64,000 nucleotides of DNA, taken from contig NZ_CP036250.1 of the NCBI RefSeq assembly GCF_004300825.1, positions 2,660,001 through 2,724,000 of the forward strand, written 5' to 3'. The DNA is from Egicoccus halophilus (GTDB lineage: Bacteria; Actinomycetota; Nitriliruptoria; Nitriliruptorales; Nitriliruptoraceae). Of this stretch, positions 1 through 64,000 are shown piece by piece. The translations under genes and the position numbers were made by a program. The notes below the pieces were generated by a model that saw nothing but the letters and a program-made list of their open reading frames with translations, had not been told where the DNA came from and searched no databases. Numbering within the stretch: position 1 is the first letter of the stretch; each line of letters starts with the position of its first letter.

Positions 1-477
1 CACCACCCACAGCTCGGCGCCGGCCAGCGGCTCGGGTTGCCGGCCCATCTGCGCCTTGGGACGTCCGAACGCGCTGCGGTACGCGGTCACGCCGGCGATC
101 GCGACGACCTTCGGGGCCCAGGCCTCGAGGCGGGACACGAGCGCCTCACCGCCCTCCCGCAGTTCCGCCCGCGTCAGCTCCGAGGCGGCCGCGGTCGCGC
201 GTGGCACGACGTTGGTGATGGCGATGCCCCGATCGGTCAACTGCCGGCGGTCCGCATCGTCCAGGCCCTCGACCCGATCCAACACCCGGTCGGTGATGCC
301 GGCACGGTGCAGGGCCGGGTAGAACCGGTTGCCCGGATGCGCGAAGTGGGTCTGCGTCGCCGCGGTCCACAGACCCGGGTTGATCCCCACGAAGACCAGT
401 CGCGGCGGCCACTCGCCGACGAGGTCGGGAACCGTCGCGTCGCGATGAGCCTCGAGTTGCTCGCGGGACAGCCCCAC
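1..477 (-). CDS. mug: G/U mismatch-specific DNA glycosylase (Mug/TDG family), 3' end outside window
   Basis: Removes uracil or thymine mispaired with guanine in base excision repair. Reading from the GTG at 477, the protein carries the family's N-terminal signature VFVGINPGL (about residues 28-36), followed by THFAHPGNRFYPAL, and near the window edge the second conserved block VVAIAGVTAYRSAFG. This matches Mug/TDG proteins of actinobacteria. A stop codon lies directly before the GTG and a G-rich Shine-Dalgarno sequence (GTGGGGGCG) sits just upstream, fixing the start. The C-terminus (probably a few dozen residues) is cut off by the window start. The next gene upstream is a small Cys-rich protein on the same strand, separated by about 118 bases. 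Confidence 0.88.
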   Translation of the reverse strand, partial: MGLSREQLEAHRDATVPDLVGEWPPRLVFVGINPGLWTAATQTHFAHPGNRFYPALHRAGITDRVLDRVEGLDDADRRQLTDRGIAITNVVPRATAAASELTRAELREGGEALVSRLEAWAPKVVAIAGVTAYRSAFGRPKAQMGRQPEPLAGAELWVV

Positions 478-595
478 CTACGCCCCCACCGGTTCGACGA
501 CACGGAGACGCAGCCTGTCAGGCGGCACCGCGCGGCCGCCAATCCGTGCGCGCGCCCGGCGGCGCCTCACGTCGGCCGGCCGCCGGGAGACCGGG

Positions 596-829
596 TCACG
601 TCCAGGTGGAGCGGTCCCACGGGAACGGGCCCGCGGCCGCCGTCGGCGACACCGGTGGACGGCAGGCGATGGTCACCAACTGACCGTCGCGCCGTTCGAC
701 GCCCTCCAGGGCCGGGCAGGCCATGCAGAGTTCCACGCTGACGTCGACACCGACGCGGGCGCAGCCCACCAGGCCGCGTTCGTCGACGGGATGCAGGCGG
801 GGGTCGGTGCGGGGGCGTAGGCGCCTCAT
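596..829 (-). CDS. Small four-cysteine protein, function unknown
   Basis: A 77-residue protein with Cys at about 23, 35, 38 and 56 (C-x11-C-x2-C-x17-C), which could form a zinc-binding or redox knuckle. The core GVDVSVELCMACPAL followed by a GxxxxIxC strand resembles short Cys-rich hypothetical proteins common in actinobacteria, though I cannot name the family. The ATG at 829 is preceded by AGGAG with good spacing, which favours this start over an in-frame upstream one at 880. The C-terminal 20 residues are Pro/Ala-rich. It lies on the same strand as mug and may share a transcript with it. Confidence 0.6.
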   Translation of the reverse strand: MRRLRPRTDPRLHPVDERGLVGCARVGVDVSVELCMACPALEGVERRDGQLVTIACRPPVSPTAAAGPFPWDRSTWT

Positions 830-1217
830 GGCGTGATCTCCTGGCCGGACTCGCCCAGCCTGACCCCCGCCCCCGACCACTGGCAGGGCCGCAGGTCACG
901 TGGCGAGGGGACCATCGCCGGACCGCGCCGCGGACCGACGTGGAACCGGGCGGCCGGTTCCCCCCGGCCGCCCGATCGGATGTCGCGTGCCCGCGCGTTG
1001 TGGCCGGACGCTAGCTTGAAGCCTGCCTGAAGGCGCGACTTCGGAGCGGGTGTTGCGCTGCCGCACAGCGGTGTCCGGCGAATGGCGACGGTGGAGCGCG
1101 GGCGAAGGGAGCGGATCGCCCGCCGCCGAACCGCGAACGCCATGGCCTCGTATGCTGTTGCAACCCGTTCGCAGGCAGTCGCCGGTGTCCTCCCGCTTCC
1201 CCGCTCCGCATCCTCTC
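830..1217. other. Intergenic region between divergent genes
   Basis: This 388-base gap separates the minus-strand small Cys-rich gene from the plus-strand zinc importer. It holds the ribosome-binding site of the former (about 838-842) and, at 1151-1175, a TATGCT hexamer followed by a palindrome-like motif described separately. Open frames crossing it have no family resemblance and look like GC shadows. I see no RNA gene in it. Confidence 0.5.
1157..1175. promoter_or_regulatory. Candidate metal-regulator site upstream of znuC
   Basis: The 19-base sequence GTTGCAACCCGTTCGCAGG shares 13 of 19 positions with the better palindrome at 2897-2915. Like that one, it lies directly downstream of a -10-like hexamer (TATGCT, 1151-1156). 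That position would suit a repressor of the zinc importer such as a Zur/Fur-family protein. The assignment is inference from position and similarity only; the symmetry here is poor. Confidence 0.3.
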
Positions 1218-2036
1218 ATGGCGCCTGCTCCGGCCGTCGAGCTCGTCGACGTGACGGCCGGGTACGGCGCCGTGCCGGTGCTCGAGCGACTCTCGCTGCG
1301 CGTCGAGGCCGGTGAACTCGTCGGGGTCGTCGGCCCGTCGGGGGCCGGCAAGACCACGTTGCTGCGTCTGCTCACGGGGGATGCTGACCGCCACCACGGT
1401 GAGGTCCGGCTGTTCGGCGAGCCCGTGGGACGCCGGCCGCCCCGCCGGGTCGGGGTCGTGCCGCAGCTCGGAACGATCGACTGGGACTTCCCGTTGCGGG
1501 TGCGCGAGGCCGTCCTCCTGGGCCTGGTCCCCCGGACGCGTCGCGTGCCGTGGTTCGCCCGTGACGAGCGGCAACGGGTCGACACCCTGCTCGAGCGCCT
1601 CGGCATCGGGGAACTCGGTGACCGTTTCATCCGGGAGCTCTCGGGCGGACAGCAACAGCGGGTGCTGCTCGCCCGCGCGTTGGTCCGCGAGGCGGACCTG
1701 CTGCTGCTCGACGAGCCGACGTCCGGCGTCGACCTCGCCACCCGGCACGACGTCCTGCACCTGATCGGGGAGCTCAACGCCGAGGGCATCGCCGTGCTGC
1801 TCACGACCCACGATCTCAACTGGGTCGCGACGCACCTGCCACGCATCGTCTGCTTCGCCTCCGGCGTGGTCGCCGACGGGCCACCCGGGAGCGTGCTCAC
1901 CTCCGAGACCCTGATGCTCACCTACGGCGCGCCGATGCGGGTCGTCCGCGACGGCGGCACCGTGGTCGTCGTCGACGAGGAGCCGCTGCTGGAGGCCCGC
2001 TCCCCCGCCGTACCGCCGACGCGGCCCCTCGGATGA
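1218..2036 (+). CDS. znuC: Zinc/manganese ABC transporter ATP-binding protein
   Basis: ATPase subunit of a cluster A-I metal importer, on the cytoplasmic side. Of about 272 residues, Walker A GPSGAGKTT is at about 39-47, the signature LSGGQQQR at about 141, Walker B LLLLDEP at about 160-167, and the switch histidine lies in LLTTHDLNW. Length and order match ZnuC/MntB-type ATPases. The ATG at 1218 places the first beta-strand (AVELVDVTAGYG) right after the start; an in-frame ATG at 1152 would add an unconserved leader. The stop overlaps the start of the permease (ATGA), and the His-rich binding protein that follows makes zinc the likely substrate. Confidence 0.9.
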   Translation: MAPAPAVELVDVTAGYGAVPVLERLSLRVEAGELVGVVGPSGAGKTTLLRLLTGDADRHHGEVRLFGEPVGRRPPRRVGVVPQLGTIDWDFPLRVREAVLLGLVPRTRRVPWFARDERQRVDTLLERLGIGELGDRFIRELSGGQQQRVLLARALVREADLLLLDEPTSGVDLATRHDVLHLIGELNAEGIAVLLTTHDLNWVATHLPRIVCFASGVVADGPPGSVLTSETLMLTYGAPMRVVRDGGTVVVVDEEPLLEARSPAVPPTRPLG

Positions 2037-2890
2037 CGCTGCTCACCGAGCCCTTCGCGTACGCCTTCTTCACCCGCGCGGTCGTCGCCGGGGTGCTGGT
2101 CGGGGCGATGTGCGGCGCCCTGAGCGTGTTCGTGGTCCTGCGGCGGATGAGCTACATCGGGCACGGGCTCTCGCACGCGGTCGTGGGTGGCGTCGCCGTC
2201 GCGGTCGCCCTCGATCGGAGCCTCTACCTCGGTGCCGCGGTGGCGACGGTGATCTCGGCACTGCTCATCGACCGTGTGGCCCGGCGGCGCGGCCTGCACG
2301 CCGACGCGTCGATCGGCATCGTGACGACCGCGATCTTCGCGCTGGGTGTCCTCGTGGTGTCGCTGGTGCCGGTGCGGGTGAACCTCGAGGCGGTGCTGTT
2401 CGGCAACGTGCTGGGGGTCACCCGGGCCGACCTCTTCGTCGCGGGTGGTGTCGGCACGGCGCTGCTGCTGGTGCTGCTGCGGTGGTGGAAGGTCTTCGTC
2501 GGCGTGACCTTCGATCCACAGGTGAGCCGGGTGCACGGCGTACCCACCCAGGCGGTCGAGCTCGCGTTCAACCTGCTCGTCGCGGCGGTGGTGGTCGCCA
2601 GCATCCGGGTGCTCGGCGTCCTGCTGATCGCGGCGGCGGTCGTGATCCCGGGGGCGCTCAGCCGCCTGGTGTCCCGCTCGATCGGCGCGATGGCGCTGCT
2701 CGCGGTCGCGACCGGGGTGCTCGCGTCGCTCGTCGGGCTCTACGGCTCGTTCCATCTCAACGTGCCTTCGGGACCGGCGATCGTCCTCGTCGGCGCCGTG
2801 GCCTTCCTCGCGACCTACCTGGCCACCTCGCTCGCCGCGCGACGCCGGGTGCGCCGCGCGCGAGTTGCTGCCGCCCCGACTCCCTCCTAG
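2033..2890 (+). CDS. znuB: Zinc/manganese ABC transporter permease
   Basis: Integral membrane subunit of the ABC-3 (ZnuB/MntB) family, 285 residues, almost wholly hydrophobic with about eight to nine membrane segments. The N-terminus FFTRAVVAGVLVGAMCG and the following LRRMSYIGHGLSHA are typical of the family, whose cytoplasmic loop contacts the ATPase. The start ATG overlaps the znuC stop by the ATGA arrangement, indicating translational coupling. The substrate-binding protein follows after a 40-base gap that contains its own candidate promoter and operator. Confidence 0.92.
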   Translation: MTLLTEPFAYAFFTRAVVAGVLVGAMCGALSVFVVLRRMSYIGHGLSHAVVGGVAVAVALDRSLYLGAAVATVISALLIDRVARRRGLHADASIGIVTTAIFALGVLVVSLVPVRVNLEAVLFGNVLGVTRADLFVAGGVGTALLLVLLRWWKVFVGVTFDPQVSRVHGVPTQAVELAFNLLVAAVVVASIRVLGVLLIAAAVVIPGALSRLVSRSIGAMALLAVATGVLASLVGLYGSFHLNVPSGPAIVLVGAVAFLATYLATSLAARRRVRRARVAAAPTPS

Positions 2891-2893
2891 CGT
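2865..2893 (+). promoter_or_regulatory. Candidate promoter for znuA
   Basis: TTGCTG (2865-2870) and TAGCGT (2888-2893) are separated by 17 bases, a spacing typical of housekeeping sigma factors, although both hexamers match the consensus only partly. It overlaps the end of znuB and would start transcription close to the palindrome at 2897-2915. This would allow the binding protein to be made in excess over the membrane subunits. Confidence 0.35.
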
Positions 2894-2896
2894 CTT

Positions 2897-2915
2897 GTTG
2901 CGAACAGCTCGCAAC
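2897..2915. promoter_or_regulatory. Palindromic candidate operator upstream of znuA
   Basis: GTTGCGAACAGCTCGCAAC has two perfect 7-base arms (GTTGCGA/TCGCAAC) around a 5-base centre, between a -10-like hexamer and the GTG start of znuA. A similar motif lies ahead of znuC. The site would suit a dimeric metal repressor (Zur, Fur or DtxR type). No regulator gene lies in the cluster, so the protein that binds is unknown. Confidence 0.5.
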
Positions 2916-2930
2916 GATTCGAGGCCTCCC

Positions 2931-4037
2931 GTGCGTCCCCACTCCCGCTCATTGACGACCTCGTTGGTCCTCTCGTTGCTGCTGCTCGCCTGTGGCGGCG
3001 GGGACCCGTCCGCCGACCGGGCGACGCCGACCGAGGACACCGTCGCCGTCGACGACCGAGGAGACGCGTCCACCGGCACCGATGAGGCCGCGGACGAGGC
3101 GACGGACGAGGCGGAGGCCGGCGCGGTCCTGCGGGTCGTCGCCACCGTCGCACCGGTGGCCGATCTCGTGCGCCGGGTCGGCGGTGACCGGGTCGAGGTC
3201 GACACGCTGGTGCCCGCCGGCGCCGACAGCCACACCTACGAGCCCCGCCCGCAGGACGTTGTCGGCCTGTCGTCGTCGGACGCCTTCTTCGGGGTCGGGC
3301 TCGACCTCAACCCCGCCAGCGTCGCGCTCGCGGAGTCCTCGCTTCCCGAGGACGCACCCGTGCTGCTGCTCGGCGAGCACCTCGCGAGCGAGGACCTCGT
3401 CCACGACCACACCCACGACGACGGGCACACCCACCACGACGACGGGCACACCCACGACGACGGCCACACCCACGACGGGGCGGGGCCCGGCCCGAACCCG
3501 CACGTCTGGACCAGCGTCCGTCTCGCCGGCGACCTCGTCGAGGCGATCCGCGAGGGTCTGACCGACCTCGACCCCGAAGGTGCCGAGGCCTACCGGCAGC
3601 GTGCCGAGGAGCTGCGGAGCGAGCTCGCCGACCTCGACGACGCGATCGTCGACGCGGTCGCCACGATCCCCGACGACCAGCACACCCTGGTCGCCTACCA
3701 CGACGCCTGGAGTTACTTCGCCCGCGACTACGGCTTCGACCTGGTCACGGCCGTGCAGCCCTCCGACTACGCCGAGCCCAGCGCCGGTGACGTCCGCGAG
3801 GTCATCGACCTGGTCCGGGAGCACGACGTGCCGGCGGTGTTCGGCAGCGAGGTGTTCCCCACGGACGTGGTCGACACGATCGCCGCCGAGACCGGCGCGA
3901 CCTACGTCGGGGACCTCGCCGACGACGAGTTGCCCGGCGAGCCCGGTGACCCGGAGCACGGCTACGTCGAGCTCATGCGCCGCAACGCCGCAACGGTCGT
4001 CGAAGCGCTCGGGGGCGACGCCGCTGCCCTGGAGTGA
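2931..4037 (+). CDS. znuA: Zinc ABC transporter substrate-binding lipoprotein
   Basis: Extracytoplasmic zinc receptor of the cluster A-I family. From the GTG at 2931 the protein begins with a lipoprotein signal (hydrophobic SLVLSLLLLAC, Cys at about residue 21) followed by a long acidic Ser/Thr/Asp linker. The mature domain starts with VVATVAPVADLVRRVGG and has metal-ligand histidines in GADSHTYEP and PNPHVW. A His/Asp-rich loop with repeated GHTHDD units (about residues 156-184) is the hallmark of zinc-specific receptors. The expected C-terminal lobe residues (YHDAWSYFARDYG, FGSEVF) are present. An ATG upstream in the same frame (2865) would place the signal peptide too far inside the protein. 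Confidence 0.93.
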   Translation: MRPHSRSLTTSLVLSLLLLACGGGDPSADRATPTEDTVAVDDRGDASTGTDEAADEATDEAEAGAVLRVVATVAPVADLVRRVGGDRVEVDTLVPAGADSHTYEPRPQDVVGLSSSDAFFGVGLDLNPASVALAESSLPEDAPVLLLGEHLASEDLVHDHTHDDGHTHHDDGHTHDDGHTHDGAGPGPNPHVWTSVRLAGDLVEAIREGLTDLDPEGAEAYRQRAEELRSELADLDDAIVDAVATIPDDQHTLVAYHDAWSYFARDYGFDLVTAVQPSDYAEPSAGDVREVIDLVREHDVPAVFGSEVFPTDVVDTIAAETGATYVGDLADDELPGEPGDPEHGYVELMRRNAATVVEALGGDAAALE

Positions 4038-4061
4038 GCGACCGGCGTTGCGTCGCGGGCG

Positions 4062-4709
4062 TCAGGTCCGGAATCGGCTCAGGTCGATCACCACGAAGGT
4101 GGCCTCGGCCGTCGCGACCACCTCACCCTCGGTGCCGTCGGCACCGAGCACGCGCGCCTCGGCGACCGTGCGCCGCTTGCGCCCCTCGACGGCCTCCACG
4201 CGGGCCCGGAACCGCAGCGGCTGCCCGATCGGCGTCGCGGCGAGGTAGCGCACCGTCAGCTGGCCGGTGAACCCGGGCTCCTGGCGCAGCGTGAGCAGGT
4301 AGCCGAGCACGTCGTCGAAGATCGCCGCCACGATCCCCCCGTGGGACCGTCCCGGTGCGCCCTCGAAGGCCGCACCGAGCGACACCTCGGCGACCGCCTC
4401 GTCGGCCTCACGGTGGACCTCGATGGCGATGCCCATCGGGTTCCACGGACCCGACACGAAACACTCGTCGAAGTGCACGACCCTTCCGCCGTCGGGCACG
4501 TCGATGTCGAACATCCGGCGCTTGAGCTCCAACAGGTCCCGCTGACGCGGGGGCTGGCCTTCGAGGTCGGCCGCCACCCGGTCCGCGGTCGTCGCGACCC
4601 GCTCGAGCAGGTCCTCGTCGGCCTCGTGCGCGATCAGCGCGTGCGACAACCGGCGCAGCGCCGCGGCCGCTCGCGCCCGCACGTCGGCATCGGTCTCGGT
4701 CACGGACAC
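4062..4709 (-). CDS. Hotdog-fold thioesterase (PaaI/DUF4442-like)
   Basis: Likely acyl-CoA thioesterase acting in the cytoplasm. About 215 residues: a helical N-terminal extension (about 1-90) is followed by a hotdog domain with the family motif GRSHGGIVAAIFDDVLG (central helix) and the strand LTVRYLAATPIGQPLRFRA. The N-terminal extension is longer than in minimal PaaI proteins. The start is set at the GTG at 4709, which follows GGGGAGGAG; the in-frame ATG/GTG further upstream has no such site. It is convergent with znuA and lies downstream of the CNNM/CorC genes on the same strand. Its substrate cannot be read from the sequence. Confidence 0.78.
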   Translation of the reverse strand: MSVTETDADVRARAAAALRRLSHALIAHEADEDLLERVATTADRVAADLEGQPPRQRDLLELKRRMFDIDVPDGGRVVHFDECFVSGPWNPMGIAIEVHREADEAVAEVSLGAAFEGAPGRSHGGIVAAIFDDVLGYLLTLRQEPGFTGQLTVRYLAATPIGQPLRFRARVEAVEGRKRRTVAEARVLGADGTEGEVVATAEATFVVIDLSRFRT

Positions 4710-4759
4710 CTCGGCTCCTCCCCGGCGACCCGTCACCCGGCCGCCGACCGCCCGGGACC

Positions 4760-6157
4760 CTAGTGGCCGTCGTCCGCGCCACCCGCTTCGTCGCCGTCGG
4801 CACCGACCTCCTCCGGGGCACGGACCTCGATCTCCCCGGCCCGGCGTCCCTCGAGCGTGAGCACGGTCAGCTCCCAGCCGTCCACGGTCGTGAACCGGTC
4901 CCCCGGCTCGAGCAGCCGGCCGAGCTGCTCGACCACCGCGCCCGAGACCGTCTCCGCCTCGCCGTCGAGCTCCAGACCGGTGAGCCGTCCCAGTTCGTCG
5001 CGCCGCATCGTCCCTGGCACGACCCAGCTGCGCTCGTCCTCGGCCCGGGCGTGCTGTTCGGCGTCGAACTCGTCGGCGATCTCGCCGACGAGCTCCTCGA
5101 CCACGTCCTCGAGGGTCAGCATGCCGGCCGTGCCACCGAACTCGTCGACCACCAGGACGGCATGGCTGCGCTCGTCGAGCATGTCGCGTAGCAGCTGCTC
5201 GAGATCGCGCGACTCGGGCACGGCCGGGATGGGGCGCAACAGGTCGGCCACCGTCAACGCCACGAGCTCGGCGTCCTCACGGATCAGCACGTCCTTGACG
5301 TGCACGAGCCCCACCACGTGGTCGATGTCGTCGTGGTAGACGGGGATGCGGGTGTGTCCGGTCTCGGACGCGAGCTCGAGCACCTCGGGCAGCGTTGCGG
5401 TGTCGGGCAGGGCCGCGAGGTCGACCCGCGGGGTCATCGCCGCCTCCGCGTCGATGCGTGCCAGCCCCAGGGCCGCGTCGAGGACCTGCGCGTCCTGCAC
5501 CGTGATGGTGCCCAGCTGCTGCGACTCGGCCAGGGCCAGCGCCAGCTCCTCGGCCGTGTGCACGAGCTTGTGCTCGTCCACCGGCTGCACGCGCACGAGC
5601 CGGACCAGGGCGTTCGCCAGGCCGTTGAGCAGCAGGATCAACGGCCGCAGGGCGGTGACGAACCAGCCGAACGGACGCGCGAGCCGCAGCGCGACCTCCT
5701 CGGCCCGCGCCAGTGCCAGGTTCTTGGGCGCCATCTCGCCCACGACCATGTGCAGGAACACCACGATGGACAGGGTGATCGCGAGCGCGACCGCCGGGAC
5801 GAGCCCGGTGGGCAGCGCCGTCACCCCGAGCCAGCGCACCAGCAGCGCCGCGACCGCCGGCTCGGCGACCGCACCCAGGGCCAGCGAGCACATGGTGATG
5901 CCCAGCTGCGCGCCGCTGAAGGTGACCGACAGCTCGGTCAGCGCCTCGAGCGCACGTCCGGCGCGCGGGTCGCCGGCCTCGGCCGCCTCCTCGATGCGGG
6001 TCCGCCGGGCGGCCAGCAACGAGATCTCGGCCGCGACGAAGGCACCGTTGGCCAGCAACAGCACGAGACCCAGCAGGATCGCCCACGGGTTGACCGGGGT
6101 GTCGGCCGCCGCGCTCACGTCCACGGCCAGTGGCAGGGCAGCGAGCAGCTCGCTCAT
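4760..6157 (-). CDS. CNNM/CorC (HlyC/UPF0053) family membrane protein with CBS pair
   Basis: A 465-residue protein of the CNNM/CorC family, implicated in Mg/Co ion transport. Architecture: an N-terminal DUF21 membrane domain (about residues 20-210, motifs NGAFVAAEISLLAARRTRIEE and MVVGEMAPKNLALARAEE), a CBS pair (about 220-345, with GHTRIPVYHDDIDHVVGLVHVKD and DEFGGTAGMLTLEDVVEELVGEI), and a C-terminal CorC_HlyC domain. The start overlaps the stop of the preceding paralogue by four bases, so the two are co-transcribed and perhaps form a heteromer. The signatures are intact; nothing suggests loss of function. Confidence 0.9.
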   Translation of the reverse strand: MSELLAALPLAVDVSAAADTPVNPWAILLGLVLLLANGAFVAAEISLLAARRTRIEEAAEAGDPRAGRALEALTELSVTFSGAQLGITMCSLALGAVAEPAVAALLVRWLGVTALPTGLVPAVALAITLSIVVFLHMVVGEMAPKNLALARAEEVALRLARPFGWFVTALRPLILLLNGLANALVRLVRVQPVDEHKLVHTAEELALALAESQQLGTITVQDAQVLDAALGLARIDAEAAMTPRVDLAALPDTATLPEVLELASETGHTRIPVYHDDIDHVVGLVHVKDVLIREDAELVALTVADLLRPIPAVPESRDLEQLLRDMLDERSHAVLVVDEFGGTAGMLTLEDVVEELVGEIADEFDAEQHARAEDERSWVVPGTMRRDELGRLTGLELDGEAETVSGAVVEQLGRLLEPGDRFTTVDGWELTVLTLEGRRAGEIEVRAPEEVGADGDEAGGADDGH

Positions 6158-7473
6158 GGACGCACCGCCGGTCCGCCGGGTGGGCGGCGCAGCGCCAGCT
6201 CGGTGATGCGCACGCCCTCCACGCGGGTGACGGACAGCTCCCAGTCGTCGAGTGCCACCCGTTCGCCCGGCTCGGGGATGTGTCCGAGGCGGTCGAGCAC
6301 GAACCCGGCGATGGTCTCGTACTCACCGTCGGGGACCGGTACCCCGAACAACTCGTCGAGACGCTCGATGCGCAGCGAGCCCTTGACGAGGTGGCGGCCG
6401 GCGCCGACTCGGCGCACGTCGTGTCCGGCCCGGTCGAACTCGTCCTCGATGTCGCCGACGAGCTGTTCGAGCACGTCCTCGACGGTGACGATGCCCGCCG
6501 TGCCGCCGTACTCGTCGATCGCGAGCGCGAACGTGCGCTGCTCCCGACGCAGGTCGGTGATCAGGCGCCGCAACGGCTCGCTCTCGGGGACCGCCAGGGC
6601 CGGCACGACGACCGTCCGCAGGGGTGTCGTGGCGTGGTCCTCGGTCGCCACCTGCAGCAGGTCCTTGACGTGGACGGTGCCCAGCACGTCGTCCTCGTTG
6701 CCGGTGTGGACCGGGAACCGGCTGTGACCGGTTCGGCGGGCGGCCTGGCGCAGGTCCGCGAGCGTGTCGTCGGCCGCCAGCCACCGCACGTCCGGGCGGG
6801 GGACCATCACCTCGCCGACCCGGGTGTCGCCCAGGGCGACCGCCCGGCGCAGCAGTTCGGTCTGCTCGACCGTCAGGCTGCCCTCGGCGCCCGAGGCGCT
6901 GATGATGCGGGCCAACTCGTCCAGCGAGTGCCCGCCCTCGAGCTCCGCCGGGGTGTCGACGCGGAAGACCCAGCGGGAGACGGACTCGGCGGACCGGTCG
7001 AACACCCGGATGACCGGTCCGAGCACGATGCCGAACGCCCGGGTCACTGGCACGACCGCCCGCGCCACCTCGAGCGGTCGGGAGATGGCGAGGTTCTTCG
7101 GGAACAGCTCGCCCAGCACCATCTGCGCCATCGTCGAGAGCAGGAACGCGAGCGCGACCGAGACGCCCAGCGCCGCTCCCTGGGGGATGCCCACCGCGTC
7201 CAGCAACGGACGGATCAGCGTGTCCCCGATGGCCTGTTCGGCCACGTAGCCCAGGATCAGCGACGTCGCGGTGATGCCGAACTGCGCCGTCGACAGCGCG
7301 AACGACAACTGCGAGAGCTCGCGGACGACCATGCGGGCACGCCGGTCCCCCGTCTCGGCGGCGTCCTCGACCACCGGACGCCGCAGCGACACCAACGCGA
7401 ACTCGATCGCGACGAACAACCCGTTGGCGACGATGAGCGCCACGACGAGCAGCAACGCCAGGGCCCCGGTCAC
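6154..7473 (-). CDS. CNNM/CorC (HlyC/UPF0053) family membrane protein, first of a tandem pair
   Basis: Paralogue of the next gene downstream, 439 residues, same architecture: DUF21 membrane domain with NGLFVAIEFALVSLRRP and LGELFPKNLAISRP, CBS pair with GHSRFPVHTG and DEYGGTAGIVTVEDVLEQLVGDI, and a C-terminal CorC_HlyC domain. Tandem pairs of this family are common in actinobacteria and are thought to work together. The start is the GTG at 7471-7473; I see no clear ribosome-binding site ahead of it. The stop overlaps the start of the second gene (ATGA). Confidence 0.9.
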   Translation of the reverse strand: MTGALALLLVVALIVANGLFVAIEFALVSLRRPVVEDAAETGDRRARMVVRELSQLSFALSTAQFGITATSLILGYVAEQAIGDTLIRPLLDAVGIPQGAALGVSVALAFLLSTMAQMVLGELFPKNLAISRPLEVARAVVPVTRAFGIVLGPVIRVFDRSAESVSRWVFRVDTPAELEGGHSLDELARIISASGAEGSLTVEQTELLRRAVALGDTRVGEVMVPRPDVRWLAADDTLADLRQAARRTGHSRFPVHTGNEDDVLGTVHVKDLLQVATEDHATTPLRTVVVPALAVPESEPLRRLITDLRREQRTFALAIDEYGGTAGIVTVEDVLEQLVGDIEDEFDRAGHDVRRVGAGRHLVKGSLRIERLDELFGVPVPDGEYETIAGFVLDRLGHIPEPGERVALDDWELSVTRVEGVRITELALRRPPGGPAVRP

Positions 7474-7530
7474 GCGGGTGCCGAGGGCGGGTGCGGGCGG
7501 CGATGGCTGGGGTCGTCCACGCCGCGCAGG

Positions 7531-8184
7531 CTAGCGCTCCGCCGGCTGCGGCTGCGGTGAGCGGACCCGGACCAGCAGACGGCGGGCGTGCGCACGCATG
7601 TCGAAGTCCGGGTCGAGCAGCGCGGTGATGCCCAGGCCCGTCAGCCCGGCCAGCAACGTCTCGGCCAAGGCCTGTGACTCCGCGCTCGTCAGCGTGCGGT
7701 CCTCGCGACGCCAGGCGTCGGCGAACCGCTCGACCCGCCACCGGTGGCTGCGCATGGTGCGAGCGCCGACGTCCGCGTCGGTCAGTCCGCGTCCGACCGC
7801 CAGTTGCAGGTAGATGCGCGCGATCGGGCGGTCGTCGGTCAGAAAGGCCACGAACGCGTCGACGAGCTCGTCGAGACTGTCGGTACCGGCCCTGGCCGGG
7901 TCGGGGTCCACCGCCTCGATGGCCTCGCGCACCACCTCGAAGACGGCCGCCTCCTTGGACTCGAACAGGTTGTAGAAGCTGCCCGCCCCGACCCCCGCCT
8001 CGTCGGTGATGGCCTTCAGGGTGACCGCTTCGACCCCCAGCTCGGACACCAGACGTCGGGTCGCGTGCAGGATGCGTTCCCTGGTCTGCAGGCCCACCCG
8101 GTAGCGCGCCACCCACTCCTCCTCGTCGTCCGTGCGGATCGCCGACGGCGGTGGTCCCGGCCTGCCGGCGTCCTCGCTGGTCAC
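7531..8184 (-). CDS. TetR-family transcriptional regulator
   Basis: A 217-residue repressor with an N-terminal TetR helix-turn-helix: TRERILHATRRLVSELG, then VTLKAITDEAGVGAGSFYNLFESKEA (about residues 30-75), followed by a helical ligand-binding domain. The start is taken as the GTG at 8184; the frame stays open far upstream, but that part is only the antisense of the acyl-CoA dehydrogenase gene. It is divergent from that gene, and the two palindromes in between are the obvious operators. By analogy with FadR/PsrA-type TetR proteins the effector is probably an acyl-CoA, which is inference from context. Confidence 0.87.
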   Translation of the reverse strand: MTSEDAGRPGPPPSAIRTDDEEEWVARYRVGLQTRERILHATRRLVSELGVEAVTLKAITDEAGVGAGSFYNLFESKEAAVFEVVREAIEAVDPDPARAGTDSLDELVDAFVAFLTDDRPIARIYLQLAVGRGLTDADVGARTMRSHRWRVERFADAWRREDRTLTSAESQALAETLLAGLTGLGITALLDPDFDMRAHARRLLVRVRSPQPQPAER

Positions 8185-8254
8185 GGTAGTGCGCGCCCCG
8201 CCACCCGGGACGACGCCACCGTCGGCGCAGCGACCGAACCCGGACTTGCAGAAC

Positions 8255-8270
8255 TGGAGCGAACGCTCCA
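8255..8270. promoter_or_regulatory. Palindromic TetR operator candidate 1
   Basis: TGGAGCGAACGCTCCA is an inverted repeat with 7-base arms and a 2-base centre. It sits between the TetR gene and the acyl-CoA dehydrogenase gene, just downstream of a TTGCAG hexamer and just upstream of the AT-rich AATATGTA stretch that could be the -10 region. Binding there would block transcription of the dehydrogenase. Confidence 0.6.
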
Positions 8271-8283
8271 ATATGTAGCAGAC

Positions 8284-8301
8284 GCTCCAAAGCGTTGGAG
8301 C
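8284..8301. promoter_or_regulatory. Palindromic TetR operator candidate 2
   Basis: GCTCCAAAGCGTTGGAGC has 7-base arms (GCTCCAA/TTGGAGC) around a 4-base centre and reuses the GCTCCA half-site of the palindrome at 8255-8270, 13 bases away. Two related sites in one divergent promoter region suggest cooperative binding by the adjacent TetR protein, although the half-site spacing differs between the two. Confidence 0.5.
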
Positions 8302-8349
8302 TGCCGCATCCGTGGAGCGGATCGGGTTCGTCGACAAGGGAGACGTTCG

Positions 8350-10209
8350 GTGAGCCACTACAAGAGCAACCTGCGCGACATCGAGTTCAACCTCTACGAG
8401 GTGTTCGGCGCCGAGGACTACTTCGGGACCGGCCCGTTCGCGGCCGTCGACGCCGACCAGGCCCGCATGCTGCTGGGCGAGCTCGACCGCTTCACCCGGA
8501 ACTCGATCTGGGCCGAGTCGTTCGTGCCCGCCGACCGCACCCCGCTCGAGCTCTCCCCCGAGGGCGACATCACCATCCCCGAGGAACTCGACCAGGCCCT
8601 GCGTGCCTTCTACGAGGCCGGCTGGCACCTGCTGCCGCTGCCCACCCACCTCGGCGGCTTCGGCGCCCCTCCCTCGATCCGCTGGGCCGCCTCGGAACTG
8701 CTCTCCGGCGGCCACGCCACCGCCATGCTGTGGCCCATCGGCGCCCTCATGGGCGCGATCATCGACCAGGTCGGCACCGAAGGGCAGAAGGCGCGCTTCG
8801 GACGCCCGATGATCGAGCGCTGCTGGGGCGGCACCATGGTGCTGACCGAACCTGACGCCGGTTCCGACGTCGGCGCCGGCGTCACCCGCGCCGTCCGGGT
8901 CGAGGACAACGGTGACGACGACCTCGGGGCCGTCTACCACCTCGAGGGCATCAAGCGGTTCATCACCTCGGCCGACGCCCAGACCCACGAGAACACCGTC
9001 CACCTCGTCCTCGCCCGCCCCGAGCACGCCGGCCCCGGCACCAAGGGCCTGTCGCTGTTCATCGTGCCCAAGCTGCACGTCGACGCCGAGGGCGACCTCG
9101 GCGAGCGCAACGGCGTGCGGGTGTCCAACCTCGAAAAGAAGATGGGCATCAAGGGTTCGGCGACCTGCGAGCTCTCGCTCGGCCAGGACGGCACCCCGTG
9201 CGTCGGCTACCTCGTCGGGGACGTCCACGACGGCATCCGGCAGATGTTCCTCGTCATCGAGTACGCCCGCATGATGGTGGGCACCAAGGCGATGGCGACC
9301 TTGTCGACCGGCTACCTCAACGCGTTGGACTACGCCAAGGTCCGCGTCCAGGGCGCCGACCTCACCCGGTCGACCGACAAGCGCGCACCCAAGGTCGAGA
9401 TCATCCAGCATCCCGACGTGCGCCGCCTGCTGATCGAGCAGAAGGCCCACGCCGAAGGCATGCGCGCCCTGGTCATGTACACCGGCTGGGTGCAGGACCA
9501 GGCCCAGCTGCACGGCGAGGACGCCGAGGAGCACGCCCGCTGGATCGCCCGCGAGGACCTGCTGCTCCCACTGGTCAAGGGCTACTGCTCCGAGAAGGCC
9601 TACGAACTGCTCGCCCTGTCGCTGCAGACCTTCGGTGGCTCCGGCTTCACGCAGGACTACCCCGTCGAGCAGTACCTCCGTGACGCCAAGATCGACACCC
9701 TCTACGAGGGCACGACCGCGATCCAGGCGCTCGACCTGCTGTTCCGCAAGATCGTCCGCGACCAGGGCGCCACGCTCACCTGGCTCGCCGACCAGGTCCG
9801 CGAACTGGTCAAGGCCGGCCGCGACGACGACCCCTTCGCCCGCGAACGCCAGGCCCTCGGCCAGGCGCTCGAGGACGTCAGCCAGCACCTCGGGATCCTC
9901 GTCGGCCACGCCATGGCGTCGATGGACGAGACCAAGCGTGCCGAGATCTACAAGGCCGGGCTCAACAGCACCGAGTTCCTCTACTCGCTCGCCGAGGTCG
10001 TCATCGGCTGGCTGCTGCTGCGTCAGGCCGAGATCGCCCAGGACCAGCTCGACGCCGCCGTCACCAACGGTGACGGCGACTTCTACACCGGCAAGGTCGC
10101 GTCCGCCCGCTGGTTCCTGCGCACCGTCCCGCCCAAGGTCGCACTGCGCCGTCAGAAGGCCCAGGTCGAGGACGGCTGGCTCATGGAGGTTCCCGAGAGC
10201 GCGTTCTGA
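8350..10209 (+). CDS. Acyl-CoA dehydrogenase, large (about 620-residue) type with C-terminal extension
   Basis: FAD-dependent dehydrogenase introducing the alpha-beta double bond into an acyl-CoA. The 619-residue length, N-terminal YKSNLRDIEFNLYEVFG and C-terminal AcylCoA_DH_C-type region match the subgroup that includes DmdC-like (3-methylmercaptopropionyl-CoA) and long-chain enzymes. The FAD/substrate core has MVLTEPDAGSDVGAG and the helix LQTFGGSGFTQDYPVEQYLRDAKIDTLYEGTTAIQALDL. The GTG at 8350 follows AAGGGAGA. The divergent TetR gene and two palindromes suggest substrate-responsive control. The natural substrate cannot be fixed from sequence alone. Confidence 0.92.
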   Translation: MSHYKSNLRDIEFNLYEVFGAEDYFGTGPFAAVDADQARMLLGELDRFTRNSIWAESFVPADRTPLELSPEGDITIPEELDQALRAFYEAGWHLLPLPTHLGGFGAPPSIRWAASELLSGGHATAMLWPIGALMGAIIDQVGTEGQKARFGRPMIERCWGGTMVLTEPDAGSDVGAGVTRAVRVEDNGDDDLGAVYHLEGIKRFITSADAQTHENTVHLVLARPEHAGPGTKGLSLFIVPKLHVDAEGDLGERNGVRVSNLEKKMGIKGSATCELSLGQDGTPCVGYLVGDVHDGIRQMFLVIEYARMMVGTKAMATLSTGYLNALDYAKVRVQGADLTRSTDKRAPKVEIIQHPDVRRLLIEQKAHAEGMRALVMYTGWVQDQAQLHGEDAEEHARWIAREDLLLPLVKGYCSEKAYELLALSLQTFGGSGFTQDYPVEQYLRDAKIDTLYEGTTAIQALDLLFRKIVRDQGATLTWLADQVRELVKAGRDDDPFARERQALGQALEDVSQHLGILVGHAMASMDETKRAEIYKAGLNSTEFLYSLAEVVIGWLLLRQAEIAQDQLDAAVTNGDGDFYTGKVASARWFLRTVPPKVALRRQKAQVEDGWLMEVPESAF

Positions 10210-10241
10210 TTCTTCTGCCGCCGGTTCCTGGTGGGCGGGGT

Positions 10242-10351
10242 GCGGTGACCGGCACCGTCGGTGCTCGCGCACTGGTCACCGGCGGCGGCCCGGGGTACCG
10301 CGAGCCAGCTGCGGTGACCGGCGCCGTCGGTGCTCGCGCACTGGTCACCGG
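10242..10351. repeat. Two 41-base direct repeats, each internally palindromic
   Basis: Copies at 10242-10282 and 10311-10351, 69 bases apart start to start, are identical except for one base (A or G in GGC[A/G]CC). Each begins GCGGTGACCGG and ends TGGTCACCGG, so GGTGACC and GGTCACC can pair to form a stem-loop. With only two copies and no array it is not CRISPR. It may be a transcription terminator repeat or a dispersed palindromic element. Confidence 0.7.
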
Positions 10352-10364
10352 TTCCCATGAAGCT

Positions 10365-10401
10365 CCGTGGTCCGCTCCCCGCTCCCGGGAGCGGGCCACG
10401 G
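10365..10401. terminator. GC-rich hairpin after acyl-CoA dehydrogenase
   Basis: An 18-base perfect palindrome (10378-10395) is flanked by CCGTGG (10365-10370) and CCACGG (10396-10401), giving an extended stem with a 7-base bulge on the 5' side. No U-tract follows, as is common in GC-rich actinobacteria. Its place downstream of the dehydrogenase suits transcription termination, but it could also act in the leader of the next gene. Confidence 0.4.
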
Positions 10402-10558
10402 GGAAACTCAAGGAGTCTCCTGCCCGACGCGCGACCAGCGCGGCCCGACGCGACCCGTTGGTTGCGCAGGGCGTTGCGCCGCGCGCCGCGGGGTACCGTA
10501 GGAAGGCCGACGTCGTGGTGTCCTCGCCGCGGCGCGTTCCTGGAGGACCAGACGCTCC

Positions 10559-12943
10559 GTGGCCACACGCTCCACGCCGCCGCGCTCGACGGGCCCGACG
10601 GGCTCCACGCCCCGCGGCTCGAAGCGGCACAAGCAGAAGAAGCCCTGGTACCGCCGCTGGTGGGCGGCGCTGCTCGTGTTCCCGGGTCTGCTGCTGGGCG
10701 CCGTCGCGCTGCTGGCCTTCTTCCTCATCGTCTCCCGCGTGCCGCTTCCCGACGACATCGCCGCCGACGCCTCGGTGGTCTACGACCGCAACGGTGACGA
10801 GATCGGTGGGTTCGCCGGCCCGGACCAGGCGTCACGCGAGGACGTCGACATCGCCGACCTGCCCGACCACGTCGGCCACGCCGTCCTCGGCGTCGAGGAC
10901 CGCGACTTCTACGAGCACCACGGGGTGTCGGTCACCGGGGTGGCCCGTGCCCTGTTCACCAACGTGCGCGCCGGCAGCGTGCAGCAGGGCGGCTCGACCA
11001 TCACCCAGCAGTACATCAAGAACGCCGCCGTCGGCGCCGATCAGACCTACGCCCGCAAGGTCGAGGAAGCCGCGCTCGCGCTCAAGCTCGAGCAGGCGTA
11101 CGGCAAGGACGAGATCCTCGAGTTCTATCTCAACACGATCTACTGGGGCCGTGGGGCCTACGGGATCCAGGCCGCAGCGCGCAGCTACTTCGACGTCCCT
11201 GCCAGCGAACTGACCGTCAACCAGTCCGCCACGCTCGCGGGCGTCATCGCCTCGCCGGAGAACTTCGACCCGCGGGAGAATCCCGAGCGTGCCGAGGCGC
11301 GTCGGCGCGTGTCGTTGGCCGGCATGCTCGAGAAGGGCTGGATCGACCAGGCCACCCACGACGAGCTGCGCGCCGCCGGTCTCCCCGAGGTGATCGAGCG
11401 TCGTGGCCGGGACCTCGGCCCCAACGCCTACTTCCTCGACGGGGTCCAGCGCGAGCTCGCCCAGCTGCCCGACTTCGTCGCCGGGGAGCTGTTCCGCGGC
11501 TACCGCATCCACACCGAGCTCGACCCGCGCATGCAGGAGCTGGCGCAGCAGACGGTCACGGAGGCGGTCGAGCAGGGCCCCACCGACACCGGCGCGATCG
11601 TCTCGCTCGACCCGGCGACCGGTGGGGTCATGGCCCTGGTCGGCGGCGCCGACTTCGCCGCCCAGCCGCGCAACGACGCCTACCGCTCGGCGCGCCAGGT
11701 CGGCTCGACGTTCAAGGCTTTCACGTTGCAGGCCTTCCTCGAAGCCGGCAACGCCCCCGACTCGCGCTACCCGGCGCCGGCCGAGATCGACGTCACCGAG
11801 CCCACCGACCCGGACCCGGTCCGCATCCGCAACTTCGGTGGCAGCAGCCCCGGCGAGCAGACGGTGCTGCAGGCCACCGCGTCGTCGACCAACACCACCT
11901 ATTACCTGATCCAGGAGGAGGTCGGGCGCGAACGCGTCATCGACGCGGCCCGCCGCGCCGGCCTGCCGATCAACCGCGAGGTCGCACAGGACGGCGAGGT
12001 GGTGCGCCGCGACACCATGTCGCCGGTGCGCTCGTTGACCCTGGGCGTCGCCTCGTTCACCCCGCTGGAGATGGCCGGCGCCTTCGGGACCTACGCCGCC
12101 GAGGGCACCCACGTGCGCCCGCACCTGGTCACGCGGGTCGAGAACGCCGAGGGCACCGTGGTCTACGAGGCGTCGACCAACGGCCAACCCGACGTGGACA
12201 CCGACGTGGCCCGCGGCGTCACCCAGGTGCTCCAGGGCGTGGTGCAGAACGGCTCCGGGCAGTCCGCCCAGATCGGCCGTCCCGTCGCCGGCAAGACCGG
12301 CACCACGCAGAACAACCAGGACGCCTGGTTCGTCGGCTACGTCCCACAGGTCGCGACCGCGGTCTGGTTCGGCAATGCCGACAACACCCCCATCGAGGGC
12401 GACGCCACCGGAGGTGGGCTCGCCGCACCGGTCTGGGGCGAGTACATGCGCCAGGCCGTCGAGGGCCTCGAGGTGGTCGACTTCACCGCCCCCGACCTCT
12501 CGGACCTCGAGCGCCAGGACGAGACCGTCTCCTGCCCGTCGGGCTACACCTTCGCGGACCCGCCGGCGCCCGGGACCGACCCGATGCCCGACGTGCGCGA
12601 GGACCTCACCAACGCCGACGGCCAACCCTGCGTCGAGCAGGCGCCGCAGCCCGAGCCGGAACCGGAGCCCGAACCGGCGCCCGAACCCGAGCCCGAGCCC
12701 GAACCGGCGCCCGAACCCGAACCGGAACCGGAACCCGAACCGGAACCGGAGCCCCAGCCGGAACCCACGCCGACACCCACGCCGACGCCGTCCCCGACCG
12801 AGCCCGCACCGACACCGACGCCGTCCCCGACCGAGCCGCAGCCGACGCCCGGGCCGACCGAGCCGGCCGAGACGCAGGGCGGCGACGCGACCGGCGCCGG
12901 CGCCGCGGACGACGAGGAACCTCGACCGGACGCGACCGCGTGA
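10559..12943 (+). CDS. Class A (bifunctional) penicillin-binding protein
   Basis: Synthesises peptidoglycan outside the membrane. The 794-residue protein has a basic N-terminus, one membrane anchor (about residues 35-58), a GT51 glycosyltransferase domain with [22 protein letters not shown] and the [27 protein letters not shown] block, and a transpeptidase domain with STFK (about residue 380), an STN motif in ATASSTNTT, and KTGTT (about 576). A Cys-containing segment is followed by a long Pro/Glu then Pro/Thr tail that probably spans the wall. GTG at 10559 is preceded by TGGAGG at slightly long spacing. All catalytic motifs are present. Confidence 0.94.
12644..12880 (+). repeat. Pro-Glu / Pro-Thr coding repeats in the PBP tail
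   Basis: Tandem hexanucleotide-type repeats (CCGGAA, CCCGAG, CCGACG variants) encode runs of Glu-Pro and then Thr-Pro dipeptides at the C-terminus of the penicillin-binding protein. The antisense reading gives a Gly/Ser/Val open frame, which is only a shadow. The tract is the kind that changes length by slippage. Confidence 0.8.
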
Positions 12944-12959
12944 CCGAGGCGCCGGACGG

Positions 12960-13685
12960 TCAGGCGAAGTCGCGCAGGTCGAGCACGTCACCGCTCGACA
13001 CCGACGGATCGTCGAGCAGCGCCCACAGGCGGGGCGCGACGTCCGAGGGTGCGAGCAGGGCCCCGTCCTCGTGCAGACGCCGGAAGCGCTCCACGCCCGG
13101 GAAGTCCTCGGCGTCGGTGGCACGGATGCGTTCCTGCATGCCGGTCGCGACCACCCCGGGCGCCACGGCGAGCACGACACACCCGCCCCGCTGCGCCTGT
13201 TCCTGCCCGACGGCACGTACCCAGTGGTCGCCGGCGGCTTTCGCGGCCCCGTAGGCAGCCCAGCCGGGACGTGCGGTCCGCGCGGCGCCGGACGAGATCA
13301 GCAGCAGCTCCCGGCGGATCGGCAGGTCGCGGAGGGCCGCGAGCACGGCGTGCCCGACGACCTGCGTGGCGGCACTGTTGAGCAGGACGTGCCGGGTGTA
13401 GGTCGCCGTGTCGACCTCACCGACGAACCCGATGGGCTCGATGGTGCCGGCGTTGTGCACGACCGTGATCCGCTCCCAGCTCCTGTCCGCGACCGTCCGC
13501 GCGAACGCCTCGGCGAACGTCGTCCAGTCCTCCGGGTCCGCCAGATCCAACGGCCAATGTTCCCCGCCGGCCGGCGCGCGTCCGGAACGGCTCACGTCGA
13601 CGCGGTGGGCACCGGCGGGTGCGGCGGCGAGCAGCGCCGCACCGAGACCGGCCGAGCCTCCGGTGACCACGACGAGACGGGACAT
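12960..13685 (-). CDS. Short-chain dehydrogenase/reductase (sepiapterin/benzil reductase-like)
   Basis: NAD(P)-dependent oxidoreductase of 241 residues. It has the nucleotide-binding TGGSAGLG (about residues 8-15), NAG in VVHNAGTIEP, the catalytic Ser in LLISSGAAR and the YGAAK Tyr/Lys pair. The short spacing and the PIGFVGEVD block resemble the yeast-type benzil reductase/sepiapterin reductase group. ATG at 13685 follows GAGGAAGG. It lies 14 bases downstream of an alpha/beta hydrolase on the same strand, and the two are probably co-transcribed. Confidence 0.86.
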   Translation of the reverse strand: MSRLVVVTGGSAGLGAALLAAAPAGAHRVDVSRSGRAPAGGEHWPLDLADPEDWTTFAEAFARTVADRSWERITVVHNAGTIEPIGFVGEVDTATYTRHVLLNSAATQVVGHAVLAALRDLPIRRELLLISSGAARTARPGWAAYGAAKAAGDHWVRAVGQEQAQRGGCVVLAVAPGVVATGMQERIRATDAEDFPGVERFRRLHEDGALLAPSDVAPRLWALLDDPSVSSGDVLDLRDFA

Positions 13686-13699
13686 GTCGGCGACCTTCC

Positions 13700-14563
13700 T
13701 CAGCGGGGAGCGGCGGACGACGGTGCCGACCCGATCCCCGGGGCACCGGCGGCCGCCAGGAAATCGAGCACGTGCCCCGCGAAGCGCCGTGGGGCTTGTT
13801 CGGGGAACCCGTGCGCCAGACCGTCGAGGACGGCGAAGCGTGCGCCCGGGATCGCCGCGGCGAGGGTGCGGCCGGCGTCGGGTGGACACAGCGGGTCGTG
13901 CTCCCCCGACAGCACCAGCGTCGGTCGGGCGATGTCGCCCAGCACCTCGCGCGCGTCGTGGTGGAGCGCAGCGGCCGTCAGCGCGACGTGCCGGGCGATC
14001 CGGTCGTCGGGATGGCCGGGCGGTGGCGCTGCACGCAGCAGCACCTGACGTCGTGCGTGCTCCCGGCCCGTGTAGGAGGCGTCGAGGGCGGCCCGGGCGA
14101 AGCCGGTCCAGTCGCGCGCGACCACCGCGTCCTGCCACTCGGTGAGGACGGTGCGCAGTCGCTCGTCGGCCACACCGGTCGTGGCCGAGAGCACGAGGCC
14201 GGCGACGAGGTCCGGACGCGTCGCCGCGAGGTGCTGCGCGACCATCGCCCCCATGGAGTGCGCCAGCAGCCACGCCGGCCGGTCCGAGAGCTGCTCGAGT
14301 GCACCGGCGACCTCGTCCGCGAGGTCGGCCGTCGACGGCGGCGGCTCGTCGGACTGCCGGTCGCCGTAGGAGACCGCGATGGCGAAGAAGTGCCGCAGCG
14401 GCAGGGGCACCTCGCGAAGCAACGCCTGCGTGGCCGGCAGGCTCACGGGGGTCAACCCGTCACTGAGTCCGGGCACGAGCACGGCCGGCGGCGCGGCGGG
14501 ATCGCCGCCGACGAGCACGGGCAGGCGCCTGCCTTCGGCGTCCACCCACCGCAACCGTTGCAC
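13700..14563 (-). CDS. Alpha/beta hydrolase
   Basis: A 287-residue serine hydrolase fold. The nucleophile elbow is AHSMGAM (Ser about 103), the acid is probably the Asp in GEHDPLCPP and the base the His in LAHGFPEQ; the oxyanion loop is near VLVPGLSDG. The general look is that of haloperoxidase/esterase-type cytoplasmic hydrolases; the substrate is unknown. It is the first gene of a two-gene minus-strand unit with the SDR and is divergent from a metalloprotease-like gene, sharing a 54-base promoter region. Confidence 0.83.
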   Translation of the reverse strand: MQRLRWVDAEGRRLPVLVGGDPAAPPAVLVPGLSDGLTPVSLPATQALLREVPLPLRHFFAIAVSYGDRQSDEPPPSTADLADEVAGALEQLSDRPAWLLAHSMGAMVAQHLAATRPDLVAGLVLSATTGVADERLRTVLTEWQDAVVARDWTGFARAALDASYTGREHARRQVLLRAAPPPGHPDDRIARHVALTAAALHHDAREVLGDIARPTLVLSGEHDPLCPPDAGRTLAAAIPGARFAVLDGLAHGFPEQAPRRFAGHVLDFLAAAGAPGIGSAPSSAAPR

Positions 14564-14617
14564 GGACCATCCTCGCGGTCGGCTGCCCGCACCCTACTCG
14601 CGGTACCGTCCGGCACC

Positions 14618-15487
14618 GTGGCCGACCAGACCGACTGCCGCCCTCCGGCGCCGACGACGCCGACCGACGCCGACGCCCCGGCGGGGCCCCGGCTCGTCGG
14701 CGTGCTGCTGCTCGCGCTCGCTGCGCTGGCAGCCGGCCTCGCGGTCGCCGCGGTCGGGGTCAGCCACGGACTGGACGGCGGCAGCGCCGCGTCCGCGAAC
14801 CTTGTCGAGGCGCCCCACCATGCCGCGTCGGGGATCGAGGCCGCCAGCGGCTACGCGGTCTGGGAGTACAACGACGACGGCCGACCGATCCGCTGGGACC
14901 CGTGCACCCCGATCGACCTCGTCGTCGCCCGCGAGGGAGCACCCGCCGGCGCCGAGGACGACCTGGAGCGGGCCGTGACCGCGATCGCGGACGCGACCGG
15001 CCTGACACTTCGCGTGATCGGCGAGGCCGACGAGCGGCCGGCGGGTCGCCGCCCCCCCTACCAGCCGGAGCGGTACGGCCCACGGTGGGCGCCGGTCCTG
15101 GTCGCCTGGGCGACGCCGCACGAGAACGGACTGTCGCTGCGCGACACCGACCGCGGCCTGGCCGTGCCGGTGGCCGTCGGGCGCCCGGGCGAGCGCGTCT
15201 ACGTCACCGGCCAGGTGGTCCTCAACCGCGACCGCGATGACCTCCGGTCCGGGTTCCGGGACCGCGCCGATGCCTGGGGCGCGACGATCCTGCACGAGCT
15301 CGGTCACCTCGTCGGCCTCGCCCACGTCACCGCCGAGGACCAGCTGATGTCGGTCCACCCGGGGCAGGGGCCGGTCGTGCTCGGCGCGGGCGACCGCGCC
15401 GGACTCGCCGCCGTCGGCGCGGACCACGGCTGCCTCGAGGTGCCACTGCCGCGGCCGGTGGAGGTCGGCGACCCCGTCGGTCCGTGA
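14618..15487 (+). CDS. Membrane-anchored matrixin-like zinc metalloprotease
   Basis: A 289-residue protein with one N-terminal transmembrane segment (about 28-52) and an extracytoplasmic domain containing the zinc-binding HELGHLVGLAH motif (residues 226-236), followed by a downstream Met (QLMSVH) that may form the Met-turn. This HExxHxxGxxH signature is typical of metzincins. The GTG start at 14618 lies about 8 bases after TACCGT, a possible -10 element, and there is no obvious Shine-Dalgarno, so the message may be leaderless. The first 27 residues are Pro/Thr/Asp-rich and cytoplasmic. Confidence 0.78.
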   Translation: MADQTDCRPPAPTTPTDADAPAGPRLVGVLLLALAALAAGLAVAAVGVSHGLDGGSAASANLVEAPHHAASGIEAASGYAVWEYNDDGRPIRWDPCTPIDLVVAREGAPAGAEDDLERAVTAIADATGLTLRVIGEADERPAGRRPPYQPERYGPRWAPVLVAWATPHENGLSLRDTDRGLAVPVAVGRPGERVYVTGQVVLNRDRDDLRSGFRDRADAWGATILHELGHLVGLAHVTAEDQLMSVHPGQGPVVLGAGDRAGLAAVGADHGCLEVPLPRPVEVGDPVGP

Positions 15488-15514
15488 ACGCGCGGTGGCG
15501 CTGCGGACGCGGTG

Positions 15515-16278
15515 TCAGCCCGCCAGTCCGGCCGACGCCCCCGTCGTCCCGCCGTCGACCGGCAGCACGACGCCGGTGACCCACGAGGCCGCCTCGGAGA
15601 GGAGGAACGTCACGGCACGTGCGACGTCCTCGGGTTCCCCGAGCCGTCCCAACGGGTGCGCGGCCGCGGCGGCCTCCTCGTCCGCGGACCACAACAGCTC
15701 GGACAGCCTGGTCCTGACGACCGCCGCGGCGATCGCGTTGACCCGCACCGTCGGTGCCAGTTCGTGCGCCAGTTGCCGCGTCAGGTGGTGCAGGGCGGCC
15801 TTGGAGACGTTGTAGGCGCCGATGACCGGACTCGGCCGCAGCCCACCGACCGACCCGATGTTGACGACGGCACCGCCGCGCTCGCGCATCGAACCGTGCC
15901 AGGCCGCCCGCGCCCACAACAGCGGAGCGCGCAGGTTGACCTCCCAGGTCTTGTCGAGCGCTCCGAGGTCCACGTCGGTCAACGGTCCGGCCGCCGGGTT
16001 CGTACCGGCGTTGTTGACCAACAGGTCGCAACTGCCGAACGTCTCGACGGCGGCCCGCACGGCGTCCGCGGCGTGTTCGCCGTCCGTGACGTTGCCGACC
16101 ACCGGGACGACCCGGTCCCCGAGGTCCGCGGCGAGCGGCTCGAGGGTCTCCGCCCGTCGCCCGGTGATCACGACCCCCGCGCCGCTCCTGCGTCGAGCAG
16201 CTCACGCACGATCGCCTCGCCGATCCCCCGGCTGGCGCCCGTGACCAACCCGACCTTGCCATCGACCCGGACCTGCAT
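15515..16278 (-). pseudogene. Short-chain dehydrogenase/reductase with an N-terminal frameshift
   Basis: The N-terminal part starts at the ATG at 16278 and gives the Rossmann motif GLVTGASRGIGEAIVRELLDAGA, then hits a TGA at 16168-16170. The remainder (from 16171: VITGRRAETLEPLAADLG, then NNAG, SVGG, YNVSKAAL, GLVLPVDGG-like end) continues in another frame. Restoring one base in or near the C5 run at 16174-16178 would join the two into a normal SDR of about 253 residues. Either this is a real disruption or a sequencing/assembly error in a GC homopolymer. The downstream part could in principle start at the GTG overlapping the stop, but would lack the cofactor-binding loop. Confidence 0.8.
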
Positions 16279-16402
16279 GCGCCGCTACCTCCGCGTGGTG
16301 CACCGAACGCTAGCCACCGTGGACGACCGCGACGGCATCCCGACGCGCGTCCGCACCACGGCGCCTCCACTCGGGCGAAGACCGGCACCCGGGCCGGGCA
16401 CG

Positions 16403-17581
16403 TCAACGCCGACCGGGGTCAGCCGCACTTCCGTCCCCGTGCCATCCGCTCGCCGCCAGCTCGGCCCCGGCCCGCACCAGCCAGCGGATCGGCTCGTGCA
16501 TGGCGGGCGCCTCACCGCCGGCCAGCTCCACCAGCGACCGGGAGGTGGCGACGCGGGTGGGCGGTGGCGTGGACAGCCGCCCGGCGACCAGGGCGACCCT
16601 GGCTCGCGATGGGACCGCATCCAGCAGCGCCCCCACGACCTTCCCCTGCAGCGAGGTGGCGTCGAAGGCGCCCTCGCCGGTGACCACCACGTCGGCGTCG
16701 GCCAGGTGCGCGGGAAGCCCGACCGCGTCCGCAACGGCGCAGGCACCGGGCCGCAACCGAGCTCCCCACAGAGCCGCCAGGCCGAAGCCGGTGCCACCGG
16801 CCGCTCCGGACCCGGGCGCGGTCACCAGATCCGTCGGGTGCTTGATCGGTCCGGCCGACGTGGCGTCGGCCGACCGGTCGACGTGCGCCGCCGTCACCGC
16901 CGCCAGGTGCGCGAGGCCGGCCTCGAGCTGCTCGACCTGGTCGGCATCGGCGCCCTTCTGCGGCCCGAACGCCCGCGCCGCCCCGTTCGGGCCCAGTAGC
17001 GGCGCCGTGACGTCGACCAGGCAGTCGACGCCGCCGGGTGGCGGGGGGCGCAGACCCGCGGTGTCGATCCGCGTGAGGGCGTGCAGGGCGCGGCCGCCGC
17101 GTGGGAGCGGTCGCCAGTCCGGCCCGAGGAACCGGGCACCGAGCGCGGCCAGTGCCCCGGTACCACCGTCGGTCGACGCCGAACCGCCGAGCGTCACCAG
17201 CAACCGGGTGGCACCGCCGTCGAGCGCCGCGGCACTCAGTTGGCCGAGCCCGGTGGTGGCGGCACCGAGCGGATCCGGCTCAGCCAGCAACGGCAGCCCG
17301 CAGGCGCCGGCCAGTTCCACCACGGCCGTACCGTCGGGCAACGCCAGCCAGGCCGCCTCGTGACGGCGGCCATCGGGACCATCGACGTGCGCCGGTACGG
17401 ACCGGGCTCCGGGGTGCGCCGTGGCGAGCACCTCGGCGGTGCCCTCGCCGCCATCGGCCAGCGGCAGGACCACCACCTCGTCGTCGGGACGTCGACGTCG
17501 CCAGCCACGGGCCAGTGCATCGGCCACCTCGGTCGCGGTCGCCGTGCCCTTGTAGGCGTCCGGGGCGACGACGACCCTCAC
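16403..17581 (-). CDS. glxK: Glycerate kinase (GckA/GlxK family)
   Basis: Phosphorylates D-glycerate with ATP. The 392-residue protein shows family blocks VVAPDAYKGTATATEVADALARGW, LPLADGGEGTAEVL, VTLGGSASTDGGTGALAALGARF, FGPQKGAD and VVTGEGAFDATSLQGKVVG. GTG start at 17581. Length is usual for the family and no key block is missing. It lies upstream of the frameshifted SDR on the same strand with a 124-base gap, and downstream of the PCD gene. Confidence 0.93.
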   Translation of the reverse strand: MRVVVAPDAYKGTATATEVADALARGWRRRRPDDEVVVLPLADGGEGTAEVLATAHPGARSVPAHVDGPDGRRHEAAWLALPDGTAVVELAGACGLPLLAEPDPLGAATTGLGQLSAAALDGGATRLLVTLGGSASTDGGTGALAALGARFLGPDWRPLPRGGRALHALTRIDTAGLRPPPPGGVDCLVDVTAPLLGPNGAARAFGPQKGADADQVEQLEAGLAHLAAVTAAHVDRSADATSAGPIKHPTDLVTAPGSGAAGGTGFGLAALWGARLRPGACAVADAVGLPAHLADADVVVTGEGAFDATSLQGKVVGALLDAVPSRARVALVAGRLSTPPPTRVATSRSLVELAGGEAPAMHEPIRWLVRAGAELAASGWHGDGSAADPGRR

Positions 17582-17693
17582 CTCGTCCTCCTGCTCCCGC
17601 CGGCGGCAGGTGCCCGGCAGCGCATCCGTGCGTCGACGGCTCCGCCGGGGCGCCGATGCGGTGTCGGCACGACGACCGGTCCACGAGCGCCGG

Positions 17694-17999
17694 TCAACGC
17701 GGACCGGCGTCCTCCCCGTCCTCGACCACCGCGTCGATACGCTCGGCCAGAGCCAGGTCGCGGTCGGTGATCCCCCCGACGTCGTGGCTGGACAGGCGCA
17801 CCTCCACCCGTCGGTACGAGATCGCCAGGTCCGGATGGTGGTTGGCGTCCTCGGCCAGTGGCACGACCCGCGTCACGAACGCGACGGCAGCGGGGAAGTC
17901 GGGAAACTGCAGGCGGCGCACCAGTGCGTCCCCGTCGCGGGACCAGCCGGGACGCTCGCGCAGGGCCTGGTCGACGGTGTCCGGATCGAGGGTGCTCAT
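17694..17999 (-). CDS. Pterin-4a-carbinolamine dehydratase (PCD/DCoH)
   Basis: Recycles 4a-hydroxytetrahydropterin. A 101-residue protein matching the family throughout: GWSRDGDALVRRLQFPDFPAAVAFVTRV, then the catalytic EDANHHPDL with the His pair and YRRVEVRLSSHDVGGITDRDLALAERID. No aromatic amino acid hydroxylase is visible in the window, so its role may be in general pterin repair. ATG at 17999. Confidence 0.93.
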   Translation of the reverse strand: MSTLDPDTVDQALRERPGWSRDGDALVRRLQFPDFPAAVAFVTRVVPLAEDANHHPDLAISYRRVEVRLSSHDVGGITDRDLALAERIDAVVEDGEDAGPR

Positions 18000-18140
18000 G
18001 AACGTGTCCTATCAGCCCGGCGTCGGCCGCGCCAGCGACCGGAGGGACGCGTCGGCGTCGTCCCCGGGCCACCGTACGCTGCCGCCCGCCCGCCGCGTGG
18101 CGATCGCACACCGGCGACCCGGGCGGGCCTCCGGCCACGA

Positions 18141-18791
18141 ATGGTCCCCCACCCCGCCGAGGAATGCCGACTGAACCCCCTGCCGATGTTCCCGCTCGGG
18201 ACCGTGCTGCTGCCCCACATGGTGCTGCCGCTGCACGTCTTCGAGCCCCGCTACCGGTCACTGATGCACGACGTGCTCGAGGGCGACCGGGAGTTCGGTG
18301 TCGTGCTCATCCGACGCGGCCACGAGGTCGGTGGCGGCGACGAGCGCTACGCCGTCGGCACCGTCGCTCGCGTCCTTCGCGCCGAACGACTCGATGACGG
18401 TCGTTGGCTGGTGCTGAGCGTGGGCACCCGCCGCTTCCGGGTCGATCGATGGGATACCGAGTCGCCCTATCCGCTCGCCACCGTCACCGACCTGCCCGAG
18501 GAACGGGCCGCGGCACCGGCGGTGGCGTTGCGCGACACGCTGGCTCCGCGGCTGCGGCGCATCCTCGCGCTGCAACTCGAGCTCGGCCACGACGGCGTCC
18601 CGCCGACCGTCGAACTCTCCGACGACCTCGACGTCGCCTGCTGGCAGGCCGCCGTGGTCGCACCGCTGAGCCCCATCGACGCCCAGCGGGTGCTGGAGAC
18701 CGATGGCTGCGGGGAGCGAATGCAGCTGCTCGACCGCATGCTGCTGGACCTCGAGGAGGTCCTGGAGATGGAGCTGCGCGCGGGACCGTGA
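18141..18791 (+). CDS. LON N-terminal substrate-binding domain protein
   Basis: Single-domain protein of the LON_substr_bdg family (about 216 residues) without the protease part. Recognisable blocks are LPMFPLGTVLLPHMVLPLHVFEPRYRSLMHDVLEGDREFGVVLI and the later VGTRRFRVDRW. The exact start is uncertain: ATG at 18141 is used here, but a GAGGAA ribosome-binding sequence at about 18159 points to a start nearer 18171 (a CTG in frame, directly before NPLPMFPLG), and ATG 18186 is also possible. The function of these stand-alone LON domains is not well known. Confidence 0.8.
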   Translation: MVPHPAEECRLNPLPMFPLGTVLLPHMVLPLHVFEPRYRSLMHDVLEGDREFGVVLIRRGHEVGGGDERYAVGTVARVLRAERLDDGRWLVLSVGTRRFRVDRWDTESPYPLATVTDLPEERAAAPAVALRDTLAPRLRRILALQLELGHDGVPPTVELSDDLDVACWQAAVVAPLSPIDAQRVLETDGCGERMQLLDRMLLDLEEVLEMELRAGP

Positions 18792-18861
18792 CCGTCGGTG
18801 CCACGTGCGCCGATAGGTTGCGCGGCCTCGTTCGCTCGATGCCGCCAGGACTTCCCCGCCC

Positions 18862-20079
18862 GTGTCACCACTGCCCCGCACCGACGTCTCGGTCGCCGAC
18901 CCGCTCACGAGGACGGCGAGCGACCCCACCGGCCCCGTCGCGGCCTGCCTGGATGCCCGGCTGCCGCTCGACGCCACGGTGCTCGGGATCGGCGCCTTCG
19001 CCGACGGTGCCCTCCCCGCACGTCTCCAGGGCCGGCGTCGGCGCGTCGTGGCGCTGGTGGCGGGCGCCGGGGACGACCGGCCCACATCGGACCGTCCCGC
19101 GGGCACGGTCGTCGTCGGGGAGGCCGGCCAGCTGCCCTTCGCCGACGGCAGCCTCGACGGCGCCTTCGCGACCGGGGACTACTTCCGCCCCTCGACGCTC
19201 GACCCGTCGCGGGGCCTGGCCGAGCTGCACCGCGTCGTTCGACCGGGCGCCCCGATCGTGCTGGTCGGTTCGGCCGGAGACGACGACGTGACCGGCATGT
19301 GTGGTGGCGCCGGGGGTGAGCCGTTGGGTTGGTTCGCCGACCGCGGCTTCGCCGTCGAAGTGTTCGACACCACGATCGGCTTCCGCGACGCGTCGGAGGC
19401 GCACGAGGTCCTGGCGCACTGGCTGGACGGGTGCCGTCCGCTGCCCGAGCCCGTGCCGTTGCAGCTGCGGCACCGGGTGTTCGTCGCCACCGTCGCCTCG
19501 CGCGGACCGGCCGAGGTCCGCATCCGCGGCATGCGTCTGGCGGAGGCCGAGCGCGTCGGAAGCCTGACCATCGAGGCCTACGACCGCTTCGGCACGATCG
19601 AGGGCCCGTACCGGACCTTCCTCGCCGACCCGCGGCTGCGCCTGGACACGTCCTCGGCGTTGTTGGTCGCCGAGGTCGACGGCGAGGTGGTGGGCACCGT
19701 CACCTATGTCGTCCCCGGCGACGGGGAGTGGGAAGGCCCCGAGCCGGCGCCCGGCGACTGTGGGTTCCGTGTGCTGGCCGTCGACCCCGACGTCCAGGGG
19801 CGCGGGGTCGGCCCGCGGCTCGTGGCAGCCTGCCGTGAGCGGGCCGGCGAACAGGGGCGCCACCGCCTGTTCATCTCGTCGATGAGCTGGATGACCCGCG
19901 CGCACCGGATGTACGAGCGAGCGGGGTTCGTGCGTCGACCGGACCTCGACGTGATGTTCCCCGGCGGCCTGGGCGTCATCTTCACGCTCGACCTGACCGA
20001 CGAGGCCGAGGAGCGGTTCCCGGCTCCCGGACCGGTGCCGCCTGAGCCACCCTGGTACGCCGACGCCTGGGCGACCTGA
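18862..20079 (+). CDS. Fusion of a degenerate SAM methyltransferase-like domain and a GNAT acetyltransferase
   Basis: A 405-residue two-domain protein. Residues about 35-190 look like a class I methyltransferase (strand VLGIGAFADG, then LPFADGSLDGAFATGDYF and ELHRVVRPGAPIVLVG), but the Gly-rich SAM loop is weak. Residues about 215-385 are a GNAT domain: IRGMRLAEAERVGSL, then FRVLAVDPDVQGRGVGPRLVAACRERA with the acetyl-CoA loop QGRGVG and HRMYERAGFVR. The GTG at 18862 is the first start that keeps the whole first domain. Substrates are unknown. The LON-domain gene lies 70 bases upstream on the same strand. Confidence 0.75.
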   Translation: MSPLPRTDVSVADPLTRTASDPTGPVAACLDARLPLDATVLGIGAFADGALPARLQGRRRRVVALVAGAGDDRPTSDRPAGTVVVGEAGQLPFADGSLDGAFATGDYFRPSTLDPSRGLAELHRVVRPGAPIVLVGSAGDDDVTGMCGGAGGEPLGWFADRGFAVEVFDTTIGFRDASEAHEVLAHWLDGCRPLPEPVPLQLRHRVFVATVASRGPAEVRIRGMRLAEAERVGSLTIEAYDRFGTIEGPYRTFLADPRLRLDTSSALLVAEVDGEVVGTVTYVVPGDGEWEGPEPAPGDCGFRVLAVDPDVQGRGVGPRLVAACRERAGEQGRHRLFISSMSWMTRAHRMYERAGFVRRPDLDVMFPGGLGVIFTLDLTDEAEERFPAPGPVPPEPPWYADAWAT

Positions 20080-20122
20080 CCTCGCGTCGAGCGGCACCCG
20101 GAACCGCGCGGCGTCGGAAGGG

Positions 20123-22096
20123 TCAGGACAGGGCCACGAGATCGCGCAGCGCGGCGATCGCCATCGGCAGCAGCACGGCGAGCGCGACCGCCCCGAGGAT
20201 GCTGGTCAACAGCCAGCGGCCGGTACGTCGGGGCGGGCCGGTCACCGGGATGCCGAACACCGGCTCGTCGTCGGGGTCGACGTCCACGGCGGCGAGGCCG
20301 CCCGTGGTGTCCTCGGTCATCGGCGAGGCCGTGCCCGGACGGCGGTCTGGAGCGTCGTCCGACGCGTCCGCCGGGCTCGGTGCGTCCTCCGTCGCGGACG
20401 GAACGGCGACCACCGCCTCGAGCGGCGCGCGCCGCGGCGCCACGGGCACCGGTTCCGGTTCGGGCTCGGCGACGGCCGGTTCGGGCTCGGTCGTCCCTGC
20501 TCCGGGCTCGTCCGTCGCCGGCTTCTCCGTCGCCGGCTTCTCCGTCGCCGGCGCGGAGGTCGGGGGCGCGGAGGTCGGGGGCGCGAGCGGCGGATCCCAC
20601 TCGGCTCGTGGTGCCACGCCCAGGGCGAGGGAGCCGTGCGGCGTCACGGGGGCGTGCGGATCCGCCAGCTCGGCCGTCTCCGGCGTCTCCGGCGCAGGAG
20701 ACGCCGTGGGGCCCGCATCCCGGGTCGTCGCGACGAGGGGCGCTTCCTCGGCCGGCGGTGTCCGTGTCTGCCCGGACCCGTCCGAGCGACGGTCACCCGG
20801 GACCGTTGCGGCCTCCGATGCCGATGACGGCGCAACGCCGAGCGCCTGGGAACCGTGCACGACCGCCGGCGGCAGCACGCCACCGCTCGGCGCCGCCGGC
20901 TCCGGCCACTCGTCCGCCAGCGCCGACGCCGGGACGACCGGCGGCACCTCGACCGGATCCGAGCCGGAGGGCACCTCGGGCTCACCCGCCGGCGCCACCT
21001 CACGCTCCCGACGGGCGTCCCTCGCGCGCTTCCGGTCCCGCCGCCGACGTGCCACCCCCAACGCCTGCGAACCGCGCGCGACCGCCGGCGGCAGCACGCC
21101 ACCGCTCGGCGCCGCCGGCTCCGGCCACTCGTCCGCCAGCGCCGACGCCGGGGCGACCGGCGGCACCTCGACCGGATCCGAGCCGGAGGGCACCTCGGGC
21201 TCACCCGCCGGCGCCACCTCACGCTCCCGACGGGCGTCGCTCGCGCGCTTCCGGTCCCGCCGCCGACGTGCCACCCCCAACGCCTGCGAACCGTGCGCGA
21301 CCGCCGCGGCGGCGGGCTCGGCGACGTCGGCGGCGGGCTCGGCGACGTCAGCGGCGGTCCCGGCAGGCGCCGTGGCGGAAGGACCCGCGGCGTCGGCGGA
21401 CATCGGGGCCCTCGACGTGAACAGGTCCTCGAGCGGTTCGAGGGCCGGCGTCTCGCGCGTCCGCGCGACGAGGCCGGTCGACGGCGTGTCGACCGACGGC
21501 GTGTCGGCCGACGGCGTGTCGGCCGACGGCCGTGGCGACTCCTGCACCGCCCGGACCTCGTCGACCGGACCCGGCAGCGGATCCGGCAGCGGATCCGGCG
21601 CCGCCGGACGGGCGCGGGTGACGACGTCGGTCGGCTGCTGTGCCAGGACCGAGGCCACGATCCGGCGGGCGATTGCCGAGGCGTCCTCGGCCGTGTCGGT
21701 CTCGGCCTCGACGACGGGGGCGGGCGGGACCGCCGGTACCACCGCGGGGCGACCAGGCACCGGCTGCAGTACGGGGCTGGCGGACGCCGGACCCGCCTGC
21801 TCCGCCTCGGCGACCGCCGGGTGGTCGTCCCCGACCGGTGGTCGGGTGGCCTCGGCGTGGGCGGCGAGGACTTCCGCGACGATGCGCCGGGCGGCTCGTC
21901 GTGCCGGGTCGTCGTCGCGTGCGGCCGCCATCGCGTCCGGGGTGGCCGTGGCATCGGCGTGCGTCGTCGGCGACACCGCCGCGTCGACGGTCCCGGCCGC
22001 ACCGTCCAGCGGGTCGGTTCCGGTCGGCTCGGTGCGGTGGGCGTCGAGTACCTCGCGGACGATGCGCTGCGCGATGTCCCGCGCGTCCTCGGACAC
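20123..22096 (-). CDS. Large Ala/Pro-rich repeat protein with a C-terminal membrane anchor, function unknown
   Basis: I do not recognise this 657-residue protein. The N-terminal third holds three related short helices, DIAQRIVREVLDAH, AARRIVAEVLAAH and AIARRIVASVLAQ, separated by low-complexity linkers. The middle has four HGSxALGVA or RGSQALGVA units, two followed by the very basic RRRRDRKRA stretch. The C-terminus ends in one membrane segment (LLTSILGAVALAVLLPMAIAAL) with only a few residues after it, so the protein is probably tail-anchored with a cytoplasmic body. GTG at 22096 follows CCAGGAGA. It is divergent from the SRAP gene. The repeat cassettes suggest a scaffold or binding role, which is inference. 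Confidence 0.7.
   Translation of the reverse strand: MSEDARDIAQRIVREVLDAHRTEPTGTDPLDGAAGTVDAAVSPTTHADATATPDAMAAARDDDPARRAARRIVAEVLAAHAEATRPPVGDDHPAVAEAEQAGPASASPVLQPVPGRPAVVPAVPPAPVVEAETDTAEDASAIARRIVASVLAQQPTDVVTRARPAAPDPLPDPLPGPVDEVRAVQESPRPSADTPSADTPSVDTPSTGLVARTRETPALEPLEDLFTSRAPMSADAAGPSATAPAGTAADVAEPAADVAEPAAAAVAHGSQALGVARRRRDRKRASDARREREVAPAGEPEVPSGSDPVEVPPVAPASALADEWPEPAAPSGGVLPPAVARGSQALGVARRRRDRKRARDARREREVAPAGEPEVPSGSDPVEVPPVVPASALADEWPEPAAPSGGVLPPAVVHGSQALGVAPSSASEAATVPGDRRSDGSGQTRTPPAEEAPLVATTRDAGPTASPAPETPETAELADPHAPVTPHGSLALGVAPRAEWDPPLAPPTSAPPTSAPATEKPATEKPATDEPGAGTTEPEPAVAEPEPEPVPVAPRRAPLEAVVAVPSATEDAPSPADASDDAPDRRPGTASPMTEDTTGGLAAVDVDPDDEPVFGIPVTGPPRRTGRWLLTSILGAVALAVLLPMAIAALRDLVALS
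20861..21298. repeat. 219-bp in-frame tandem duplication inside the repeat protein
   Basis: Two adjacent 219-base units (20861-21079 and 21080-21298) differ at only about three positions. Each encodes 73 residues containing a GSQALGVARRRRDRKRA segment and a long acidic/Pro-rich linker (SGSDPVEVPP...EWPEP). The near identity points to a recent duplication or ongoing gene conversion; 219 is divisible by three, so the frame is kept. Confidence 0.9.
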
Positions 22097-22207
22097 GGCC
22101 GCGTCTCCTGGTCGATGGCAGGGTGGGGTTCGGTCCGGCCGACCCACGAGAGTAGCTGTCGGTCCCGCTCCGGAGAAGGAGGTCGAGCGACCGCTACGGT
22201 GGGACGC

Positions 22208-22897
22208 ATGTGCGGTCGCTTCCTGTCCCTGTCGCAGCCGGAACACCTGGCGCCACACCTCGAGGTCGACGAGGTGCGGACCGAGGCATTGCCGGTGCGC
22301 TACAACGTCGCACCGACGCAGGACGTCTACGGCGTGATCGAGAAGGACGGCACGCGCCGTCTCGGAACGCTGCGGTGGGGGTTCGTGCCGTTCTGGACCC
22401 GCCAGCTCACGGGCGCGAGACAGCCCATCAACGCGCGGATCGAGACGGTCGCGTCCACGCGGATGTTCGCCGACGCGTTCCGCCGCCGACGCTGCCTGTT
22501 GCCGGCGGACGGGTTCTACGAGTGGCAGGCACGACCGGACCGCGACCGCAAGCAACCGTTCCACATCGCCGACCCGGACGGCGAGCCGCTGGCGTTCGCC
22601 GGGATCTGGACCGTCTGGCGGGATCCGTCCGTCGAGGACGCCGCACCGCTGTTCAGCGCCGCGATCGTCACCACCGCCGCAGGTGGGCGCATGGAGCAGC
22701 TCCACGACCGGATGCCGGTGATGCTGCCGCGCCGGCTGTGGTCGGACTGGCTGACGGCCTCCGAGGACGAGGCGCCCCACCTCGTCGACGCCGTCGCGGC
22801 GCTCGCCCCGCCACGTCTGACGGCGACCCCCATCGTCGATCGGGTCAACAACGTCCGCAACGAGGGCCCGGAGCTGCTCGAGCCCGTCCCCGCCTGA
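22208..22897 (+). CDS. SOS response-associated peptidase (SRAP/YedK-HMCES family)
   Basis: Forms a protective thiazolidine crosslink with abasic sites in single-stranded DNA. The 229-residue protein has the invariant MCGRF start (catalytic Cys2 after Met removal), YNVAPTQ, WGFVPFW, the Asn in INARIET, the Glu in ADGFYEWQ and the His in LHDRMPVML, so the active site is complete. ATG at 22208 sits 7 bases after TACGGT, a plausible -10 element, with no Shine-Dalgarno, suggesting a leaderless transcript. It shares its promoter region with the divergent repeat protein. Confidence 0.95.
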   Translation: MCGRFLSLSQPEHLAPHLEVDEVRTEALPVRYNVAPTQDVYGVIEKDGTRRLGTLRWGFVPFWTRQLTGARQPINARIETVASTRMFADAFRRRRCLLPADGFYEWQARPDRDRKQPFHIADPDGEPLAFAGIWTVWRDPSVEDAAPLFSAAIVTTAAGGRMEQLHDRMPVMLPRRLWSDWLTASEDEAPHLVDAVAALAPPRLTATPIVDRVNNVRNEGPELLEPVPA

Positions 22898-22904
22898 GCG
22901 TCGC

Positions 22905-22936
22905 CGGCATACCGGCACTCCGGCATTCCGGCACCC
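22905..22936. repeat. Four tandem 8-base repeats
   Basis: CGGCATAC, CGGCACTC, CGGCATTC and CGGCACCC follow one another between the convergent ends of the SRAP gene and hemY. The unit is too short and variable for a known element and is most likely a slippage tract. Confidence 0.6.
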
Positions 22937-22954
22937 GACGCGGGCGGACGAGGG

Positions 22955-24367
22955 TCAGCGGGTGCGGACGGCGGCGGCGAGCCGCTCGGCGTCCCGGGCG
23001 CGGGCCGCGATGCCCAGCCCGTCGAGCGCCGTCCCGCCCAGGTGCAGACCGGGCCGGGCCGCGAGGGCGTGCCGGATCCGCTCGACGCGCGCGCGGTGGC
23101 CGACGTCGTACTGCGGCAGTGCCGCGGGCCAACGTTGCACGAACCACTGTTCGGCGGGTTCGAGGATCCCGGTCGCCGCGCGGACCTCGGCATCCACGCG
23201 GTCGGCCAGTTCGTCGTCGTCGAGCTCCAGCGCGCTCGCGTCGTCGACCCGTCCGACGCTGGCACGGAGCAGGAACCGCTCCCGCTCGCCGTGGTGGGGC
23301 CACTTCCGGGAGCTGAACGTCGCGGCCTTGATCAGCCGCCCCTCGGAGCGGGGGACGAGCAGGCCGCTGCCGGCGGGCACGGTCGCCGCGGCGTCCCGGT
23401 CGTAGGCCAGCGCGACGACGCCGACCGAGGCGCTGGCCATCCCGGCCAGCTCACGGGCCGCGTCGTCGCACACGCCCACGAGCAGCCGGGCGGCGACCGC
23501 CGGCGGGACCGCCAGCACGACCTCGTCGTACGCGACCGGACCGTTCTCGGTGTGGAGCCGCCAGCCGGCCGCATCCGCCTCCACCTCGTGCACGGGCGTC
23601 GCGAGCCGCACCCGCCCACCGAGCGCATCCTGCAGTCGGGTCACGAGACGGCTCATGCCCCCGCGGACGGTGAGGAACACCGGCCGGTCGTCGTGGCGCG
23701 TCCCCGCCCGGTGCTCGCGCAGGCCGCGTGTCAGCGACCGGTGGGCGGTGGCGGCCGCCCACACCGGCGGCACGGTCGCCTCGGTGCTCAGCCGATCGGC
23801 ACGGCCGGCGTAGACGCCGCCGAGCAGCGGCTCGACCAGGGCGTCGACCACCGCCGTTCCGAAGCGGCGGGCGACGAGGTCGGCGACACTGCGGTCGCCG
23901 GGCCCTTCGCGTCGGGGCAGCAGCGGCTCGAGGGTCGCCCGCGCCAGCGCGGCCGGCGAGAGCACCCCGCTGCGGGCCACCTCGCGCAGGTCGGTCGGCA
24001 CACCGAAGACCGTGCCGCCGGGCAGCGGTCGCAGACGTCCCCGGGTCCACACGTGCACCTGCCCGGTCGCCGGCGCCACCAGGTCCTCGTCGCCGAGACC
24101 GAGCGCACGGGCCAGGCGTTCCGCCTCGGGATGGCGGGCCAGGAAGGCGTCCGCACCGACGTCCATCGGCGCATCGGCGAACTCGACGGTGCGAATCTCC
24201 CCGCCCGGGCGCGTCGCCGCCTCGTAGACGGTGACCTCGGCGTCGTCGCGCAGATGCCACGCCGTCGCCAGTCCGGTGATGCCGCCGCCCACGATCGCCA
24301 CCCGGCGTCGCCGCTCGGCGTCCGGGCCGCGCGCCCCGGCCGAGCCGTCCGGCGCGGCCGCGCTCAC
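22955..24367 (-). CDS. hemY: Protoporphyrinogen/coproporphyrinogen III oxidase (FAD-dependent)
   Basis: Oxidises coproporphyrinogen III or protoporphyrinogen IX in heme synthesis. The 470-residue protein has an N-terminal FAD motif VAIVGGGITGLATAWHL (about residues 22-38), YEAATRPGGEIRT, then PLLGGVYAGRADRLS and a C-terminal block LHLGGTALDGLGIAARARDAERLA typical of HemY/CgoX. In actinobacteria this enzyme usually works in the coproporphyrin-dependent route, so coproporphyrinogen is the likelier substrate. The GTG at 24367 overlaps the preceding stop (GTGA), indicating coupling to the ferrochelatase-like gene. Confidence 0.93.
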   Translation of the reverse strand: MSAAAPDGSAGARGPDAERRRRVAIVGGGITGLATAWHLRDDAEVTVYEAATRPGGEIRTVEFADAPMDVGADAFLARHPEAERLARALGLGDEDLVAPATGQVHVWTRGRLRPLPGGTVFGVPTDLREVARSGVLSPAALARATLEPLLPRREGPGDRSVADLVARRFGTAVVDALVEPLLGGVYAGRADRLSTEATVPPVWAAATAHRSLTRGLREHRAGTRHDDRPVFLTVRGGMSRLVTRLQDALGGRVRLATPVHEVEADAAGWRLHTENGPVAYDEVVLAVPPAVAARLLVGVCDDAARELAGMASASVGVVALAYDRDAAATVPAGSGLLVPRSEGRLIKAATFSSRKWPHHGERERFLLRASVGRVDDASALELDDDELADRVDAEVRAATGILEPAEQWFVQRWPAALPQYDVGHRARVERIRHALAARPGLHLGGTALDGLGIAARARDAERLAAAVRTR

Positions 24368-25053
24368 GACCACGTCCCGAGCTCGTCGTCGTCGTCGAAG
24401 TCCACCCCGGCCACGGTCTGCACCACGGTGGTGAGCAGGTCGAGTTGCGTCGCCCGGCCGAGGTCGACGCAGGTCAGCCGGGCACCCAGCGCCTCGGCGG
24501 CGGCGGCCAGGGTCGGATCGGCACCCGTGCCCGGAGCGACCGGGCACTCGACCACGTCGCGCCGACCGTGGGCCTGGACCACGCTGGTGAGCGCGTCGAC
24601 GGCGGTCGGGTTGCGCGTCGTCCCGCGCCAGGCGATCGAGCGGTGCGGGAGGTCGACGCGGGCCTCGATCGCGGCGGCCACCTCGCGCAGGAACATCAGG
24701 TCCTGCGGCTCGACGTCCTCCCCCGGGTCGGGGGCGGTCACCAGCACGTGCGCGCCCGCGTTCGCGCCGTTGGCGACCGCCTGTGCCAACGCGTCGGCGA
24801 GCTGCGGCAGGGCGTACCAGGACACGACCCCGGCGTAGGCCGGCAGCGTCGCCGAGCCCTCGGCATGCAGGTCGGGCAGGACCGGCCAGGGCACCGCCGC
24901 CATCCCGACCACCAGCTCGGCGTCCGAACCGAGCCGGGCGGCGACCTCGAGGTGGTCGTCGGGCGTGGTGCCCACGACGGTCGCGCCGGTGCGTTCGGCC
25001 AGGGGGCCGGTGAGTGCGGTGCCGCCGAGCAGAGCGACGGCCAGCTCAGCCAT
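24364..25053 (-). CDS. Ferrochelatase-like protein lacking apparent catalytic residues
   Basis: A 229-residue protein between hemE and hemY, overlapping both. I read a distant ferrochelatase (HemH/CpfC) pattern: VVSWYALPQLADALAQAV corresponds to the SWY...P.F..AL block, LPHRSIAWRG to the strand before the second domain, and AAEALGARLTCVDLGRATQLDLLTTVV to the C-terminal end. Where ferrochelatases have the active-site His (SAHxxP), this protein has VLVTAPDPGEDVE, and the distal Glu motif (DHxExLYD) is absent (CPVAPGTGADPTLA). It is also shorter than the usual 310-350 residues. It may be a non-catalytic partner, a porphyrin-binding protein, or a diverged chelatase. The family call is my own alignment by eye. 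Confidence 0.5.
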   Translation of the reverse strand: MAELAVALLGGTALTGPLAERTGATVVGTTPDDHLEVAARLGSDAELVVGMAAVPWPVLPDLHAEGSATLPAYAGVVSWYALPQLADALAQAVANGANAGAHVLVTAPDPGEDVEPQDLMFLREVAAAIEARVDLPHRSIAWRGTTRNPTAVDALTSVVQAHGRRDVVECPVAPGTGADPTLAAAAEALGARLTCVDLGRATQLDLLTTVVQTVAGVDFDDDDELGTWS

Positions 25054-26155
25054 CGGTCGGCTCCGCCCCCGTGCCGCGGTGGTCGCCGACGCGCCCTTCG
25101 CCGTGGACGAGCTCGACCACCCGCTGGAGCACCGCGGGGTCGGTGGCCGGCAGCACCCCGTGACCGAGGTTGAACACGTGGTCGACGGCGCCGTCGGCGG
25201 CGGCGAGCACGTCCCGGACGCGCCGTTCGACACCCTCCCACGGGCCCAGGCAGACGGCCGGTTCGAGGTTGCCCTGGATGCCGATGCCCGTGGGCACGCG
25301 TCGCCGTCCCTCGGCGAGCGGCACCCGCCAGTCGATCCCGACGACGTCGGCGGCCCCGCCGGCGGCCATCGCGCCCAACAGCTCACCGGTGGCCACCCCG
25401 AAGTGGATGCGGGGCACCCCGAGCGCGCCGAGCTCGGCGAGCACCCGTCGGCTGTGGGGCAGCACGTAGGTGACGTAGTCGTCCGGGTGCAGCGCCCCCG
25501 CCCAGGAGTCGAACAGCTGCACCGCGCTGGCACCGTGCGCGACCTGGGCCGAGAGCGAGGCCAGCGTGATGTCGGCGAGGCGTTCCATCAGGCGGTGCCA
25601 GGTCGCCTCGTCGCCGTACATCAGCGCCTTCGTGCGGCTGTAGGACTTCGACGGCCCTCCCTCGATCAGGTAGCTCGCGACGGTGAACGGGGCGCCGGCG
25701 AAGCCGATGAGCGGCACCGACAGCTCCCGGACCAGCAGGTCGACCGTCTCGAGCACGAACGCGAGGTCGTGCTCGGGCTCGAGCGGACGGAGCCGGTCGA
25801 GGTCCGACGGCTGCCGGAACGGTTGCTCGACGACCGGCCCGACGCCGGGCCGGATCTCCACGCCGAGCCCGAGTGCCTGCACCGGGGTGACGATGTCCGA
25901 GAACAGGATCGCCGCGTCGACGCCGTAGCGGCGGACCGGCTGCAGCGTCACCTCGGCGGCGAGTTCGGGCGTGTGCACCACCTGCTCGAACGTGTGCTGC
26001 TCACGGATGGCGCGGTACTCGGCCAGTGCACGGCCGGCCTGGCGCATGAACCAGACCGGGACGCGTTCGTGGGGCAGCCCGCGGCAGGCGCGAACGAACG
26101 GGCTGTCGTCGTGCGTCCGGGGGGGCGCGTCGACGGAGACGTCGGGAGCGGACAT
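25046..26155 (-). CDS. hemE: Uroporphyrinogen decarboxylase
   Basis: Decarboxylates uroporphyrinogen III to coproporphyrinogen III in the cytoplasm. The 369-residue protein has the signature VWFMRQAGRALAEYRAIRE (substrate-binding Arg residues), ILFSDIVTP with the catalytic Asp, GFAGAPFTVASYLIEGG, QLFDSWAG and FNLGHGVLP. ATG at 26155 follows GAGGACC at good spacing. Its end overlaps the ferrochelatase-like gene by 8 bases, so hemE, that gene and hemY form one transcript. Confidence 0.96.
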   Translation of the reverse strand: MSAPDVSVDAPPRTHDDSPFVRACRGLPHERVPVWFMRQAGRALAEYRAIREQHTFEQVVHTPELAAEVTLQPVRRYGVDAAILFSDIVTPVQALGLGVEIRPGVGPVVEQPFRQPSDLDRLRPLEPEHDLAFVLETVDLLVRELSVPLIGFAGAPFTVASYLIEGGPSKSYSRTKALMYGDEATWHRLMERLADITLASLSAQVAHGASAVQLFDSWAGALHPDDYVTYVLPHSRRVLAELGALGVPRIHFGVATGELLGAMAAGGAADVVGIDWRVPLAEGRRRVPTGIGIQGNLEPAVCLGPWEGVERRVRDVLAAADGAVDHVFNLGHGVLPATDPAVLQRVVELVHGEGRVGDHRGTGAEPTDG

Positions 26156-26269
26156 GCAGGTCCTCGAGGACACGAAGATTCGGCGCGCCACGGTACCCGT
26201 GCCCGACCCCGACCCCGACCCCGCCCCCGCGCGTCGCGCCGCGAGGCCACCGGGAACGCGACGGGAGAA

Positions 26270-26669
26270 CTCGGGAGGAGCCGGCCGGTAAGCCGGATTC
26301 TGTTCCGCCGGCGGACCGGCGGTGGCGACCATCTCTCTGGGATGTCGGTCTCCCGACACCTCGTTGCGGCCCACCTGGGACGTGCCGCACGGCTCGCGCC
26401 GTGCGACGGGCGGGCAACCGTCGTCCCTGCTTGGCCTTGCTCCGGGTGGGGCTTGCCGAGCCACGGTGGTCACCCACCGTGCTGGTGAGCTCTTACCTCA
26501 CCGTTTCACCCTCACCACGACCCCGGAGGACCGTGGCGGTCTGTTCTCTGTGGCGCTTTCCACGTGTCACCACGCCTGGGGGTTACCCAGCACCCTGCCC
26601 TGAGGAGTCCGGACTTTCCTCACCCTGACCGAGGTCAGTGGCGCGGCCGCCTGGCCGACTCCTCCCGAG
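26270..26669 (-). ncRNA. rnpB: RNase P RNA, bacterial type A
   Basis: Catalytic RNA that trims tRNA 5' leaders. On the minus strand, the 5' end CTCGGGAGGAGTCGG pairs with the 3' end CCGGCTCCTCCCGAG to form helix P1. The universal GAGGAAAGTCCGGACTCC follows the start (plus coordinates about 26604-26621) and ACAGAATCCGGCTTACCGG lies near the 3' end (26284-26303). The roughly 400-nucleotide length fits type A RNAs of actinobacteria. The ends are set by the P1 pairing, so they may be off by a few bases. Confidence 0.97.
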
Positions 26670-26719
26670 CCAGGCAGGGTAGCGCGCGGCTCGGGACGGA
26701 CACACGCCGGCCGTCGGGT

Positions 26720-27202
26720 TCACCCGGAGGTCGCGGCCATCTCGAGGTAGACGAACGTGAGTGACGCCGACGCGACCGTCGTGTCCTGGGCGTCGGTGAC
26801 CGCGACCTCGACCTCCACGCGGGGGCGCTCGCCGGCGTCGGCGGCCGCCAGTGCCGGTGCGACGACGTCCTCGCCGACGTCGGCCGTGGCGTACAGCACT
26901 CCCCGTGCCGGCGCGACGTAGCGCACCGTCAGCCCACCGACCACGGGCACGTACCCACGCCCCAGCAACGGGGCCAGCCGTCCCGATGCTGCCAGCGCCC
27001 CCGCCAACTCGACCGGTGCCAGCTCGGCGATCGCGTGCACCCCACCGACGTGGTTGGCCAGGCGCTCGTCGGCCTGCAGACGGGTCCGCGCGCACCCGGT
27101 GGTCAGCTCGACGACCTCGACCCCCAGGTGCCGGTTGAACGGCAGTTCCTCCCCGAGCGCCCGCAGGCCGTCGAGCACCGCTGTGTCCGCCTGCGCCGCC
27201 AT
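26720..27202 (-). CDS. Hotdog-fold thioesterase-like protein (DUF4442 type)
   Basis: A 160-residue hotdog protein. Family features are LPFNRHLGVEVVELTTGCARTRLQ, the helix LANHVGGVHAIAELAPVELAGALA and the strand GLTVRYVAPARGVLYATADV, as in YiiD_C/DUF4442 domains related to acyl-CoA thioesterases. The ATG at 27202 is preceded by CGGAGGTGG. The substrate is unknown. It sits upstream of rnpB on the same strand, with a 50-base gap. Confidence 0.8.
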   Translation of the reverse strand: MAAQADTAVLDGLRALGEELPFNRHLGVEVVELTTGCARTRLQADERLANHVGGVHAIAELAPVELAGALAASGRLAPLLGRGYVPVVGGLTVRYVAPARGVLYATADVGEDVVAPALAAADAGERPRVEVEVAVTDAQDTTVASASLTFVYLEMAATSG

Positions 27203-27336
27203 GGCCACCTCCGGGTCGGCTCGCCACGCTAGTCCCCCGTCGGGCGCGGGCACCGCTCCGCCATCCGCCGGATTGCGGCGGGTCGACCGGGTACGCGCGT
27301 GCGGTCGGGTTCCTGCCGGTCTGGTTGGATGCGGTC

Positions 27337-28164
27337 ATGACCAGTTCCGAGCAGGCCGAGACCGTCCCACCCGCCAGCGGCCGCGCGATCGCGTGGGTCG
27401 ACGGGCGGGTACTGCCCGCCGCGGACGCGACGGTGCCGCTCACCGACGAGGGCTTCCTGCGCGGTGACGCCGTGTTCGAGGCGATGCTCGTCCGCGGCGG
27501 GCGCACCCACGCCCGCGACGCGCACCTGCAACGCCTGCGGCGCTCGGCGAAGGCCCTGGACCTGCCGTTGCCGCCGGTCGATCGGGCGATCGCCGACCTG
27601 CTCGCGGCCTTCGGCGCCCGGGACGGCGCGCTCCGGCTGATCGTGACCCGCGGCGGAGCGGTACGCGGGATCCTGGGTCCGGTGTCCTGGCCGGCCACGA
27701 TCTCCCTGGCCGTGGTCGAGGCACCGTGGCGCACCGCCATCTCCGGGGTCAAGACGCTGTCGTACGCGGTCAACCAGTGGGCGCTGCGCCAGGCGAACAC
27801 CCGGGAGGCCGACGACGCGCTGGTCGTCGACGGCGGCCTGGTGCACGAGCTGCCCAGCGGCGCCGTGGTGCTGGTGCACGACGGGGAGGTGTCGAGTCCC
27901 GACCCGCAGCGTCTGCCGATCCTCGACTCCATCACCGTCCGGTCGCTGGCCGAGGTCGTCGAGGTGGCCCGGACCGTGCCGGACCTCGACGCGTTGCGTG
28001 CCGCCGACGAGGTGTTCGTCGTGTCGGCGACCCGGCCCGTGCTGCCGGTCCACGCGGTGCTGTTCGACGGCGACGACGAAGTGGAGTACCCGGCTCCCGG
28101 GCCGGTCACCGAACGGCTGCGGGCCGCCTTCGCCGCCCGCGTGTCGGCGACGCTGGACCCCTGA
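27337..28164 (+). CDS. Class IV aminotransferase (PabC/Ilve-type fold)
   Basis: PLP enzyme of 275 residues. The N-terminus has VDGRVLPAADATVPLTDEGFLRGDAVFEAM, Arg in HLQRLRRSAKAL, and the PLP Lys in SGVKTLSYAVNQWALRQA; the end has the family block PILDSITVRSLAEVV. It most resembles aminodeoxychorismate lyase and D-amino acid/branched-chain aminotransferases, and these cannot be separated by eye. ATG at 27337 is used; a TTG four codons earlier is possible. It is followed by otsA after 99 bases. Confidence 0.87.
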   Translation: MTSSEQAETVPPASGRAIAWVDGRVLPAADATVPLTDEGFLRGDAVFEAMLVRGGRTHARDAHLQRLRRSAKALDLPLPPVDRAIADLLAAFGARDGALRLIVTRGGAVRGILGPVSWPATISLAVVEAPWRTAISGVKTLSYAVNQWALRQANTREADDALVVDGGLVHELPSGAVVLVHDGEVSSPDPQRLPILDSITVRSLAEVVEVARTVPDLDALRAADEVFVVSATRPVLPVHAVLFDGDDEVEYPAPGPVTERLRAAFAARVSATLDP

Positions 28165-28263
28165 ACGACGTCGCAGGCTCGGTACGACCGGCCGCCGTCG
28201 GAGAGCGCGGACTCGCCGGTCGGCTCGTTAGGCTCCGCGACGACCCCGAGGAGAGCGCCCGTC

Positions 28264-29697
28264 ATGACCGCGCCGCAGCTGCTCGACGAGGTCCGACGCC
28301 GTCCACTGGTCGTGGTCGCCAACCGCCTGCCGGTCACGCAGACCGAGGACGGCTGGGAGGCCTCCGCGGGCGGGCTGGTGACCGCGTTGCGTCCGGTGAT
28401 CGCCGAGACGGGTGGCGCCTGGATCGGCTGGGACGACGACGCCGACGCGGTGCCCCGCCGCGTCGAGGGTCTGCATGCCGACCTGCACGCGGTCTCGCTC
28501 ACCGCCGAGGAGGTCGCCGGCCACTACCACGGCTTCTCCAACCGCACGCTGTGGCCGTTGTTCCACGACGCGGTGGTGCAACCGGTCATCGACCGCAGCT
28601 GGTGGCAGGCCTACCAGGAGGTCAACCGCCGGTTCGCCGAGGTCGCCCACCGGGTGATCGCCGATGCCGACGAGCCGCCGCTGTTGTGGGTGCAGGACTA
28701 CCACCTGCTGCTGCTGCCGGACCTGCTGCGGCGGCTCAGCCCGCAGAGCCCGATCGGGCTGTTCCTGCACGTTCCGTTCCCCCCGCCGGAGCTGATGGCA
28801 CGCCTGCCGTGGCGCGACCAGCTGCTGCAGGGAATGCTCGCCGCCGACTCGATCGGCTTCCACACCACCCGGTACCGGGACAACTTCGTCCGCTCGGTGC
28901 AGCAGTTGTTCACGGGCATCACCTCGCTGGGCGACACCCTGGCGCTGCCCGACGGCCGTTACGTGCAGACGGTGGCGCACCCGATCTCGATCGACACCGA
29001 GGAGTTCAGCGACCTGGCCAACGACCCGGAGACCGAGCGCGAGCTCGCCGAGCTGCGCGAGCAGTTCGCCGGCCGCAAGGTGTTCCTCGGGGTGGACCGA
29101 CTCGACTACACCAAGGGCATCCGTCACCGCCTGCAGTCCATCGAGCTGCTCCTCGAGGAACACCCGGAGCTGCGGGGCGAGATCGCCTTCGTGCAGATCG
29201 CGGTCCCCAGCCGCGACGACGTGGAGGAGTACCGGGACCTGCGCACCCAGGTCGAGACCGAGGTCGGGCGCATCAACGGTCGGTTCACCGAACCCGGGTC
29301 CGACGTGCCCGTGCACTACCTCTACCGGGGGGTGCCGCGCACCCGTCTGGCCGCCTACTACCGGCTCGCCGACGTGATGTGCATCACCCCGCTCAAGGAC
29401 GGGATGAACCTCGTCGCCAAGGAGTTCGTCACCGTCCAGGCCGCCGCCGGCGAGGCCGGGACCCTGCTGCTCAGCGAGTTCACCGGCGCCGCCCAGGAAT
29501 TCGAGCAGGACGCCGTGCGGTGCAACCCGTTCGACTCCGAGGGCACCAGCCACCTGATGGCCGCCGCGCTGCAGCTCGACGAGGGCGACCGCCGCCAACG
29601 GATCGGTCGGATGGCGGAGGCGGTCCGCTCCTGCGACGTGTTCCGCTGGGTGGACGACGAACTGTCCGACATCGCCCGGGGGCACGCCTCACCATGA
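28264..29697 (+). CDS. otsA: Trehalose-6-phosphate synthase
   Basis: GT20 glycosyltransferase joining UDP-glucose (or another NDP-glucose) and glucose-6-phosphate. The 477-residue protein has the N-terminal VVVANRLPVT and SAGGLVTAL loop, QDYHLLLLPDLLRR, HVPFPPPELMARLPW, SIGFHTTRYRDNF, GVDRLDYTKGI and ITPLKDGMNLVAKEF. ATG at 28264 is preceded by CGAGGAGAG. The stop overlaps the otsB start (ATGA). The pair makes trehalose, a compatible solute. Confidence 0.97.
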   Translation: MTAPQLLDEVRRRPLVVVANRLPVTQTEDGWEASAGGLVTALRPVIAETGGAWIGWDDDADAVPRRVEGLHADLHAVSLTAEEVAGHYHGFSNRTLWPLFHDAVVQPVIDRSWWQAYQEVNRRFAEVAHRVIADADEPPLLWVQDYHLLLLPDLLRRLSPQSPIGLFLHVPFPPPELMARLPWRDQLLQGMLAADSIGFHTTRYRDNFVRSVQQLFTGITSLGDTLALPDGRYVQTVAHPISIDTEEFSDLANDPETERELAELREQFAGRKVFLGVDRLDYTKGIRHRLQSIELLLEEHPELRGEIAFVQIAVPSRDDVEEYRDLRTQVETEVGRINGRFTEPGSDVPVHYLYRGVPRTRLAAYYRLADVMCITPLKDGMNLVAKEFVTVQAAAGEAGTLLLSEFTGAAQEFEQDAVRCNPFDSEGTSHLMAAALQLDEGDRRQRIGRMAEAVRSCDVFRWVDDELSDIARGHASP

Positions 29698-30482
29698 ACC
29701 TCGACGACCCGATCCAGCTCGCCGACGAACTCGGCCCGGTCGAGGACTGGTTGCTCGTCCTGGACTTCGACGGGGTGCTCTCCCCCATCGTGGAGCGCCC
29801 GGAGGACGCCGCGCCCGCCGACGGGGTGGTCGCCGCCGTGGAGCGGCTGGCCGCCCGCACCCCGGTCGCGGTCGTCTCGGGGCGGCCGATCGCCGAGCTG
29901 GACGCGCGTCTGGGGCGCCTGCCGATCACCTACGCGGGAGGGCACGGGGCCGAGGTACGCACCGCCGAGGGCGAACCCAGTGCGTTCGTCGACGTCGACA
30001 CGGTCGCCGGCGTCCTCGACGAGCTCGAGACCCACCTGCGCGAGCGCCTGCCCGACGACGCCGGCTGGCAGGTCGAGCGCAAGACCGCCTCCCTGGCCGT
30101 CCACCACCGTCGGGTCGCCGACGACCTGCGCGACGCGACGTTGCCCGAGGTACTGGACCTGCTCGAACAGCGGCGGCAGGACGGTCCCGGTTTCGAGGTC
30201 CTGGCCGGCAAGGCCGTGGTCGAGCTGCGACCGGCCGGGGTCGACAAGGGGCGGGCCCTGGCCTGGATCGCCGAGCGCACCCCCGGCCGACGACCGCTCG
30301 TGCTCGGCGACGACGTGACCGACGAGGACGCCTTCCGGGAGGCCGACCGCCGTGACGGTCTCGGCATCCTGGTCGCCGACACCGCGCGCGCTACGGTGGC
30401 ACGTCGCCGCCTGCGGGACCCCGACGACGTGGTCGCGTTCCTGTGCGCCCTCGGGGACGCCGGAGGCGACGCTGGTCCCTGA
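29694..30482 (+). CDS. otsB: Trehalose-6-phosphate phosphatase
   Basis: HAD-superfamily phosphatase of 262 residues removing phosphate from trehalose-6-phosphate. Motif I is LVLDFDGVLSPI (about residues 21-32; the second Asp position of DxDGxL is retained), motif II is VAVVSGRPIAEL, and motifs III/IV are KGRALAWI and LGDDVTDEDAF. Start overlaps the otsA stop. No second phosphatase gene is visible nearby. Confidence 0.96.
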   Translation: MNLDDPIQLADELGPVEDWLLVLDFDGVLSPIVERPEDAAPADGVVAAVERLAARTPVAVVSGRPIAELDARLGRLPITYAGGHGAEVRTAEGEPSAFVDVDTVAGVLDELETHLRERLPDDAGWQVERKTASLAVHHRRVADDLRDATLPEVLDLLEQRRQDGPGFEVLAGKAVVELRPAGVDKGRALAWIAERTPGRRPLVLGDDVTDEDAFREADRRDGLGILVADTARATVARRRLRDPDDVVAFLCALGDAGGDAGP

Positions 30483-30518
30483 CCGGCCACACATCCGCGA
30501 CCCGGTGACGAGGACGAG

Positions 30519-31400
30519 GTGGGACGACCGACGCTGCCCGGCACGACCCGCACGCGGCTGACCGAGGCCGCCGCGGCGCTGCGTCCGCGGCCCGTGCGGA
30601 TCGCCGTCCTCGCGGGGTCGCTCGCGGTCAGCGTCGGGCTGCACCTCGCGCTCGGTGACGGCAACGTCGCCTGGTTGCTGGCGCCGATCGTCCTGCTCGC
30701 CGGGTTGGCCGGCGGGGTGCGGCCGGCGCTGGGGTACGCCGGCGCGGCGGCGCTCGCCCACCTCGCCGTCGACCTGACCCAGCAGCCCTCGCCGGCCGAC
30801 ACCATCGGGTTCCTGGCGCGATCGGCGGCCCTGCCGTGGCTGGCGGTGGTGGGGGCCGCCGGAACGGATCTGGCTCGGGCCAAGGAGAAGGCGGTCCAGC
30901 GCTCGGTCCGGGAGGACCCGGTCACCGGTCTGCTCAACGTCCGGGTGTTCTACGACCAGCTGGCGCAACTGCGCCGGGCCGAGGAGCCGTTCACGATCCT
31001 GTTGGCCGACATCCGCGGGATGCGCACCCTGAACGAGCGGTGGGGACATCCGACCGGCACGGAGGCCGTTCGGGTGCTGGCCCACGTCCTGCGTCGCGCG
31101 TCAGGCAAGGAACTGCGTGCCTGTCGGCTCGGCAGCGACGAGGTGGCCATGGCCCTGACCGGCTCGGAGCGCGAACGTGCCGGCGACATCCTCCAGCACG
31201 TCGTCACCCGCCTGCACGACGAGCAGGTCGTCCTGCCCGACGGGAGCTGGTTCGAGGTGCACGCCGCCTACGGCCTGGCGCGGTACCCCGAGGACGCCGG
31301 CGACGAGGTCTCGCTGCTGCGGGCCGCTGATCGCGCCAAGGAGCGGGCCAAGGCCGCCGGCCTGGATCGAGCCGCCGCCGCCGACGGCCGCGTGCTCTGA
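30519..31400 (+). CDS. Membrane GGDEF-domain protein with a degenerate signature
   Basis: A 293-residue protein with about three N-terminal membrane segments (residues 25-105) followed by a GGDEF fold (VREDPVTGLLNVRVFYDQLAQL, FTILLADIRGMRTLNERWGH). The active-site signature reads RLGSDEVAM instead of the usual RxGGDEFx, so two of the five signature residues differ and catalysis of c-di-GMP synthesis is doubtful. It may bind nucleotides or another protein instead. The GTG at 30519 lies close behind GAGGACGAG. It follows otsB after 36 bases on the same strand and may be co-transcribed. Confidence 0.8.
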   Translation: MGRPTLPGTTRTRLTEAAAALRPRPVRIAVLAGSLAVSVGLHLALGDGNVAWLLAPIVLLAGLAGGVRPALGYAGAAALAHLAVDLTQQPSPADTIGFLARSAALPWLAVVGAAGTDLARAKEKAVQRSVREDPVTGLLNVRVFYDQLAQLRRAEEPFTILLADIRGMRTLNERWGHPTGTEAVRVLAHVLRRASGKELRACRLGSDEVAMALTGSERERAGDILQHVVTRLHDEQVVLPDGSWFEVHAAYGLARYPEDAGDEVSLLRAADRAKERAKAAGLDRAAAADGRVL

Positions 31401-31447
31401 CCACCACCACCCGTCGCGGCCGCGACCGGACGGGCGCGGCGCTTCGC

Positions 31448-32188
31448 CTAGTCGGCGACCACGAGCAGCCGGCGGCACTGCGGACAGCTCGTCAACGCCG
31501 GACCCTCGTACAGCTCCCCCACGTCGGCGTACGACATCTCGATGCGGCACGCGGTGCAGGCGTTGCCGTCGAGCCGGCCGATGCCGGTGCCGCCGCCGCG
31601 TCGGGCGGCCTCCTCGTAGCGTTCGAGCAGCGGCCCGGGGAGCTCGGCGGCCTGCCGGTCGCGCATCGCGCGCAGCTCGCCGAGCTCGGCCAGCCAGTCC
31701 TTCGCGGACTCGTCGAGGGTCACCTCGAGTTCGGCGATCCGCTGGCGTTCGGCCTCGGCGCCCTGCAGCAGCTCGGTACTGCGCTGCTCGAGCTCATCGA
31801 GCCGCTCCATGACCGCCAGCATGGAATCCTCGTGCTCCTCGATGCGCCGCACGGTGGCGTCGACCTCGGCCTCGACCGACTTGAGCTCGCGGGCGTTGGT
31901 CACCGACCCGTCGTAGAGGCGGACGCGCTCGGCGTCGCGCCGCTCGATGAGCACGTCCGTCTCGCGCTCGAGCTGCCGCTGCTCGGCGTTGGCTCGCTCG
32001 AGCTCGACGCGAAGGTCCTCGTGCTGCCGTCGCAGCTCCGCGACCCGCTCGTTGGCCTCGACCAGCTGCTGCTGCTCGGGCAGGTCGTCGAGGATGTGCT
32101 GCACCTTGCGCACGCGATGGTCGGTGGCCTGCAGCTCGAGCAGACGCTCGAGGTCCTCGGAAGTCGGATCCGCCACCGTCATCTCCAC
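31448..32188 (-). CDS. Coiled-coil protein with C-terminal C4 zinc ribbon (CT398/FlgZ-like)
   Basis: A 246-residue cytoplasmic protein. Residues about 10-190 form a long coiled coil rich in Glu, Arg and Leu; the C-terminus has CTAC and CPQC pairs that build a zinc ribbon, the arrangement of PF02591 (CT398/HP0958-like) proteins. Such proteins are widespread in actinobacteria next to Nif3 genes. Start overlaps the end of the Nif3 gene by 10 bases, so they are translated together. Its molecular role is not established. Confidence 0.9.
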   Translation of the reverse strand: MEMTVADPTSEDLERLLELQATDHRVRKVQHILDDLPEQQQLVEANERVAELRRQHEDLRVELERANAEQRQLERETDVLIERRDAERVRLYDGSVTNARELKSVEAEVDATVRRIEEHEDSMLAVMERLDELEQRSTELLQGAEAERQRIAELEVTLDESAKDWLAELGELRAMRDRQAAELPGPLLERYEEAARRGGGTGIGRLDGNACTACRIEMSYADVGELYEGPALTSCPQCRRLLVVAD

Positions 32189-33300
32189 GTGGTCGTCGGC
32201 GTGGTCGACGCTATCACCGGGGCCACCAGCCCCCGTCCGTCGGCGGCCGTGGACAGCCGTTCGATCCAGGCCGGCAGCGCGGCCACCTCGGTGGCGTGGT
32301 GGCCGGCGTCGATCAGCGCCAGGCCCTGCTCGAGCGCGTCGAGGGTGACGTGGTGGCGCAGGTCACCGGTGACGTACACGTCGGCGCCGGCTCGCAGCGC
32401 GTCGCCGAGGTGCCCGTCACCGGCGCCGCCGACGACGGCGACGGTCCGCACCGGGCGGTCGGGGTCGCCCGCGTAGCGCAGGTGCGGGGCGGGCAGCCGC
32501 TCGCGGACGATCGCGGCGAGCGCCTCGAGCGACGTCGTCTCCTGGAGCACACCGACGCGGCCGAGCCCGACCTCGGCGCCGGCCAGCAACGGGTGCAGGT
32601 CGTAGGCGGCCTGCTCGTAGGGATGCGCGGCGTGCAGGGCGGCGACGACCGCTCCGGCCCGGCGGCGTGGAAGCACCACCTCGAGGCGCCATTCCTCCTC
32701 GGCGGCGTCCCGGCCGACGCCCTCACCGCTGTAGGGGTCGCTGCCCGGCAGCGGACGGAAGGTGCCCGTCCCCCGCATCCGGAAGCTGCACCGCTCGTAG
32801 TCCCCGATCCGTCCCGCTCCGGCCGCCGTCACCGCGTCGAGGACCCGGTCGAGCGCCTCGGGCGGGACGAAGGTGACCAGCTTGAGCTCGTCCGCCTCGC
32901 GCAGTTCGGTCGTCAGCGGCCGCACGTCGCGCAGGCCGAGCGCACGCACGACGGGGTCGGAGGTGCCGGCGCCGTCACGGGCGACGTCGAGGTTGGTGTG
33001 CGCGGCCGCGACGGCGACGCCGACACGGGCGGCCGCCAGCGCCGTGCGACCACTCGCCGTGGCCGGGGTCAACGCCGTCAGGGGGCGGAACAGCAGCGGG
33101 TGGTGCGCGACGACCAGGGTGTCGGGTTCCCTGGCGGCCTCCGCGACCACGGCACCGGTGACGTCGAGCGACACGAGCACCCGCGCGACCGGCCACGCCG
33201 GGTCGCCGACCTGCAGCCCGACGGCGTCCCAGCGCATCGCCTCGGCCGGTGGGTAGCGCTCGTGCAGCAGTGCCAGCCAGTCGCCGACGGTCTCGCGCAT
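32179..33300 (-). CDS. Nif3-like dinuclear metal-centre protein (YqfO/GTP cyclohydrolase I type 2 family)
   Basis: A 373-residue hexamer-forming metal protein. Metal ligands are in VVAHHPLLFRPL, AAHTNLDVA and the C-terminal TGDLRHH and DAGHHATE. A middle insertion (about residues 130-245) is the PII-like domain found in YqfO-type members. ATG at 33300 follows GAGGAG; an earlier in-frame start at 33351 is less likely. The zinc-ribbon gene overlaps its end. The physiological substrate is not known. Confidence 0.92.
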   Translation of the reverse strand: MRETVGDWLALLHERYPPAEAMRWDAVGLQVGDPAWPVARVLVSLDVTGAVVAEAAREPDTLVVAHHPLLFRPLTALTPATASGRTALAAARVGVAVAAAHTNLDVARDGAGTSDPVVRALGLRDVRPLTTELREADELKLVTFVPPEALDRVLDAVTAAGAGRIGDYERCSFRMRGTGTFRPLPGSDPYSGEGVGRDAAEEEWRLEVVLPRRRAGAVVAALHAAHPYEQAAYDLHPLLAGAEVGLGRVGVLQETTSLEALAAIVRERLPAPHLRYAGDPDRPVRTVAVVGGAGDGHLGDALRAGADVYVTGDLRHHVTLDALEQGLALIDAGHHATEVAALPAWIERLSTAADGRGLVAPVIASTTPTTTWR

Positions 33301-33419
33301 GGGCGCCGGTCTCCTCGTCGCGAGCGGAGCCGACGAGCCTAGTGGGCCCACCCGGGCAGCGGTTCGGGCGTCGGCGGGCTCGGCGGTCGGCGGTACACCG
33401 CTAGGCTGCGCGCCTGCAC

Positions 33420-33493
33420 GGGCGGTTAGCTCAGTTGGCCAGAGCGCCTCGTTTACACCGAGGAGGTCGGGGGTTCGAGCCCCTCACCGCCCA
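33420..33493 (+). tRNA. tRNA-Val, anticodon TAC
   Basis: Acceptor arms GGGCGGT (33420-33426) and ACCGCCC (33486-33492) pair fully. The D-arm is GCTCAGTTGGCCAGAGC; the anticodon stem CCTCG/CGAGG carries loop TTTACAC, giving anticodon TAC (reads GTA). The T-arm has TTCGAGC in GGGGG/CCCTC. The 3' CCA is not encoded in full (ACCT follows). It stands between the divergent Nif3 gene and a hypothetical gene. Confidence 0.97.
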
Positions 33494-33553
33494 CCTGGGG
33501 CGGCGCGTCGGCGCCGTGCCGGCACGCGGTCGCCGAGGAGGCAGGAACCACAC

Positions 33554-34192
33554 GTGAGCCGAGGCATCGACCGGTTCGAGGGCGCCATCGCGGCGGCGGG
33601 GTTCGCCAGCGGGCACATGACGGTCGTCGGGATGTGGCACGACTCGCCGCTCGGGGCCTTCGCCGACGTGATGTGGATCCATCCCGACGGGCGCCGGGTG
33701 CTGCTCGCCCCCTCCCCCGCGGTCCGCGACTTCGTCACCAGCGTGTACGCCTTCGACGAGACCAGGATCGTGCCCGTGACCGGTGGCTGGAACGGTCGCG
33801 ACATCGCGGTGCAGGCCGGACCGCTGTACCTGCGCCTGGCACCGCGGCCGCGCGACTGGCGGTCCTGGGTGTTCGCCGCCCGACCGCGGGTCCTTCGCCG
33901 GTCGCCGACCTGGCTCGCCTTCGAGGACCGGCTGGCGCCGCTGCTGGCGCGTCCGCTGCTCGGTGGCGCACCCGGTGTCCGGCTCGCCGGCGTGACCCCC
34001 GGCGGGCGGCAGGAGTGGTTCAGCGTCGACGACTACCGCCCGCTCGCCGACGGCCGTCTGAAGGTCGAGGGTGCCGACGCCGGTCCGCTGGTCGCGTTGC
34101 GACCGGGCCTCGGCGTCGGCCTGTCGGACTTCCCGACCCGCCCGGCGTTGGTGCAGCTGGCCACGCTGATCGAGGCGCCCGCGGCCGGCTGA
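33554..34192 (+). CDS. Conserved actinobacterial hypothetical protein
   Basis: A 212-residue soluble protein I cannot place. It has blocks such as GMWHDSPLGAFADVMWIHPDGRRVLLAP, YLRLAPRPRDWRSWVFAARP and TPGGRQEWFSVDDYRPL, and resembles hypothetical proteins common in actinobacteria. There is no signal peptide or membrane segment. The GTG at 33554 is preceded by CAGGAA. It directly follows tRNA-Val and may be read from the same promoter. Confidence 0.75.
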   Translation: MSRGIDRFEGAIAAAGFASGHMTVVGMWHDSPLGAFADVMWIHPDGRRVLLAPSPAVRDFVTSVYAFDETRIVPVTGGWNGRDIAVQAGPLYLRLAPRPRDWRSWVFAARPRVLRRSPTWLAFEDRLAPLLARPLLGGAPGVRLAGVTPGGRQEWFSVDDYRPLADGRLKVEGADAGPLVALRPGLGVGLSDFPTRPALVQLATLIEAPAAG

Positions 34193-34226
34193 GTCCGCCG
34201 AGCGCGGGTGCCCCGTTGCGTCGGGG

Positions 34227-35756
34227 TCACAGCTCGCGCAGTGCCTCCGGGCGCAGATGCACGGCGCGCCGGCCGGCGGCACGGAGTGCGGCGAGGTCGC
34301 CGGCGGCCTGGGCCCGCTTGAGACGTCCGAAGCTGTGGTCGCGTCCCGGCACGTCGGCGTCACGCGCGTCCTCGCCGACCACCACCAGGAACCGGCCCGT
34401 GTTCGGCCCGCCCTTGTGCAGCTGTCCGGTCGAGTGCAGGTAGCGCGGACCGATGCCCACGGTCACCGGCACCCCGAGGCGGGAACGCAGCCGGGTGGCC
34501 GCGGCATGCAGCGCCTGCTCGTCGTCCCCGCCGGGGGTGACGAAGCCGAGCAGTGCCACGTAGTCACCGGCCGCGACGTCGGCGAGCACCTCGTCGGCGT
34601 TCCCGGTCGGCGGCAGGTCCTCTCCCGAGGACAACACCCGGTCGGTCGCCGTCTTCGCCGACTGCACGTCGGGCTGGTCGAACGGGTTGATGCCGAGCAG
34701 TGCTCCGGCGACCGCGGTCGCCACCTCCCAGCGCACGACCTCGCCGGCCAGCTGCTCGGGCCCCGACCACGGCAGCTGCACCACCGGATGACCGGCGCGG
34801 GCGACCGCCTCGGCCGCGGGCGAGGCACCCAGGACGACCACGAGGCGGTCGTCGCCCCAACGGTCGGCGTCGGCGAGGTCGGCGTCGAGCACGGGCAGCA
34901 CCCCGACCCCCTGCTTGCCGGTCGACTCCGCCACGAGCTGCTCGACCCACAGGCCGAAGGTCGCGACCTCGTCGGGTAGGACGAGCACCAACTTGTCGCG
35001 GCCGGCCCGGTGGGCGGCGGCGATGGTCGCCCCCAGCACGGCCGGGGAGTTGACCGACGGGTCCTGGCTCCGCGCCGCCGCGAGCTGCTCACGCGCCGGG
35101 GCGAGGTGCGCGTCGAGATCGACCCCGAGCAGCGCCGCGGGGAGCAACCCGAACGGCGTCAGGGCACTGAAGCGGCCTCCGACGTCGGGCTGGCCGTGGA
35201 CGACCGCGCGGTATCCACGCTCGGAGGCCTCGCGTTCCAGCGCACTTCCCGGGTCGGTGATGGGCAGGATGTGCCGCCCCGCACCGGCCGCCGTGTGCAC
35301 GTCCACCAACCGCTCGCGGAACCGCGCCAGGTGACAGGCCATCTCCACGGTCCCGCCGGACTTCGACGCCGGGACCAGCAGCGTCGCCTGCCAGGGCAGC
35401 TCCTCCTCGGCGGCGATGACGGCGGCCGGGTCGACCGAGTCGAGCACCCGCAGACGCGGATGGCCGGCCGCGGCGCCGTACGTGGTGGCCAGGACCTCCG
35501 GGTACAGCGACGAACCACCCATCCCCACCAGCAGCACGTCGGTGATCCCGTCGGCGACCACGTCGGCGACCAGCCGTTCGAGCTCGCCTCGCACCTCGTC
35601 CGCCCGCTCGGGCGCGTCGAGCCACCCGAGCCGGTCCTCGATCTCGGTGGGGTCGTCCCGCCAGACGGTGTGGTCCCGGTCCCACATCCGCGGGACCACC
35701 TCCAGCGCCTGGCGGGTGGCGTCGGCGACGGCGTCGGTGAGCGGGCCGAGGGTCAT
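34227..35756 (-). CDS. pgi: Glucose-6-phosphate isomerase
   Basis: Interconverts glucose-6-phosphate and fructose-6-phosphate. The 509-residue protein has the SIS-type phosphate loop VGMGGSSLYPEVL, VPASKSGGTVEM, GRFSALTPFGLLP and the C-terminal YLHSTGQLHKGGPNTGRFLVV. The sequence resembles the isomerase half of transaldolase-isomerase fusions of actinobacteria more than the canonical enzyme, but no transaldolase domain is attached here. ATG at 35756. It supplies or consumes the fructose-6-phosphate produced by amino sugar breakdown at 52-63 kb. Confidence 0.93.
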   Translation of the reverse strand: MTLGPLTDAVADATRQALEVVPRMWDRDHTVWRDDPTEIEDRLGWLDAPERADEVRGELERLVADVVADGITDVLLVGMGGSSLYPEVLATTYGAAAGHPRLRVLDSVDPAAVIAAEEELPWQATLLVPASKSGGTVEMACHLARFRERLVDVHTAAGAGRHILPITDPGSALEREASERGYRAVVHGQPDVGGRFSALTPFGLLPAALLGVDLDAHLAPAREQLAAARSQDPSVNSPAVLGATIAAAHRAGRDKLVLVLPDEVATFGLWVEQLVAESTGKQGVGVLPVLDADLADADRWGDDRLVVVLGASPAAEAVARAGHPVVQLPWSGPEQLAGEVVRWEVATAVAGALLGINPFDQPDVQSAKTATDRVLSSGEDLPPTGNADEVLADVAAGDYVALLGFVTPGGDDEQALHAAATRLRSRLGVPVTVGIGPRYLHSTGQLHKGGPNTGRFLVVVGEDARDADVPGRDHSFGRLKRAQAAGDLAALRAAGRRAVHLRPEALREL

Positions 35757-35881
35757 GGGTGCACTTTCGTCGCGACCGGGCGGATGGACGCGGCCAGCCT
35801 AGGCGGCTCGACACCCACACCCTCCCGGCCGATAGCCTCCGGCGACGCACCCCCATGTCCGCACGCGACCGAGGTCCGAAC

Positions 35882-36178
35882 GTGTCCGACCAGCCCACGC
35901 CCGAGCAGCCCCGCCAGCAGCCGCAGGTCCAGGTCGTCGTCCCCGACGACGAGAAGCACGGCGCGTACGCCAACTTCCTGGTCGTGTCCCACTCGCCGCA
36001 CGAGTTCACGCTCGACTTCTGCCAGTTGCTGCCGGCCGGCGAGGCGGGGCGCGTCAACGCCGAGGTCGTCAGCCGCGTGCGCATCGCCCCCACCATGGTC
36101 GGCCGGGTGCTCAACGCGCTCAACACGAACCTGACGAACTACGAGGAGCGGTTCGGACAGGTCAAGGCGCTCGGCTGA
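35882..36178 (+). CDS. DUF3467 family protein
   Basis: A short soluble protein of 98 residues. Its core, ANFLVVSHSPHEFTLDFCQLLP and the later VSRVRIAPTMVGRVLNALNTNLTNYEERFG, is the conserved DUF3467 pattern, found across bacteria and of unknown function. The GTG at 35882 follows GAGGTCC with proper spacing; the ATG at 35855 has no ribosome-binding sequence. Its stop lies 1 base before the HAD gene. Divergent from pgi. Confidence 0.85.
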   Translation: MSDQPTPEQPRQQPQVQVVVPDDEKHGAYANFLVVSHSPHEFTLDFCQLLPAGEAGRVNAEVVSRVRIAPTMVGRVLNALNTNLTNYEERFGQVKALG

Positions 36179-36179
36179 G

Positions 36180-37073
36180 ATGACCACCTCCCCCTCCACC
36201 GGCCTGCCCGCGGGCATCCGCCCCGGCGGCCGGTTCGCCGAGTGGCGCCGACCCACGCCGGCCTACGTCGTCTGCGACGTCGACGGCACGCTCGTCGGCC
36301 CCCGTGTCGACGCGACCGACGAGGTCGTCGAGGCGGTGCAACGGGCCCAGGGGGCCGGGTTGCGCGTCGGCGTCGCCACCGGGCGCATGCCGCTGGGCGT
36401 CGAGGCCCTGGTCCGCCAACTCGGCGCCACCGGCCCCCACGTGATGCACAACGGCGCCGAGGTCCGCCACGAGGGTCGCACCATCGCCGCGTGGTCGCTC
36501 GGGCTCGACCAGGTCGCGCAGCTGCTGACGTTCACCGGGTCCCGCGACGACGCCTACCTCGAGGTCTACACCGACGAGGGGTTCTGGGTCTCGTCGTGGG
36601 ACGAGCGGGCCCGGACCCACTGGGACATCCTCGGTCACGAGCCGCTCGGGGTGGTCGACGACGCGCAGGCACTGGCCGGCCAGGCGATCCCGAAGATCAC
36701 CATGACGGTGTTCGACACGGCCGCCGTCCCCGCGGTCATCGCCGGCATCGAGCGCCTCGGCCTGCTCGTGGGACAGGCCGACTCCCCGCGGGCCCCCGAG
36801 CTGCACTTCGTCAACGCCACCTCCCCCGACAGCGACAAGGGTCGCGCCCTGGCCCGGGCGAGCGAGCACCTCGACCTCGAGCTGAGCTCGACGGTCGCCA
36901 TCGGTGACGCCGCCAACGACCGCTCGATGCTGGCCGTCGCCGGCACCGCCATCGCGATGGGCCAGGCACCGGCCGAGATCCAGGCCCTGGCGCACCTGGT
37001 CGTCCCCGAGGTCGACGCGCACGGCGTCGCCGTCGCGCTCGACGCGGTGCGGACCTGGCGCACGCCGGCGTGA
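36180..37073 (+). CDS. HAD-superfamily phosphatase (Cof type)
   Basis: A 297-residue hydrolase of the Cof/type IIB HAD group: motif I VVCDVDGTLVGP (about residues 30-41), motif II GVATGRMP, and motif IV AIGDAANDRSMLAVAG; a Lys lies in SDKGRALARA. The cap domain lies between. The substrate is probably a sugar phosphate or similar small molecule; the sequence does not tell which. It follows the DUF3467 gene with almost no gap and overlaps the DUF5522 gene by four bases, so the three form an operon. Confidence 0.9.
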   Translation: MTTSPSTGLPAGIRPGGRFAEWRRPTPAYVVCDVDGTLVGPRVDATDEVVEAVQRAQGAGLRVGVATGRMPLGVEALVRQLGATGPHVMHNGAEVRHEGRTIAAWSLGLDQVAQLLTFTGSRDDAYLEVYTDEGFWVSSWDERARTHWDILGHEPLGVVDDAQALAGQAIPKITMTVFDTAAVPAVIAGIERLGLLVGQADSPRAPELHFVNATSPDSDKGRALARASEHLDLELSSTVAIGDAANDRSMLAVAGTAIAMGQAPAEIQALAHLVVPEVDAHGVAVALDAVRTWRTPA

Positions 37074-37339
37074 CGTCACCACCCGGGGTCCGTCGGCTGC
37101 CGTTGGTCGAGCGGCTGGACCCCGGGCGGGACGACTACGCCGCGATCCTCGCGGCCCACGACGCGGCCGTGCACGTGGGCGACCCGGGCTACCTCGACCC
37201 GTCGACCGGCTTCTTCGTGTTCACGGCCGCCGAACTGTGGGACCGTGGCGACTGCTGCGGGTCGGGGTGCCGCCACTGTCCCTACGACGACGGTCCCCGC
37301 GGCGCGGCCCACGAGCACGCGCCGCCGTTGCCGGACTGA
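37070..37339 (+). CDS. DUF5522 family small cysteine-rich protein
   Basis: An 89-residue protein with the family's block YLDPSTGFFVFTAAELWDRGDCCGSGCRHCPY. The four cysteines (CC..C..C) may bind a metal or iron-sulfur cluster; the family function is unknown. GTG at 37070 overlaps the stop of the HAD gene (GTGA). A hairpin just after the stop probably ends the operon. Confidence 0.88.
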   Translation: MTSPPGVRRLPLVERLDPGRDDYAAILAAHDAAVHVGDPGYLDPSTGFFVFTAAELWDRGDCCGSGCRHCPYDDGPRGAAHEHAPPLPD

Positions 37340-37346
37340 TCGGGCC

Positions 37347-37365
37347 GGCCCGTCCGGGACGGGCC
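37347..37365. terminator. Bidirectional GC hairpin
   Basis: GGCCCGTC and its complement GACGGGCC form a tight stem between the convergent ends of the DUF5522 gene (37339) and guaB (37376). No U-tract follows on either strand. Confidence 0.5.
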
Positions 37366-37375
37366 CCGAAACACC

Positions 37376-38893
37376 TCAGCGCTTGCCGGGCACGGAGTAG
37401 TTCGGTGCCTCGTGGACGACGTCGAGGTCGTGCACGTGCGACTCGCGGGCCCCGGCGGCGGACTGGCGTACGAAGCGGGCCTTGTCGACCAGCGACGGGA
37501 GATCGGCCGCGCCGACCAACCCCATGCCGGCCCGCACCCCGCCCTCGAGCTGTCCGGTCACCTCGGCCAGCGCCCCGCGGTAGGGCAACAGACCGGAGAC
37601 ACCCTCGGGCACCAGCTTCGACGGCTGCGCGACCGCTTCCCTGGCGCTGCCGGCCAACTTCTCGGCCTGGAAGTAGCGGTCGGCGGACCCGGCGCGCATC
37701 GCGTCGATGGAGCCCATCCCGCGGTACTCCTTGTAGCGCCGGCCGCCGACCAGGACCTGCTCGCCGGGCGACTCGTCCGTGCCGGCCAGCAGGTTGCCGA
37801 CCATCACCGCGCTCGCGCCCGCGGCCAGCGCCTTGACCACGTCACCGGAGAAACGCACACCGCCGTCCGCGACCGAGGCGATGCCGCACTCGAGCGCCAC
37901 CTCGGCGCAGTCCATCACGGCGGTGAACTGCGGCATGCCCACCCCGGTGACGACCCGCGTGGTGCAGATCGATCCGGGACCGACCCCCACCTTCACCACG
38001 TCGGCGCCGTGGTCCGCACAGGCCCGCACGGCGTCCGCGGTCGCCACGTTGCCGACCATCAGCGGAACGTCGGGGAGGCGGTCCTTGAGCTTCGCCGCGA
38101 ACTCGAGGATGCCGGCCGAGTGCCCGTGCGACGAGTCGATCGCCAGCAGGTCCACCCCGGCCGCGGCGAGCGCCTCGGCCCGGGCCTCGCCCTCCGGGCC
38201 CACGCCGACCGCAGCCGCGCACAGCAGCCGGCCACGGCCGTCCTTGGCCGCGCTCGGGTAGGTACGGACCTTCTCGATGTCCTTGAAGGTGAACATGCCG
38301 GTCAGCCGACCCGACCGGCCGTCCTGCTCGGGTTCGACGATCGGCAGCTTCTCGACGCGATGCTCCTGCATCAGGTCGCGGGCCTGGTCGAGCGTGGTCC
38401 CGGGCACCGCGGTGATCAGCCGGTCGGCGGTCATGTACTCCTTGACCGGGTGTCCCGACTCCGTGACCAGCCGCAGGTCCCGGTTGGTCACGATGCCGAC
38501 CAGACGTCCCGCCTCGTCGACGACCGGGAACCCCGACACCCGGTAGCGCGCCATCAGCTCGAACGCGGTGTCGACCGTGTCGTCGGGCCGCAGGGTGACC
38601 GGGTCGAGGATGAAGCCCGACTCCGAGCGCTTGACGTCCTCCACCATTGCGGCCTGCGCCTCGACGCTGGTGTTCTTGTGGATGACACCGAGTCCGCCCT
38701 GCCGCGCGAGCGCAATGGCCATCTCGGCCTCGGTGACCTTGTCCATGGCCGCCGAGAGCAGGGGCAGGCGGAGCTGGATCGTCGCGTGCAACCGGGTCGA
38801 GATGTCGACGTCACGCGGCAGCACCGCCGACGCCTGCGGCACGAGCAGGACGTCGTCGTAGCTCAGCGCCTCGGGGATCTCGGACACCGGCAT
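37376..38893 (-). CDS. guaB: IMP dehydrogenase
   Basis: Makes XMP from IMP, the first committed step of GMP synthesis. The 505-residue protein has the family start [21 protein letters not shown], a CBS pair (about residues 95-215), IDSSHGHS, the catalytic loop GPGSICTTR (Cys about 310), [25 protein letters not shown], and the mobile flap [10 protein letters not shown]. The C-terminal part is complete. ATG at 38893. Monocistronic in this window. Confidence 0.97.
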
Positions 38894-39147
38894 GTCGTCG
38901 CTCCTTCGGTGGCGGGAGCCACACGGTACCCCGCCGCGAGGTCCCGCCGCGACGCCGTCCCGGCGCGGTGAGCGGCCCGCCGACACGCCCCGTCTCGGCA
39001 GGTCGGGCGCCGGGCTGTAGCGCCGATCCGGGCGCCGTGCGCTGCCGGACCGGTCTCTGAAGGATGCCTGCAAATCACTCGCTCGACGTGCGTCCGGCAC
39101 GACGGGACGGGTGCTCGCCCCATTCCTCCCACACCAACGAGACACGG

Positions 39148-41289
39148 ATGTCCTCGCTCCTTCCTCCCTCCCTGCGTTCCCCGTTGGCCGGTCTCGCGCT
39201 GGCCGCAGTGGCTGCCTCGTCGCTGGCCGTACCGGCACTCACCGAGGCGGCTGCGGCCGCCACGACGTCGGGCGCGTTGCCCGTCGCGGGCGTCACTGCG
39301 TCCGCCCACGACGGCAACGTCCCCGCCAACGCCGTCGACGGCTCGCTGACCACCCGGTGGTCGGCTGCCGGCGACGGCCAGTACCTGACCGCCGACCTGG
39401 GTCAGCCGGCCCTCGTCGACGGGCTGGCGCTCGCCTGGCACGACGGCAACCGCCGTCGCGCCGAGTTCTCCGTCAGCGTCTCGCCCGACGGCGAGCGCTG
39501 GCAGACTGTGCTGGCACGCACCTCGTCCTCGGGCACCACGCTCGAACTCGAACGGTTCGGCTTCGCCCCGATCGAGGCCCGCTTCGTCCGGCTCACCGGC
39601 CACGGCAACAACCTCAACGCCTGGAACTCGCTCACCGAGCTCGAGGTCCTCGGCGCCGCGGTCCCGACACCGACGGCCGGACGACTCCCGGTGGCCGGCG
39701 TCACCGCCACCTCCCACGACGGCAACGTCCCCGCCAACGCCGTCGACGGGTCACTGTCCACCCGCTGGTCCGCCCTCGGTGACGGCGAACAGCTGACGGC
39801 CGACCTCGGCACGCTCGCGACCGTCGACGCCGTCGAGCTGGCCTGGCACAGCGGCGACCGCCGCCGGGCCGTGTTCAGCCTCGAGGTCTCCGTCGACGGC
39901 GACACCTGGCACACCGTGCTCGCACGCACCCGGGCCTCGGGCACCACGCTGCAACTCGAGCGCCACGCCCTCGCTCCGGTCGAGGCCCGCTTCGTCCGTC
40001 TCACCGGTCACGGCAACAACCTCAACGCCTGGAACGCGGTCACCGAGCTCGAGGTCCACGGCACGCCGGTCGTGTGGAAGCGCGCACTGCGGCCGGTCGC
40101 CGGTGTGCAGTGGGGCCAGCACGAGGACGGGCACCGATTCACCGTCGACCTCGGCACGGTCACGACGGTCGACGAGGTCGCCCTCACCTGGCAGGGCGGC
40201 ACGCCCGCGGGGACCTTCTCGCTGGCGACCTCGACCGACGCCGACGACTGGACACCCGTGGTGACGACGACCGACGTCGTCCCGGCCCGCGCCGAGACCT
40301 ACCGCTTCGACACGGTGTCGGCCCGCTACGTGCAGGTCACCGCCGACGGCCCGGCGCTGGACACCTGGACCGCGATCGCCGACGTGGTCGTGAGCGGTCG
40401 TGACCGGGCCCGTACGGCGAGCGCCGTGCCGCAGCCGCTCGGCCCGCAGGACGGCGACGCGGACGCGCCGGCGTCGAGCGACGCCTGGTCGCCCGCAGCC
40501 ACCGACGTCCCCGCACAGGGCCCGGTACCCGACGTGCTCCTCGACCCCGAGGCCCACGGTTTCCCCGGCCCCACCACCACCGGGGCCGCCGACGTCGACG
40601 AGCTGCGGGTCGTCGAGGGACGTGTCAACGTCGACCGGGACGGCCAGGTGCTCGAGAACGTGCTCGTCCGCGGCCGCATCAACGTCACCGCTGCGAACGC
40701 GACCATCCGCAACGTACGGGTGGAGGCCAGCAGCGAGTACGGCATCGTCATCGACCACCGCAACGGTGGCCGCCACCTCACCGTCCTCGACACCGAGATC
40801 GTCGGTCGGGGCGAGAGCTGCATCGCCGGTATCGCCCACCACTCGTTCACCGCCCGGCGGGTCGAGGTGACCAACTGTGACGACGGCTTCCGCATCGGCA
40901 CGGACACGACCATCGAGGACTCGTTCGTCCACGGGCTGCGCAAGTCCAAGGGCGACGAGCACAACGACGCCATGCAGACCACCGGTGGCCGCAACATCGT
41001 GATCCGCAACAACACGATGATCTCGGTGTGGCGCCGCCAGACCTCGAGCATCCTGCTGCAGGCGATCTTCTCCCCGATCGACAACGTCCTCGTCGAGGGC
41101 AACCTCATGAGCGGCGGGACCTACACGATCTACGTGGAGAACGCCAACGACCAGCCGGGCCCGACCAACGTCACGATCCGGGACAACGTCCTGGTCGAGG
41201 GTTCCGGGCTCTACGGCCACCGGCGCTTCCGCAACGCCCAGGTGCGTTGGGAGGGCAACGTCTTCTCGACCGGAGGCCGCGCCGACTGA
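39148..41289 (+). CDS. Secreted protein with three discoidin-type domains and a right-handed beta-helix
   Basis: A 713-residue exported protein. An N-terminal signal peptide (about residues 1-38, ending near AAAAATT) is followed by two close copies of an F5/8 type C-like domain (about 44-165 and 180-300, repeat period 408 bases, each with DGNVPANAVDGSL and RFVRLTGHGNNLNAWN), a third more diverged one (about 313-410), an Ala/Pro/Asp linker, and a right-handed beta-helix (about 490-713) with VLENVLVRGRINVTAANATIRNVRV and coil repeats. Beta-helices of this kind are found in polysaccharide lyases and depolymerases, so binding and perhaps cutting of a polysaccharide is likely. ATG at 39148 is taken because an upstream in-frame start would place the signal internally. 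Confidence 0.85.
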   Translation: MSSLLPPSLRSPLAGLALAAVAASSLAVPALTEAAAAATTSGALPVAGVTASAHDGNVPANAVDGSLTTRWSAAGDGQYLTADLGQPALVDGLALAWHDGNRRRAEFSVSVSPDGERWQTVLARTSSSGTTLELERFGFAPIEARFVRLTGHGNNLNAWNSLTELEVLGAAVPTPTAGRLPVAGVTATSHDGNVPANAVDGSLSTRWSALGDGEQLTADLGTLATVDAVELAWHSGDRRRAVFSLEVSVDGDTWHTVLARTRASGTTLQLERHALAPVEARFVRLTGHGNNLNAWNAVTELEVHGTPVVWKRALRPVAGVQWGQHEDGHRFTVDLGTVTTVDEVALTWQGGTPAGTFSLATSTDADDWTPVVTTTDVVPARAETYRFDTVSARYVQVTADGPALDTWTAIADVVVSGRDRARTASAVPQPLGPQDGDADAPASSDAWSPAATDVPAQGPVPDVLLDPEAHGFPGPTTTGAADVDELRVVEGRVNVDRDGQVLENVLVRGRINVTAANATIRNVRVEASSEYGIVIDHRNGGRHLTVLDTEIVGRGESCIAGIAHHSFTARRVEVTNCDDGFRIGTDTTIEDSFVHGLRKSKGDEHNDAMQTTGGRNIVIRNNTMISVWRRQTSSILLQAIFSPIDNVLVEGNLMSGGTYTIYVENANDQPGPTNVTIRDNVLVEGSGLYGHRRFRNAQVRWEGNVFSTGGRAD

Positions 41290-41309
41290 GCTCTGCCGCG
41301 ACGACGCGC

Positions 41310-41344
41310 CCGGGGGCGCCGCCGGACTCCGGTGGCGCCCCCGG
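41310..41344. terminator. Strong bidirectional hairpin
   Basis: CCGGGGGCGCC (41310-41320) pairs perfectly with GGCGCCCCCGG (41334-41344), with an inner CCGG/CCGG stem. It lies between the convergent ends of the secreted beta-helix protein and the peroxiredoxin and can serve both. Confidence 0.75.
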
Positions 41345-41361
41345 CGTGTGACCCCGCCGCG

Positions 41362-41841
41362 TCAGGCCTGGGCGTCGAGGGCGCCGAGGTCACGCAGGGC
41401 CGCCTTCCAGGCGTCCTGGTCCCGGGCCTGCGGGATCGGGTGGTGGTCGGCGTAGGCGACCGTGCCGTCCTTGTCGACCAGGAACGTGCCGCGGGTCGCG
41501 AGCCCCGAGCGCTCGTCGAGGACCCCGTAGGTGCGCGCCACCTCGCCGTGGGGCCAGAAGTCGCTGAGCAGCGGGAAGTCGAACCCCTGCTCGTGGGCCC
41601 AACGCGCGTGGGTCGCGGTCGAGTCGACCGAGATCGCCAACGTCTCGACCTCGTCGTTGCGGAAGGTCGTGATCGAGTCCCGGATGCCACACATCTCGGA
41701 CTCGCACACGCCGGTGAACGACAGCGGGTAGAACACCACGACGACGTGCTTCTTGCCGCGGTAGTCGGACAAGCGCACCGGCTGGTTGGTCTGGTCCTTC
41801 AGTTCGAAGTCGGGGGCCTGCTGGCCGACCTGCACGGACAC
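41362..41841 (-). CDS. Peroxiredoxin (AhpE-like)
   Basis: Reduces peroxides with a cysteine thiol. The 159-residue protein begins VGQQAPDFELKDQTNQPVRLSDYRGK and has the peroxidatic Cys in FYPLSFTGVC (about residue 47) with CESEMC following, a Thr and Pro context typical of AhpE/BCP-type enzymes, and TRGTFLVDKDGTVAYAD at the end. The GTG at 41841 is preceded by AGGAG. The second Cys five residues on may or may not resolve the disulfide. Confidence 0.93.
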   Translation of the reverse strand: MSVQVGQQAPDFELKDQTNQPVRLSDYRGKKHVVVVFYPLSFTGVCESEMCGIRDSITTFRNDEVETLAISVDSTATHARWAHEQGFDFPLLSDFWPHGEVARTYGVLDERSGLATRGTFLVDKDGTVAYADHHPIPQARDQDAWKAALRDLGALDAQA

Positions 41842-41932
41842 GACAACTCCTGTCGGGCGCCACGTCGGGAGGCGGAAGTCGGCGCCGCGGGCGGCACGAT
41901 ACTGCCACCCGCGGCGTCGAGGTCCCGGGCCG

Positions 41933-44512
41933 TCACTCGGTGGCGAGCGCGGCGACCGGCGAGGTCCTGGCGGCGGCACGGCCCGGCAGCACCGAAGCCA
42001 ACGCACCGGCGCCCAGCGCCACGACCAGCACCAGCCCGAGATCGCGCCAGGGCACCGTCAGCGGGATGCCGTCGGCCACGGCGCCGAGCACCGCGCGGGT
42101 GCCGGCCCAGCCGTACAGGGTGCCGAGCAGCGCACCGACGACCGCGCCGCTGCCGGCGATGAGCACGCCCTCGATCGCCAGGGTGGACCGCAACTGGCGA
42201 CGGGTCAGGCCGATCGCGCGCAGGGTCGCCGACTCGTGTCGGCGCTCGATCACCGACAGCGACAGGGTGTTGGCCACCCCGACGAGCGCGATGACGACCG
42301 CGACCCCGAGCAACCCGACCACGACCGCCAACAGCCCGTCGATGATCCGGTCGAACATGGCGCGTTCCAGTGCGGGACCACCGACCTCGACCACCTGGGT
42401 GCTGAACCGCTCCTGCACGGCCTCGACGACGGCCGGTGCCGCGCCATGGTCTGACAACCGGACCCAGAGCCTCGTCACCTCGGCGTCTGGTGCGAAGCGT
42501 GCCAGGGTCTCGGAGGTCACCAGCAGCTGGTGTCCCGGCAGGTCACCGACGCGGGCGACGACGGAGGTGCTGGCGTCGGGTACCAACGAGCCGTCGTCCC
42601 CGGCCAGTCCGATCGTCGTCGACGCGCCGTCCTCGATGCCGGCCAGCTCGGCCATCGACGCGGGCACCAGCACCGTGTCCGGTCCCAGCTCGTCGACGAG
42701 CCCACCGCGGACCACGGCCGTGGCGTCGGCGGGGTCCAGCGCCGCGACAGTGGTGTGGAGCCCTTCGTGCCCGCCCTCGATCACGCCGACGACGCTGCGC
42801 AACCCGACGGCCCGGTCGACCCCGTCGAGCTCGCCGACCGCCGCCAGGTCGGAGGCGGCCAGGACGTCCTGCTCGTCGACGGCGGCCACCTCGAGGTCCA
42901 CCGGGAACTCGCGGTCGAGTTCCCGGTCGAAGGCGTTGCGTGCCGTGGCGGCGCCGGTGCTCATCATCGCCACGAGCGTGACCCCGATCATCAACGCGGC
43001 GCTGGTGACCGCGGTCCGCTGCGGGTTGCGCACCGTGTTGGCCGCAGCCAGCACCGCGGCAGGGGCGTCGCGGCGGGCCAGCACGCCACCTGCCCGGCCC
43101 AGCAGACGCGGGACGAAGAACACCGAACCGAGCAGCACCCCGACGAAGGACAACAGCCCGCCGGGGATGCCGAGCGCCAGTCCGAGCAGGGGGGACAGCG
43201 CACCCCCGACGGTCGCCGCCACCACCAGCAGCACCAGCCCGCCGGCCGTGAAGACCAGGGCGGTGCGGAGCCGACGGCGACTGCCCGGCGCCCGGACGGA
43301 CGGGGCGTCGGCCGGCCGCATGGCGGCCAGGGGCGAGACACGGGCGGCGGCCCGGGCCGGGGTCCGTGCGGCGACCAACGTGACCAGGACGCCGGCCAGC
43401 AGCGGAACGACCACGACGAGGGGACGCAGCGCGACGACCTCGGGCAGCGGGAGATGCGGGGCGGCGTTGCGCAAGACCAGCAGGGCCCCCTGCGCGAGCA
43501 GGGTCCCGACGGCGATGCCGACGAGCGAGGCAGCGGTACCGAGCAGCAGCGCCTCGAGGCTCACCGACCGACGCAGCTGCCGGGCGGTGGCACCGACACA
43601 CCGCAGCAGGGCGAGCTGTCGGGTGCGCTGGGCGACGAGCACGGAGAAGGTGTTGGCGATGACCAGACCGGCCACGATCAGGGCGACGGCGGCGAAGCCG
43701 AGCACCAATGCCGTGAGCAGGTCCTGTTGCCCGGAGCGCGCGGCGATGAGCACCTCGGCCTGCTCGGCGCGGGTACGCACCTGGTGCCCCGCCTCCCCGG
43801 GCAGCGCGGCGCCGACGGCGGTGCGCACCTCCTCGAGGTCGGCGCCGGGTGCGAGCAGCAGCAGCATCCGGTCGACCCGCACCTCCTCGTCACCGAGCTG
43901 CGCCCACCGACGGGCGTCGCCGGCCGTGACGAGCACGGCCCCGTCGGTGGCCGCGAAGGCGCCGGTGGGGTCGTCGGCCACGCCGGCGACGCGCAGGGCC
44001 TCGACGTGCTCGACGATCTCGCCGTCCCCCTCGTCGGTACCGTCGGCGAGCGGCACCCACCGCGAGAAGGTCACCTCGACCGTGTTGTCGACGGCGAGAC
44101 CCAGCCGGTCGGCGACGGCTCGCGGCACGGCCACCTCGCCGTCCTCGGGCAGTCGGCCCTCCACGACCTCGAGCGGCTGGAGTCGGGGATCCCCGGCGAC
44201 GGCGGTGTAGGGCTGGTAGGCGACGCGACCGGCGGCCGAGAACTGCAGGAACCCTTCGAGCTGGGGGTCGGCGACGGCCACGTCGGGCACCGCACCGACG
44301 GCGGCCACGTCCGCGTCGCTCAGGGGTGCCCCGGTGATCACCAGGTCGGCCTGGGCGAGCGAGGTGACCATGGCGTCACGCGCCGTCCGCGTCATCAGGT
44401 CCGAGGCCAGCAGGGTCGCGGCGACGAACGCGGTCCCGATGGCGATGGCGAGCCCGGCGGCAGCGAGTCGACCGATGCTGCGGCGGGCCTGGGCGAGGGT
44501 GAGCTGCAACAT
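41933..44512 (-). CDS. FtsX/MacB-type ABC transporter permease
   Basis: An 859-residue membrane protein with two FtsX domains. A membrane segment at about 15-40 is followed by a large extracytoplasmic region, three membrane helices near 270-390, further helices near 420-480, a second extracytoplasmic region, and three C-terminal helices with ANTLSLSVIERRHESATLRAIGLTRRQ. Such proteins use mechanotransmission to export peptides or lipids or to control enzymes outside. Start overlaps the end of the ATPase gene by one base, so they are a pair. Two-component genes upstream suggest envelope-stress or antibiotic control. Confidence 0.92.
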   Translation of the reverse strand: MLQLTLAQARRSIGRLAAAGLAIAIGTAFVAATLLASDLMTRTARDAMVTSLAQADLVITGAPLSDADVAAVGAVPDVAVADPQLEGFLQFSAAGRVAYQPYTAVAGDPRLQPLEVVEGRLPEDGEVAVPRAVADRLGLAVDNTVEVTFSRWVPLADGTDEGDGEIVEHVEALRVAGVADDPTGAFAATDGAVLVTAGDARRWAQLGDEEVRVDRMLLLLAPGADLEEVRTAVGAALPGEAGHQVRTRAEQAEVLIAARSGQQDLLTALVLGFAAVALIVAGLVIANTFSVLVAQRTRQLALLRCVGATARQLRRSVSLEALLLGTAASLVGIAVGTLLAQGALLVLRNAAPHLPLPEVVALRPLVVVVPLLAGVLVTLVAARTPARAAARVSPLAAMRPADAPSVRAPGSRRRLRTALVFTAGGLVLLVVAATVGGALSPLLGLALGIPGGLLSFVGVLLGSVFFVPRLLGRAGGVLARRDAPAAVLAAANTVRNPQRTAVTSAALMIGVTLVAMMSTGAATARNAFDRELDREFPVDLEVAAVDEQDVLAASDLAAVGELDGVDRAVGLRSVVGVIEGGHEGLHTTVAALDPADATAVVRGGLVDELGPDTVLVPASMAELAGIEDGASTTIGLAGDDGSLVPDASTSVVARVGDLPGHQLLVTSETLARFAPDAEVTRLWVRLSDHGAAPAVVEAVQERFSTQVVEVGGPALERAMFDRIIDGLLAVVVGLLGVAVVIALVGVANTLSLSVIERRHESATLRAIGLTRRQLRSTLAIEGVLIAGSGAVVGALLGTLYGWAGTRAVLGAVADGIPLTVPWRDLGLVLVVALGAGALASVLPGRAAARTSPVAALATE

Positions 44513-45327
44513 CAGCGCACTCCCGCAGCGGTCGGGGTGTCCAGGCCACGCAGCGCGTCGAGCCCGGCCAGCACCGACTCGGCCGTGGGGTCGGCGATGT
44601 CACCGGCCACGCGCCCGTCGGCGAACAGCACGACCCGGTCGGCGTAGGCCGCCGCGGCCGGGTCGTGGGTCACCATGATCACCGTCCGTCCGAGTTCCCG
44701 GACCGAGCGCCGCAGGAACGACAGCACCTCGGCGCCGGCGCGCGAGTCGAGGTTGCCCGTCGGCTCGTCGGCGAACACGACGTCGGGCTTCGTGACGAGC
44801 GCCCGGGCGATGGCGACGCGCTGCCGCTGCCCTCCGGAGAGCTCACCGGGGCGGTGCGCGAGGCGGTCACCGAGGCCGAGCGTGCCGACCAGCGTGGCCA
44901 GCCACTGCGGGTCGGGACGGGTGCCGGCGAGCTGCAGCGGCAACACGATGTTCTGCTCGGCGGTGAACATCGGCAGCAGGTTGAACGACTGGAAGACGAA
45001 GCCGACCCGGTCGCGTCGCAGGCGTGTCAGCGCCTCGTCGTCGAGGGTGGTCAGGTCGAGATCACCGAGCAGGGCCTGCCCCGCCGTGGCGGTGTCGAGA
45101 CCGGCGAGCAGATGCATCAGCGTCGACTTGCCGGAGCCGGACGGGCCCATGATGGCCGTGAAGGCGCCGCGGGCGAGGTCGAGGTCGACGTCGTCGAGGG
45201 CGACGACCGCGGCGTCCCCGCTGCCGTAGACCTTGGTCAGGCCACGGGCGCGGACGGCAGGGCGGGCGGTGGGACGGTCGGCGGGACCGTCGGCGGGACG
45301 GTCGGGTCGGGTGGCGCTCGGGTTCAC
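44512..45327 (-). CDS. MacB/LolD-type ABC transporter ATP-binding protein
   Basis: ATPase partner of the FtsX-type permease, 271 residues. Walker A GPSGSGKSTLMHLLAGLD, signature LSGGQRQRVAIARAL, Walker B DVVFADEPTGNLDS and the switch His in VTHDPAAA are all present; the FQSFNLLPMFTAEQNIVLPLQLAG Q-loop block is typical of this family. The N-terminus has about 20 Pro/Ala/Asp/Arg-rich residues before the domain (RPADGPADRP), so a later start is possible. It lies 179 bases downstream of the response regulator. Confidence 0.94.
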   Translation of the reverse strand: MNPSATRPDRPADGPADRPTARPAVRARGLTKVYGSGDAAVVALDDVDLDLARGAFTAIMGPSGSGKSTLMHLLAGLDTATAGQALLGDLDLTTLDDEALTRLRRDRVGFVFQSFNLLPMFTAEQNIVLPLQLAGTRPDPQWLATLVGTLGLGDRLAHRPGELSGGQRQRVAIARALVTKPDVVFADEPTGNLDSRAGAEVLSFLRRSVRELGRTVIMVTHDPAAAAYADRVVLFADGRVAGDIADPTAESVLAGLDALRGLDTPTAAGVR

Positions 45328-45506
45328 GGACAGCTCCGGGAGTCGGGAGAGGAGTCGCTGCGAACGCTACGAACGGCGGCATCCGGGCACATCGGGCCAC
45401 GGGATGGAACCGGGCTCCTCCCGTGGGGGGAGATCCGTGCGCCGGCGGGTGGAGGAACCCGGCGCCCGACGACCGGCCAGGCCCGCGCGCCCGGGGCGCG
45501 GCGGGG

Positions 45507-46181
45507 TCAGCGGCCGGGACGGACCAGGCCGGCCTCGTAGGCAGCGACCACGGCCTGCACACGGTCACGGGCACCGAGCTTGGCGAGGATGTTGCCGACG
45601 TGGGTCTTGACGGTCGCCTCGGCCACGTAGAGGTCGCCGGCGATCTCGCCGTTCGAGCGGCCGCGCGCCATCAGCACCAACACTTCGCGTTCGCGTTCGG
45701 TGAGCTGGCCGAGTGCGCTCCGGGCGCCGTCGTCGCGGGCGTCCTCGGGGAGCACGGTGACCAGGTGCTCGAGGAGTCGGCGCGTGCTCGACGGGGCGAT
45801 CACGGCGTCGCCGGCGTGCACCGTGCGGATCGCCTCGAGCATGTCCTCGGGCGGGGTGTCCTTGAGCAGGAACCCGGACGCGCCGGCCCGGATGGCGCGC
45901 AGCACGTACTCGTCGAGGTCGAAGGTGGTGAGCACGATGACCCGCGGTCGGGGCCCGGCGGCCGTGAGCGTCTGGGTCGCCGTCAGCCCGTCCATCAGGG
46001 GCATGCGGACGTCCATCAGCACCACGTCGGCCGCAGCGGCGGGCAGCACCTGCAACGCCATGGCGCCGTCACCGGCCTCGGCCACGACGGTGAGGTCGGG
46101 CTGCGACTCGATGACCATCCGGAAGCCGGCGCGGACGAGGTGCTGGTCGTCGACCAGTGCGACCCGGATCGGTGTCGTCAC
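45507..46181 (-). CDS. LuxR/NarL-type response regulator
   Basis: A 224-residue DNA-binding regulator. The receiver domain has DDQ at the N-terminus, the phosphorylation Asp in VVLMDVRMPLMDG (about residue 55) and the Lys in FLLKDTPPEDM; the C-terminal HTH has LTEREREVLVLMARGRSNGEIAGDLYVAEATVKTHVGNIL. The GTG at 46181 overlaps the kinase stop (GTGA). The ABC exporter genes just downstream on the same strand are its likely target. Confidence 0.94.
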   Translation of the reverse strand: MTTPIRVALVDDQHLVRAGFRMVIESQPDLTVVAEAGDGAMALQVLPAAAADVVLMDVRMPLMDGLTATQTLTAAGPRPRVIVLTTFDLDEYVLRAIRAGASGFLLKDTPPEDMLEAIRTVHAGDAVIAPSSTRRLLEHLVTVLPEDARDDGARSALGQLTEREREVLVLMARGRSNGEIAGDLYVAEATVKTHVGNILAKLGARDRVQAVVAAYEAGLVRPGR

Positions 46182-47518
46182 GTCAGCTCCTGCGTGGTCG
46201 GGGAGGTGGCCGGCAGCGGCGGTCCCGCCTCCGAGCGCTCGGCGGTCGGCAACGGCAGTTCGGCGCGCACCCGGAAGCCACCGCCCGGGCGTGGGCCTGC
46301 CGCCAGCGTGCCGCCGAACAGCGCCGCGCGTTCGCGCATGCCCAGCAGCCCCTGCCCGGCACCGTCGTCGTCGACGGCGGAGGCGGCGCCACGGCCGTCG
46401 TCGGTCACCTCGAGCACCAGCGCGTCCGGCCGCCACTGCTGGACCACCGTGACGTCGGGGTCGGGACCGGCGTGCTTGAGCACGTTGGTGAGCGCTTCCT
46501 GACAGATCCGGTAGACGGTCAGCCCCATACCGGGCGGCAACGGCCGGGCGTCACCGACGCGAACCAGAGAGACGTCGACACCGGTGGCGCGGACCTGCTC
46601 GACGAGCGGTTCGAGCTCACCGGCGGCCGGTTGCGGGGCCAGCTCGGGCCGTGCGCCGTCGGCCGACCTACCGCCGGCGAGGACGCCGGGGACCTCGGCC
46701 GAGCGCGCGCCGTGGCCCTCGGGGCCGGCGCGCAGTACGCCCAGGATGCGCCGCATGTCGGCCAGAGCCGCCCGGCCCGTGTCGCTGATGGTGCCGAGCG
46801 CACGCACGGCGGCGTCGGCGTCGTGCTGGGCGGCGTAGCGGCCCCCGTCGGCCTGCGCGATGACGATCGAGAGCGAGTGGGCGACCACGTCGTGCATCTC
46901 GCGAGCGATGCGGGCCCGCTCGTCGGCGGCGGCGAGCTGGCGCTGCTGGTCGCGTTCGCGCTCCAGGCGGTCGGCACGGTCGCGCAGGGCGACCAGGGTC
47001 TCCTCGCGCGAGCGCCGCAGCAGGGCGAAGCTCCAGGTCGCGAGCCCGCTGACGACGATGAAGAACCCGGCCGGTGTGCCGGCGCTGACCCCCTCACCCA
47101 GCCCGAACTCGAAGATCGCCCGCACACCGAGCAGACCGGCGCCCGCGACGACGGAGCCCATCGCGACCCGACCCGCCCAGCGCGGGCCGTACCGCGTCAC
47201 CGAGTACAGGGCCACGAGTACGACCAGGTCGGCGGGCAGCACCAGGAACGGGCCGACGAGGACCTGCACCAACCCGACCCCGAACACCGCCACCGCCGAG
47301 GGGACCGGCCGGACCCGCCGCCAGGCCAGCGGCAGGGTCAGCGCCAACGCCCATGCGGGCGCCGGTGCCTGGGTGAACGAACTGACGTCGACCGAGACCA
47401 CCGCGAGCACGACGGCGAGGAGCACGCTCGACACGAGGTCCACCACGAACGGGTGGGCCTCGACCCGGCGACGGAGGTGCTCGAAGGCGCGCATCGAGCG
47501 GAGGGTAGGCACCAACAC
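46178..47518 (-). CDS. HisKA_3-type sensor histidine kinase
   Basis: A 446-residue membrane kinase, partner of the adjacent response regulator. The N-terminal half has about six membrane segments without a large extracellular loop, a layout seen in envelope-sensing kinases. The phosphoacceptor His lies in REMHDVVAHSLSIVI (about residue 215), and the ATPase domain has LTNVLKHA and VTDDGRGAAS. The GTG at 47518 is preceded by GGGGGAGG; the ATG at 47494 has none. The signal sensed is unknown. Confidence 0.93.
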   Translation of the reverse strand: MLVPTLRSMRAFEHLRRRVEAHPFVVDLVSSVLLAVVLAVVSVDVSSFTQAPAPAWALALTLPLAWRRVRPVPSAVAVFGVGLVQVLVGPFLVLPADLVVLVALYSVTRYGPRWAGRVAMGSVVAGAGLLGVRAIFEFGLGEGVSAGTPAGFFIVVSGLATWSFALLRRSREETLVALRDRADRLERERDQQRQLAAADERARIAREMHDVVAHSLSIVIAQADGGRYAAQHDADAAVRALGTISDTGRAALADMRRILGVLRAGPEGHGARSAEVPGVLAGGRSADGARPELAPQPAAGELEPLVEQVRATGVDVSLVRVGDARPLPPGMGLTVYRICQEALTNVLKHAGPDPDVTVVQQWRPDALVLEVTDDGRGAASAVDDDGAGQGLLGMRERAALFGGTLAAGPRPGGGFRVRAELPLPTAERSEAGPPLPATSPTTQELT

Positions 47519-47620
47519 GTCGGCCGACCTCCCCCTACGGGTGGAGACCGCCGCGGACCGTCCTGGTCTCGGACGGACCCCGGACGGACCCCGGTCGGCC
47601 GCCGCGTGACACCGGGCTGC

Positions 47621-48391
47621 TCAGCGGGAGTCGAGTCGCGACAGCAGGGGGATGGCGGCGATCTTGTCGTCGGTGAGTTCGTCCCAGTCGATGCGCCCCG
47701 CGGTCCAGTCACCGTCCCGGGGAACGCGCAGCACCCGGTCGGGGGTGACGACCAGGTCGACGCGGACGTCGTGGGCCGTCCGTGGGATCGCCCCGGCCGG
47801 CAGCACCTGCAGCTCGTGGACGGTGGTGGCGACCAGCGTCTGGGGGCCGATCATGCCGGCCTCGCAGGCGAGCGCGAACTCGAGGTCGCTGAACCCGCCG
47901 CCCTTGCCCAGCCGGGTGCCGTCCTCCCCCACCGCGACGCAGCCGGTCACGACCAGGTCCACCGGTTCGAGGTCCTCGACCGCCACCGTCCGCGCGCTCG
48001 CCTCCGCCCCCCTGATCGATGACGCCTTGCGTGGCGTGTCGGCCAGGTGGTCCGGGTCGAGCAGGAAGAACGGGTCGTCGCCCGCGAGCCGCGGCACCGC
48101 CATGTAGACGATCTTGCCGTCCTCGAGCGCCCGCTGCCGCACCGGCCACTGCGGGCTGTCCGGATTGGCCTTCAGCGTCGCGGCCGCCTGCCACTCGTCG
48201 GTCTCGCGCAGTCGTCGTGCCGCGGCCTCTGCCCCGACGAAGTTGCTGATGCGGTGGTGGGCGCCGGGGAACCGGGTCACGCCGGCAGCGCTCAGCGCGT
48301 CCCAGATCTGCCGTCGGAGCGCGGCTTTGCGCTCGAGTAGGTCGCGGTCGCCGCCGGCGTCGGCGTCATGCCGTCGAGGCCTGCGCGTCAC
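47621..48391 (-). CDS. 5-formyltetrahydrofolate cyclo-ligase-like protein
   Basis: Likely converts 5-formyl-THF to 5,10-methenyl-THF with ATP. The 256-residue protein has an early Arg/Lys-rich start (LLERKAALRRQIWDAL), VYMAVPRLAG, and the Gly-rich GTRLGKGGGFSDLEFALA typical of the family (COG0212), with RTAHDVRVDLVVTPDRVLRV near the end. It is closer to the longer MTHFS-domain subgroup than to the short enzymes. The GTG at 48391 follows GAGGAGGA; it overlaps the end of rmuC. Confidence 0.85.
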   Translation of the reverse strand: MTRRPRRHDADAGGDRDLLERKAALRRQIWDALSAAGVTRFPGAHHRISNFVGAEAAARRLRETDEWQAAATLKANPDSPQWPVRQRALEDGKIVYMAVPRLAGDDPFFLLDPDHLADTPRKASSIRGAEASARTVAVEDLEPVDLVVTGCVAVGEDGTRLGKGGGFSDLEFALACEAGMIGPQTLVATTVHELQVLPAGAIPRTAHDVRVDLVVTPDRVLRVPRDGDWTAGRIDWDELTDDKIAAIPLLSRLDSR

Positions 48392-49613
48392 GCGCGTCCT
48401 CCTCGTCGGCCGGCTGCAGGTCCGCGTCGGGCAGCCGCAGCAGCCGCGGCCGCTCGTCGACCAACTCCGGCACCAGCTCGCGTTCCTCGCGGACCTCCTC
48501 GATGCGCTCGAGCTGCCGTTCGAGCTGCCGGCGTCGCGTGCCGCTGATGCCGTCGTAGGTGCGCCGGACCGTGTCGAGCTGCCGACCGAGCTTGTCGACC
48601 TCGTCGGTGTACTTCTCCCACTGCTGGGTGAACCCCGACAGCAGCGCGACGATGCGGTCCGAGGTGCGCTGCAGGGCCACGCCGTCGCACGCCTGCCGAA
48701 CCACGGCCAACACCGCGAACAGGGTCGACGGCGAGCACAGCACGACCCCCTGGCGCAGCGCGTCGTCGAGCAGCGTGGCGTCCTGCTCGTGCAGGTAGCC
48801 GTAGACGTGCTCGTTGGGCAGGAACAACAGCACGAAGTCGAGCGTGCCGGCCTCCGGGTCGACGTAGCCGCGGGTGCGCAGCTCCTTGACCCGGTCGCGG
48901 ACATCGCGCAGGAACGCCTTGCGGCACCGTTCCCGGTCGGCGTCACCGGCGCACTCGAGCATCGCGAGATAGTTGGCGAGCGGGAACTTGACGTCCATGT
49001 GCACCGACAGCTCGCCCGGCAGCAGGAACGTCACGTCGGGCCGGCCACCGGACGCGAGCGTCTGCTGGGTGAGGTAGTTGACGCCGTGCTTGAAGCCGGC
49101 CGCGTGCAGCACGTCCTCGGCCATGCGCTCGCCCCACTGCCCGCGCGCCTGCGACGAGGTCAGCGCCTCGCGCAGCGCGCCGGCGGTCGCCGCCAGCTCG
49201 GCATGGGTGCGCGTGACGCCCTGCAACTGCTCGCGCACGGCACCGAGCTGGCCGGCCCGCTCCTGCTCGAGGTCGCGGACCAGACCGACGACCTGTTCCA
49301 GCGTCGTGCCCATGCGTTGCAGTTCGGCGTCGATCAACGCCTTGCGGCCGTCGAGCTCTACCGCACCCGCACGGGTCGTGGCGCCGACCTGCCGGTCGGC
49401 GACGTCGACCAGGGTCTGCACCGCGTGGTGCAGCTCCTCGCGGTGCCGCTGCGTGGCGACGTCCGCGGCCGCCTGCTGCTGGGCCACCAACTCCTGACGC
49501 AGGTCCGCGACCAGCGCCTGCGAGTCGTCGCGCTGCTGCCTGGACAGCCACCAGGCCACGGCCAGCCCGACGACGGCCGCGGCGAGCGTGGCGGACACGA
49601 TGGTGGTGAGCAC
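48366..49613 (-). CDS. rmuC: RmuC-family protein
   Basis: Predicted to limit DNA inversions or recombination in E. coli, with a nuclease-like fold. The 415-residue protein has one N-terminal membrane segment (about 5-24), a coiled coil (about 25-135), and the RmuC domain with RGQWGERMAEDVLHAAGF, RPDVTFLLPGELSVHMDVKFPLANY, and LFLPNEHVYGYLHEQD. GTG at 49613 follows GGGGGAA; earlier in-frame starts lack such a site. The last 26 bases overlap the folate gene. Confidence 0.93.
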   Translation of the reverse strand: MLTTIVSATLAAAVVGLAVAWWLSRQQRDDSQALVADLRQELVAQQQAAADVATQRHREELHHAVQTLVDVADRQVGATTRAGAVELDGRKALIDAELQRMGTTLEQVVGLVRDLEQERAGQLGAVREQLQGVTRTHAELAATAGALREALTSSQARGQWGERMAEDVLHAAGFKHGVNYLTQQTLASGGRPDVTFLLPGELSVHMDVKFPLANYLAMLECAGDADRERCRKAFLRDVRDRVKELRTRGYVDPEAGTLDFVLLFLPNEHVYGYLHEQDATLLDDALRQGVVLCSPSTLFAVLAVVRQACDGVALQRTSDRIVALLSGFTQQWEKYTDEVDKLGRQLDTVRRTYDGISGTRRRQLERQLERIEEVREERELVPELVDERPRLLRLPDADLQPADEEDARDAQASTA

Positions 49614-49720
49614 GGAGGTTCCCCCTTCGGACACTTCACGACCTGCGCCAGGACGTGGGGGAACCGTACGAAACGCCTGTGACACGACCGCGGATTTCCC
49701 GTCGGGCCGGTCCGCCACCC

Positions 49721-50932
49721 CTAGGCCTCGTAGTCGTCGGGGAACGGGTCGTCCTCGATCAGCTCGGGTGCCTCGGGGTCCCACTCGGGTTCGCGTCGCA
49801 CCGGCTGGACCGCCGTGGACGGGAAGTTCTTCAGCGGCCCGGACGGCTCGGCGTCCCAGTTCGCGAAGGTCAGCGGCGTCTGCAGGTACAGGGCCAGCAA
49901 CTCACCGACGGCGACCAGGGCGTCGAGGTGCGTGCGTTCCCAGCCGTGGGTGGCGTCCACGCCGAACCCGAGCAGCGCCGCCCGGGTCTCGGCCCCCGCC
50001 TCGAGCGCCGACGCGACGTCGGAGCGGTAGTAGCGGAACACGTCGCGGTGGGCCTCGATGCCGTGGTCGCGGGCCAGCCCGTGCAGCTTGCGTGACAGGT
50101 GGTAGTCGAACGGTCCGTGCAGGTCCTGCATGGCGATCGACACGCCGGTCTCCGTCGAGTGCTGGCCGGGCGCCACGACGGCCGCGTCGACCGACACCAG
50201 CTCGGCGACGTCCTGGTAGAGCCCGGACGACGCACCGTGCCCGACCTCCTCGGCGACGGTGATCAGCAGGTGGGCCCCGACCGGGAGCTCCTCCCCGCGG
50301 TCGAGCAGGGCCTTGAACGCGGCCAGGGTCGCCGCCACCCCACCCTTGTCGTCGAGGTGACGCGAGGTGACGAACCCCGAGCGGGTGATGACCGGGAAGG
50401 CCGTCTGGGCCACGAAGTCACCGACCTGGATCCCCAGGTCGGCGAGGTCCTGCGCGTTCGACACCTTCTCGTCGACGCGGACCTCGACGTGCTCCCAACC
50501 GATCGGGTGGGTGTCGATGTCGTCGCCGAACGCGTGCCCGGACGCCTTGGTCGGCAGGATCGTCCCGTAGTAGACGTTCTCGGGGTCGTCGGTCAGGACC
50601 TGCACCCGGGTGCCCTCGGAGAACCGGGCGCTGTGGGTGCCGACCGGCACGATCGCGAGCCGCCCGTTGTCCTGCAGGGCCTGGACCATGCAACCGATCG
50701 TGTCCGTGTGGACCACGACGGCGCGGTCGAGCGTGCCCTCCTCGCCGTCGAGGCTGCCCACCATCACCCCGCGCCGGGTGACCTCGAAGGGCAGCCCGAT
50801 CTCCTCGAGCCGCTCACCGACGTGCTGCATGATCACGTCGGTGCGGCCCGACGGGCTCGGGATGCGCAGCAGCTCCATCAGGACGTCCTGCATCCAGGGC
50901 AGGTCGAGTTCGAGCTTCTCGGCGTGGGTCAT
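49721..50932 (-). CDS. M42-family aminopeptidase-like protein (NAGGN-type)
   Basis: A 403-residue protein closely resembling the M42-family peptidase of the N-acetylglutaminylglutamine amide (NAGGN) osmoprotectant system: LRIPSPSGRTDVIMQHVGERL, VVHTDTIGCMVQALQDNGRLAIVPVGTHSARFSEGT, KASGHAFGDDIDTHPIGWEHVEVRV, SRHLDDKGGVAATL, TVAEEVGHGASSGL and RDVFRYYRSDVASALEAG. Metal ligands (H of HTD, D of LDDK, the EE pair, H of DATHGWERTH) are all seen. The other NAGGN genes (asparagine synthase-like ligase and acetyltransferase) are not in this window. ATG at 50932. Confidence 0.85.
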   Translation of the reverse strand: MTHAEKLELDLPWMQDVLMELLRIPSPSGRTDVIMQHVGERLEEIGLPFEVTRRGVMVGSLDGEEGTLDRAVVVHTDTIGCMVQALQDNGRLAIVPVGTHSARFSEGTRVQVLTDDPENVYYGTILPTKASGHAFGDDIDTHPIGWEHVEVRVDEKVSNAQDLADLGIQVGDFVAQTAFPVITRSGFVTSRHLDDKGGVAATLAAFKALLDRGEELPVGAHLLITVAEEVGHGASSGLYQDVAELVSVDAAVVAPGQHSTETGVSIAMQDLHGPFDYHLSRKLHGLARDHGIEAHRDVFRYYRSDVASALEAGAETRAALLGFGVDATHGWERTHLDALVAVGELLALYLQTPLTFANWDAEPSGPLKNFPSTAVQPVRREPEWDPEAPELIEDDPFPDDYEA

Positions 50933-51007
50933 GCGGGTCGTCTCTCTGCGCGTGGCGGATCGCACGCCGCGACACCTCGACGATGTCACGACACGGTTCG
51001 CCGCACG

Positions 51008-51883
51008 CTACCCGGCGGACGGACCGACCATCGCCGCGCCGGTCAGCGTGGCCGCGAGCGCCGGCAGCACGTCGCACAGCGGTGCGTCGATCTTCAGCGT
51101 GGCGTGCCGGTCGCCGCGGGTGACCCCACGGGTCACGATCGCCACCGGCAGTCCACGCCGGGCAGCCGCGGTGACGAACCGGAACCCGGAGCCGACCATC
51201 AGCGACGAGCCGAGCACGAGCAGACCGGCCGACGCCTCCAGGCACCCGAGCGCCCGGCGGAAACGGTCGGCGGGCACGTGCTCGCCGAAGAAGACCACGT
51301 CGGGCTTGAGCGTGCCGCCGCAGCGTCGGCAGTCCACGACCCGGAAGTCGGCCACGAGGTGCTCGGGGATGGCGACGTCACCGTCGGGTCGGTGCACGGC
51401 CACGCCCGCGCCGAGCAGGTCCCGCCACTGCGGGTTCACGGCGTCGAGCCGCAGACCGAGTTCCAGCCGCGGGCGTCGACGGCCACAGTCGAGGCACACC
51501 ACCGTGTCGAGCCGGCCGTGCAGGTCGATCACGTCCGACGCGCCGGCGGCGGTGTGCAGCCCGTCGACGTTCTGGGTGACGATGCCGCTGAGCCGACCTG
51601 CGCCCTGCAGCTCGGCGACCGCGGCGTGGCAGGCGTTCGGGCGGGCCAGCGCGATCCGTTGCCAGCCGAGGTGGCTGCGGGCCCAGTACCGGCGGCGTTC
51701 GTCGAGGCTGCCGGTGAAGCGCTGGAAGGTCATCGGCGACGCGTGGCGCATCCGGCCGGTGGCGTCGCGGTAGTCCGGGATCCCCGAGTCGGTCGACATC
51801 CCGGCGCCGGTGACCACCAACAGCGGGCCGGCGTCGAACAGCGCGGCGAGGGACCTCGTCTGTCGGGCCGCGGCGGGAGTCAT
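51008..51883 (-). CDS. cobB: Sir2-family NAD-dependent deacylase
   Basis: A 291-residue sirtuin. It has the NAD loop VVTGAGMSTDSGIPDYR, the TQNVDGLHTAAG motif, the catalytic His in DLHGRLDTVVC, and two zinc pairs (CLDC and CRRC). The C-terminal GSSLMVGSGFRF block is intact. It resembles the class II/bacterial-type sirtuins that remove acyl groups from proteins; the particular acyl group cannot be told. ATG at 51883. It lies 75 bases upstream of the M42 gene on the same strand. Confidence 0.94.
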   Translation of the reverse strand: MTPAAARQTRSLAALFDAGPLLVVTGAGMSTDSGIPDYRDATGRMRHASPMTFQRFTGSLDERRRYWARSHLGWQRIALARPNACHAAVAELQGAGRLSGIVTQNVDGLHTAAGASDVIDLHGRLDTVVCLDCGRRRPRLELGLRLDAVNPQWRDLLGAGVAVHRPDGDVAIPEHLVADFRVVDCRRCGGTLKPDVVFFGEHVPADRFRRALGCLEASAGLLVLGSSLMVGSGFRFVTAAARRGLPVAIVTRGVTRGDRHATLKIDAPLCDVLPALAATLTGAAMVGPSAG

Positions 51884-51955
51884 GCGGGGAAGGGTACGCC
51901 GGCTCCCGCTGCGCGCCGGACACCGGTGTCACGGTCGACGGACGCGGCGGCGTGC

Positions 51956-51989
51956 GGAGGGACCCGCGCCGGACGGTGCGGGTCCCTCC
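51956..51989 (-). terminator. Perfect 12-bp hairpin terminator
   Basis: GGAGGGACCCGC (51956-51967) pairs perfectly with GCGGGTCCCTCC (51978-51989) around a 10-base loop. It lies just downstream of the minus-strand ORF that ends at 52011 and upstream of the sirtuin gene, so it most likely ends the transcript of the small remnant gene. Confidence 0.75.
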
Positions 51990-52010
51990 TCGTGTCTCGA
52001 CCGGTGCGGC

Positions 52011-52217
52011 TCAGCGGGTGCGGACCGAGAAGTTCACGTCGCCGAGCTCGCGGGCGTTCACGACCACGACCCGGTTGCGCGGGCCGGTGACGCCCTCGCC
52101 CTCGACCCGCACCTGGTAGCGGCCGGGCTCGAGGTCGACGAGCCCGAACCAGCCCGAACCGTCGGTCGTCGCGCTGGCCACCTCGCCGCCGCCCGGGCCA
52201 CGCCGGGTCACGGTCAC
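52011..52217 (-). pseudogene. Remnant of a Cna-B/carboxypeptidase-regulatory-like domain protein
   Basis: The 68-residue frame (VTVTRRGPGGGEVASATTD, GSGWFGLVDLEPGRYQVRVEG, NARELGDVNFSVRTR) is a single beta-sandwich domain of the kind that ends larger secreted proteins. Extended upstream, the matching VHTVTVTG strand is in another frame, implying a frameshift near 52227-52232, and beyond that nothing coding remains before the regulatory region. With the perfect terminator after its stop, it looks like the 3' end of a former exported-protein gene. It might still be a small real gene starting at 52217 (GTG). Confidence 0.5.
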
Positions 52218-52274
52218 CTCGACCTGGTCGAGCCGGCGTGCCGGTGACGGTCACGGTGTGCACGATGGCCCGAA

Positions 52275-52290
52275 ATTGGTACGGACCAGT
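52275..52290. promoter_or_regulatory. DasR-like operator site 1
   Basis: ATTGGTACGGACCAGT is a near-palindrome very like the dre site recognised by DasR/NagR proteins in actinobacteria (consensus about TGGTCTAGACCA, with ACTGG and CCAGT arms). It lies 241 bases before the GntR gene and close to the remnant gene. A DasR-type regulator is encoded immediately downstream. Confidence 0.6.
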
Positions 52291-52417
52291 GATCCCAGCC
52301 TAGCGCGGTTGGATCACGGCCGTGCAGACCACCGAACTGGCCCACACGCCACTCGTCGGCCGGAACGGCCGCGTGATGTGCCGTACGGGCCGGCCTCCGC
52401 GAACCAGGGAAATCGCC

Positions 52418-52447
52418 TTGCGACAATTGGTATAGACCTTCTATGCT
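52418..52447 (+). promoter_or_regulatory. Promoter of the amino sugar operon
   Basis: TTGCGA (52418-52423) and TATGCT (52442-52447) are 18 bases apart and match housekeeping hexamers at four of six positions each. The second DasR-like site (52426-52441) fills the spacer. The GntR gene starts 68 bases after the -10 hexamer. Confidence 0.6.
52426..52441. promoter_or_regulatory. DasR-like operator site 2, inside the promoter spacer
   Basis: ATTGGTATAGACCTTC shares the ATTGGTA half and GACC core with the site at 52275-52290; the right arm is degenerate. Lying between the -35 and -10 hexamers, bound regulator would directly block RNA polymerase. Confidence 0.55.
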
Positions 52448-52515
52448 GCGTCGAGCGCGCCATCCGCGCGTGATCGGTCCGCGAGGGAGCCGCGGAGACC
52501 CGAAGCGAGGCAGCA

Positions 52516-53277
52516 GTGACCGGCACGGCGACGCCCGGCAGTGGTACGACGACCAAGTACCGCTCGGCGCACGCCGAGCTGCTCGAGCGACTCGAGCAAC
52601 TCGGTGTCGGCGACGCACTGCCGGCCGAGCGCACGCTCGCCGCCGACCTCGGCGTGTCGCGGATGACGTTGCGGCGTGCCGTCGACGAACTGGTCCGTGA
52701 GGGTCGCCTGGTGCGCCGCCAGGGCGCCGGCACCTTCGTCGCCGCCCCCAAGATCGCCGCGTCACTGCACGTGAGCTCCTTCTCGGAGGACATGCGCCGG
52801 CGCGGCCACGTCCCCCACAGTCGGACCGTCGCCTTCGAGGAGATGTTCGCCGGGCCGCAGCTCGGTCGCCGGCTCGACGTCTCCCCCGGCGCCCGCGTGC
52901 TGCGGGTCGAACGCCTCCGCCTCGCCGACGAGGCCCCGATGGCGATCGAGACCCTGCACGTCCCGACCGACCTCGTGCCGGGACTCTCCGGCGAGGACCT
53001 CGTCGACGCCTCCTTCTACGAACTGCTCTCGACCCGTCACGGCATCGTGCTCGCCCGCGGCCTGCAGGAGATCGAGCCGACCGTCACCGACGAGCGCGAG
53101 TCCGCGCTGCTCGAGGTGCCGCTGCACTCCCCCGCCTTCCTGTTCGAACGCACCTCCTGGGACGGGCAGGGGCGCACCGTCGAGTTCGTGCGCAGCGTCT
53201 ACCGCGGGGACCGTTACCGGCTGACCGCCGAACTGCGTCCCGACGGCGCGGCGCCGGGGCCCGGCGGTGCGGCGTGA
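52516..53277 (+). CDS. GntR/HutC-family regulator (DasR/NagR-like)
   Basis: A 253-residue repressor, probably sensing a phosphorylated amino sugar such as GlcN-6-P or GlcNAc-6-P. The N-terminal winged helix has LPAERTLAADLGVSRMTLRRAVDELVREGRLVRRQGAGTFV (about residues 33-75); the C-terminal UTRA domain has LRVERLRLADEAPMAIETLHVP and later VEFVRSVYRGDRYRL. GTG at 52516 follows GCGAGGCA. It heads the operon, and its stop overlaps the start of the kinase gene (GTGA). Control of its own operon through the two upstream sites is inference. Confidence 0.9.
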   Translation: MTGTATPGSGTTTKYRSAHAELLERLEQLGVGDALPAERTLAADLGVSRMTLRRAVDELVREGRLVRRQGAGTFVAAPKIAASLHVSSFSEDMRRRGHVPHSRTVAFEEMFAGPQLGRRLDVSPGARVLRVERLRLADEAPMAIETLHVPTDLVPGLSGEDLVDASFYELLSTRHGIVLARGLQEIEPTVTDERESALLEVPLHSPAFLFERTSWDGQGRTVEFVRSVYRGDRYRLTAELRPDGAAPGPGGAA

Positions 53278-54302
53278 ACGTCCTCGCCGCCGACGTCGGT
53301 CGCACGACCTGCCGCCTCGCCCGCTTCGAGGGCGAGGGCCGCACCGTGTCCACCGAGGTTCCCAGCGGCGCCTCGCTCGCCGACCCCGAGGGCGTGGAGC
53401 GCATCACCGCGGCGTTGGAGGCGGCCGCCGCACGACTGCCGGCGGCACCCCGACCCGACACGGTCGTCGTCGGCACGACCGGCCTGGCCCAGGCCCCCAC
53501 CGCCGCGCAGCGACTCGCCGACGCCCTCGCCCGGCGCCACACGGGTGCCGAGGTGGTGCTCGCCTCGGACGTGCTGACCGCCCACCTCGGCGCGCTGGCC
53601 GGTCACGGCGGGGTGTGCCTGATCGCCGGGACGGGCGCGGTCGCGCTGGCCGTCGACGCCGACACCGACGCGCGCCTCGTGGACGGGCACGGCTACCTGC
53701 TCGGCGACGCCGGCTCCGGGTTCGCGGTCGGCCGCGCCGGCCTGGCGGCCGCGTTGCGCTCCGCCGACGGACGCCCCGGTGGGTCGCAGGTGCTGGCCGT
53801 GGCCGCGACCGAACGCTTCGGCCCGCTGGCGCAGCTGCCCGGGCGCGTGCAGTCCGACCCGGACGCCGTCCGCCTCGTCGCCGGCTTCAGCGTGCCCGTG
53901 GCCGACGCCGCGCGGGCGGGGGACGTCGTCGCGGGCAGGATCTGGGCGGACGCGGTCACCGCGCTCGCCGACACCACCGTCGCCGCCTGTCACGCGCTGG
54001 ACCCGAGCGGGACCCGCACCGTGCCGGTCGGCCTGGCGGGCAGTCTGCTGCGACTCGACGACCTCGTGACCGCGCCGCTGGTGGCGCTCGTCACGGCGGC
54101 GTGCCCCCGGGCACGCCTCGAGCGCGCCCGGGGGGACGCGCTCGACGGGGCCCGGCATCTGGCCGGTCCCCTCCCGGGACTCGATCCGGACCGCCTCCGG
54201 GCGGACGGTCTGCTCCTCCGCTCCCCGCGGAGGGACGTCCCCGCACACGTGGCCGTGGCGGGGACCAGGAGAGGGAACACCAGCTCGAGGAGGCTTGGAT
54301 GA
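53274..54302 (+). CDS. BadF/BadG/BcrA/BcrD-type amino-sugar kinase (N-acetylglucosamine/MurNAc kinase-like)
   Basis: A 342-residue kinase of the ASKHA fold. It has the phosphate-1 loop AADVGRTTCRLARF, VVGTTGLAQ, LIAGTGAVALAV and GDAGSGFAVGRAGL, as in GlcNAc kinase and MurK-type enzymes. In this operon it should phosphorylate imported GlcNAc (or MurNAc) to the 6-phosphate. Start overlaps the regulator stop and its own stop overlaps the next ATG (ATGA). The C-terminal 30 residues are Arg-rich and poorly conserved. Confidence 0.82.
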   Translation: MNVLAADVGRTTCRLARFEGEGRTVSTEVPSGASLADPEGVERITAALEAAAARLPAAPRPDTVVVGTTGLAQAPTAAQRLADALARRHTGAEVVLASDVLTAHLGALAGHGGVCLIAGTGAVALAVDADTDARLVDGHGYLLGDAGSGFAVGRAGLAAALRSADGRPGGSQVLAVAATERFGPLAQLPGRVQSDPDAVRLVAGFSVPVADAARAGDVVAGRIWADAVTALADTTVAACHALDPSGTRTVPVGLAGSLLRLDDLVTAPLVALVTAACPRARLERARGDALDGARHLAGPLPGLDPDRLRADGLLLRSPRRDVPAHVAVAGTRRGNTSSRRLG

Positions 54303-55591
54303 GGACCCGTACCTGGCTGGCCGGCACGGCCGCCATGGCCCTGCTCGTGACCGCCTGCGGCGGTGACGGCGACGGCGACGGCGCCACCGGTGGGGACGAG
54401 ACCGCGGAGGGGGCGGCCGCCGACGGAAGCCCGCAGTCCCTGCGCGTGTGGATCATGGAACCCGGCAACGACGAGGTCGAACGCATCGTGCGCGACGCGG
54501 CGGAGGCGTTCGAGGGCGAGAACGACGGGGTGACCGTCGAGCTCGAATTCGTCCCGTGGGCCAGCGCCCACGACCAGTTCGTCACCGCCATCGGTGGTGG
54601 GCAGGTGCCCGACGTCGCCGAGATGGGAACCACCTGGACCGCCGAGTTCGCCCAGCTCGGGCTCGCACCGGTCGAGACCGACGCCGACGCGGACTACATC
54701 GACAGCCTCGTCGAAGCGGGGACCGTCGAAGGCACCAGCTACGGCTACCCGTGGTACGCCGGCGCCCGTGGCCTGATCTACCGGACCGACGTGTTCGAGG
54801 ACCTCGGGCTCGAGGTGCCCGAGACCTGGGACGAGCTGCTCGAGGTCGGCGGGACCATCGAGGCCGAGACCGACCTGGCGCCGATCCACGTGGCCGGCAA
54901 CTACAACCACATGCTGTTGCCGATGGTGTGGCAGGCCGGCGGCGAGATCGCCACCGAGGAGGGCGAGGGCTGGGACGCCACCCTCGACAGCCCCGAGGGC
55001 CGCGAGGCGTTCGGGTTCTACGCCGACCTGTGGGAACGCGGCTGGACGCCTGAGGGCGGTGTCAGCTGGAACTCCGTCGACGTACGCACCGCCTTCGCAA
55101 ACGAGGAGTCGGCCATGATGGTCGGCGGCGGCTGGGACCTGTCGGGCATCCTCGGCGACAACCCGGACCTCGAGGGCCGCGTCGGCACGGCGCTGCTGCC
55201 CGAGGGCCCCGGCGGCTCGCGTGACACCTTCGCCGGCGGCAGCCACCTGGTCGTCTTCGAGGAGGCGGAGAACCAGCAGCTCGCGGTCGAGTTCATCGAG
55301 TTCATGTTGCAGGACGAGCAGGTCTCGACCTTCGCCGAGGCGGTCGGGTTCCTGCCCGGCACGGAGTCGGGTGTGGCGGCGTCGGAGGCGGCGCAGGACC
55401 CGCTCTACGAGGCCTTCACCACCCAGCTGGTCGAGCACTCGCGCAGCTACCCCGCCAGCCCGAACTGGGGCACGGTCGAGGGGGACGCGATCTTCGTCAA
55501 CGCCATGCAGCAGGTCATGACCGGTGACCTGACCGTCGACGAGGCCGTCGAGCAGGCCGACCAGCAGCTCGACGACACGCTCAACCGCTGA
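54299..55591 (+). CDS. Sugar ABC transporter substrate-binding lipoprotein
   Basis: Extracytoplasmic receptor of the CUT1 (MalE/UgpB) type, 430 residues. The lipoprotein signal MRTRTWLAGTAAMALLVTAC has its Cys at residue 20, followed by a Gly/Asp/Glu/Ala-rich linker. Mature blocks are LRVWIMEPGNDEVERIVRDAAEAF, GTTWTAEFAQLGLAPV and YGYPWYAGARGLIYRTDVFEDLGLEVPETWDELL. ATG at 54299 follows GAGGAGG. The operon context suggests GlcNAc, chitobiose or a muropeptide sugar as ligand. No ATPase gene is in the cluster, so a shared MsiK-type ATPase is probably used. Confidence 0.93.
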   Translation: MRTRTWLAGTAAMALLVTACGGDGDGDGATGGDETAEGAAADGSPQSLRVWIMEPGNDEVERIVRDAAEAFEGENDGVTVELEFVPWASAHDQFVTAIGGGQVPDVAEMGTTWTAEFAQLGLAPVETDADADYIDSLVEAGTVEGTSYGYPWYAGARGLIYRTDVFEDLGLEVPETWDELLEVGGTIEAETDLAPIHVAGNYNHMLLPMVWQAGGEIATEEGEGWDATLDSPEGREAFGFYADLWERGWTPEGGVSWNSVDVRTAFANEESAMMVGGGWDLSGILGDNPDLEGRVGTALLPEGPGGSRDTFAGGSHLVVFEEAENQQLAVEFIEFMLQDEQVSTFAEAVGFLPGTESGVAASEAAQDPLYEAFTTQLVEHSRSYPASPNWGTVEGDAIFVNAMQQVMTGDLTVDEAVEQADQQLDDTLNR

Positions 55592-56634
55592 TGTCCACCT
55601 CGCCGGACACCGTCGGGCAGCGTCGCGGCGACTCCGCCGCGGCGCCGTCCGGCGCGGCGCGCACCGGGTCCGGTGGCGGCGCGCTCACCGGGCCGCCGAC
55701 GCGTCGTCGGCGGCCCCGTGGCCCGCGGCTGGCCCGCCTGCAGCGGACCTTCGACCGCAGGCTGCTCCCGCCGCTGCTGCTGGCACCGGCCCTGCTGATC
55801 ATCTTCGGGCTGGTCGGCTACCCGGTGCTGCGCACCTTCTGGCTGTCGTTCCACGACGCCGGGCTGGCCGCGATGGTCAGCGGCGAGATGGCGTTCGTCG
55901 GGATCGACAACTACGTCACCATCGTGACCGACGCCCACTACCGCCGGGTGTTCCTGGTCACGGCCGTGTTCGGTCTCGCCTGCGTGATCGGCACGATGGT
56001 GCTCGGTGTCGGCGTCGCGCTGCTGCTCAACCGCCCGTTCCGCGGGCGCATCCTGCTCGGCGTGCTGGTCCTGCTGCCCTGGGCGATGCCGCGGGTGGCG
56101 GCCGCCACGATCTGGCAGTGGATGTTCCACGACCAGTACGGGGTGGTGAACTGGCTGCTGACGACGCTCGGGATGACGCAGTTCGAGGGCTTCGCCTGGT
56201 TCATCTCGCCCCTGCGCGCCTTCGTCGCCATCGGCGTGGTCGTCGTGTGGCAGTCGTTCCCGTTCGTGGCGCTGTCGATCCTCGCCGCGCTGCAGTCGAT
56301 CCCGACCGACGTGGTCGAGGCCGCGCGACTCGACGGCGCGACCGCGACCCAACGCCTGCGCCACATCACCCTGCCGATGATCAAGCCCGTGCTGGTGGTC
56401 ATGGTCATCATCTCGACGATCTGGAACTTCAAGGTCTTCGACCAGGTCTTCATCATGACCGAGGGTGGTCCGGCCCGGTCCACCGAGGTGCTGTCGATCG
56501 CGACCTGGCGGGAGGCGTTCACGCGCCTGGACTTCGGGCTCGCGTCGGCGTTGGCGATCGCGATGTTCCTGATCCTGACCCTCGTGACCGTCGTCTACGT
56601 CCGCGCGATCCGCGACGACGAGGAGCTGCGCTGA
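55591..56634 (+). CDS. Sugar ABC transporter permease 1 (CUT1, MalF-like)
   Basis: A 347-residue membrane subunit with six helices after a basic Arg/Pro-rich N-terminal segment (about 1-55). The EAA loop is VVEAARLDGATATQRLRHITLPMIKPV. Start and preceding stop overlap (TGATG). It pairs with the second permease. Confidence 0.94.
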   Translation: MSTSPDTVGQRRGDSAAAPSGAARTGSGGGALTGPPTRRRRPRGPRLARLQRTFDRRLLPPLLLAPALLIIFGLVGYPVLRTFWLSFHDAGLAAMVSGEMAFVGIDNYVTIVTDAHYRRVFLVTAVFGLACVIGTMVLGVGVALLLNRPFRGRILLGVLVLLPWAMPRVAAATIWQWMFHDQYGVVNWLLTTLGMTQFEGFAWFISPLRAFVAIGVVVVWQSFPFVALSILAALQSIPTDVVEAARLDGATATQRLRHITLPMIKPVLVVMVIISTIWNFKVFDQVFIMTEGGPARSTEVLSIATWREAFTRLDFGLASALAIAMFLILTLVTVVYVRAIRDDEELR

Positions 56635-57521
56635 TGACCGCCACGTCGAGCGCGACACCCGCCACCCGGCAGCCCGTGAACCTGCGTCGCTCGCGCGCCA
56701 GGCGCCGCGCGGGACGGTTCGGGACCTACCTCGTCGCCGTGCTGATCGGACTGTTCAGCGTCTTCCCGCTGTTCTGGATGCTGCTGACCTCCGTCAAGCC
56801 GCGGACGGAGATCGTCACGCGGGACCCGGTGTTCTGGCCCAGCTCGTTCGCGTGGGATCGCTACGGCGACGTGCTCGCGCGGGGCTTCACGACCTACCTC
56901 GCCAACTCGCTGTTCATCGCCGTCACGGTGACCCTCATCGGGGTGCTGGTGGCAGCGCTGGCCGGCTACGCGCTGGCGCGCTTCGACCTGCCGCTCAAGC
57001 GCTACCTGTTGCTGGTGGTGCTGGCCACCCAGATGTTCCCGGTCGTCGTGCTGCTCATCCCCTTCTTCGCCGTGATGCGCCGACTCGACCTGCTCGACAG
57101 CTACACCGGCCTGATCGTCACCTACATGAGCTTCTCGATCCCGCTCGCGATCTGGATCCTGCGCGGCTTCTTCCGCGGCATCCCCGACGAGCTCGAGGAC
57201 GCGGCGCTCGTCGACGGCTGCACCCGCTTCGGCGCGATGTGGCGCATCGTGCTCCCGCTCGCCGGACCGGGCATCGCCGCGTGCGCGATCTACGTGTTCA
57301 TCGCGGCGTGGAACGAGTTCCTGTTCGCGCTGACCTTCACCAGCTCCGACGCGATGCGCACGCTGCCGGTCGCGCTGCAGGCCTTCATCGGCCGCGACGC
57401 CACCGACCACGGCGCCATCATGGCGGCCAGCACGCTGTTCACGCTGCCGGTCGTCGTCTTCTTCCTGTTCGTCCACCGGCGGCTCACCGAGGGCATGGCC
57501 AACGGCGCCATCAAGGGCTGA
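56634..57521 (+). CDS. Sugar ABC transporter permease 2 (CUT1, MalG-like)
   Basis: A 295-residue six-helix permease. The EAA motif is ELEDAALVDGCTRFGAMWRIVLPLAGPGIAA, and the C-terminal RRLTEGMANGAIKG is typical of MalG-type subunits. Start overlaps the first permease stop (TGATG). It is followed after 74 bases by the TIM-barrel gene. Confidence 0.95.
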   Translation: MTATSSATPATRQPVNLRRSRARRRAGRFGTYLVAVLIGLFSVFPLFWMLLTSVKPRTEIVTRDPVFWPSSFAWDRYGDVLARGFTTYLANSLFIAVTVTLIGVLVAALAGYALARFDLPLKRYLLLVVLATQMFPVVVLLIPFFAVMRRLDLLDSYTGLIVTYMSFSIPLAIWILRGFFRGIPDELEDAALVDGCTRFGAMWRIVLPLAGPGIAACAIYVFIAAWNEFLFALTFTSSDAMRTLPVALQAFIGRDATDHGAIMAASTLFTLPVVVFFLFVHRRLTEGMANGAIKG

Positions 57522-57595
57522 GGTCCGGCGCCGCCGCCCACCATCCACCGCGAACGGACGGACCTCCGCCGCCCGCGCTCGAGAAAGGCAGTCCC

Positions 57596-58600
57596 ATCGC
57601 CATCGGGGTCTCGTACTTCGGCAACCGCATCCTGCGCCACGTCCGCGCCGACATGGAGGACCTCGTCGCGCGCGGCTTCACCGGGGTGCTGCACACCTTC
57701 AGCGAGAACGACTACAACTGGTACCGCCGCCAGATGGAGCGCATCGTGGCGGTCTCGCACGAGCTCGGCCTCGAGGTCCAGGTCGGCCCGTGGGGGCTCG
57801 CCCACGCCTTCGGCGGGGAGGCCGAGTCGCTGTTCATGACCCAGCACCCCCACCTCGGCCAGCAGTTCGCCGACGGTCGACGCATCGGTGCCGGCTGCCC
57901 GAGCCAGCCCGAGTTCCGCGCGTTCGTCAAGCAGTGGGCCCAGGCCGCGGTCGACCTCGGCGCCGACCGGGTGTTCTGGGACGAGCCGCACTGGGCCCAC
58001 CCGGTGCGCTTCCACCCGCAGCCCGACTCCGCCGACGCCTGGACGTGTGTCTGCGAGGCGTGCACGACCGCGTTCCGCGACCGCTTCGGCGCCGAGATGC
58101 CGCACGAGCTGACCGAGGAGGTCCGGTCCTTCCGTGAGGACGTGCTGACCGACTTCGTACGCGAGCTGGTCGCCCACGTCGACGCGATCGGCGGCCGCTC
58201 GACGGTGTGCCTGCTGCCCTCGGTCGACGGGCTGCACGCGGTGGACAGCTGGGAGCCGGTCGCGAGCGCCCCCGGGCTCGACACGCTCGCGACCGACCCG
58301 TACTGGAGCTTCTTCGGCCTGGACGTGCAGGAGTTCGTCGGTGGCCAGGCGCGCCGCACGGCCGAGCTGGCGCAGGCGCACCAGCTCACCCCGCAGATCT
58401 GGATCCAGGGCTTCAAGCTCGGACCCGACGACGAGGCCGACATCCACGCGGCCGTGCAGGCCGCCCGCGACGCCGGCGTCGAGGACCTGTGGACCTGGGG
58501 TTACGAGGCCTGCGGCCACATGACCCACCTCGACACGCGTGAACCCGAGCGGGTGTGGGAGATCCTGACCGAGGCGCTCACGGGAGGCGGTCGTGGCTGA
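57596..58600 (+). CDS. Putative glycoside hydrolase-like TIM-barrel protein with unusual start
   Basis: A protein of about 334 residues I cannot assign to a named family. Eight beta-strands of a TIM barrel are readable: GVSYFGNR, GVLHTFSEND, EVQVGPWGL, RVFWDEPHW, STVCLLPS, TLATDPYWSFF, QIWIQGFKL and DLWTWGYEA. The FWDEPHW block and the CVCEACTTAF motif (CxCxxC) resemble unclassified glycoside-hydrolase-like families. It lacks a signal peptide, so it is probably cytoplasmic and acts on imported disaccharide. No ATG, GTG or TTG precedes the first strand in frame; ATC at 57596 lies 7 bases after GAGAAAGG and is my best start. The next ATG (57653 region) would delete the first strand. Confidence 0.75.
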   Translation: MAIGVSYFGNRILRHVRADMEDLVARGFTGVLHTFSENDYNWYRRQMERIVAVSHELGLEVQVGPWGLAHAFGGEAESLFMTQHPHLGQQFADGRRIGAGCPSQPEFRAFVKQWAQAAVDLGADRVFWDEPHWAHPVRFHPQPDSADAWTCVCEACTTAFRDRFGAEMPHELTEEVRSFREDVLTDFVRELVAHVDAIGGRSTVCLLPSVDGLHAVDSWEPVASAPGLDTLATDPYWSFFGLDVQEFVGGQARRTAELAQAHQLTPQIWIQGFKLGPDDEADIHAAVQAARDAGVEDLWTWGYEACGHMTHLDTREPERVWEILTEALTGGGRG

Positions 58601-59498
58601 CCGCCTCACCCTCGACCACCTCGCCACCGAGGGGCGGCTGCCCGCCGCTCGCGACCTCGACCTGCGGACCACGGCCGAGCAGGTGGCGTTGTTCGCCGCC
58701 CAGGACGCACGCGCCGTCGCCGCCGTGGCGGCCGCCGGGAACGCGATCGCCGCCGCGGTCGACCTCGCGGTGGCGCGCATGCGCCGTGGCGGACGGCTCG
58801 TCTACGTCGGTGCGGGCACCCCCGGGCGGCTCGCGGTCACCGATGCCGCCGAGTGCCGGCCGACGTTCGGCCTGCCCGACGGGCGTGTCGTCGCGGTGAT
58901 GGCCGGCGGCGACGACGCGATGTCGCGCGCGGCCGAGCGTGGCGAGGACGACGCCGAGGCCGCTCGGCGTGACCTCGGCGCCGTCGCGCCGGGACCGGAC
59001 GACGTCGTGGTGGGCATCTCCGCGTCCGGGCGCACGCCGTACGTGCTCGCCGCCCTCGCCGCTGCCCGGGCGGCCGGGGCCGCCACCGTCGCGGTCGTGA
59101 ACAACCCCGGCTCGGTGATCGCGGAGGCGGCCGACGTGGCGGTCGTCGCCGATACCGGTCCGGAGATCGTGGCCGGCTCGACCCGACTCAAGGCCGGCAC
59201 GGCCCAGAAGCTGGTCCTCAACACGCTCTCGACGCTCACCATGGTCCAGCTCGGGCGCACGTACGGTGACCTGATGGTCGACGTGCAGGCCACCAACGCC
59301 AAGCTGGTGGCACGTGCCCGCGGCATCGTCGTCGCCGCGACCGGCGTCGACGACGACACCGCCGAGTCCGCGCTCGTTGCCGCCGACGGGCGGGCCAAGG
59401 TCGCCATCGTGGCCCTGCTCGCCGGGGTGGACGCCGACGAGGCCGCCCGCCGGCTCGCCGCGGCCGACGGGCACGTGCGCGCCGCCGCGGGGTCGTGA
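58593..59498 (+). CDS. murQ: N-acetylmuramic acid 6-phosphate etherase
   Basis: Cleaves the lactyl ether of MurNAc-6-P to give GlcNAc-6-P and D-lactate. The 301-residue SIS-fold protein has RGGRLVYVGAGTPGRLAV, the catalytic Glu block DAAECRPTFG, GEDDAEAA with the second acidic residue, GISASGRTPYVL, and KAGTAQKLVLNTLSTLTMVQLG. The usual GTSGR loop reads GTPGR, a substitution worth noting. GTG at 58593 overlaps the preceding gene end. It links the kinase products to NagA. Confidence 0.93.
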   Translation: MADRLTLDHLATEGRLPAARDLDLRTTAEQVALFAAQDARAVAAVAAAGNAIAAAVDLAVARMRRGGRLVYVGAGTPGRLAVTDAAECRPTFGLPDGRVVAVMAGGDDAMSRAAERGEDDAEAARRDLGAVAPGPDDVVVGISASGRTPYVLAALAAARAAGAATVAVVNNPGSVIAEAADVAVVADTGPEIVAGSTRLKAGTAQKLVLNTLSTLTMVQLGRTYGDLMVDVQATNAKLVARARGIVVAATGVDDDTAESALVAADGRAKVAIVALLAGVDADEAARRLAAADGHVRAAAGS

Positions 59499-60709
59499 TG
59501 CGGGTCGTGGGGATGATGTCGGGCACGTCGGTCGATGGCGTGGACGTCGCCGTGGTGGACGTCGACGCGGTCGACGGCGGCGAGCGCCTGGTGCTGCGAC
59601 GCGTGGCCGAGGCGACCGTGCCGTTCGACCCGGCCCTGCGACAGCGGGTGCTCGACGTCCTTCCGGGGAGCACGGCGGCACACCGCCCGGACGTCGGTGA
59701 GCTGTGCCGGCTCGATGCCGACCTCGGCCGCGCGTTGGCTGCCGCGGCCCGCCAGGCGGTGACCGAGTTGGCCGACGGCGCCGCCGACCTGCTCGTCAGT
59801 CACGGACAGAGCGTCCACCACGAGGTGGTCGACGGCCGGGTGCTCGCCACCCTGCAACTCGGCCAGCCGGCGGAGATCGCCGAGGCGACCGGACTGCCGG
59901 TCGTCAGCGACCTGCGCACCCGCGACGTCGCAGCCGGTGGTCAGGGGGCGCCGCTGGTGAGCCTGCTCGACCAGCTCGTGCTGGCCGACACCACGGCGCC
60001 GGTCGCCGCCCTGAACCTCGGTGGCATCGCCAACCTGACGGTGGTCGCACCGGACCGTCCGACCGTCGCGTTCGACGCCGGTCCCGCCAACGCCCTGCTC
60101 GACGCCGCGGTACGGACCGCGACCGACGGCCGCGAGCACCACGACCCGGGTGGCCGACGCACCGCCGTGGGCCGGGTCGACGAGGCGCTGCTCGCGGTGC
60201 TGCTCGACGACCCGTTCCTGGCCGCGCCGGCCCCGAAGTCGACCGGCAAGGAGCGCTACCACGCCGGCTACCTCGACCGGGCCCTGGCGGCCGCGCCCGT
60301 CGACCGGCTCGAGGACCGCCTGGCCACCCTGGCGGAAGCCGTGGCCGTGGCGGTGGCCGACCACGCCGCCCGCCACGCCGTCCGGCGCGTCGTCGGCAGC
60401 GGCGGCGGGGTCCACAACGCCGGGCTGGTCGCCGCGCTCCGACGCCGCCTGGCCGCCATGGGTGCCACCTGGGACACCTCCGACACGCTCGGCCTGCCGG
60501 TCGACGGCAAGGAGGCGATCGCCTTCGCGCTGCTGGGCTGGCTCAGCTGGCACGGACTGCCGGGCACGGTCGCGTCCTGCACCGGTGCCGCGGGCCCGCG
60601 GGTCCTGGGTTCACTCACCCCCGGCGCCGATCCGCTGCGGCTGCCGGCGTCACCGGCGGCCGCCCCCCGCTCCGCCACGGTCCTCGGGCCCGTGGCGTCC
60701 CCGAAGTGA
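59498..60709 (+). CDS. anmK: 1,6-anhydro-N-acetylmuramic acid kinase
   Basis: Phosphorylates anhydroMurNAc released by lytic transglycosylases, giving MurNAc-6-P for MurQ. The 403-residue protein has the phosphate loop GMMSGTSVDGVDVAVVDVD, LLVSHGQSVHH, VSDLRTRDVAAGGQGAPLVSLLDQLV with the catalytic Asp, NLGGIANLTV, FDAGPANALLDA and GSGGGVHN. ATG at 59498 overlaps the murQ stop (TGATG); a GTG one codon earlier is possible. AnmK is unusual in actinobacterial sugar operons. Confidence 0.95.
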   Translation: MRVVGMMSGTSVDGVDVAVVDVDAVDGGERLVLRRVAEATVPFDPALRQRVLDVLPGSTAAHRPDVGELCRLDADLGRALAAAARQAVTELADGAADLLVSHGQSVHHEVVDGRVLATLQLGQPAEIAEATGLPVVSDLRTRDVAAGGQGAPLVSLLDQLVLADTTAPVAALNLGGIANLTVVAPDRPTVAFDAGPANALLDAAVRTATDGREHHDPGGRRTAVGRVDEALLAVLLDDPFLAAPAPKSTGKERYHAGYLDRALAAAPVDRLEDRLATLAEAVAVAVADHAARHAVRRVVGSGGGVHNAGLVAALRRRLAAMGATWDTSDTLGLPVDGKEAIAFALLGWLSWHGLPGTVASCTGAAGPRVLGSLTPGADPLRLPASPAAAPRSATVLGPVASPK

Positions 60710-60728
60710 AGACCCGGAGGTCCCAGCC

Positions 60729-61841
60729 ATGCGACTCGGTGTGGACGCGGTCGTCGACGGTGGTGTCCGTCGGCCCGGTGACGTCGAGGTGGTCGACGAC
60801 CGGGTGGTCGCGGTCGGTCTGTCACCGGCCGGCACGGGCCTGATCGCCGCGCGCGGTTACGTCGACCTCCAGGTCAACGGCTTCGCCGGCGTCGACCTGC
60901 TCGCCGCCGATGAGGACGCGGTGCGCGCCGCGGCGCGGGCGCAGGCCGCCACCGGGGTGCAGGCCTGGCAGCCCACGCTCATCACCGCCGACGAGACCGA
61001 CACGCGCCGGGCGCTGCGGACCCTGACCGCGGTGGCCGCCGAGGGCGGCACCGCCGGCCGTGGCGGTGGCATCCTCGGGGTCCACCTCGAGGGACCCTTC
61101 CTGTCCTCCGAGAAGCTCGGCACCCACCCGGCCGAACACCGGCGGGACCCGGATCCCGCCCGGCTCGACCGCCTGCTCGCGGCCGGACCGGTGACCTACG
61201 TGACGCTGGCCCCGGAGCTGCCCGGCGCGCTGGACCTGGTCCGGATGCTGGTGGCACGCGGCATCGTCGTCTCGCTCGGCCACAGCGCCGCCGACGCCGC
61301 CGCCGCCCATGCGGGCTTCGACGCCGGCGCCCGGACGGTGACGCACCTGTTCAACGCGATGACGCCGTTCACCCCGCGGCGCCCCGGCCTGGCCGGGGCC
61401 GCACTCTCGCGCGACGACGTCGTCGTGCAGGTGATCGTCGACGGTCATCATCTCGCCCCCGAGACCGTGCGGCTCGCGTTCCTGGCGGCACGTGGCCGGG
61501 TCGCGCTGGTGACCGACGCGATCGCCGCCGCCGGCCGCGGTGACGGGACCTACCGCCTCGGCGACGTCGAGGTGACCGTCGCCGACGACGCCGTCCGTCG
61601 CGCCGACGGCACGCTGGCCGGCAGCGCGCTGACCATGCCGGAGGCCGTCGCCAACACGGTCGCGCTCGGCGTCCCGCTGCCCGAGGCGGTCGCGGCCGCC
61701 ACCGTCGTCCCGGCCACGCTGGTCGGGCGTCCCGAGTTGGCGGCGCTGCGGCCGGGCGCACCGGCCGATCTCGTGGTGCTCGACGACGCCGGTCGCCTGC
61801 ACCGCACGCTGGCTGCCGGGCAGGAACCGAGCGCCGCATGA
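60729..61841 (+). CDS. nagA: N-acetylglucosamine-6-phosphate deacetylase
   Basis: Removes acetate from GlcNAc-6-P. The 370-residue amidohydrolase has the early GYVDLQVNGFAGVD, GVHLEGPFLSSEKLGTHP with the metal Glu, VSLGHSAADAAAAHAGFDAGARTVTHLFNAM (metal His residues), and the catalytic Asp in VALVTDAIAAAG. ATG at 60729 follows CGGAGG. Its stop overlaps the start of the SIS gene (ATGA). Confidence 0.95.
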   Translation: MRLGVDAVVDGGVRRPGDVEVVDDRVVAVGLSPAGTGLIAARGYVDLQVNGFAGVDLLAADEDAVRAAARAQAATGVQAWQPTLITADETDTRRALRTLTAVAAEGGTAGRGGGILGVHLEGPFLSSEKLGTHPAEHRRDPDPARLDRLLAAGPVTYVTLAPELPGALDLVRMLVARGIVVSLGHSAADAAAAHAGFDAGARTVTHLFNAMTPFTPRRPGLAGAALSRDDVVVQVIVDGHHLAPETVRLAFLAARGRVALVTDAIAAAGRGDGTYRLGDVEVTVADDAVRRADGTLAGSALTMPEAVANTVALGVPLPEAVAAATVVPATLVGRPELAALRPGAPADLVVLDDAGRLHRTLAAGQEPSAA

Positions 61842-62878
61842 GCCGACTGCACGCCGAGACCGCCGAGCAGCCCGCCGCCGTCGCCCGCCTGCTGGAGCGG
61901 GTCGTGCCGAACCTGTCGACGTTGCGCCGGGAGCTCTGGCGCGACGACGTGTCCAGCATCGTGCTGGTCGCCCGCGGCTCCTCGGACAACGCCGCCCGCT
62001 ATGCCCAGTACCTGTTCGGGATCGAGCATCGGCTGCCGGTCGCCCTGGCCACGCCGTCGCTCGGCTCGATCTACGGCGTCGAGCCGGACTTCCGGCAGGC
62101 GCTCGTGGTGGCCGTGTCGCAGTCGGGTCAGTCCCCCGACGTCGTCGGCGTCCTCGACGCGGCCCGCCGCCAGGGCCGGCCGGCGCTGGCCATCACCAAC
62201 GATCCCGACAGTCCGCTCGCCGACGCGGCCACCTGCGTGCTCGAGCTCGGTGCCGGACCCGAACGGTCGGTGGCGGCCACCAAGACCTACACCACCTCGC
62301 TGACGGCACTCGCGCTCGTCGCGGTCGCCGGCCTCGACACCGGACGCCGCCGGGAACGACTCGCCGATCTCGGGCTGCTCCCCGACGTGCTGGAGACGGT
62401 GCTCGGCCTCGACACCGGGGCGGCGGCCGCCGGACTGAGCGAGGTCGAGCACCTGCTGGTGGCCGGTCGGGGGCTCAACTACGCGACCGCGTTCGAGGCC
62501 GCGCTCAAGATCCGCGAGCTCAGTGGCGTGGTCGCCGAGGCCTTCTCCCCGCCCGACCTGCTGCACGGACCGATCGGCGCGGTGTCGTCGGGGGCGGCCG
62601 CGCTGCTCATCGCCCCCAGCGAGCCGAGCCTGGCCGGGGTCGCCGCGCTCGCCGCGCCGCTGCGCGAGCGCGGCGCGCGGCTGGCGGTGCTCAGCGCGGA
62701 CGCCTCGCTGCTGGCGGTCGCGGACGTGCCGTTGCGGCTGCCACGCGAACCTGCCGACTGGCTCACGCCCGTGACCACCATCGTGCCCGCGCAGCGTCTC
62801 GCCTCCGCGCTGGCGGCCGACCGCGGCCGTGACCTCGACGCGCCCGAGGGCCTGACGAAGGTCACCCGCACCAGGTGA
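61838..62878 (+). CDS. SIS-domain sugar-phosphate isomerase/deaminase (NagB-II/GlmS-like)
   Basis: A 346-residue protein with two SIS domains, like the isomerase half of GlmS but lacking the glutaminase domain: VARGSSDNAARYAQYLFG, VSQSGQSPDVVGVLDAAR, AATKTYTTSLTALAL, and ALKIRELSGVVAEAFSPPDLLHGPIGAV. Such proteins are glucosamine-6-phosphate deaminases of type II. It would complete breakdown to fructose-6-phosphate and ammonia. Start overlaps the nagA stop. It is the last gene of the run before an 82-base gap. Confidence 0.9.
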   Translation: MSRLHAETAEQPAAVARLLERVVPNLSTLRRELWRDDVSSIVLVARGSSDNAARYAQYLFGIEHRLPVALATPSLGSIYGVEPDFRQALVVAVSQSGQSPDVVGVLDAARRQGRPALAITNDPDSPLADAATCVLELGAGPERSVAATKTYTTSLTALALVAVAGLDTGRRRERLADLGLLPDVLETVLGLDTGAAAAGLSEVEHLLVAGRGLNYATAFEAALKIRELSGVVAEAFSPPDLLHGPIGAVSSGAAALLIAPSEPSLAGVAALAAPLRERGARLAVLSADASLLAVADVPLRLPREPADWLTPVTTIVPAQRLASALAADRGRDLDAPEGLTKVTRTR

Positions 62879-62960
62879 GCGCGGCCGCGTGCCCGAAGGC
62901 GGTCCCCGGGTGCGCGACGCCGTACCTTGGGTGTCTCGACGACGACGAGGCACGCCTGCC

Positions 62961-63809
62961 GTGAGCGAGCACGACACCAGCACCGACACGTGTTACCTGC
63001 ATCCGGACCGCCCGGCGCTGCTGCGGTGCTCGCGGTGCGAACGTCCGATCTGCGGTGACGACGCGATCGAGGCTCCCGTCGGCTACCAGTGCCGGCAGTG
63101 CGCCTCCGGCGGCCAGCGCGTGCGCCGCCTCGGCGACCTGTTCGTGCGGCCGCTCGTCAGCCAGACGCTCGTCGGCGTCATCGCCGTGCTGTTCCTGCTC
63201 ACCCAGGCCGACCGAAGCACCGTGCTGGGGACCTTCGGGCTCGTTCCCGCGGCGGCCGGCGTCGAGCCGTGGCGGCTGGTGACCAGTGCCTTCCTGCACG
63301 CCAACCTGATGCACGTCGCGTTCAACGGCCTGCTGCTCTGGCGGCTGGGCGAGATGCTCGAACCCGTGCTCGGACACCTGCGCTTCGGCGCGCTGTACCT
63401 GGCCGGGCTCGCCGGCGGCAGCCTCGGCGTGGTCGGCCTGGCCTGGTTGACCGCCTCCACGCCGTTGGCCGAGATCCCGCTGCTCGGGTGGGTGTTCGCC
63501 ACCAGCCCGTTCGGCGTCACCATCGGCGCGTCCGGCGCCGTGTTCGGCCTGATGGGTGCGGCCATGGCCGGCATGCGTGCCCGCGGCGTCGATCCGTGGC
63601 GGACCGACGTGGGCAGCCTGGTGCTGCTCAACCTGGTGATCACGTTCCTGCTGCCCGGCATCTCGGTCGGTGGGCACCTCGGTGGCCTGCTCGGCGGGTT
63701 CGTCGCCGGCAAGCTGCTGTTCGTCGAGGCGTCACGGGCCCGGTCCGCCGCCGTGCGCACCGCCGGGCTCGCGGTCGTGGTGCTGCTGGCGACGATGCTG
63801 CTGTTCTGA
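62961..63809 (+). CDS. Rhomboid-family intramembrane serine protease with N-terminal zinc-finger-like domain
   Basis: A 282-residue protein. An N-terminal Cys/His segment (CYLHPDRPALLRCSRCERPICGDDAI, then CRQCASG; about residues 10-50) resembles B-box-type zinc fingers seen in actinobacterial rhomboids. Six membrane helices follow, with AFLHANLMHVAFN, the catalytic Ser in GASGAVFGLMGA (about residue 190) and the catalytic His in GGHLGGLLGG (about 238). GTG at 62961 is used. It is separated from the amino sugar operon by 82 bases and need not belong to it. Confidence 0.92.
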   Translation: MSEHDTSTDTCYLHPDRPALLRCSRCERPICGDDAIEAPVGYQCRQCASGGQRVRRLGDLFVRPLVSQTLVGVIAVLFLLTQADRSTVLGTFGLVPAAAGVEPWRLVTSAFLHANLMHVAFNGLLLWRLGEMLEPVLGHLRFGALYLAGLAGGSLGVVGLAWLTASTPLAEIPLLGWVFATSPFGVTIGASGAVFGLMGAAMAGMRARGVDPWRTDVGSLVLLNLVITFLLPGISVGGHLGGLLGGFVAGKLLFVEASRARSAAVRTAGLAVVVLLATMLLF

Positions 63810-63953
63810 GCCGCACCGTCCCGGCCACCGCCGGTGGTCCGGGCGTCGGCCTCTGGCGGCTCGCAACCCGACCCTCCGACCGTCTTGCGTGACGGCGGTG
63901 GTCGGGGCGCGCCGGCATCGTGCGTCCGACCCTTGACCTGTTGGAGGAGAGAC

Positions 63954-64000
63954 GTGCACCGCAGACGACTGCCAGCACTCGCCACCGCTGCGGCTCTCGC
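63954..64000 (+). CDS. Start of a gene with a signal-peptide-like N-terminus, cut by window end
   Basis: GTG at 63954 directly follows TGGAGGAGAGAC, a strong ribosome-binding site, and reads MHRRRLPALATAAALA, the basic and then hydrophobic beginning of a secretion signal. Only about 15 codons are visible, so the product is unknown. Confidence 0.6.
   Translation, partial: MHRRRLPALATAAAL

What the first reader, a model, noticed from the sequence alone, without database searches (positions are those of the whole stretch)
57596..58600. Orphan TIM-barrel protein, candidate new glycosidase family, in the amino sugar operon
All eight strands of a TIM barrel can be read, with an acidic FWDEPHW strand and a CxCxxC motif, but I cannot match a named family. 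It sits between the importer and MurQ. Inferred role: cytoplasmic hydrolysis of GlcNAc-(anhydro)MurNAc or a similar disaccharide, the step otherwise missing here.
Basis: partly seen in the sequence, partly recalled or inferred. Interest (0 to 1): 0.65.

Follow-up and report, generated by a model that had tools for sequence, protein, structure and literature searches.

The report
Unnamed sugar-cutting enzyme family, amino-sugar operons
The gene encodes a member of an unnamed enzyme family with the barrel shape of sugar-cutting enzymes, and bacteria and salt-loving archaea keep it next to genes for eating cell-wall sugars or chitin, so it is probably the internal enzyme that splits imported N-acetylglucosamine disaccharides, although no activity has been measured.

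Summary
Window 57596-58600 (+) is a real gene ('X', 334 aa), predicted to be a complete (beta/alpha)8 barrel (pLDDT 92.9). No Pfam, NCBIfam or PDB sequence family claims it. It belongs to an unnamed family in Actinomycetota, haloarchaea and scattered other phyla, with 27 invariant positions, including W128-D129-E130-P131 at the end of strand 4, E37/D39, and four Cys in the GH42-type zinc pattern. Profiles make it a distant relative of GHL6/DUF4015 barrels. The strand-7 nucleophile of clan GH-A is absent; an Asp-Glu pair is what substrate-assisted N-acetylhexosaminidases use.

Context supports amino sugars: 36 of 38 actinobacterial loci have MurQ, AnmK, NagA or a GlmS-type isomerase nearby; 20 of 29 haloarchaeal loci have chitinases, PIG-L deacetylase, a DgaE-like lyase or AnmK/NagZ/NamZ. 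This genome has no GH20, NagZ-motif GH3 or NamZ.

Best reading: cytoplasmic exo-beta-N-acetylglucosaminidase for imported GlcNAc disaccharides, a new glycosidase family. Cautions: NagZ co-occurs in 7 of 11 X-bearing related genomes, so X is not simply its substitute; one haloarchaeal subclade lacks amino-sugar neighbours. Activity, substrate and catalytic residues are inferred. Translation appears to start at a conserved ATC codon.

The parts
57596..58600 (+). Gene X: unnamed (beta/alpha)8-barrel, glycosidase-like protein, 334 aa, cytoplasmic (no signal peptide; strand 1 begins at residue 3)
57596..57598 (+). Probable ATC start codon, GAGAAAGG 7 nt upstream; ATC also in G003 and L001, ATG/GTG/TTG at the same codon in eight other relatives
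57704..57712 (+). E37-N38-D39 after beta-2: invariant acids E37 and D39, possible sugar-binding or base residues
57977..57988 (+). W128-D129-E130-P131 at the end of beta-4: proposed catalytic Asp-Glu pair
   Evidence: Invariant; role inferred
57896..58063 (+). C101 and C151/C153/C156: proposed structural zinc site of the GH42 type
   Evidence: Invariant; GH42 pattern in PMC8573354; zinc inferred
52516..53277 (+). GntR-UTRA regulator
   Evidence: Pfam
53274..54302 (+). BadF-type sugar kinase, weakly like NagK
54299..55591 (+). ABC importer sugar-binding lipoprotein
   Evidence: Pfam SBP_bac_1
55591..56634 (+). ABC importer permease A
   Evidence: Pfam
56634..57521 (+). ABC importer permease B
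   Evidence: Position and homology to importer permeases in related loci; the Pfam scan was made in the wrong frame and gave nothing
58593..59498 (+). MurQ, MurNAc-6-phosphate etherase
   Evidence: TIGR00274 over cut-off
59495..60709 (+). AnmK, anhydro-MurNAc kinase
   Evidence: NF007146 over cut-off; Pfam
60702..61841 (+). NagA, GlcNAc-6-phosphate deacetylase (exact start not settled)
   Evidence: TIGR00221 over cut-off
61838..62878 (+). SIS sugar isomerase, NagB-II/GlmS-like
   Evidence: below the curated cut-offs

Best explanation
X is a cytoplasmic exo-acting glycosidase, most likely a beta-N-acetylglucosaminidase, of a family not yet named. It would split GlcNAc from small imported oligosaccharides: GlcNAc-(anhydro)MurNAc or GlcNAc-MurNAc in this actinobacterial operon, diacetylchitobiose in chitin-eating haloarchaea. 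The products would feed the adjacent enzymes: sugar kinase, AnmK, MurQ, NagA and SIS isomerase here; PIG-L deacetylase, glucose dehydrogenase and DgaE-like ammonia lyase in haloarchaea. Proposed mechanism: E130 is the general acid/base, D129 positions the substrate's 2-acetamido group as internal nucleophile (as in GH20 and GH123), and the invariant Trp/Tyr residues line the sugar pocket; the four Cys hold a structural zinc. Shown: fold (high-confidence prediction), conservation, gene context, absence of GH20, NagZ motif and NamZ in this genome. Inferred: hydrolysis, substrate, catalytic residues, zinc.
For: Barrel and invariant residues clustered at its catalytic mouth, 15 of 27, p 5e-5. Invariant D129-E130 at the end of beta-4 and no invariant acid on beta-7; this Asp-Glu arrangement gives substrate-assisted catalysis in GH123 and related families (PMC11087588). 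Kinship to GHL6/DUF4015. Context: MurQ in 29 of 38 and any amino-sugar gene in 36 of 38 actinobacterial loci; X with AnmK, p 6e-7 over 61 genomes; haloarchaeal loci with GH18 chitinases, PIG-L, DgaE-like lyase. Own genome lacks GH20, NamZ and NagZ-motif GH3; 17 of 19 X-bearing haloarchaea lack GH20.
Against: NagZ-motif GH3 co-occurs in 7 of 11 X-bearing related genomes, sometimes in the same cluster. Nine haloarchaeal loci, most in one derived clade, have no amino-sugar genes nearby. X does not match GH20 or GH42 by profile. In haloarchaea the PIG-L partner could deacetylate the substrate first, which would remove the internal nucleophile. No activity known for any member; pocket geometry could not be measured.
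Confidence: 0.5

Rival explanations
1. X is a glycosidase of amino-sugar pathways but cuts a different bond (for example a MurNAc-linked, uronic-acid-linked or otherwise substituted disaccharide), while NagZ/GH3 does the GlcNAc step where present.
For: NagZ-motif GH3 in the same cluster or genome in 7 of 11 cases; the haloarchaeal subclade with sulfatase, OtnK-like kinase and aldolase.
Against: Chitinase and PIG-L/DgaE clusters in haloarchaea point to plain GlcNAc units; this genome has no NagZ motif at all.
Confidence: 0.2
2. X is an exo-beta-glucosaminidase acting after PIG-L deacetylation, as GlmA follows Dac in Thermococcus.
For: PIG-L overlaps X in Natronorubrum and lies near X in many haloarchaea; GlmA is a GH35/GH42-like barrel paired with a deacetylase (PMC6566704).
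Against: GlmA needs a beta-7 nucleophile (E347), and X has no invariant acid there. No PIG-L was found in the actinobacterial operons with the probes used.
Confidence: 0.1
3. X is a glycoside phosphorylase for GlcNAc disaccharides, using one general acid and phosphate, like GH112.
For: GH112 phosphorylases among the fold neighbours of the haloarchaeal model; only one clear catalytic acid cluster.
Against: Adjacent enzymes use free amino sugars or 6-phosphates (NagA, MurQ, PIG-L), and no GlcNAc-1-phosphate enzyme was recognised nearby.
Confidence: 0.07
4. X is a sugar epimerase/isomerase of the AP_endonuc_2 / tagatose-3-epimerase kind.
For: Weak Pfam hit, E 0.001-0.005; epimerases among the fold neighbours.
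Against: Those enzymes bind a metal through acids and His on late strands (general knowledge); X has no invariant His, and its invariant acids are D19, E37, D39, D129, E130. The Pfam match is below cut-off and covers residues 24-159 only.
Confidence: 0.06

Closest known systems
GHL6 (PF14871) and DUF4015 (PF13200) glycosidase-like barrels
   Same: Detectable profile kinship: L069 6e-9, L070 5e-8, L063 4e-8, L071 4e-5 by hhalign; shared beta-4 Asp, and in L069, L070 and L071 the CxCxxC
   Different: X is below both Pfam cut-offs, lacks the extra domains of most of these proteins, and has E130 where the aligned DUF4015 protein has Tyr
GH42 beta-galactosidase (for example Gal42, PMC8573354)
   Same: Barrel; four-Cys pattern C...CxCxxC; beta-4 acid
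   Different: GH42 has Asn-Glu on beta-4 and a Glu nucleophile on beta-7; X has Asp-Glu and no invariant beta-7 acid; no trimerisation domain
GH20 / GH123 N-acetylhexosaminidases
   Same: Asp-Glu pair at the end of beta-4, aromatic pocket, amino-sugar context; GH20 structures among the fold neighbours
   Different: No sequence kinship by profile (hhalign E 0.096 to a GH20 protein); single-domain X
NagZ (GH3)
   Same: Same proposed pathway step and location
   Different: Different sequence family and motif; both occur together in 7 of 11 related genomes
GlmA exo-beta-glucosaminidase with Dac (Thermococcus)
   Same: GH35/GH42-like barrel paired with a PIG-L type deacetylase in archaeal chitin use (PMC6566704)
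   Different: GlmA uses E179 and E347 on beta-4 and beta-7; X lacks the second

Membership tests
GH42 | Pfam PF02449 match over cut-off | tested here: not met
   Two of 42 members match weakly, best E 0.0016; the window protein does not
GH42 | Asn-Glu on beta-4 and Glu nucleophile on beta-7 | tested here: not met
   Asp-Glu on beta-4, no invariant acid on beta-7
GH42 | Four-Cys zinc site (not universal in GH42) | tested here: met
   Cys pattern met: C101, C151, C153, C156 invariant; zinc itself not testable
GH20 | Sequence kinship to PF00728 | tested here: not met
   No Pfam GH20 match among 42 members; hhalign E 0.096
GH20 | Asp-Glu catalytic pair at the end of beta-4 | tested here: met
   D129-E130 invariant, beta-4 = 125-129
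GHL6 (PF14871) | Match over the Pfam cut-off of 35 bits | tested here: not met
   Four of 42 members, best E 0.028
DUF4015 (PF13200) | Match over the Pfam cut-off | tested here: not met
   No match among 42 members, only distant profile kinship to DUF4015 proteins
NagZ (GH3) | KHFPGHGx4DSH motif and GH3 domain | tested here: not met
   No GH3 match; motif absent
AP_endonuc_2 / tagatose 3-epimerase | Metal-binding acids and His on late strands | tested here: not met
   No invariant His or late-strand acid
beta-N-acetylglucosaminidase (by function) | Release of GlcNAc from a beta-linked substrate | not testable with these tools
   Needs an enzyme assay

The most novel reading that the evidence does not exclude
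X founds a new glycoside hydrolase family in which a GHL6/DUF4015-type barrel without the beta-7 nucleophile gained a Glu next to the shared beta-4 Asp, giving a substrate-assisted N-acetylglucosaminidase independent of GH20, GH84 and GH123. It serves as intracellular chitobiase in haloarchaea and as muropeptide-disaccharide hydrolase in Actinomycetota.
Probability: 0.4. Interest if true: 0.65.

Novelty: new variant of a known kind. Interest (0 to 1): 0.52.

Why it matters
GlcNAc use by chitin-eating haloarchaea has been described as only partly understood (PMC12343721), and this genome has peptidoglycan-sugar enzymes without NagZ-motif GH3, NamZ or GH20. One conserved unnamed gene links both settings and suggests a short list of assays. 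If active, it would be a new glycosidase family with a probable independent origin of the Asp-Glu N-acetylhexosaminidase site, and it would give a name to many 'hypothetical proteins'.

Tried and rejected
Simple NagZ replacement: rejected as a general rule, because NagZ-motif GH3 is in 7 of 11 X-bearing related genomes. Retaining GH-A mechanism with a beta-7 nucleophile: rejected, no conserved acid there. Epimerase/isomerase: disfavoured, no metal ligands. Membership of GH20, GH42, GHL6 or DUF4015: below cut-offs. GHL10 neighbours (L074, L077, L149): no kinship to X by hhalign. PDB sequence search with a profile gave only chance hits. Single-sequence hhalign templates are a weak test; deeper profiles of GHL6 and DUF4015 were not built. 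Papers on haloarchaeal MurNAc use: none found. The Pfam scan of permease B was in the wrong frame. Neighbour genes of the most distant members (L035, L036, L038-L040, L042) gave no consistent picture.

Full report
WHAT IS THERE. The frame at 57596-58600 (+) encodes a 334-residue protein, X. It lies in a run of same-strand, often overlapping genes: GntR-UTRA regulator, BadF-type sugar kinase, ABC binding protein and two permeases, X, MurQ, AnmK, NagA and an SIS sugar isomerase. X ends inside the start of MurQ (8-nt overlap). No ATG, GTG or TTG occurs in frame in the 25 codons before residue 1; the codon there is ATC, with GAGAAAGG 7 bases upstream. The same ATC is present in a congener (G003, 90% identical) and in L001 (76%), while eight other relatives have ATG, GTG or TTG at exactly that codon. 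ATC is therefore very probably the start codon.

FAMILY. Pfam gives only AP_endonuc_2 at E 0.005, below its cut-off; NCBIfam nothing; PDB sequences nothing. A genome scan found 44 loci, and plasmid records 11 haloarchaeal ones annotated 'hypothetical protein'. Profile searches found X in 11 of 61 close relatives and in about 18 of 294 genomes of the haloarchaeal class. In 397 genomes of the phylum 16 matched, three of them only through distant GHL6-like proteins. X occurs once in its own genome. The distribution is patchy, as for an accessory catabolic gene. A tree of 41 members separates haloarchaeal, nitriliruptorian/acidimicrobial, thermoleophilial and other clades, and gene context follows the tree.

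FOLD AND CONSERVED SITES. AlphaFold2 gives pLDDT 92.9 and, for a haloarchaeal member, 94.0. Both show a complete (beta/alpha)8 barrel. Twenty-seven positions are invariant in alignment A2. Because the first scan used peptide patterns that include VFWDEPHW, I checked 23 loci found by profile: all 26 sites examined were unchanged except one F273Y (at least two of these loci duplicate plasmid records seen before). Fifteen of the 27 invariants lie at the C-terminal mouth of the barrel and one in the opposite loops (p 5e-5). Invariant acids are D19 (helix 1), E37 and D39 (after beta-2), D129 and E130 (end of beta-4). Beta-7 has none, so the two-Glu retaining site of clan GH-A is absent. C101, C151, C153 and C156 are invariant; Gal42, a GH42 enzyme, has its zinc site at C113, C153, C155 and C158 (PMC8573354).

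RELATIVES OUTSIDE THE FAMILY. Foldseek against the PDB puts a beta-amylase first in both runs, then GH35, GH42, GH164, GH5, GH20, epimerases and, for the haloarchaeal model, PgaB and a GH112 phosphorylase. TM-scores of about 0.4-0.7 with rmsd mostly 5-7 A establish only the general fold. X's profile hits DUF4015 proteins L063 and L064 (E 9e-5 and 7e-4) and GHL6 proteins L069 and L071. hhalign gives L069, L070 and L063 E 6e-9 to 5e-8 and L071 4e-5, against 0.015 for a GH42-like protein and 0.096 for a GH20 protein. In L063 the aligned stretch reads GVDDILWDYIRRP against GADRVFWDEPHW, so D129 looks like the shared Asp of the wider group and E130 like the family's own addition (inference from one alignment).

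CONTEXT. Counted by hand (window included, duplicates removed), 29 of 38 actinobacterial-clade loci have MurQ in the fetched flank, and 36 of 38 have MurQ, AnmK, NagA or a GlmS/NagB-type SIS gene; L028 and L076 do not. Across 61 related genomes X and AnmK co-occur in 9, X alone in 2, AnmK alone in 3 (Fisher p 6e-7, not corrected for kinship). In haloarchaea 20 of 29 loci (hand count, some possibly the same species) have amino-sugar or chitin genes: GH18 chitinases over the Pfam cut-off (L174, L176, L177, L178, L144), PIG-L deacetylase, a DgaE-related lyase (E 5e-60, below cut-off), glucose dehydrogenase and Rid. In Natronorubrum the PIG-L gene overlaps X, and NamZ, a NagZ-motif GH3 and AnmK follow. 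Nine loci, most of them in one derived clade, sit instead with sulfatase, OtnK-like kinase, aldolase or Gfo/Idh genes. A published account of Natrarchaeobius chitin clusters lists chitinases, ABC importers, CE14 deacetylase, glucose dehydrogenase and the ammonia lyase, and predicts only a partial pathway (PMC12343721).

THE MISSING STEP. In this genome there is no GH20, no NamZ, and the two GH3 proteins lack the NagZ motif. GH84, GH18 and GH109 were not searched. So X is the best candidate here for cleaving a GlcNAc disaccharide. But in 7 of 11 X-bearing related genomes a NagZ-motif GH3 is present, in some in the same cluster. X and NagZ therefore probably differ in substrate (for example chitobiose or GlcNAc-MurNAc against GlcNAc-anhMurNAc-peptides), or X has a further role. 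Seventeen of 19 X-bearing haloarchaea lack GH20.

MECHANISM. An adjacent Asp-Glu pair at the end of beta-4, with no second acid on beta-7, is the arrangement of enzymes in which the substrate's own 2-acetamido group attacks the anomeric carbon: in GH123 and related families the Asp stabilises the acetamido group and the Glu is the acid/base (PMC11087588). I propose this for X, with E37/D39 and the invariant aromatics (W66, W128, W219, Y236, W269, W301) as binding residues. This is inference from position and conservation. An inverting mechanism with E37 or D39 as base, or phosphorolysis, is not excluded.

VERDICT. Observation confirmed. Interpretation partly supported: an unnamed glycosidase-like family tied to amino-sugar catabolism in two domains of life, with substrate and chemistry still to be shown.

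Noticed in passing
window 57581-57598; L072; L001 6368: X appears to start with ATC, a rare start codon, conserved in three species (100, 90 and 76% identical proteins) with a ribosome-binding site; other relatives use ATG, GTG or TTG at the same codon. Gene finders limited to ATG/GTG/TTG would mis-start it.
   Followed up: partly
L149 (Natronorubrum halalkaliphilum), L175: Haloarchaeal clusters with NamZ, NagZ-motif GH3 and AnmK but no MurQ found within the fetched stretch: apparent use of bacterial cell-wall sugars by archaea, with an unknown fate of MurNAc-6-phosphate.
   Followed up: partly
L074 10289-11527, L077 4704-6503, L149 15492-17087, L002: GHL10 glycosidase-like proteins recur next to X; no sequence kinship to X.
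   Followed up: no
L046, L047, L050, L032: A haloarchaeal subclade of X lies with sulfatase, OtnK-like kinase, class II aldolase, Asp/Glu racemase-like protein and an Opp-type importer; the substrate of this cluster is unknown.
   Followed up: no
L070 1108-2112 (-): A 335-aa stand-alone barrel with CxCxxC and no Pfam match, distantly related to X: possibly another unnamed family.
   Followed up: no
L177, L178, L174: Proteins with chitin-binding and PKD domains but weak or no recognised GH18 domain lie among the chitinases, possibly the 'ambiguous chitinases' of PMC12343721.
   Followed up: no
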